Positions 1 to 22,073 of a stretch of 22,073 nucleotides of DNA are shown piece after piece. Numbering within the stretch: the stretch's first letter is position 1; each line of letters opens with the position of its first letter. The DNA is taken from IMG/VR virus record IMGVR_UViG_3300031857_001564, positions 1-22,073 of that record; one strand, 5' to 3'. Origin of the DNA: a virus. The position numbers and the translations under genes are program-made. Below the pieces are notes generated by a model that was given only the letters and a program-made list of their open reading frames with translations, was not told the origin of the DNA and did no database searches.

Positions 1-174
1 ACCCACTTATCTATGCTTGGCGTACTTAATAACCCTGGGTCAAACGATACGGAGCAAGCGGTGGTACGACTATCTCCTGTGCACTTTGTTGCAGGCAGGC
101 AGGCCATTCCTGTAGCCAATGTGGTCGAGGTTTGTCCCAGCCCAATGCTATATGAGAGGACATTAATTAAGTAG
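1..174 (+). CDS. Possible 3' end of an unidentified gene
   Basis: The first frame is open from the left edge to a TAG at 172-174, giving the last 57 residues of a protein whose start lies outside the window. The peptide alternates hydrophobic and polar residues (VVRLSPVHFVAG, then PVANVVEV), which would suit beta strands. I recognise no family. An open stretch of this length can arise by chance, and the following 250 bases are non-coding and highly structured, so this could instead belong to the same non-coding element. Only its position upstream of the + strand early genes supports it. Confidence 0.35.
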   Translation, partial: THLSMLGVLNNPGSNDTEQAVVRLSPVHFVAGRQAIPVANVVEVCPSPMLYERTLIK

Positions 175-289
175 CCCTCCGTTCGCGAACGGCTCGTGCC
201 GTTCGGGGTACGCCCTGTTCAGCCCAGTGCGTTAATTCGCCTTCGGCGGTCTCCCGACGGGCCGCTGCGCGCGGGCACCGCAAGCAATC
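175..289 (+). other. GC-rich leader, upstream half with short hairpins
   Basis: This stretch is visibly richer in G and C than its neighbours and has no credible gene. It starts with a perfect 14-base palindrome, CCGTTCGCGAACGG (179-192), whose first half CCGTTCG recurs at 199-205. Small perfect hairpins follow: CGCC-TTC-GGCG at 238-248 and CCC-GAC-GGG at 253-261. GTGCC (196-200) can pair with GGCAC (274-278) and would enclose them. Each stem alone is weak; together with the three-way junction immediately downstream they suggest one structured domain. It could act as RNA or as DNA, for example an origin or protein-binding site. Confidence 0.4.
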
Positions 290-415
290 ATCTCAAGCCA
301 GTCAAATCGACACACGGGATAATGCCACGCAAGACGCGGAATCCCCGCGTCAAGCGTGTCAAAACAGCGTCGCACGCGACGCCATCTCGAGTGTCGATTG
401 TGACAGGCTTGAGGT
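290..415 (+). ncRNA. Candidate structured RNA or DNA element, three-way junction
   Basis: The sequence folds on paper into a near-ideal three-way junction. The closing stem pairs 292-313 with 391-413: 8 bp (CTCAAGCC/GGCTTGAG), an A-A mismatch (300/405), 4 bp, a bulged G400, then 9 bp, 21 pairs in all. Arm 1 is 326-358: CACGC/GCGTG, a symmetric AA/AA internal loop, then GACGCGG/CCGCGTC around a five-base AATCC loop. Arm 2 is 367-382: GCGTCG-CACG-CGACGC, a perfect stem with a tetraloop. Junction strands are 314-325, 359-366 and 383-390. It sits just upstream of the OB-fold gene, so it may be an mRNA leader, a free small RNA or a replication or packaging site. I do not recognise it as a known RNA class. 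The pairing is seen directly; the function is unknown. Confidence 0.55.
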
Positions 416-425
416 TGTTAAAGTG

Positions 426-450
426 TTTTTAAAGCAAAAGGCTTTAGAAA
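426..450 (+). promoter_or_regulatory. Leader hairpin next to a ribosome binding site
   Basis: TTTTTAAAGC (426-435) pairs with GCTTTAGAAA (441-450) over ten positions, one a G-T wobble, around loop AAAAG. It ends eleven bases before the AGGAG ribosome binding site (461-465) of the gene starting at 471. No T-run follows, so it is not a terminator. It could affect initiation or be a binding site for the product, but this is inference. Confidence 0.4.
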
Positions 451-470
451 CATATACAATAGGAGATAAC

Positions 471-779
471 ATGACTGCGGTCGAATACACGGATACTAAT
501 AAAACAATAATCGCTCTAAATAACGTATTCCTAGAAAATGTAACTACCTCTACGACTAAGGCTGGTGATACCTTTGCAAAGGGTAAATTAGTGCAAATGA
601 CGGGTACCGAGGAACGCCAATGGAGTGTTCTATTCAGTGCTTGGGATTATGTGCAAGAAGTAATAGAAATGGGCAATAACCCTAAAGAAAGATACCGAGT
701 TCGTGGTTATCTCCGTAACCAGAAGTCGAAATCAGATGATAAATGGTATACTAACTTCGTAATCACTAATGTAAATTAG
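471..779 (+). CDS. Small OB-fold-like protein, possible ssDNA-binding protein
   Basis: A 102-residue protein starting at ATG 471, with AGGAG five bases upstream; an upstream in-frame ATG at 423 lacks a ribosome binding site and lies in the structured leader. The sequence is mostly predicted beta strand: a first strand VFLENVTTST, a KGKLVQM strand, QWSVLFSAWDYVQEVIEM, then YRVRGYLRNQKS and a C-terminal KWYTNFVITNVN. Aromatic and basic residues in the strands (W, F, Y, R, K) resemble a single OB fold of the kind that binds single-stranded DNA. Phage ssDNA-binding proteins are often this small and lie in early regions. No acidic C-terminal tail like that of bacterial SSB is present. The gene is monocistronic, bounded by the structured leader and a strong terminator, so it may be expressed separately and at high level. 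Confidence 0.5.
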   Translation: MTAVEYTDTNKTIIALNNVFLENVTTSTTKAGDTFAKGKLVQMTGTEERQWSVLFSAWDYVQEVIEMGNNPKERYRVRGYLRNQKSKSDDKWYTNFVITNVN

Positions 780-785
780 TACCTT

Positions 786-830
786 GAGTGAGCAGGGCTG
801 AGTGCGCTCAGTCCTGCTTACTCTTTTTTT
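786..830 (+). terminator. Intrinsic terminator after the OB-fold gene
   Basis: A 17-position stem pairs 786-802 with 807-823 around loop TGCG, with two G-T wobbles and no other mismatch, and is followed by a run of T residues (824-830). This is a textbook rho-independent terminator on the + strand. It begins seven bases after the stop of the OB-fold gene and separates it from the next operon. Confidence 0.93.
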
Positions 831-848
831 GATAGGCTTCCCTCAATA

Positions 849-866
849 CTTTGGGAAGTATCGCGT
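849..866 (+). promoter_or_regulatory. Conserved post-terminator motif, copy 1
   Basis: CTTTGGGAAGTATCGCGT begins 19 bases after the T-run of the preceding terminator and ends 23 bases before the ATG at 890. A copy with 16 of 18 identical bases lies in the same position after the second terminator (4380-4397). Part of it, GGGAAG (853-858), can pair with CTTCCC (837-842). The position fits a promoter or operator at the head of an operon; it matches no sigma-70 consensus I know. Confidence 0.5.
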
Positions 867-889
867 TCTAAACTATGAAAGGAAATATC

Positions 890-1108
890 ATGATGTTCTA
901 CAACGGGTTCAATCTACTCATCGATATGGTCATCGTGTCACTCGCTGCCATCTACTTCAGAAAAATGGGTAGAGATGACTACACCTATGATGTTGAAAAA
1001 GAACTCTCATTTCATTATAATGAGGGTTGGGAAGCAGGTTATGAGACTGCTATCTACGACAAAGAAAGAAAGACAGTGTTCGGCCCATTACAAAAAGAAA
1101 GGATATAA
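890..1108 (+). CDS. Small membrane protein of unknown function
   Basis: A 72-residue protein. ATG 890 is preferred over ATG 875 because AAAGGA lies six bases upstream of it (878-883), between the two. Residues 7-28 (FNLLIDMVIVSLAAIYFRKM) form one hydrophobic segment followed by basic residues, as expected for a single-span protein with its C-terminus in the cytoplasm. The rest is charged and contains the motif FHYNEGWEAGYETA, a kind of EGW/EGY motif seen in small phage membrane proteins of unknown role. First gene of the second + strand operon, three bases before the next start. Confidence 0.65.
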   Translation: MMFYNGFNLLIDMVIVSLAAIYFRKMGRDDYTYDVEKELSFHYNEGWEAGYETAIYDKERKTVFGPLQKERI

Positions 1109-1110
1109 GT

Positions 1111-1305
1111 ATGTCTATGCGTGGCATACCAACATCTGCTTGTCCCCTGTGTGGTGACAAATGGTTGTTAATCCCAGTACAGTTCGATGATGATACATAT
1201 GAAGTTAGTGCGTGGGGCACTGACGCCGTATGTTACTCTTGCGGTATTGCAGTTACCGCACCAACACCATTAGACCATCCAAACTATGAGGAGAATTGGA
1301 TATGA
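1111..1305 (+). CDS. Small zinc-ribbon protein
   Basis: A 64-residue protein with two CxxC knuckles, CPLCG (residues 11-15) and CYSCG (41-45), 26 residues apart, the usual arrangement of a zinc ribbon. ATG 1111 follows AAAGGA; ATG 1117 is a possible alternative. The sequence between the knuckles is beta-like and acidic (FDDDTYEVSAWGTD). Its role is unknown; the zinc-ribbon fold is inferred from cysteine spacing only. The stop codon overlaps the next ATG (ATGA). Confidence 0.7.
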   Translation: MSMRGIPTSACPLCGDKWLLIPVQFDDDTYEVSAWGTDAVCYSCGIAVTAPTPLDHPNYEENWI

Positions 1306-1451
1306 AACATAACTTCAGTCAAATGTGGGTAAGCAACAATGGTACTCACAACATTATGTGTAGTTGCTTTGAAATCTTTACACATAAAAGAGTTGGTACT
1401 ACAGTACGCATGTACACAGAACACCTAGTAAAGGAGGTACAACATGCTTAA
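1302..1451 (+). CDS. Overlapping small protein, 49 residues
   Basis: A short frame from ATG 1302 to TAA 1449-1451, not detectable by a 60-residue cutoff. GAGGAG at 1289-1294 gives a good ribosome binding site, its ATG overlaps the previous stop as ATGA, and its end overlaps the next gene by eight bases. It fills what would otherwise be a 138-base gap in a tightly packed operon. The peptide starts MKHNFSQMWV, has a CSC pair near the middle and is mildly basic. I recognise no family; support comes from translation signals and packing. Confidence 0.6.
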   Translation: MKHNFSQMWVSNNGTHNIMCSCFEIFTHKRVGTTVRMYTEHLVKEVQHA

Positions 1452-1974
1452 TACAATAGAACCAATAGATAACGCTTCGCAAAATGACTACATTAAAATG
1501 GTTAGTCTTTACAATGATTTGGTTGAATCATACAATCATCAAGAAAAAGTAATAGAAAAGAAAGATGAAACCATATCAGATATTACCGATACATATCGAA
1601 GTAGACTAGAAAGTGAACAAGAAATAGTCAGAAATATGCATGGGATAGTAAAAGAAATGCGAAATGAGTTATCAAGTCAATTCAGAAAAAAGAATATCCA
1701 TACCATCAATTGGTTCAATGAAATACTAAAAAAGTATTATAGTCTTGGTGGTTACATCGACCCAATCAGAGCGGATGAAATGTATTCCGCTAAGGCTATC
1801 ATTACATTTGATGGTAACTATCGGCATCCCGACCGCAGCATAAATAGTATCAAGGCTGCAATCGTAGATGCTATTGAAAGTACCAGAGGTTTCTCAGATG
1901 TAGTAAGCATCCAACAAATATTAATTGAGGATGTTTATGATGTCGAGGAATTATCAGATAGTAAAGAAGGATAA
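1444..1974 (+). CDS. Unknown protein with N-terminal coiled coil
   Basis: A 176-residue protein with an excellent ribosome binding site, AAGGAGG at 1431-1437, seven bases before ATG 1444. Residues about 14-80 are strongly helical and charged with heptad-like spacing (NDLVESYNHQEKVIEKKDET, then SRLESEQEIVRNMHGIVKEM), which suggests a coiled coil and oligomerisation. The remainder (NIHTINWFNEILKKYYSLGG onwards) looks globular. No signal peptide or transmembrane segment is visible. I do not recognise the family. It lies two bases before the amidoligase gene and is probably co-expressed with it, so it could be a partner or substrate, but nothing in the sequence proves this. Confidence 0.75.
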   Translation: MLNTIEPIDNASQNDYIKMVSLYNDLVESYNHQEKVIEKKDETISDITDTYRSRLESEQEIVRNMHGIVKEMRNELSSQFRKKNIHTINWFNEILKKYYSLGGYIDPIRADEMYSAKAIITFDGNYRHPDRSINSIKAAIVDAIESTRGFSDVVSIQQILIEDVYDVEELSDSKEG

Positions 1975-1976
1975 CA

Positions 1977-3086
1977 ATGACAGAACCAGAAATAGAAATC
2001 AGTTATTGCGATTGGTGTCCAAATGAATTTGACCCAGTTGATGCTGAAGAAATGGGTAATGTATGTTCAGATTCATTATGTCGCGATTGCCAAGACAATG
2101 CTACATTTTGCTATGATTGCAATACTGTAACGCATTATGATGATATCTCTTCAATTTCATCTGGTGAAAGTGTCTGCAACCGATGCATCAGTAGATATTA
2201 TAATTGGTGTCAAGGTTGTGAGGAATACTATCATAATAATGACGGATGTGAACAACATTACTATGGTGATGACAGAACCATTCACGACTACAGTTACCAA
2301 CCAAGTCCTAAATGGTTTGTTAGAGAAATAGAAACCAATAGGATAGTCGTCACTAATAGACCAAATCTCATAACTGAAACTCCCTTTATGGGTTTTGAGT
2401 TAGAGATAGAATGTCCTGATGGTGACAGATATCAAGTCGCAGAAAAACTAATGAGTCAACACAAAGACTGGTTGTACTGTAAACATGATGGTTCGCTTGA
2501 GGATGGCTTTGAAATAGTAAGTCATCCTCATACTTTAGCCGCCTTCAACCTACGCAGTTGGAGATGGATACAAGAACTAGCAGATGATGGTGCTAACTCT
2601 TGGGACTCAGGTACTTGTGGTTTGCATGTGCATATCAACAAGTCTGCGTTCAAGAACAATGGCCACATCTGGAGGTTCACTAACTTGGTTCTGTACAATC
2701 GGAATCAAGCCGCTCGTTTGGCTGGTCGCAATAGCCATCAATGGGCATCGTTCCACAAAGAATACAAAAGAGTTGGTAAGATACTCAAAGGTGATGAAAG
2801 TCCTGATAGATACACCGCTGTAAATCTTACCAATTATCGCACTATCGAAGTACGCATGTTCCGTGGTTCCTTACATGAACCTAGAGTACGGGCTGCATTG
2901 GAGTTCGTGAACGCCAACTTCGAATACACTAAAGATATAAACTCGCATGATGTACTTAAGAATGACGCCATGAGTTGGTGGACATTCACCAAGTGGGTTC
3001 AAGAAAATGAATCCACATATCCACACCTAACAAAATATCTAAACAAAATAAAAGAAAGGTCAGACCGTGTGTCTACTATGCTTTAG
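1977..3086 (+). CDS. Zinc-finger amidoligase-family protein
   Basis: A 369-residue protein in two parts. Residues 1-95 are cysteine-rich: C11/C14, C30/C35/C38, C45/C48, C67/C70, C78/C81 and C91, enough for two or three zinc sites. From about residue 135 the sequence matches the amidoligase family, which has a glutamine-synthetase-like fold and is predicted to form ATP-dependent amide or peptide bonds: GFELEIE (139-145), KHDGSLEDGFEIVSHP (169-184), CGLHVHINKS (214-223) and the late NYRTIEVRMFRGSL (286-299). The Glu, His and Arg residues of these motifs are expected to bind metal-ATP and phosphate. The next gene, overlapping by 20 bases, is a class II amidotransferase-like protein, a pairing predicted for some amidoligase systems. 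The likely job is modification of a peptide, cell-wall precursor or metabolite during infection. The substrate cannot be read from the sequence. Confidence 0.82.
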   Translation: MTEPEIEISYCDWCPNEFDPVDAEEMGNVCSDSLCRDCQDNATFCYDCNTVTHYDDISSISSGESVCNRCISRYYNWCQGCEEYYHNNDGCEQHYYGDDRTIHDYSYQPSPKWFVREIETNRIVVTNRPNLITETPFMGFELEIECPDGDRYQVAEKLMSQHKDWLYCKHDGSLEDGFEIVSHPHTLAAFNLRSWRWIQELADDGANSWDSGTCGLHVHINKSAFKNNGHIWRFTNLVLYNRNQAARLAGRNSHQWASFHKEYKRVGKILKGDESPDRYTAVNLTNYRTIEVRMFRGSLHEPRVRAALEFVNANFEYTKDINSHDVLKNDAMSWWTFTKWVQENESTYPHLTKYLNKIKERSDRVSTML

Positions 3087-3885
3087 TCCTGCGGGCACAA
3101 TGCCTCGCCGAGAGGACATTGAAATGGCTTGCGCCAACAATTCAGATGGCTTTGGTTTTGCCATTCGTATTAACGACGGTATCATTACTAGTCGTGGACT
3201 CAATGCCAAAAAAGTAATCGACAAGTTCTTCGCCATTAGAGAAGCACATCCTGATAGCGACGCTATGTTCCACGCTAGATTAGCAACGCATGGCACAGTT
3301 ACTAATGAGAACTGTCACCCATTCCGAGTAGCAGGCGACCCTCGCTTGGTGCTCGGTCATAACGGAATACTACCTATGCAAGTACCGATAGATAGTAATC
3401 GTTCCGACACTCGTATCTTCGCAGATGATATTCTACCTGCGATGGGTATCGAGATTCTAGATAGTTATGCTGACCGAACCTCGCTAGAGGACTGGCTTGG
3501 TAGTAACAAGTTAGTAATTATGTCTACGCATCCAGCGTTGAAAGATAATTACTATATTCTCAATGAACATCATGGAGTTTATGATGGTGGTGTATGGTAC
3601 TCCAACTGTTCATATCGTCCTTACATTTACAAACCAATATACAATTACAGTAGCAAATATATACTTGATTCGTCCAAGTATATAAATGATACTACATCAT
3701 GGGGAAATCATTGGGATGATACAGGCTGTCAAACATGTGGTAATATACTAAACGAGCGTGACTTCTATGAAGGTTACTGCTTGGTATGTGAAACTTGCTT
3801 AGACTGCATGTCAACATTCGATGAGTGTTTATGCTACAGTATGTCTAAGTCAGAGAGAGCATATGAAACTAGTAAACATTGGTAA
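3067..3885 (+). CDS. Class II glutamine amidotransferase-like protein with cysteine-rich tail
   Basis: The start is GTG 3067, seven bases after GAAAGG, giving MCLLCFSPAG; this puts cysteine at position 2, the N-terminal nucleophile of class II amidotransferases after Met removal. Other family motifs follow: NSDGFGFA (25-32), FHARLATHG (68-76), NCHPF (82-86), GHNGIL (97-102) and SDTRIFAD (113-120). Such Ntn-hydrolase domains release ammonia from glutamine or cleave gamma-glutamyl amides. After about residue 180 comes a Tyr-rich linker and then a cysteine cluster, C221/C224, C238/C241/C244/C247 and C254/C256, probably zinc-binding. The gene overlaps the amidoligase by 20 bases, so the two are surely translated together. 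It may supply ammonia to the ligase or act as the opposing hydrolase; the sequence does not settle which. Confidence 0.85.
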   Translation: MCLLCFSPAGTMPRREDIEMACANNSDGFGFAIRINDGIITSRGLNAKKVIDKFFAIREAHPDSDAMFHARLATHGTVTNENCHPFRVAGDPRLVLGHNGILPMQVPIDSNRSDTRIFADDILPAMGIEILDSYADRTSLEDWLGSNKLVIMSTHPALKDNYYILNEHHGVYDGGVWYSNCSYRPYIYKPIYNYSSKYILDSSKYINDTTSWGNHWDDTGCQTCGNILNERDFYEGYCLVCETCLDCMSTFDECLCYSMSKSERAYETSKHW

Positions 3886-4207
3886 TGTAACTGTAGATAC
3901 TAAACTCAATGATACTATTGAGTTTAGAGATGCGCTGTGTAAATACACAGACCCAGAGATATTCTTTCCTGCAACAAGAAATAATAACAAGGATGAATGT
4001 CTTAATGAAAATAATAAAACTGCCATAGAAATATGTAAAAAATGTAATCACGAAATAGATTGTGCTGCGTATGCTATCATAAGACCAAACTTATATGGTA
4101 TATGGGGCGGTCTAACTAACACAGACAGACAAAGGATAAGAAAAAAGTATGGCATCACAGGACTTACAGATACTTCTCTTAGTGACGATGATATCAATAG
4201 CAATTAA
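3863..4207 (+). CDS. WhiB-family Fe-S transcriptional regulator
   Basis: A 114-residue protein from ATG 3863; ATG 3821 is in frame but lies deep in the previous gene. It has the WhiB signature: C26 in ALCKYTDPEIFFP, then C58-x2-C61-x5-C67, four ligands for a 4Fe-4S cluster, followed by the GIWGG turn (79-83) and a basic segment TDRQRIRKK (87-95). WhiB proteins bind sigma-factor region 4 and adjust promoter choice in actinobacteria; phage copies can interfere with host WhiB genes, as shown for mycobacteriophage TM4 WhiBTM4. The gene overlaps the amidotransferase end by 23 bases and the ribosome binding site is weak (GAGAG), so expression may depend on coupling. It points to an actinobacterial host. 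Confidence 0.92.
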   Translation: MKLVNIGNVTVDTKLNDTIEFRDALCKYTDPEIFFPATRNNNKDECLNENNKTAIEICKKCNHEIDCAAYAIIRPNLYGIWGGLTNTDRQRIRKKYGITGLTDTSLSDDDINSN

Positions 4208-4310
4208 CATCTGGCTCTATCGAGTCAATGTGAAACTAACGCATGACAAAAAGATTTTACATGCGTTAAATGCTCGTCATCAAGAGTATCAAGAAGGTTG
4301 GTTCAGGTAA
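4188..4310 (+). CDS. Possible 40-residue protein at operon end
   Basis: A short frame from ATG 4188, inside the WhiB 3' end, to TAA 4308-4310, seven bases before a strong terminator. The peptide starts with a hydrophobic stretch (MISIAINIWLYRVNV) and ends in QEYQEGWFR, whose EGW resembles the motif of the small membrane protein at 890-1108. No clear ribosome binding site is visible, so it would rely on coupling to WhiB. The case rests on its fit between the previous stop and the terminator. Confidence 0.4.
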   Translation: MISIAINIWLYRVNVKLTHDKKILHALNARHQEYQEGWFR

Positions 4311-4316
4311 AACCAA

Positions 4317-4362
4317 AGAGGAGACTAGTGGACATAAAATCCACTAGTTTCCTCTTTTTTTT
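4317..4362 (+). terminator. Intrinsic terminator ending the amidoligase-WhiB operon
   Basis: Positions 4317-4331 pair with 4341-4355 over 15 positions (one G-T wobble at 4323/4349) around the nine-base loop 4332-4340. The inner stem contains ACTAGTGG/CCACTAGT, and the 3' arm runs into eight or more T residues. This is a strong rho-independent terminator on the + strand. Confidence 0.93.
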
Positions 4363-4379
4363 AGTACAAATCTTTTACT

Positions 4380-4397
4380 CTTTGAGAACTATCGCGT
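4380..4397 (+). promoter_or_regulatory. Conserved post-terminator motif, copy 2
   Basis: CTTTGAGAACTATCGCGT, 16 of 18 identical to the motif at 849-866 and starting 18 bases after the preceding T-run, against 19 bases for copy 1. The two differences are G/A at position 6 and G/C at position 10. Here it lies about 50 bases upstream of a sigma-70-like promoter, so it may be a second promoter or an operator. Confidence 0.5.
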
Positions 4398-4424
4398 GTG
4401 GTATACTCTCGTCTACAAATTGCG

Positions 4425-4435
4425 ACACGCCGTGT
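4425..4435 (+). promoter_or_regulatory. Short palindrome upstream of promoter
   Basis: ACACG-C-CGTGT is an 11-base perfect inverted repeat ending nine bases before the -35 box of the promoter at 4445. A related GCGTGTG occurs at 4394-4400. The spacing suits an activator or repressor site, but short palindromes also arise by chance. Confidence 0.3.
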
Positions 4436-4444
4436 GTGTTTGTG

Positions 4445-4474
4445 TTGACAAAAGAAAAACCCCTGTATTATAAT
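4445..4474 (+). promoter_or_regulatory. Near-consensus sigma-70/sigma-A promoter
   Basis: TTGACA (4445-4450) and TATAAT (4469-4474), both perfect, are separated by 18 bases. Transcription should start near 4481, giving a leader of about 17 bases with a GAAGGGA ribosome binding site (4484-4490) before ATG 4498. It should drive the whole replication operon using the host housekeeping sigma factor. Confidence 0.85.
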
Positions 4475-4497
4475 TCCCTATGTGGAAGGGATTAAGG

Positions 4498-4686
4498 ATG
4501 ATTAGTATTAACGGGTACGAGTTACCCGCTCACGTATCATACAGTTCAATGACGACGTTCTTAGACTGTGGTCACCTATACTTTCTGACCCGTGTGGTGG
4601 GGCTTGAAGAGCCCCCTGCTTGGTGGTTTATTGGTGGCAGTGCCGTACACGAAGCGACGGAGGAATATGACAAACAATCTGTTTGA
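4498..4686 (+). CDS. Cas4/AddB-like nuclease, N-terminal fragment
   Basis: A 62-residue fragment. ATG 4498 is chosen over ATG 4480 because it has GAAGGGA seven bases upstream and ATG 4480 lies at the predicted transcription start. The peptide has the typical opening of a RecB-family PD-(D/E)XK exonuclease: SYSSMTTFLDCGHLYFLTRV with C24, the expected first Fe-S cysteine, then PPAWWFIGGSAVHEATEEYD with H51. It stops at TGA 4684-4686, while the rest of the same protein continues in the +1 frame from 4667. Either the full enzyme is made by a +1 shift near 4670-4686, or two chains assemble, or the assembly has an indel. GTT TGA at the stop resembles the CTT TGA shift site of prfB, but without a close upstream SD-like element. 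Confidence 0.75.
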   Translation: MISINGYELPAHVSYSSMTTFLDCGHLYFLTRVVGLEEPPAWWFIGGSAVHEATEEYDKQSV

Positions 4687-5263
4687 GAAATATTTCACTA
4701 AGTATTCGGAGGGAAAGTCTCCCGATGAAATCCGTGCTGGTGGTAGGTCTACCAAGGAGTATCCTAATAAAGAGGATGCTAGTTGGTGGTTAAAGCACGG
4801 ACCAGAGATGGTAGACAGGTGGATAGACTGGCGTTCTAATTCAGGGTGGAGTATCTGGCGAGCACCAGATGGTACACCAGCAATTGAGTTAGGACTTATG
4901 GTAGACATGGCTGATGTCCCAGTAAAGATGGGCATCGACCGCGTTATGGTTACTCCCGAAGGTGAGATAGTGGTACTGGACATAAAGTCTGGGGCAAGAA
5001 CACCACAGTCTGACTTACAACTGGCGTTTTATGCAGCAGGATTGGACATAGCCTATGGCATTAGGCCTAAGTTCGGTACCTATTGGATGGCACGCACTGG
5101 CATAACTAGTAGTTTCATTGACCTTGATTTAATGCCAACACATAAAATAGTAGACATGGTTAAAATATTTGATGCGACACGCCGAGCAGGTTTGTTTACA
5201 CCTAACTTTAAACATTGTACACTATGTGCATTCACGCAAATATGCGAATGGAGGAAACCGTGA
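4667..5263 (+). CDS. Cas4/AddB-like PD-(D/E)XK nuclease, catalytic part
   Basis: From ATG 4667 this encodes 198 residues containing the catalytic core: GIDRV (D91), then EIVVLDIKSG with D105-x-K107, and Q118 in a QLAFYAAG helix. C184-x2-C187-x5-C193 at the C-terminus matches the three late cysteines of the Fe-S cluster in Cas4 and AddB nucleases; the fourth would be C24 of the preceding fragment. Such enzymes resect DNA ends in recombination and replication. GGAGG lies three bases before ATG 4667, short spacing for independent start. The split between cluster ligands argues that a single fused chain is the functional product. The gene overlaps the next at GTGA. Confidence 0.85.
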   Translation: MTNNLFEKYFTKYSEGKSPDEIRAGGRSTKEYPNKEDASWWLKHGPEMVDRWIDWRSNSGWSIWRAPDGTPAIELGLMVDMADVPVKMGIDRVMVTPEGEIVVLDIKSGARTPQSDLQLAFYAAGLDIAYGIRPKFGTYWMARTGITSSFIDLDLMPTHKIVDMVKIFDATRRAGLFTPNFKHCTLCAFTQICEWRKP

Positions 5264-5682
5264 CAGAAGCAAACTTCTCGTTCACAACAAAGATAGGCAG
5301 TGACTTGTTCACTGTACGTGGTGCCACTATAGATGAGTTCAAAGAGAACTTAGTCTCTAGTGTAGTAACAGAAATAGTTGACCACATCAAGGGACTACAA
5401 GAGTCCGTTGGCGGTACAGTCAGCATGCAATCAGCAGTAGATACGGCTTCTAAATATTTAGGAGCAGTGGCTACGGGAAAAGCACAACCATCTCCAGCAC
5501 CAACAGTCAATTCAAAATCGGGGGGCCCAGTATGCAAACATGGCCCGATGACTGGCAGGAGTGGTAATGGGGCAAAGGGACCTTGGAAAGCATGGATGTG
5601 TCCATCTCCAAAGGGAACTGCAGACCAATGCGAACCGCAGTGGGTACGCCGTGACACACCTGATTGGGCACTCATAAGTTGA
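5260..5682 (+). CDS. Unknown protein with C-terminal zinc-binding segment
   Basis: A 140-residue protein from GTG 5260, with GGAGG five bases upstream and a GTGA overlap with the nuclease stop; ATG 5248 is a less likely alternative. The N-terminal half is globular and partly helical. A Pro/Ala/Ser-rich linker (about residues 72-86, GKAQPSPAPTVNSKSGG) leads to a segment with CKHGPMTGRSG, PWKAWMCPSPKGTADQC and PQWV. The Cys and His residues there suggest a small zinc site. Position between nuclease and ATPase suggests a recombination or replication accessory, perhaps DNA-binding, but I do not recognise a named family. Confidence 0.72.
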   Translation: MTEANFSFTTKIGSDLFTVRGATIDEFKENLVSSVVTEIVDHIKGLQESVGGTVSMQSAVDTASKYLGAVATGKAQPSPAPTVNSKSGGPVCKHGPMTGRSGNGAKGPWKAWMCPSPKGTADQCEPQWVRRDTPDWALIS

Positions 5683-6455
5683 GACGACTAGACCGTGCTG
5701 TGCGACGCTCTGAGGCAGGCGGGGAACCACTCCCGCCTGTCTTCAAAGCCTTAGAAGCAATGAAGATAGTGTTACGTAGGTCAGAAATCACAATGATTGC
5801 TGGACAACCAGGCGCAGGTAAAAGCACGCTAGCCTTAGCGTTGGCTCTGCGAATGCGCGTACCTACTCTTTACTTCTCGGCTGACACAGGTGCTCACACA
5901 ATGGGTATGCGCTGTTTGTCTATGCTGTCTAACAAGACACAAGAACAATCAGAGGTAGCCTTACAAAAAGAACCAGCATGGTCTAACAAAGTGTTGCAAG
6001 ATACTCGCCACATCATGTGGTCGTTTGATTCTAGCCCAACACTTGAAGATATGGACACAGAGGTCAAAGCCTTTGAGGAACTATGGGGTGCTGCTCCAAG
6101 TCTCATTGTCGTAGACAATCTCATTGACATATCCGATGGTGGTGGTGAAGAGTTTTCCCAAATGCGACAGACAATGAAAGAGTTAAAGTATCTAGCACGC
6201 ATGACTAATGCTGCGGTCTTAGTGTTGCATCACACCAGTGAAGCGTACGATGGTAACCCATGTCCGCCTCGCTCAGCAATTCAAGGAAAGGTAAGTCAAT
6301 TGCCAGGATTAATTTGTTCAGTGGCGCAGACTGCTACGGGCGATTTAGCAGTAGCACCATTGAAGAATCGGTATGGTAAGGCTGACCCATCGGGCAGCAC
6401 TGCTACCTTCTTAGTATTTAATGGCGAGAGTATGCTGTTAGCAGACCGAATATGA
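5679..6455 (+). CDS. RecA-fold ATPase, DnaB/RadA-like helicase or recombinase
   Basis: A 258-residue protein starting at TTG 5679, which overlaps the previous stop as TTGA; TTG 5664 is an upstream alternative and neither has a clear ribosome binding site. Walker A is GQPGAGKST (42-50), Walker B LIVVDN (142-147), and LVLHHTSE (181-188) corresponds to the third catalytic motif of the RecA/DnaB superfamily. The length suits a single ATPase domain without the N-terminal DnaB helical domain. With the primase two genes on it could be the replicative helicase; alternatively it is a RadA/KaiC-like recombination ATPase next to the nucleases. The fold is certain; the exact role is inferred. Confidence 0.88.
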   Translation: MRRLDRAVRRSEAGGEPLPPVFKALEAMKIVLRRSEITMIAGQPGAGKSTLALALALRMRVPTLYFSADTGAHTMGMRCLSMLSNKTQEQSEVALQKEPAWSNKVLQDTRHIMWSFDSSPTLEDMDTEVKAFEELWGAAPSLIVVDNLIDISDGGGEEFSQMRQTMKELKYLARMTNAAVLVLHHTSEAYDGNPCPPRSAIQGKVSQLPGLICSVAQTATGDLAVAPLKNRYGKADPSGSTATFLVFNGESMLLADRI

Positions 6456-6793
6456 GTACACCACAGAAACGCAAAGGCTCCGAAGCCGAACGTCAAGTTG
6501 CAAAATACCTGATAAAACAGGGATGGAAGCACGCTGAACGTAGAGTAGCAGGGGCTACCCTTGACAAGGGTGACATCTATGGCGTGCTGGGTTGTGTCGT
6601 TGAGGTGAAGAACCAAAAGCGTACTGACCTAGCAGGCTGGGTAGAAGAACTTAAAGTCGAGATGAAGAATGCAAAAGTAGATATGGGTGTAGTAGTACAC
6701 AAGCGACCACGTGTAACAGATGTGGGAGAATGGTATGCTACACTACCGATGTCAGTATTCGTAGAGTTGCTAAAGAAGGCAGGGTTTCAGTGA
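6452..6793 (+). CDS. Holliday junction resolvase-like PD-(D/E)XK nuclease
   Basis: A 113-residue protein whose ATG overlaps the previous stop (ATGA). It has the archaeal-Hjc/VRR-NUC type active site: E11 in RKGSEAERQVAKYL, D41 in DKGDIYGV, then E51-V-K53 in CVVEVKNQKR, followed by a W-containing helix. These residues bind the metal and cleave DNA. Length and motif order fit a resolvase that cuts four-way junctions before packaging, although other structure-specific nucleases share the fold. It sits between ATPase and primase in the replication block. Confidence 0.85.
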   Translation: MSTPQKRKGSEAERQVAKYLIKQGWKHAERRVAGATLDKGDIYGVLGCVVEVKNQKRTDLAGWVEELKVEMKNAKVDMGVVVHKRPRVTDVGEWYATLPMSVFVELLKKAGFQ

Positions 6794-7161
6794 AGCCATC
6801 CATCTCTAAAGTGCTAGAGCATTACGGTGCTCGCTGTAACACTAGGGGTGGATGGCAGAAACTCAAGTGTCCATTCCATAATGACCGACACGCAAGTTCA
6901 GGTTACAATGAAGACAAAGGATACTTTAAATGTTTTACTTGTGATGTAGCAGGTGACGCATACGATATCATTATGAAACAGGAAGGGGTAGGATTCGTAG
7001 ATGCCAAGCGTAGAGCAGAAGAAATCACTGGAACGAGCAGTGGTTCACTATCAACAGTTTCTAAGCGAAGCGGATTCATACCTAACCGCCAGGGGAATAC
7101 CTCGAACGATGGCGGAAAGTTTTCGTTTAGGGGTAGTGAAGGAGCCGTTAACAGGTCATGA
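6790..7161 (+). CDS. DnaG-type primase, zinc-finger part
   Basis: A 123-residue frame from GTG 6790, overlapping the previous TGA as GTGA, with AGGG five bases upstream. It has the CHC2-type primase zinc finger: C27-x2-H30 in KCPFHNDRHASSGYNEDK and C48-x2-C51 in YFKCFTCDVAGDAYDI. This domain recognises template DNA for primer synthesis. After about residue 80 the sequence becomes Ser/Gly/Arg-rich without clear structure, and it stops at 7159-7161, while the matching TOPRIM part continues in the +1 frame from 7001. The two frames overlap by 161 bases. Active DnaG primases carry both parts in one chain, so a frameshift or a two-subunit primase must be considered. Confidence 0.87.
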   Translation: MKPSISKVLEHYGARCNTRGGWQKLKCPFHNDRHASSGYNEDKGYFKCFTCDVAGDAYDIIMKQEGVGFVDAKRRAEEITGTSSGSLSTVSKRSGFIPNRQGNTSNDGGKFSFRGSEGAVNRS

Positions 7162-7612
7162 ACACTTACATGGAAGGTTGGTTATTCCTTACCTTACTAT
7201 TACTGGAGTTGTCGATATTCGCTTTCGTTCTATGGATAGCACGGACCCCAAGTACCTCGGTCTTCCAGGGGCCAAGACTCATTTATTTAATGTATCATCG
7301 GTACTTATTAGCGATAGCAAGATTGCGGTTACAGAAGGTGAAGTTGACACTATCACCCTTGCGACTATGGGTATACACGCCGTTGGAGTACCAGGTGTAT
7401 CCAATTGGAAACCCCACTACAGTCGCATACTACAAGATTTCGAGGAAGTATTGGTGTTTGCCGATGGTGACCAAGCAGGTCGTGACTTCTCGAAAAGACT
7501 GGCACGGGATTTGGACAGCGTTACAATCATCAACTGCCCTGAAGGAGAGGATGTAAATAGTGTCTACACCAAGTTCGGGTCGGAGTGGTTCATGGAGAAG
7601 GTCAATGAGTGA
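7001..7612 (+). CDS. DnaG-type primase, TOPRIM catalytic part
   Basis: A 203-residue frame. Its ATG 7001 directly follows an in-frame TAG (6998-7000), and AGGA at 6990-6993 gives a plausible ribosome binding site, so internal initiation is credible. Conserved primase features are YLTARGIP (27-34), GHEHLHGRLVIPYLT (52-66), KYLGLPG, the TOPRIM glutamate in TEGEVD (111-116), VGVPG, and the metal-binding DGD (155-157) in LVFADGDQAGRDF. This part polymerises the RNA primer. The zinc finger lies in the other frame upstream; a fused product would need a +1 shift between 7001 and 7161. Its end overlaps the next ATG. Confidence 0.88.
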   Translation: MPSVEQKKSLERAVVHYQQFLSEADSYLTARGIPRTMAESFRLGVVKEPLTGHEHLHGRLVIPYLTITGVVDIRFRSMDSTDPKYLGLPGAKTHLFNVSSVLISDSKIAVTEGEVDTITLATMGIHAVGVPGVSNWKPHYSRILQDFEEVLVFADGDQAGRDFSKRLARDLDSVTIINCPEGEDVNSVYTKFGSEWFMEKVNE

Positions 7613-7931
7613 TATCTTTGAACACGTAGAAGAACACGGAAAGATTCCAGTAGTCTTACTGCCACTACCTGATGGTAAGATGATTGATGTTTGGACTTTT
7701 CTTGCTGCTTTGTATGAGGTAGTGGATGGTGAAGACATGCAATCTGCATCCGATATGATTCAATGGTTGGGTACTATCATCTTTGAAGCAATGGATGCAG
7801 TACCCATGCCAGAGAAACCTAATCAAAAAACCATAGCACAAATCTTTAGGAAAGAAACTGAAAACTTTGATGAGAAGTTTGAGAAGTTTCTTAAATCGTT
7901 GGAAGGAGAAACCGATGGGAAAGCCGACTAA
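7605..7931 (+). CDS. Unknown acidic protein
   Basis: A 108-residue protein from ATG 7605, overlapping the primase end by eight bases, with GAGAAGG close upstream. It is acidic and mainly helical: MSDIFEHVEEHG, a DVWTFLAALYEVVDGEDM helix, IQWLGTIIFEAMDAV, and a charged C-terminal helix FDEKFEKFLKSLEGE. No motif or membrane segment is visible. I do not recognise the family. Being directly after the primase suggests a replication-related or regulatory role, which is only inference. Confidence 0.72.
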   Translation: MSDIFEHVEEHGKIPVVLLPLPDGKMIDVWTFLAALYEVVDGEDMQSASDMIQWLGTIIFEAMDAVPMPEKPNQKTIAQIFRKETENFDEKFEKFLKSLEGETDGKAD

Positions 7932-8241
7932 CATAATTAACTTTGAAGTTGTGGCGTCAACTTACTTCAATCAATTAAAACATGTTCTTGCTTCTAAGCA
8001 ACGTGACTATGGACCAAGTAACATAGCCAACGCACCAGGCGGACCGCTCAATGGTTTACGTGTGCGTATCTATGATAAAGTGTCACGCATAAATAACCTG
8101 ATAGAAACTGGTGCCACACCCGATAACGAATCGTTACACGATTCTTTCTTAGACCTAGCCAACTACTCAGTCATTGCACTTATGGTACTTGACAATGTAT
8201 GGCCAGACCCAAAGAGGTGGGATGTTGATGGTATTGAATGA
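7915..8241 (+). CDS. Nmad1/DUF1599-like protein
   Basis: A 108-residue protein from ATG 7915, with AAGGAGA upstream. Residues 22-90 match the pattern of the DUF1599 family, also called nucleotide modification associated domain 1: KQRDYGPSNIANAP, GLRVRIYDKVSRINNLIET, then DNESLHDSFLDLANYSVIAL. Family members in phages are often near nucleotide-metabolism or DNA-modification genes and resemble all-alpha nucleotide-binding proteins such as MazG-type pyrophosphatases. The conserved D, K and E residues probably bind metal or nucleotide. A role in nucleotide pool or base modification is plausible but unproven here. Confidence 0.72.
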   Translation: MGKPTNIINFEVVASTYFNQLKHVLASKQRDYGPSNIANAPGGPLNGLRVRIYDKVSRINNLIETGATPDNESLHDSFLDLANYSVIALMVLDNVWPDPKRWDVDGIE

Positions 8242-8926
8242 TGGCTTTGCGAAGTACATACTCGATGGCTATGCAGGTTTGGTAAAGCAGATATCCAATG
8301 AGTACCATAGTAAATACCCAATGGTACCAAGGGAAGACATCGCTCAGGAACTATGGCTATGGTTCTGGGAGCACCCGAACAAAACAATAGATTGGATAAA
8401 GTTAGATGACAAAGATGCTGACTCGCTATTTGCTAGGTCTTTACGTAATCAGGCTACTGGTTTCTGCGCTAAAGAAAAAGCGAAAGCACTCGGCTATGAA
8501 ACCATCGACAACTTCTACTACCATAAAGATTTAGTAGAACAGTTCCTTCCCCTTGTGATAGAGGATAGGTTCGAACAGCCTGTTGATTATGGTGAATCAA
8601 TAGGTAAGATATTTACTACATCAGAACCTAGTACTGGTGGCAACTGGATGTCCTACTTAGCAGATGTTTATGTGGGATTCAAGAAACTAACAGCAGACCA
8701 AAGGGCAATCCTTGTCATGAAGTATGGACCACAACAGTTAACTCATGACCAGATAGCAACTGAATATAGTATATCAACTGATAACGCTCGCATGAGAGTT
8801 AACAGGGCTCTACGCTCTATCATCTTTAAACTAGGTGCTAGTGCGCCATACACAGATGAAGACTACCCAGAAACATCTGTCCCTAAAGAGGAGATACATG
8901 GCTCAATCGACCAAGAAGAGGAGTGA
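8222..8926 (+). CDS. Phage RNA polymerase sigma factor, sigma-70 family
   Basis: A 234-residue protein. ATG 8222 overlaps the previous gene; ATG 8228 has better spacing from GAGGTG and is an alternative. Residues about 36-85 resemble sigma region 2 (REDIAQELWLWFWEHP and the helix LFARSLRNQATGFCAKEKAK). Residues about 154-205 resemble region 4 (KKLTADQRAILVMKYGPQQL, then a helix-turn-helix THDQIATEYSISTDNARMRV), the -35 binding part. The middle is divergent and the acidic tail (SIDQEEE) is unusual. It likely redirects host RNA polymerase to phage promoters, perhaps late ones or the shared motif at 849 and 4380. WhiB, encoded upstream, could bind its region 4 or that of the host factor. Confidence 0.8.
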   Translation: MLMVLNDGFAKYILDGYAGLVKQISNEYHSKYPMVPREDIAQELWLWFWEHPNKTIDWIKLDDKDADSLFARSLRNQATGFCAKEKAKALGYETIDNFYYHKDLVEQFLPLVIEDRFEQPVDYGESIGKIFTTSEPSTGGNWMSYLADVYVGFKKLTADQRAILVMKYGPQQLTHDQIATEYSISTDNARMRVNRALRSIIFKLGASAPYTDEDYPETSVPKEEIHGSIDQEEE

Positions 8927-9305
8927 CTTCGACTTAGACTTCGCCAATGGCAAAGAAGGCGAAACTCTAGTAGGAGAGTTACTTACTGGCGGTCGCACCG
9001 TCGAAGTTAAAAGAGACTTACGATGGCGTGAGACTGGCAATCTATTTATTGAAACTGAATGTTTCTACATTGCCAAAAAAGGCTGGGCTCCATCTGGCTT
9101 ATCAGTTACGAAGGCTGACTATTGGGCATTTGTAATAGGTGAAAGTACATTCATTGTACCTACTCAAATATTACAAGACTCAGTAGTTAAATATGGTAGG
9201 CGAATTGAAAACCGCACACCACCTAATCAAAGCAAAGGTTATCTTATTACACCTGCTGACTTGGTGGAGATGACAAAGGATAAAGCAAATGCACAGCAAG
9301 AATGA
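8898..9305 (+). CDS. Possible PD-(D/E)XK-type endonuclease
   Basis: A 135-residue protein from ATG 8898, with AGAGGAG just upstream and overlapping the sigma-factor end. Features: FANGKEGETLVGELLTGG with an acidic residue in the first helix, then RTVEVKRDLRWRETGNLFIETE, where E36-V-K38 and the following ETE strand fit a PD-(D/E)XK-like core, and KADYWAFVIGES as a later strand. The family resemblance is to small phage nucleases; the upstream Asp of the motif is not clear, so activity is uncertain. Nothing resembling a methylase partner adjoins it directly. Confidence 0.6.
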   Translation: MAQSTKKRSDFDLDFANGKEGETLVGELLTGGRTVEVKRDLRWRETGNLFIETECFYIAKKGWAPSGLSVTKADYWAFVIGESTFIVPTQILQDSVVKYGRRIENRTPPNQSKGYLITPADLVEMTKDKANAQQE

Positions 9306-10020
9306 AACAGTAGCCGTAGGCTGGTGTGATAATGGTATGGTAGATGGCAAGTTTGCAGAGGGCTTGATGTTTACCCAACTACATAATAAGAATCTAATTG
9401 TTGACACGATTAGAGCACAAGGTAATCAGATAGGTAGACAGCGACAGGTATTACTTGACGCTTGGTATGACCAAAAGAATACTGACTGGTTACTGTGGGT
9501 TGACTCAGACATTGTGCTAACCCCACAAGTATTCAAGATGCTATGGGATGTGGCTGACAAGGCCACCCATCCAGTAGTTACTGGTGTTTACTTCATCTCT
9601 AAAGAGAATGAGCAGTCAATGATGCAACCATTCCCTTGCCTGTTTATGGATACAGATGATGAGCACAACATCGCATACGTACACCCACTACCTGATAACA
9701 AGATACTCAAGGTTGACTGTGCTGGTATGGGCTTGGTGCTAATGCACCGAGACGTAGTAACTAAGTTACGTAAAGAGTTCCCTGGTCAGTCTGTCTTCGC
9801 AGAGATAGAAGGACTAGGTACTAAGTTTATTAGTGAAGACATTGTCTTCTTCCGTAAACTAAAAGCAGCAGGGGTGCCAGTACACGCACACACTGGTGCA
9901 AGGGTAAAGCATATGAAACGCTTTGCACTAGATGAAAACTACTATCACAATTACTGGAGCATACACGCTATGGTAATGGAAGAGAAAAAGAAAAATGAGC
10001 GAGTATCCAAACTGGTTTGA
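9289..10020 (+). CDS. GT-A fold glycosyltransferase
   Basis: A 243-residue protein from ATG 9289, AAGGA eight bases upstream, overlapping the previous gene by 17 bases. The core has the helix GNQIGRQRQVLLDAWYDQ, then DWLLWVDSDIVLTPQ with the DxD metal site (D72-S-D74) that binds the nucleotide sugar, TGVYFISKEN, and a later acceptor-side SEDIVFFRKLKAAG followed by HAHTGARVKHMKR, whose histidines may complete the metal site. It would transfer a sugar to phage DNA, virion protein or a host surface sugar. A DNA target is conceivable given the Nmad1-like gene nearby, but the sequence does not identify the acceptor. Confidence 0.82.
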   Translation: MHSKNETVAVGWCDNGMVDGKFAEGLMFTQLHNKNLIVDTIRAQGNQIGRQRQVLLDAWYDQKNTDWLLWVDSDIVLTPQVFKMLWDVADKATHPVVTGVYFISKENEQSMMQPFPCLFMDTDDEHNIAYVHPLPDNKILKVDCAGMGLVLMHRDVVTKLRKEFPGQSVFAEIEGLGTKFISEDIVFFRKLKAAGVPVHAHTGARVKHMKRFALDENYYHNYWSIHAMVMEEKKKNERVSKLV

Positions 10021-10585
10021 GATGACAGCCGAGAATAACTTCAAGAACTATCTGCTGCCGTATGCAGGTAGGTCTAATCTAAACTTCTTACAGGTAGGTG
10101 CCTACACAGGCGATGCTAGTAAGTGGTTACTAGACAACGTACTTACAGGTGAGGGTTCCAAACTAACTGACGTAGATACGTGGCGTGGTTCTGATGAAGC
10201 ATCTCACAAAGATATGGATTGGTCTGATATAGAAGCAGTCTATGATGAAAGGGTTAAAAGATATGGGGACAAAGTTATTAAGGTCAAGTCTGACAGTGTT
10301 GAGTTCCTTCGTACGCAACCATTTTTTATATACGATTTTATATATATTGATGGTGACCACACCGCTCTTGGTGCTTTTGCTGACGCCGTAGGTTCTTGGC
10401 CCTTACTAAAGCCAATGGGCATTATGGCCTTCGATGATTACACTTGGACAAGTGGCATCTCACCTGAGCACGAACCTAAGAAGGGCATTGATATGTTCTT
10501 AAAGGTAGCCGAAGGTTCATACAATCTAATCATAAAGAACAGTCAACTGTGGGTACGCAATACCCTGCAATTTCCAGAGGACTGA
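9995..10585 (+). CDS. Class I SAM-dependent methyltransferase
   Basis: A 196-residue protein starting inside the glycosyltransferase 3' end. It shows a Rossmann methyltransferase pattern: motif I LQVGAYTGDAS (32-42), DVDTWRGSDEAS after strand 2, DFIYIDGDHTALGAF (114-128) resembling the Methyltransf_24 type, and LKPMGIMAFDDYTW (138-151). This type often modifies sugars or small molecules rather than DNA; no DNA target-recognition domain or NPPY/DPPY motif is present. Tandem overlap with the glycosyltransferase suggests that both modify the same glycan or base. Confidence 0.8.
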   Translation: MSEYPNWFEMTAENNFKNYLLPYAGRSNLNFLQVGAYTGDASKWLLDNVLTGEGSKLTDVDTWRGSDEASHKDMDWSDIEAVYDERVKRYGDKVIKVKSDSVEFLRTQPFFIYDFIYIDGDHTALGAFADAVGSWPLLKPMGIMAFDDYTWTSGISPEHEPKKGIDMFLKVAEGSYNLIIKNSQLWVRNTLQFPED

Positions 10586-10586
10586 C

Positions 10587-10763
10587 ATGCCGACATATGA
10601 ATACTCTTGTGTTCCGTGCGAACACGATGTAGCATTAAGTCGTGACATAGATAACAGAGATGACTTTGTACTCTGTGAATATTGTGGCGCAAGAATGATA
10701 CGAGTCTGGACCCCACCAGGGATAACCTTTAACGGGCCAGGCTTCTACAAAACAGGTGGATAA
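10587..10763 (+). CDS. FmdB-type zinc-ribbon protein
   Basis: A 58-residue gene, missed by longer ORF cutoffs. It opens with MPTYEYSCVPC, the hallmark of FmdB-like putative regulatory zinc ribbons, with C8-x2-C11 and C30-x2-C33 (LCEYCG). The C-terminal TFNGPGFYKTGG is also typical of this family. It starts one base after the methyltransferase stop and ends in a TAATG overlap with the next gene. Function unknown; these proteins are thought to bind zinc and perhaps nucleic acid. Confidence 0.82.
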   Translation: MPTYEYSCVPCEHDVALSRDIDNRDDFVLCEYCGARMIRVWTPPGITFNGPGFYKTGG

Positions 10764-10918
10764 TGAGCACTGATAGTTTATTATTATTTATGATGGGTTA
10801 TGTACTAATTGGAGTTCCGTTAGGATTGATACTTGCTAATCTTATGTTGGCACGAAGATATGATATTAAAGTAGCGAAGCCCTCTAAAAACAAAAATAAG
10901 CCCCTATCCTCTAGGTAG
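10763..10918 (+). CDS. Small membrane protein, last gene of early operon
   Basis: A 51-residue protein whose ATG overlaps the previous stop (TAATG). Residues 5-30 are strongly hydrophobic (SLLLFMMGYVLIGVPLGLIL) and are followed by RR and a lysine-rich tail (KVAKPSKNKNK), which indicates one membrane span with a basic cytoplasmic end. The final codons run into the convergent terminator structure. No family is recognised; overlap and packing support it as a real gene. Confidence 0.65.
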   Translation: MSTDSLLLFMMGYVLIGVPLGLILANLMLARRYDIKVAKPSKNKNKPLSSR

Positions 10919-10979
10919 GGTGGGTACCTGGAAGATAGGGGCAACTTGCCTGAGATTCAATCTCAGACGTTTTTAGAGG
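10881..10979. terminator. Bidirectional terminator with nested stems
   Basis: Outer arms CCTCTAAAAAC (10881-10891) and GTTTTTAGAGG (10969-10979) are perfectly complementary. Inside are two hairpins: GCCCCTATC/GATAGGGGC (10900-10908/10934-10942), containing AGGTA/TACCT (10913-10917/10925-10929), and CTGAGAT-TCA-ATCTCAG (10950-10966). On the - strand the first hairpin is followed by a T-rich tail (10899 down to 10886); on the + strand the second is followed by ACGTTTTT. It lies exactly between convergent gene blocks and can end both. Confidence 0.85.
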
Positions 10980-11198
10980 CTAGTCTTGGACTTCCTCAAA
11001 GGTAGGGGTAGCGAGGGCTTCATCCCATAGGTCGTTCTCTTTGCGCTGGGCAAACTCACCTAGGCCGAGGGCTGATAGCACGAAGGCTACGGCTGCTTCG
11101 GTAGGGATTTCAGGGAACAGGAATGACACTACCAAGGCTACAGTTGCAGACACGAAGGCTGCGATACGAGTTGGATTATCTTTAATGAATGTCTTCAT
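10980..11198 (-). CDS. Holin-like small membrane protein
   Basis: A 72-residue protein. Residues 12-45 are hydrophobic and split by PEIPTE, giving one or two membrane segments (IAAFVSATVALVVSFLF and AAVAFVLSALGLGEFA). The C-terminus is charged (QRKENDLWDEALATPTFEEV). Size, membrane segments and position one gene from an M23 endolysin fit a holin. It is the last gene of the late operon, directly before the terminator. An antiholin or other lysis membrane protein is possible. Confidence 0.7.
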   Translation of the reverse strand: MKTFIKDNPTRIAAFVSATVALVVSFLFPEIPTEAAVAFVLSALGLGEFAQRKENDLWDEALATPTFEEVQD

Positions 11199-11403
11199 TG
11201 TTATCTTTCTTTTGAATTAACATGTAATATATCTGGTCAACCTTGCCCTCTAGTTTACGGACACGGTCATTAATACTGGAGCCAGAGTTTGGCTTGAGTT
11301 CATATAGGTAGTGCTTAACTAAGAATCTAACTGTTGCTCCAAACGCTGCTATGATTGTAATTATAGAGACAATAATTGCTGTCCATTCGTATGCAGTCAT
11401 CAT
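11182..11403 (-). CDS. Small membrane protein, possible second holin or lysis accessory
   Basis: A 73-residue protein with one N-terminal span (residues 6-29, EWTAIIVSIITIIAAFGATV) and a charged C-terminal helix with heptad-like leucines (INDRVRKLEGKVDQIYYMLIQKK). This layout is common in phage holin-cassette proteins. Its ATG overlaps the endolysin stop and its end overlaps the next membrane gene by 17 bases, so the three form a tightly coupled lysis cassette. Which of the two membrane proteins makes the pore cannot be told. Confidence 0.68.
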   Translation of the reverse strand: MMTAYEWTAIIVSIITIIAAFGATVRFLVKHYLYELKPNSGSSINDRVRKLEGKVDQIYYMLIQKKDNNEDIH

Positions 11404-11813
11404 ACTGCCTTCATCGCTATCAGTACTAACGGGTCAACAAAGCAAGCAGGTGCGTATCTGAAAGGAGCGACACGTACTTCAAAGTGCAAGTGTGGACCAC
11501 TAGAGTTACCTGTGTTACCTGCTTCGCCGATGTGCTGGCCAGTCTTAATCTTCTGGCCCTTCTTGACCAGTGCCTTAGATAAGTGTGCATAGATGGCACG
11601 GAATCCGTTACCGTGGTCTACGACTATGGCTATGCCATAGGATGGTCCCCACGATACGCTGCCAACTTCTAACACCTTTCCATCATAGGCTGCACAAATG
11701 TCAGTATTAACTGGACACTTGTAGTCTACGCCTGTGTGGAATCCAAACTTCCACATCTTACCTTTTTGTTTGTAAGGTGTGGTTATCTTTTTTCCAGGTA
11801 CTGGACTTGTCAT
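11400..11813 (-). CDS. M23-family peptidase, endolysin
   Basis: A 137-residue protein with the complete LytM/M23 zinc site: H26-x3-D30 in FHTGVDY, the catalytic H77 in YAHLS, and H108-x-H110 in GPHLHFE. These enzymes cut peptide cross-links in peptidoglycan. The protein consists of little more than the catalytic domain, without a signal peptide or wall-binding repeats, so it would need a holin for export, matching the two membrane genes downstream. A virion-associated peptidase is an alternative, since it directly follows a tail gene and its ATG overlaps that gene's stop. Confidence 0.92.
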   Translation of the reverse strand: MTSPVPGKKITTPYKQKGKMWKFGFHTGVDYKCPVNTDICAAYDGKVLEVGSVSWGPSYGIAIVVDHGNGFRAIYAHLSKALVKKGQKIKTGQHIGEAGNTGNSSGPHLHFEVRVAPFRYAPACFVDPLVLIAMKAV

Positions 11814-14014
11814 TATAGTTTCCTTATCACTACATTGAGTATCCCACCAAAGCCAGAGAATCTTCTGTCAGGTGGGCTTATTTTTCTAAACGATATCTCT
11901 TCAATAACACAACCGAACTGCTCGTTTGTGGTAAAGTCTTGGAATACTACCTCGTCACCAGTTTCCTCTAGGGTTTCTAGGTCAACGATTCTTTCAAAGG
12001 CTCTGCCTTGATAACCATTCTCATTATTAAATCTATCTTGCTCCACATCAAAGCAGAACAAAGGTAGTTGCACTAGCCTCTGGCGTGTGCTGGCAGGTAG
12101 TGATTTAATCTGATAGCCCTCAAAGTCTGGGCCTTTAGTTGTATCAGCACCATCACGGTTCAAGTCAAAGCGATACTGCAAGAACTCTAGTGGCCCTTGA
12201 GGTACGTTAGTTGTAACCTCTGGTGTGCCAACAGTGCTGTCGTAAGTAATGATATCGTAGACTGCACCAGCCACATCTACTGTATTAAGAATGATAGAAC
12301 CAAAGTCAACATCAGCCTTAGCAATAAGACGCTTGTAGTTCTTAGGCTCTAGTGTTGCGTAACGGATGCGACCAGTTTGTAGGAAGCCAGTAGAGATAAG
12401 CGTACTGGCTGATTCTACATAACTATAACCTTCTGCTGTAGCAAATATAACTCTGTCAGTGTCACCAATAAAGGATGCTGCTGTGGTTATCTTGCCAGTT
12501 ACATTAGGTACATACACATCGTTTGCATAAGCAAACACCAATGGACTAATCTGTTCTGATAGGTCAATGCGGATAAGGCCAGGCTCACCTGATACACCAG
12601 TGGTAGCCCAAGCAAATCTATCTCTAGTTGCAAATGCGTACACTGGTTGAGTAGTCTCCACAATTAGTGGACCATAAGTTAGTGAGCCATCATCTGCTAC
12701 TTGTGCTACACGCACACCCTTGCTAGTACCAATTAGCATATAGCCTAGGTAGTAGTGTATTGCTTGCACTATTTCACCAGTTGGTAACTCGGCTGCAGTA
12801 ATTGCAGACGATATGGTAGGCATAGTACCAGTGGCAGATAGTACAAACTTCTCAATAGTTGACTGGATACCGTTGTAGCCAGCCAAGTAGATAGCAGTAC
12901 CAGATGCTGTAATGCTGGTGTACACGTGACCAGCAGAAGGATTACTGTACACTGCGGTAGGTAATGAAGTTGCAGCAGCAGAGAACTCATACACTTTATT
13001 ATCAGCAGCCATTACAATACGATTCTTTACGTACTCCATAACAGCGTTAGTAATTTCAAAGTTGCTATCAAACATCTGTGTTCCAGATGTAGAAGCGTCA
13101 AGGCTTAGTAACTTCTTGTAAACTGTAACTTTATCTGAGCCACCACTGGTAACGTTAGTTACCCAGAAACCATTTGTTCCGTCATCACATATAGCATAAA
13201 CAGGAAAGTCTGAACCACTATTGTAATCAACAAAGTGAATAATTTCACTGGTTGCTGTACCTACAGGGGATACGGCAGTAGATACTACGTCTGCTGCTGT
13301 CTTAGCATAAGTAAACGTTGTAGTAGTTGGCACTGTAGTAATGCGATAAGTACCATTAAAGGTAGCATCTACACCAGTTACTACAACTTGCATACCCACA
13401 CATAGGCCGTGAACGGCAGTTGTGGTAAGGGTTGCTACGTTAGATGTTAAGGCTTTGTTATTAACAGATGCAGTAATCTTAGGAAAGATTTTATCTACAT
13501 CGTATTCGTCCAACATCAAGGCACCTTGATAGGTGTTGCTAATGCTAGTTGTACTAGCAGTAGTCCACTCAATAGAACGTAAGTGTTGTTGGGTTACACC
13601 ATTGTCAGCAATATCGCCAGTAGTTTCGTGGCTTTGTACTACCTCACGAAGTAAAGTTACTTCTCCTGGAGTCCATACATCTACACCTTTGCTGGTTTCA
13701 TAGCGATGTTCTACTTCCTCACCTGCTGATGGGTCATAGAACTTTAGTCCAGCACCACGATGGAAGGATGATTGAGAACGAATCCACCAACCAGTGAGCG
13801 ACTGCTCACCTGGCTGTTGGCTGTTATCAAACTGTTGCTTACGATACGGAGCAGTTGCTCTTTCGTATGGTCGCTCTTCACTTGTTGCATAGATGAATGG
13901 TTGTCCACCAATAGCAACATCGTATGCTGTGTCTGTGTTAAACCAGATGTTAGAAGGTAAAGTAGGCTGGCCTACGTTTAACGGTATATCATCGGTTATA
14001 TCTCTACCAGCCAC
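11813..14014 (-). CDS. Large tail protein
   Basis: A 733-residue, mostly beta-strand protein. The N-terminal part has an aromatic segment GWWIRSQSSFHRGAGLKFYD (75-94) resembling tail proteins of other actinophages. Residues about 186-240 form a recognisable phage domain with HGLCVGMQVVVTG, FNGTYRITTVP and TTTFTYA. The middle (about 250-560) has repeated short strands and Ser/Thr/Gly turns that could form a beta-propeller or a beta-solenoid. No enzyme motif is evident. Position between the fibre genes and the endolysin suggests a minor tail or tail-tip protein. I cannot place it in a named family. Confidence 0.75.
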   Translation of the reverse strand: MAGRDITDDIPLNVGQPTLPSNIWFNTDTAYDVAIGGQPFIYATSEERPYERATAPYRKQQFDNSQQPGEQSLTGWWIRSQSSFHRGAGLKFYDPSAGEEVEHRYETSKGVDVWTPGEVTLLREVVQSHETTGDIADNGVTQQHLRSIEWTTASTTSISNTYQGALMLDEYDVDKIFPKITASVNNKALTSNVATLTTTAVHGLCVGMQVVVTGVDATFNGTYRITTVPTTTTFTYAKTAADVVSTAVSPVGTATSEIIHFVDYNSGSDFPVYAICDDGTNGFWVTNVTSGGSDKVTVYKKLLSLDASTSGTQMFDSNFEITNAVMEYVKNRIVMAADNKVYEFSAAATSLPTAVYSNPSAGHVYTSITASGTAIYLAGYNGIQSTIEKFVLSATGTMPTISSAITAAELPTGEIVQAIHYYLGYMLIGTSKGVRVAQVADDGSLTYGPLIVETTQPVYAFATRDRFAWATTGVSGEPGLIRIDLSEQISPLVFAYANDVYVPNVTGKITTAASFIGDTDRVIFATAEGYSYVESASTLISTGFLQTGRIRYATLEPKNYKRLIAKADVDFGSIILNTVDVAGAVYDIITYDSTVGTPEVTTNVPQGPLEFLQYRFDLNRDGADTTKGPDFEGYQIKSLPASTRQRLVQLPLFCFDVEQDRFNNENGYQGRAFERIVDLETLEETGDEVVFQDFTTNEQFGCVIEEISFRKISPPDRRFSGFGGILNVVIRKL

Positions 14015-14022
14015 TTAATCTC

Positions 14023-14238
14023 CTATGAAAGTAATAGTTTTGCTTCGTCTTCTGTGATGCCTAGTTTTGCTAGTAATGCTGTTTTTGCTTCTGCCTTGGC
14101 TATTGCTTCAGCCTCACGCTCTGCTTGCTCTGCAGCAAACGCTTCTGCGTCTGCTTCTCTTTGAGCGATTTCCTCAGCAGTTAATTCTACCTCGGTCTGC
14201 TCACCTGTTGAGCAATCTACGATTATTTTGGTTGGCAT
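14023..14238 (-). CDS. Small acidic coiled-coil protein, tail-associated
   Basis: A 71-residue protein. After a short strand (MPTKIIVDCSTGEQTEVELT) it is one long Ala/Glu-rich helix, EEIAQREADAEAFAAEQAER onwards, ending in LLAKLGITEDEAKLLLS. This type of protein is frequent next to phage tail-fibre genes and may help assemble or trimerise fibres. The helix and the conserved LAKLGITEDEAKLLL ending are seen directly; the chaperone idea is inferred. Confidence 0.72.
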   Translation of the reverse strand: MPTKIIVDCSTGEQTEVELTAEEIAQREADAEAFAAEQAEREAEAIAKAEAKTALLAKLGITEDEAKLLLS

Positions 14239-14250
14239 TGTTTTCCTTTT

Positions 14251-14763
14251 CTATGAGTTCTTAATACCGTAAAGTTGTGCGGTAGTTCCAGTTACATAAC
14301 TACCTGCAGCAGTTGATAGTTTAATGCTAGTTACTGCGCTAGTGCTAGGCCAAGCACCAGCAACTATACCTACTTGTTGGTCTGCTCCATTATTTTCTGT
14401 ACCAAAATCTACAATATAAGATTTTGTAAAATTAGTATTGGCATAAGATGGTAGATAAAGTTCCCAAACTCCAAAAGTATTTGCTGTGGCTGTTGCACCT
14501 GTTACATAACCATTTAACTGTCCAGCGGATTCTGTAAATCCTCCAACTGTATCTCCATTCCAACGCATTGTTGAAAGTTGTTTGGTGCTACCTGAATTAT
14601 TAAAATCAAGAAGTTGTTGTTTAATAGTATCATTAAAAACATCATGTCTTGCTGATAATTTAAGAACTAAATCTGTGTAAGTACCAGGAATAGAAGTAAA
14701 TTCAATACTAGCAACTGATGTAGTAGCAGTAGTTTTAGAAATTAACTCATAAGTATTTGCCAT
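14251..14763 (-). CDS. Beta-rich tail protein, paralogue 1
   Basis: A 170-residue protein with the opening MANTYELISKTTATTSVASI and the signature IEFTSIPGTYTDLVLKLSAR, where a strand, an S-IP-x-x-Y-T/K turn and another strand form a conserved module shared with the next two genes. The C-terminus, VTSIKLSTAAG...LYGIKN, is also shared. These are probably receptor-binding or fibre-tip domains of jelly-roll or lectin type. The stop and start codons of neighbours touch, so the three form a co-translated set, and sequence between the shared ends differs strongly, as expected for host-range proteins. Confidence 0.75.
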   Translation of the reverse strand: MANTYELISKTTATTSVASIEFTSIPGTYTDLVLKLSARHDVFNDTIKQQLLDFNNSGSTKQLSTMRWNGDTVGGFTESAGQLNGYVTGATATANTFGVWELYLPSYANTNFTKSYIVDFGTENNGADQQVGIVAGAWPSTSAVTSIKLSTAAGSYVTGTTAQLYGIKNS

Positions 14764-15236
14764 TATTCTGCCTTTATTCCATAAATTGTAAAAACACTAT
14801 TTGCTGAATAAGTTCCATTCATAAAAGTGATAGATGTAATTGCTGCTGTATTACGCCACTCTCCTAAATGTCCAGCAACATAATCTCCTTGCGCCCAAGA
14901 ACTTCTACCAATAACATATTTTCTTAAATTTGTATCTTTGTAGTTAAAAATATGAGCAATAAACATGCTTGTTGTTGTTCCAATAATTGAAACAGGTATA
15001 TGATTTTGGTCAGAAGCAGCATCGGTATTTGCCACACCATCTCCATAAACTCTAACATAGCCATAGTTGTTACCACTATCGGAATTAAATCTGAGTCCTC
15101 CCCCTACACCAGCAGAAGTTGAGCCATGAAATACACAAACAAGATGAGTATAAGTTGAAGGAATATCAGAAAAAGTAATTGCTGTTGAAGAAGTAGTAAG
15201 AGTTGTAGTTGCAATTGGTTCATAAGTTCCTGTCAT
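14763..15236 (-). CDS. Beta-rich tail protein, paralogue 2
   Basis: A 157-residue relative of its neighbours: MTGTYEPIATTTLTTSSTAI, then ITFSDIPSTYTHLVCVFHG, LRFNSDSGNNYGYVRV and a final TSITFMNGTYSANSVFTIYG. The shared features are the ITFSxIPxxYxHL module near residue 20 and the TSITF...YGI ending. The middle is unique. The one-base overlap with the next gene suggests coupled translation. Likely a receptor-binding or fibre subunit; no catalytic motif. Confidence 0.75.
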   Translation of the reverse strand: MTGTYEPIATTTLTTSSTAITFSDIPSTYTHLVCVFHGSTSAGVGGGLRFNSDSGNNYGYVRVYGDGVANTDAASDQNHIPVSIIGTTTSMFIAHIFNYKDTNLRKYVIGRSSWAQGDYVAGHLGEWRNTAAITSITFMNGTYSANSVFTIYGIKAE

Positions 15237-15238
15237 AA

Positions 15239-15814
15239 TTAATCCCTAATTCCATAAAGTGAAAAGTGCGAATATTGAGAAAAATTACCAGCAAAAGATG
15301 TTCTAACATCAAAAGTTATTGAAGTAATTGCACTTGTGCTTCGCCATAAACCTGAACCAAAATCAAATTCATCAGCAACTCCAGATGTATTAATAAAATA
15401 ACCACCTATTGCTCTTAAAGTTTTGAAGTTGCTCGTATTAGCATAATTAAAAATGTCTATTAATACAGGAGCAAAAACTCCAGTTCTACCACTTTCTGTA
15501 ATTTGTGTTAAATAAAGATAATTAGCAGAAGTTTCCGTGTAACCAGTAATGTTATAAAATTGATGCATTGCATAATTTGAATCAGTATCACTATTAAATC
15601 TCAAAACTAATGCTCTAGCATCAGTTCCTGCTCCGTTATCTTGAGCAACTGCACGAATTTGTAAATGTTTATAATCTGCTGGAATTGAACTAAAAGTTAT
15701 TGAACTTGCACCACCAGAACCAACTTCAACAGTAGCAATAGATTCGAAGCCGCTTGGAAGTACAGTGACTCTATCCCAGAAACTATCTGAGTCCTTAAAA
15801 CTTCTAATAGTCAC
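15239..15814 (-). CDS. Beta-rich tail protein, paralogue 3, with shared N-terminal linker
   Basis: A 191-residue protein. Residues 23-191 are the paralogue module: GFESIATVEVGSGGASSITF, SSIPADYKHLQIRAVAQD, LRFNSDTDSNYAMHQFYNIT and the ending TSITFDVRTS...FSLYGIRD. Unlike its two relatives it has an added N-terminus MTIRSFKDSDSFWDRVTVL, close to that of the glycine-rich protein encoded at 17095-17925 (FWDQVTVL). The DNA there is 21 of 24 identical (15758-15781 against 17866-17889), a sign of module exchange or duplication. The N-terminal piece may be the attachment point to the tail. Confidence 0.77.
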   Translation of the reverse strand: MTIRSFKDSDSFWDRVTVLPSGFESIATVEVGSGGASSITFSSIPADYKHLQIRAVAQDNGAGTDARALVLRFNSDTDSNYAMHQFYNITGYTETSANYLYLTQITESGRTGVFAPVLIDIFNYANTSNFKTLRAIGGYFINTSGVADEFDFGSGLWRSTSAITSITFDVRTSFAGNFSQYSHFSLYGIRD

Positions 15815-16188
15815 TAGACTCGCTCAATCCAGTTCAGTGAATCCTCATCCCAATCCCATAGACCTTCACCTTCTGGTCTTGGCACTGGTGAATCCCATAG
15901 ACAAGTATCTTCATTTAGTATCCAAGATGGGTATGGCTTAGGAGGAATAAAAGCATCTCTTACACTGTCAAAGGTGTAACCAATGCCAGCATAGTTCTTG
16001 CGATAGTTGCCATTGTAACTAGTACGCTTGCAGAGTTGTCCTCTGAAGTTACCGTACCAAGTTTCCCAAGCCTCAGATGACCCACCGACATCTGTGCCGT
16101 CTAGGTCTGTTTGAGTAATGTATTCATCAACACCCACTATTACTTCAGTGACTATGTTGTTTCCGTCTAAAAACGCGTAGTGTGCCAT
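15814..16188 (-). CDS. Conserved phage virion-region protein of unknown function
   Basis: A 124-residue protein of a type often encoded near tail genes in marine and freshwater phages: opening MAHYAFLDGNNIVTEVIVGV, then GQLCKRTSYNGNYRKNYAGI, GYTFDSVRDAFIPPKPYPSW and W-rich repeats near the end (CLWDSPVPRP, GLWDWDEDSLNWIERV). The pattern is seen directly; the family role is unknown, probably structural. Its stop overlaps the start of the paralogue gene downstream. Confidence 0.82.
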   Translation of the reverse strand: MAHYAFLDGNNIVTEVIVGVDEYITQTDLDGTDVGGSSEAWETWYGNFRGQLCKRTSYNGNYRKNYAGIGYTFDSVRDAFIPPKPYPSWILNEDTCLWDSPVPRPEGEGLWDWDEDSLNWIERV

Positions 16189-16201
16189 TTATTCTCCTTA
16201 G

Positions 16202-17104
16202 TTAAGCCCAACTGACATTACCAGTGCCAGCAGTAATTGTCGCTACTTTGTATCCACCACTAGGGCTTCCTTCACTACCAGTGAGTCCTGCTCCAATAGT
16301 AATAGTTACACTATCAGGATATTTCAAAATCACTGTTCCAGAACCACCAGAACCTGTTGTGTCGTTTGCAACTCCAGGTTGGCGACCACCGCCACCTCCA
16401 CCACTACCTGTGTTTACTGTTCCATTCTTAACACCTGATGTAGTAACAAATGCAGAGCCGTTCCAATAAGTTCCTGAACCTCCACCACCAGTTCCGCCAA
16501 GTCCTGCTTGAGTTCCTGGGTCTTTGCTAATTGCACCACCACCACCACCTGCTCTTGTAACTGATGAGCCTGTAATAGATGAAGCAGAACCGTTACCTCC
16601 AGCAGCAGGAACCGTAGAGGCATTTGCGCCTACTGCTCCAGCACCACCACCACCAGCACCGATTGAATCACCGCTACCTGAAGCAAGTCTATCTCCACCA
16701 GCGTTACCTTGACCAGAAGGGGAAGCAGCACCACCAGATTTCAAACTACTATTATCGCCACTCCCGCCGCCACCTGAGCCACCAGCATTACCATTACCAC
16801 CACTTCCTCCAGCACCACCACCAGTAGAAGTTACAGTTGAAAATACAGAGTTACTACCATTGTTATTTACAGAAGTGCTTCCTGCACCTCCACCACCAAC
16901 GGTCACTGTGTAATTTGTAGACTTGCTTAATCCAGTAAGTGTTGCAGTTTTGTATCCTCCTGCACCACCACCGCCTCCACCAGTGTGTCCACCAGAGCCA
17001 CCACCTGCTACTACAAGGTACTCAATATCCAATGGAATTACAGTGTTATTACTATTAAACCTAACACCAGCATCTCTTAGTCTATTCACTGTCATTATGC
17101 CCAA
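16202..17104 (-). CDS. Glycine-rich tail protein, possible adhesin 1
   Basis: A 300-residue protein. After a short N-terminus (MTVNRLRDAGVRFNSNNTV) comes EYLVVAGGGSGGHTGGGGGG and long glycine runs to about residue 265, interrupted by TNYTVTVGGGGAG and strands such as GGGGAISKD. It ends in SWA, like its neighbour. Glycine-rich YLVVAGGGGG proteins are found among phage tail fibres and resemble the polyglycine-helix adhesin domain known from T-even gp38. The GGN codon runs make the DNA repetitive (ACCACC on the + strand). Likely a tip adhesin; receptor unknown. Confidence 0.75.
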   Translation of the reverse strand: MGIMTVNRLRDAGVRFNSNNTVIPLDIEYLVVAGGGSGGHTGGGGGGAGGYKTATLTGLSKSTNYTVTVGGGGAGSTSVNNNGSNSVFSTVTSTGGGAGGSGGNGNAGGSGGGGSGDNSSLKSGGAASPSGQGNAGGDRLASGSGDSIGAGGGGAGAVGANASTVPAAGGNGSASSITGSSVTRAGGGGGAISKDPGTQAGLGGTGGGGSGTYWNGSAFVTTSGVKNGTVNTGSGGGGGGRQPGVANDTTGSGGSGTVILKYPDSVTITIGAGLTGSEGSPSGGYKVATITAGTGNVSWA

Positions 17105-17925
17105 CTCACATTTCCAGTACCAGCAGTAAATTTCTTGTAACTAAAATCACCATCAGTGCCAGTGGCATCTGCGGTTAGTCCTGCACCTACAGTGAGTGTG
17201 CCAGCAGATGTAGGCCAACGAAGTATCACTACACCTGAGCCACCAGCACCTGCTGTTCCTGAGCCACTCCAAGCACCACCACCGCCACCTGTGTTCACTG
17301 TTCCTGCAGTGCTTGCATTACCCCCACCACCAGTTCCACCAACAGCACCAGCATTGTAAGAAGCACCGCCACCAGCATAATTGACTGAAGAACCTGTAAT
17401 TGAAACTGCTACACCATCTCCGCCGTGTGCTTGACCGTCAGTGTTGCCAGCCTCACCTGCTCCACCGCCACCGCCACCTGAAGTTACACCTCCAGAGCCA
17501 GTGCCACCATTAAATCCTTGATTTGCTGTTCCAGTACCTACAGAACTAGAACTATCACCACCACCACCACCAGAGCCACCATTAGAAGCATTTACACTGT
17601 TTTTACCACCACCGCCACCTTTAGTGGAAGTAATAGTAGAAAATACTGAATCAGACCCTGAAACTCCAGCACCATTTGTGCCACCACTTGCACCACCAGC
17701 ACCGACAGTGACTGTGTAGTTAGTTGATTTTGTAATACCTAAAATAGTTTCTAAAGAACCGCCACCGCCAGTTGCTGTAATTGTTGAGCGAAGGCCACCA
17801 GCACCGCCACCGCCACCGCCAACAGCACCGCCTCCACCTCCGCCAGCAACTACTAAGTAATCAACAAGTACAGTGACTTGGTCCCAGAACTTACCTTTAT
17901 TTCCCTTTAATCGAGAAACAGTCAT
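17095..17925 (-). CDS. Glycine-rich tail protein, possible adhesin 2
   Basis: A 276-residue relative of the previous protein, overlapping it by ten bases. The N-terminus MTVSRLKGNKGKFWDQVTVL matches the linker of the protein at 15239-15814. Then DYLVVAGGGGGGAVGGGGGG, TNYTVTVGAGGASGG and further glycine clusters, ending KKFTAGTGNVSWA, the same TAGTGNVSWA ending as its neighbour. The matching ends and differing middles indicate duplication followed by diversification of the exposed part. Confidence 0.75.
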   Translation of the reverse strand: MTVSRLKGNKGKFWDQVTVLVDYLVVAGGGGGGAVGGGGGGAGGLRSTITATGGGGSLETILGITKSTNYTVTVGAGGASGGTNGAGVSGSDSVFSTITSTKGGGGGKNSVNASNGGSGGGGGDSSSSVGTGTANQGFNGGTGSGGVTSGGGGGGAGEAGNTDGQAHGGDGVAVSITGSSVNYAGGGASYNAGAVGGTGGGGNASTAGTVNTGGGGGAWSGSGTAGAGGSGVVILRWPTSAGTLTVGAGLTADATGTDGDFSYKKFTAGTGNVSWA

Positions 17926-17927
17926 AG

Positions 17928-18254
17928 TTACGCAATCTCTGAGCCGAATAGGCTAAATGACAAGTTGGTATCTGAACCTAGCACATACAACTTATCAGAA
18001 GCGTTCATCGTAATACCTAGTGTTAGGGCTACTGAATCGTTTGCTGCTAAGGGAGTATCAAAAGCAATGTAGTGCTTGTCTGCCAGTGTTTCATCATCTG
18101 GTCTTAAAATAATTTTATATGTCTTTGCAGCAGCAGCACGGTTGCATACTACTAATGTAGATACGATTGTCTGTGTTGCTGCTGGACAGGTATATAGTGC
18201 AACGGCTGAGGTTGTGCTAGCCAATTGTCCTAATACTTTATATGTTGTTGCCAT
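17928..18254 (-). CDS. Small beta-rich tail protein
   Basis: A 108-residue protein, MATTYKVLGQLASTTSAVAL followed by TCPAATQTIVSTLVVCNRAA, YKIILRPDDETLADKHYIAF and SFSLFGSEIA. The pattern of paired strands with VVCNR suggests a small beta sandwich, a form common among proteins encoded beside tail fibres. It could be a decoration or fibre-connector protein. It lies between the fibre gene and the glycine-rich genes in the same operon; no named family recognised. Confidence 0.7.
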   Translation of the reverse strand: MATTYKVLGQLASTTSAVALYTCPAATQTIVSTLVVCNRAAAAKTYKIILRPDDETLADKHYIAFDTPLAANDSVALTLGITMNASDKLYVLGSDTNLSFSLFGSEIA

Positions 18255-18265
18255 TTATTCTTCCT

Positions 18266-20197
18266 TTACATTCCGCCAAATAGTAGGGCTGTTGCGGTTG
18301 GGTCTGTCGTAATTGTATCCCACGAAGCGGATGTTCCGTTTGTGGTTAGGTACTTACCTGAGTTGCCAGTCTGAGAAGGTAGAGCATCTACCACACCCCA
18401 ACTAGATGTTGTGCCGTCTGTAGTTAGATACTTGCCACTGTTACCAGTCTGACTTGGTACTACATATTGTATCGAATCTGTAGCAACCAAAGTCTTACTG
18501 GAAGGTATGGTAGTTCCATTAACACTTGTAGCCGTGGCTACTCCAATATCTGGAGTTACCAAGGTTGGGCTAGTATTCATTACAAATGTAGAACCTGTAC
18601 CTGTCTGAGAAGCAACAGCAGTAGCAGAACCTACAGATGTAATTGGACCAGTTAAATTGCTAGGAGCAACTACTACGTTATCCACATAGTACTTAGTTGC
18701 AGCATCTTGATTAGAGGTTGGGTTACCCATACCTGTAATCTTGTTGGTGCTCATAGCCAAGGCACCTGTTAGGGTGCCACCACCTAGTGCTAAATAAGAA
18801 CCACTTAAACTAACTGCACCAGTTGCACCATCTACTGACAGTACGGTATCTGTTGGAGTTAATAACTCTTGCCAGTTACCTAAGGTAGAGGCAGGACTAG
18901 CAGTTAAAATGAACGTCTTGTTAAGGTCTGTTCTAACTGCCACATCTCCAGCCTCTGCGGTTAGCGCAAGCATAGCAACTTGAGATGTTACCACATCAGT
19001 TTTAGTAATTGCAAGAGGTGGCAACTGAGAGTTAGGGATTAACCCTGAACCATCAAGTGAGGCTATACCACTAACTGCACCCTTCTGGTCATTTAGATAC
19101 TTGAGAGTAACAGCATCCTGGTTAGCAGTTGGGTCTGCTACGTTTACTAACTTCTGGCTATTGATAGATAGAGAAGTGTTAGGAGCAGTCATCTGGTCTA
19201 GGCGAGATGTACGCACCTGTGTATCAAAGTCTGAGATAGTAGAAGCAGCCTGGGTACCAGTGTGGTTAGCCCTAGCCAATGGGTCTACTGCTAACTTGCT
19301 TAGAGCAATAGCAGCAGAGGCATTAATGTCATCGTTAACAATACTGTTAGCAGCGATGGCTGCAGTAATAGAAGCATTAGCAGTTCCATCAAAGGAGCCA
19401 GAGGTACCGCTTACATCTCCTGTAAGGGAGATGGTCCTGCCTGTGGCTAGTGCTGTAGCAGAAGATGCTAGGGTAGCAGTAGCAGCATTACCAGTCACGT
19501 TGCCAGTTATAGGACCGACAAAGGCTGCTGAGGTTACTGTGCCACTAGCATTGATGTTAACCGCTGCGACTGTACCTGTAAGGGTAGGGGAGCCAGCGAA
19601 TACGTTAGCACCTGTTCCTGTCTCATCGGTCAATGCAGAGGCTAGATTGGCACTAGAAGGCGTTGCAAGGAAGGTTGCTACTCCACTACCCAAACCACTG
19701 ATTCCTGACGTTACAGGCAATCCTGTGGCGTTTGTGAGGGTACCAGAGGCTGGTGTACCCAGCACTGGTGCGGTAAGGGTTGGAGAGGTTAGAGTCTTAT
19801 TGGTTAGGGTCTGGGTATCTGTGGTGCCCACTACAGCACTGGTTGATGCAATCCCGTGAACCCCACCACTTGCGTTGCGGTGTTCTTCCGCTAGACGGAA
19901 GTCTTGACCGATAGCCATATGGCGAATCTTGGCACCAGTGGAGTGTGCCTTGATTGTTGTGGAATCCTGAGCACGGGTAATGGTTATCGCATTACCAGCA
20001 ACTGAGGTTGCTGAAACGATTTCCTCATTGGCTGTATCTGGGTCTACAACTAGGGTAAAGGTATCACCACTTGATAAGGTAACACCACCCATAAGGTTAG
20101 CAGCAGACTGTACGTTTACCGTTAAAGAACTGGTGCTCGCAGTTAAGTCTGCGGTAAGTGTAGTCTCTTGAGAGATACTGGAATATTGACGTGCCAT
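18266..20197 (-). CDS. Tail fibre protein
   Basis: A 643-residue protein with tail-fibre character. The N-terminal 100 residues ([40 protein letters not shown]) probably attach to the tail. Then come [20 protein letters not shown] and [12 protein letters not shown] repeats, a fibre-shaft pattern common in phage fibres. [20 protein letters not shown] and TKYYVDNVV are further shaft signs. Near the C-terminus a repeat occurs twice, [20 protein letters not shown] and [20 protein letters not shown]. The protein is Ser/Thr/Ala-rich and almost all beta. It probably forms a trimer. Length suits a side or central fibre; the small genes downstream may supply the binding tips. Confidence 0.88.
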
Positions 20198-20204
20198 TTA
20201 TTAC

Positions 20205-21101
20205 CTAACGTGTGTAGTGGATTCGAACAGGGTACTTGCCGAGCAAACGACCTGCTTCTTCTTGCAACCGTTGCTGATAAAGCGAGAATATAAAACGAGC
20301 AGCATTGGAACCAGAACCGATTGGTTTAGTGCGGTCTGCTTCATCTGCTTCTGCAGATGTGTATGTGAGACGAGATGGGTCAATGAAGGAGATAAGTCTG
20401 TATGCTGCACCGTAGATAATTACATCCTTGGTGGATAGTGGTAAACCAGTTACTGTAGTAAAGACATCACTGTTGTTAACCATAGCAGTAGCCTCTTTAC
20501 TGTAGGTTACTTGTACGGTACGTCCTGGCTCCACTCCTGAATAAATAGTAATAGTATTACCACTAGTAAATGAACCTGTGTTAGCCATTGGGTCATGACG
20601 CCAACCTTTAATTGGATACCATTCTTTAGTTGGACCAGTGGTTGAGAAAGATACTGCTATAATACCTTCTGCTTCACTAGGAAGTGAATATGTACTTTGG
20701 GCTGGGGAGAAAGTAAAAGTAGTATTTCCAATACCCCATAATTGTGGATAGACTGCTTTAACCGTATCGTTAATTGCTCTCTTAACTGCAACTCTTGGGA
20801 AGGTAGGGGCAATGGTTACCTTTGCATTTAGAGCGTGAGTAGCAGGAGTGGTACCTTGGTAGCCACGACCAAATGGAGCAATTACTAAACTGCTTGCTGG
20901 TCTGTTTACAGAATCAACAAAGAGTAACTCTTCGTCAATTTCAATAAGACCACGTGCTACGTTATCTACAGAAGCAATGGTTGCAGATACAGCACTTGTG
21001 CTGGTTAATGCTGCTGTTAGATAGGTAAGTCTATCCTGTCGCATTGTGTAGCCAGCAAGGTTCAATAGAACCTCGTCAACCATATCGTTAAATGTTGTCA
21101 T
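20205..21101 (-). CDS. Phage structural protein, possible head-tail connector or tail protein
   Basis: A 298-residue protein: MTTFNDMVDEVLLNLAGYTM at the N-terminus, a beta-rich part with LIEIDEELLFVDSVNRPASS and APFGRGYQGTTPATHALNAK, then RVAVKRAINDTVKAVYPQLW and a C-terminal helical part (LISFIDPSRLTYTSAEADEA, LYQQRLQEEAGRLLGKYPVR). The order, an alpha segment followed by a GRGYxGTTxxxH strand pair, is common in phage virion proteins near the neck. The four-base overlap (ATGA-type) with the upstream gene shows shared translation. Adaptor or tail-tube roles are guesses. Confidence 0.72.
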   Translation of the reverse strand: MTTFNDMVDEVLLNLAGYTMRQDRLTYLTAALTSTSAVSATIASVDNVARGLIEIDEELLFVDSVNRPASSLVIAPFGRGYQGTTPATHALNAKVTIAPTFPRVAVKRAINDTVKAVYPQLWGIGNTTFTFSPAQSTYSLPSEAEGIIAVSFSTTGPTKEWYPIKGWRHDPMANTGSFTSGNTITIYSGVEPGRTVQVTYSKEATAMVNNSDVFTTVTGLPLSTKDVIIYGAAYRLISFIDPSRLTYTSAEADEADRTKPIGSGSNAARFIFSLYQQRLQEEAGRLLGKYPVRIHYTR

Positions 21102-21364
21102 ACGTCTATGCTCCTAAGTGCAGGAATAGCCTCTAGTCCTGTTGTACCTGCAATCTCATTACAGACTGCATTAAGTCCTTTGAAATCTTTAGGGCTTCTG
21201 CCAGGAGAAGCCTTCTCATTAAGAGCACCAAGTAAAGCAAGACCAGTAGTACCAGCCCATACGTTTGCAGCACCCTGCTCATCTTGAAATTGTTTAATAT
21301 CAGTGATACCAGCAAGACGATTTAACTCGCCTACTAATGTACTACCTGCTACACCTGTTGCCAT
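21098..21364 (-). CDS. Small structural-region protein
   Basis: An 88-residue protein with two related segments: VWAGTTGLALLGALNEKA and EIAGTTGLEAIPALRSID, an AGTTGL repeat common in short phage proteins near the capsid or fibre genes. The rest is helical (STLVGELNRLAGITDIKQFQ). The stop overlaps the next start by a few bases and the start overlaps the preceding stop by one base. Likely a virion component; no specific function can be given. Confidence 0.7.
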   Translation of the reverse strand: MATGVAGSTLVGELNRLAGITDIKQFQDEQGAANVWAGTTGLALLGALNEKASPGRSPKDFKGLNAVCNEIAGTTGLEAIPALRSIDV

Positions 21365-21759
21365 TATCTGTACCTTGCTGTCTTCTTAGCAACTTCTTTA
21401 GGTTGCTTACTGAACTGTTTTCCTTTACGTGTATCTTCACGTTTCTTACGGCTAGTGGCTGCATACTCAGATGCAGACAAAGACTCCCTGGCTTTCTTAG
21501 GTAGATACCTTTCGCCAGTAGCCTTCTTGCCCTGTGTTGATGGCTTACCAGACTTAGTGCCCCACTCTTCTTTTGTCCATTTAGACAAACTACCTTGGGC
21601 TTTAGTCTTAGGACCAGAATATCCACCGCCAGCCTTTTCATAGGCTTGGGCTAATAGTTGCGCTTTACGTGCAGACCACTGGCCTGGCTTACCGCCTTTA
21701 GAACCAGACTTAATCCGATTCTTAATGCGCTCTCTCATTTCTGGTTTAGTGTATGCCAT
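21364..21759 (-). CDS. Basic DUF5872-like protein
   Basis: A 131-residue, very basic protein (many K and R) with motifs I associate with DUF5872: IKSGSKGGKPGQWSARKAQL, AYEKAGGGYSGPKTKAQGSL, SKWTKEEWGTKSGKPS and TGERYLPKKARESLSASEY. The family occurs in phages and in large eukaryotic DNA viruses, with unknown function. High charge suggests binding to packaged DNA. It overlaps the preceding small basic gene by one base (TAATG) and precedes the AGTTGL-repeat protein. Confidence 0.78.
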   Translation of the reverse strand: MAYTKPEMRERIKNRIKSGSKGGKPGQWSARKAQLLAQAYEKAGGGYSGPKTKAQGSLSKWTKEEWGTKSGKPSTQGKKATGERYLPKKARESLSASEYAATSRKKREDTRKGKQFSKQPKEVAKKTARYR

Positions 21760-21938
21760 TACTTCTTCTTTGCCTTGCCCTTAACTTTCTTTAAGTTAGG
21801 ATTCTTTTTCTTTGCTGCAGGAGAAGCCTTGCGAGCACCTGCTGCTAGGATTGCACCAGCACGCTCCATTGGAATACCTTGCTTCTTAGCAATATTCTTT
21901 TGGGCTGCTTTAAAACCCATTCCTTTTTTAGTCTTCAT
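21759..21938 (-). CDS. Small lysine-rich basic protein, 59 residues
   Basis: A short gene below usual cutoffs: ATG at 21938, TAA at 21761-21759, overlapping the next ATG. The peptide begins MKTKKGMGFKAAQKNIAKKQ, continues with GIPMERAGAILAAGARKASP and ends with a lysine tail (KKVKGKAKKK). GMGFKAAQKNIAKKxGI and AGAILAAGARKAS are recurrent in small phage proteins near the structural block. GGGA precedes the start on the - strand. Possible DNA-binding or virion-associated protein. Confidence 0.75.
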   Translation of the reverse strand: MKTKKGMGFKAAQKNIAKKQGIPMERAGAILAAGARKASPAAKKKNPNLKKVKGKAKKK

Positions 21939-21945
21939 ATTATCC

Positions 21946-22073
21946 CTACTTTATTTGTTCTATTAAACCGCCACCACCAGTGAGCATGACTCCACCTCTC
22001 ATGACTCCGCCTTTAGGTGTTGGTTTTTTAGTAACGATTGATTTAGAAACTTCTTTAGGCATAGCCTTCCAAA
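21946..22073 (-). CDS. Small basic protein, possibly cut by the window edge
   Basis: The - strand frame is open from the right edge to TAG at 21948-21946. An ATG at 22062 would give 38 residues: MPKEVSKSIVTKKPTPKGG, then VMRGGVMLTGGGGLIEQIK. AAGG lies only three bases before it, poor spacing, and the frame continues upstream without a stop (WKA before the Met), so this may be the C-terminus of a longer protein. It is basic then glycine-rich, similar in style to its neighbours. Confidence 0.45.
   Translation of the reverse strand, partial: WKAMPKEVSKSIVTKKPTPKGGVMRGGVMLTGGGGLIEQIK

Follow-up and report, generated by a model that had tools for sequence, protein, structure and literature searches.

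Gene content and organisation of the locus

The window, meaning the whole stretch of DNA analysed here, corresponds to a linear virus record in IMG/VR, 22,073 bases long. The virus is a Caudoviricetes phage from freshwater that infects bacteria and is related to the Planktophila phages LanE43-AprE7 and LanE43-AprF5 (OX376640 and OX376641), the isolation of which has been described (PMC10202952). It groups with these cultured phages with identities of 59% for the helicase, 53% for the terminase and 55–57% for the portal protein, and because of this grouping its host order is probably Nanopelagicales.

A structured element at 290-415 is situated in a non-coding gap, with a leftward terminase gene on one side and a rightward single-gene unit on the other. 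Only two further records carry it, L084, identical to the window over the leader region, and L085, with 95% identity over that region. Record L084 extends upstream and holds the large-terminase gene, leftward (L084:4151-6022), with a portal-like gene beyond. The following features were located:

175-289, + strand: rapidly changing, GC-rich stretch before the element, of which 252-292 is about 30% different in L085
290-415, + strand: three-way-junction element, closing helix P1 290-320/384-415 (29 pairs, mismatches A300/A405 and A314/A390, bulged G400)
323-361, + strand: arm 1 (P2), pairs 323-324/360-361, 326-330/354-358 and 333-339/345-351, AA/AA internal loop 331-332/352-353, loop 340-344
367-382, + strand: arm 2 (P3), 6 pairs, CACG loop 373-376
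423-453, + strand: A/U-rich hairpin of 13 pairs (z −6.7), separating the junction element from the ribosome-binding site, with no change in its core 425-451 in L085
454-470, + strand: A-rich spacer with Shine-Dalgarno AGGAG before ATG 471, read from the sequence and identical in L085
471-779, + strand: gene for an OB-fold, SSB-like protein of 102 aa without Pfam or PHROG family (dN 0.20, dS 1.25 against L085)
786-823, + strand: intrinsic terminator from the terminator scan, 17 pairs and a T7 tail, ending the SSB unit

The product of 471-779 gave no SSB family sequence match in Pfam, PHROG or the PDB sequences. Its AlphaFold2 model is an OB-fold (pLDDT 76) with 33 PDB structure matches at E≤0.001, nearly all SSB and a few PriB or others, the best being bacterial SSBs. 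The first-pass annotation had proposed that this gene may bind single-stranded DNA (ssDNA), and on the strength of the predicted fold and these matches an ssDNA-binding protein is likely; it would be of the SSB type but overlooked by profile libraries.

The units after the SSB unit encode amidoligase-like, glutamine-amidotransferase-like and WhiB proteins. At 4315-4474, a strong terminator (4315-4357) and then a perfect TTGACA-18-TATAAT promoter (4445-4474) divide WhiB from the replication unit, which contains an exonuclease, a DnaB-like helicase, a resolvase, a primase and a sigma factor.

The non-coding nature of the element, as first proposed, is borne out by the overlapping ORF 196-432, which is frameshifted in L085. 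A protein-coding reading of the 36-codon frame 322-432 was rejected as well: the frame is open in L085, but nearly all C-terminal changes alter the amino acid. The upstream GTG (423), considered as an alternative start for the SSB gene, is lost in L085. In the stretch at 175-289, small GC-rich hairpins are present with sequences swapped between the window and L085 (e.g. CACGCTAGCGCGTG in L085).

Predicted fold of the element

The fold of 290-415 is real. Its minimum free energy is −71.6 kcal/mol compared to −35.3 kcal/mol for dinucleotide-shuffled controls (z −10.5), placing the element about 36 kcal/mol below them. For 285-420 the values are −72.8 and −36.5±3.6 kcal/mol (z −10.0), a value reached by 0 of 200 shuffles, and a z of about −10 was obtained for both haplotypes (window and L085). 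The longer segment 175-470, for which a shuffled-sequence comparison had been recommended, gave a z of −8.7. The three-armed order is thus beyond chance, as had been supposed. The prediction is a nested three-way junction, obtained with folding programs that do not model pseudoknots.

Several details of the initial description recur in this fold, namely the A300/A405 mismatch, the bulged G400 and the loops of both arms, internal AA/AA in 326-358 and CACG in 367-382. The closing stem is also present, but with 29 pairs over 290-320/384-415 instead of the 21 first counted, the helix crossing the A314/A390 mismatch and running on through 315-320/384-389. Arm 1 gains two pairs (323-324/360-361). 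With both helices longer, the junction is therefore tighter, and the junction strands, described before as long and purine-rich, turn out to be short: AA (321-322), five bases (362-366) and C (383).

A second three-way-junction-shaped fold was observed between convergent genes at 10881-10978, with an 11-pair CCTCTAAAAAC/GTTTTTAGAGG stem, two arms and a hairpin followed by a T-run on each strand. From its sequence it looks like a bidirectional terminator, the T-runs pairing with each other.

Strand and transcription signals

As RNA, the minus strand of 290-415 folds at −74.2 kcal/mol (z −9.0) and is as stable as the plus strand. Folding of ssDNA is strong on both strands (z −9.7 and −10.7), so energy alone picks neither strand nor RNA over DNA. 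Two G-U pairs in the plus-strand fold (291-414 and 317-387) weakly favour plus-strand RNA.

The strong folding of both DNA strands would also suit an element acting at the DNA level, whose inverted repeats extrude or form in ssDNA to give a replication-initiation or protein-binding site beside the SSB gene. The element is located at the divergence point of leftward and rightward genes, where the GC-skew changes sign, and its primary sequence including the loops is conserved beyond pairing alone; ssDNA structure was moreover considered by Weinberg et al. (PMC2864571) for the SSB-associated STAXI motif. However, transcription direction by itself would also predict the skew change, a repeat scan of 1-1000 detected neither iterons nor direct repeats near the element, and the two G-U pairs are kept on the + strand. 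On balance a DNA-level function appears rather unlikely. An integron attC-type site was rejected, since inspection of 280-425 showed the RYYYAAC/GTTRRRY core boxes to be absent at the stem base.

A promoter scan found no sigma-70-like promoter upstream of the element on the + strand; a phage-sigma promoter or a start farther away could explain this. The terminator scan detected no intrinsic terminator (hairpin then T-run) within 290-455. In folding, accessibility of the Shine-Dalgarno sequence varies with the assumed transcript start. These signals bear on a free small non-coding or antisense RNA unrelated to SSB control, possibly a minus-strand product, which would accord with the self-contained stable fold and the equal stability of the minus strand. 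It is nevertheless decidedly unlikely, as no promoter-terminator pair surrounds the element alone, the first strong terminator follows the gene and the sigma-70-like promoter was not found.

Sequence constraint between two haplotypes

In the collections searched, two distinct haplotypes of the element occur. Most of the genome differs by about 1–4% between the window and L085, with a divergent tract from about 252 to 785. Within this tract, 12 changes fall in 252-292, six in 413-424 and 81 in the 303 compared positions of the SSB gene, flanks and gene being about 27–50% different in L085. Block 293-412 has a single change, G400A at the bulge, and block 425-482, comprising the hairpin, the ribosome site and the first codons, has none. 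At the divergence rate of the gene, so few changes would arise by chance with a probability of about 3×10−15 (293-412) and 1×10−8 (425-482). The edges of both conserved blocks coincide with those of the predicted stem and hairpin, and arms P2 and P3 are without differences among the three records. Pair C292-G413 is replaced by A-U in L085, a compensatory change; with a single such pair in two haplotypes, a covariation test lacks statistical power. In L085 the outermost pair, 290-415, no longer forms.

Selection on both elements would be the simplest reading of the two conserved blocks in this alignment. The alternative is mosaic recombination: with a genome background that differs by only about 1–4%, it could leave divergent patches on either side of near-identical blocks. 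Taken further, the element would be a neutral relic, for instance a MITE-like inverted-repeat insertion, and owe its identity in L085 to mosaic recombination only. Its restriction to one lineage and a background about 99% identical around the divergent tract agree with such an origin. Yet exact-pattern scans of viral and genome contigs revealed no second copy and the repeat scan of 1-1000 no repeat family, while the edges of conserved blocks fit structural edges at two separate places and the sole change in 293-412 lies on the bulge. A neutral relic is very unlikely.

Processing sites of phages T7 and lambda are cut by RNase III, which leaves a 5′ hairpin as protection. The near-perfect closing helix of 29 pairs, with another hairpin after it that immediately precedes the ribosome site, resembles such a processing or mRNA-stabilising site, where the early-transcript duplex would be cut and the remaining 5′ hairpin would protect the SSB message. 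However, loops, arms and junction vary as little as the stem does, a conservation beyond the needs of a generic duplex substrate, and this function is judged unlikely.

The SSB-like gene itself (471-785) is a divergence hot spot, with 73% amino acid identity to L085 at the dS of 1.25, the genomes being otherwise 96–99% identical. This pattern suggests allele replacement.

Distribution and packaging-related motifs

Exact-pattern scans of viral contigs returned L084 and L085 only, and the same scans of genome contigs returned no match to the element. Searches with a covariance model (R1) did not detect it in 160 relatives (80 by helicase and 80 by terminase) or in the cultured phages AprE7 and AprF5. 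Records L170-L174, retrieved with a gapped stem pattern, were rejected: their arms and context do not match and R1 does not recognise them. A blast search of phage and plasmid records produced no relevant match and a helicase search of genome contigs no relative. As had been noted before, no RNA family corresponds to the element: Rfam 15 gave no match at the gathering threshold for the window or for L084, L085, L175 and L176, and permissive Rfam scans gave chance-level matches only.

The packaging RNA of phi29 is a phage RNA built on a three-way junction. An assembly of that type was rejected here, since loop AAUCC cannot pair with loop CACG, precluding loop-loop assembly, and the element is not conserved with the terminase. 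More generally, its position in the terminase-proximal intergenic region would allow a packaging (cos/pac) element or a packaging RNA of the adjacent terminase. This is extremely improbable, given its occurrence in 0 of 80 terminase relatives, its absence from cultured AprE7/AprF5 and the location of shared terminase-proximal motifs about 200–400 bases upstream of it.

Such terminase-proximal intergenic motifs, e.g. CAGGTCAGA and TTTAACACTCTGGGGTT, were observed at about 6110-6350 of L084 (window −190 to 50), in L086-L164 and at 2300-3158 of L176. The phages sharing them have terminases only 50–59% identical, and the motifs are a candidate packaging site. The motif GTGTCGA, also present in AprE7, was discarded as a family operator for lack of enrichment upstream of terminases (2 occurrences in 48 kb there against 15 in 300 kb).

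Comparison with known leaders and SSB-associated motifs

In phage T4, gp32 binds a folded element in its leader and spreads over the adjacent ribosome site, which contains UUAAA (PMC535899). T4 and RB69 are documented cases in which a phage SSB is controlled directly by its own message, and an M13-like case is cited as well (PMC535899). As in the gene 32 operators of T4 and RB69, a folded element, predicted here as RNA, is found 5′ of a gene for a putative phage ssDNA-binding protein, with an A/U-rich ribosome-binding region including UUAAA, probably less structured, after it. The position is that of a gp32-type operator, directly upstream of an OB-fold gene with SSBs as best structural matches. 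In region 417-433, UUAAA occurs in two copies in the window and in one in L085, partly inside the predicted hairpin. The predicted architecture is different: the operator of T4 and RB69 is a pseudoknot of about 28 bases, whereas the element described here is a 126-base three-way junction, nested in a prediction that did not score pseudoknots. Unlike in T4 and RB69, the predicted protein resembles bacterial SSB and an extra A/U-rich hairpin precedes the ribosome site. By analogy, the element would at most work like a gene 32-type operator, to which it is unrelated.

The nearest known SSB-associated motif is STAXI, a structured nucleic acid near SSB and other DNA-handling genes for which an RNA or ssDNA nature is debated (Weinberg et al. 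2010, PMC2864571). The STAXI motif consists of pseudoknots in tandem, in contrast to the single three-way junction found here; the element has no Rfam match, and 1-1000 holds no direct repeats.

Structured leaders were also observed in early operons within the phage family (L042:18240-18380, L059:10750-10885 and L068:9985-10115, all on the − strand), directly behind a TTGACT-17-GATAAT-like promoter. They share with the element the position before the first gene of an early unit, but they are hairpins without a junction and have no sequence relation to it. Six of 30 pairs in these hairpins are changed on both sides, in three sequences only. A GTACGATAATCGTAC palindrome is repeated before successive genes there. 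Clusters of a TTTGTGTYGG repeat, on one strand, precede the early promoter in many related phages (L042, L010, L018 and L083); the window has no such cluster.

A proposed structured leader of the SSB unit

The layout, one gene closed by a terminator of its own, and the constraint pattern favour the element as a cis-acting structured 5′ leader of the single-gene SSB unit (leader 290-470, gene 471-779, terminator 786-823), a function to which we assign about an even chance. It is plausible in this family because related freshwater phages carry other structured early leaders with compensatory changes. Against the leader function stand the + strand without sigma-70-like promoter, the equally stable minus strand, mosaic recombination as a possible source of the conserved blocks, the loss of pair 290-415 in L085 and the absence of the element from distant relatives. 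Plus-strand transcription through the element, binding by a protein and the direction of control are what we infer for such a leader.

In the proposed mechanism, the transcript would fold into the rigid three-way junction and the A/U-rich hairpin, and the A-rich ribosome-binding stretch would stay open or weakly structured. A protein recognising the junction would then control how well the SSB message is translated or how stable it is. Most simply, this protein would be the SSB, which, following the T4/RB69 gene 32 precedent, could nucleate on the folded part, spread over the A-rich stretch and cover the ribosome region, limiting translation once ssDNA is saturated.

A more specific proposal is tentative and rather improbable. 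The element would represent a new class of phage regulatory RNA, with an architecture unlike that of T4 gene 32: a three-way-junction operator bound sequence-specifically by a bacterial-type (OB-fold) phage SSB and mediating feedback on SSB in streamlined freshwater actinobacterial phages. The element is well-defined and constrained but rare, with three metagenome records so far. If the proposal is true, an independent and architecturally different leader before an SSB gene that had gone unrecognised would point to repeated evolution of such control, and the locus would offer a compact system for how an SSB distinguishes its own message from bulk nucleic acid.
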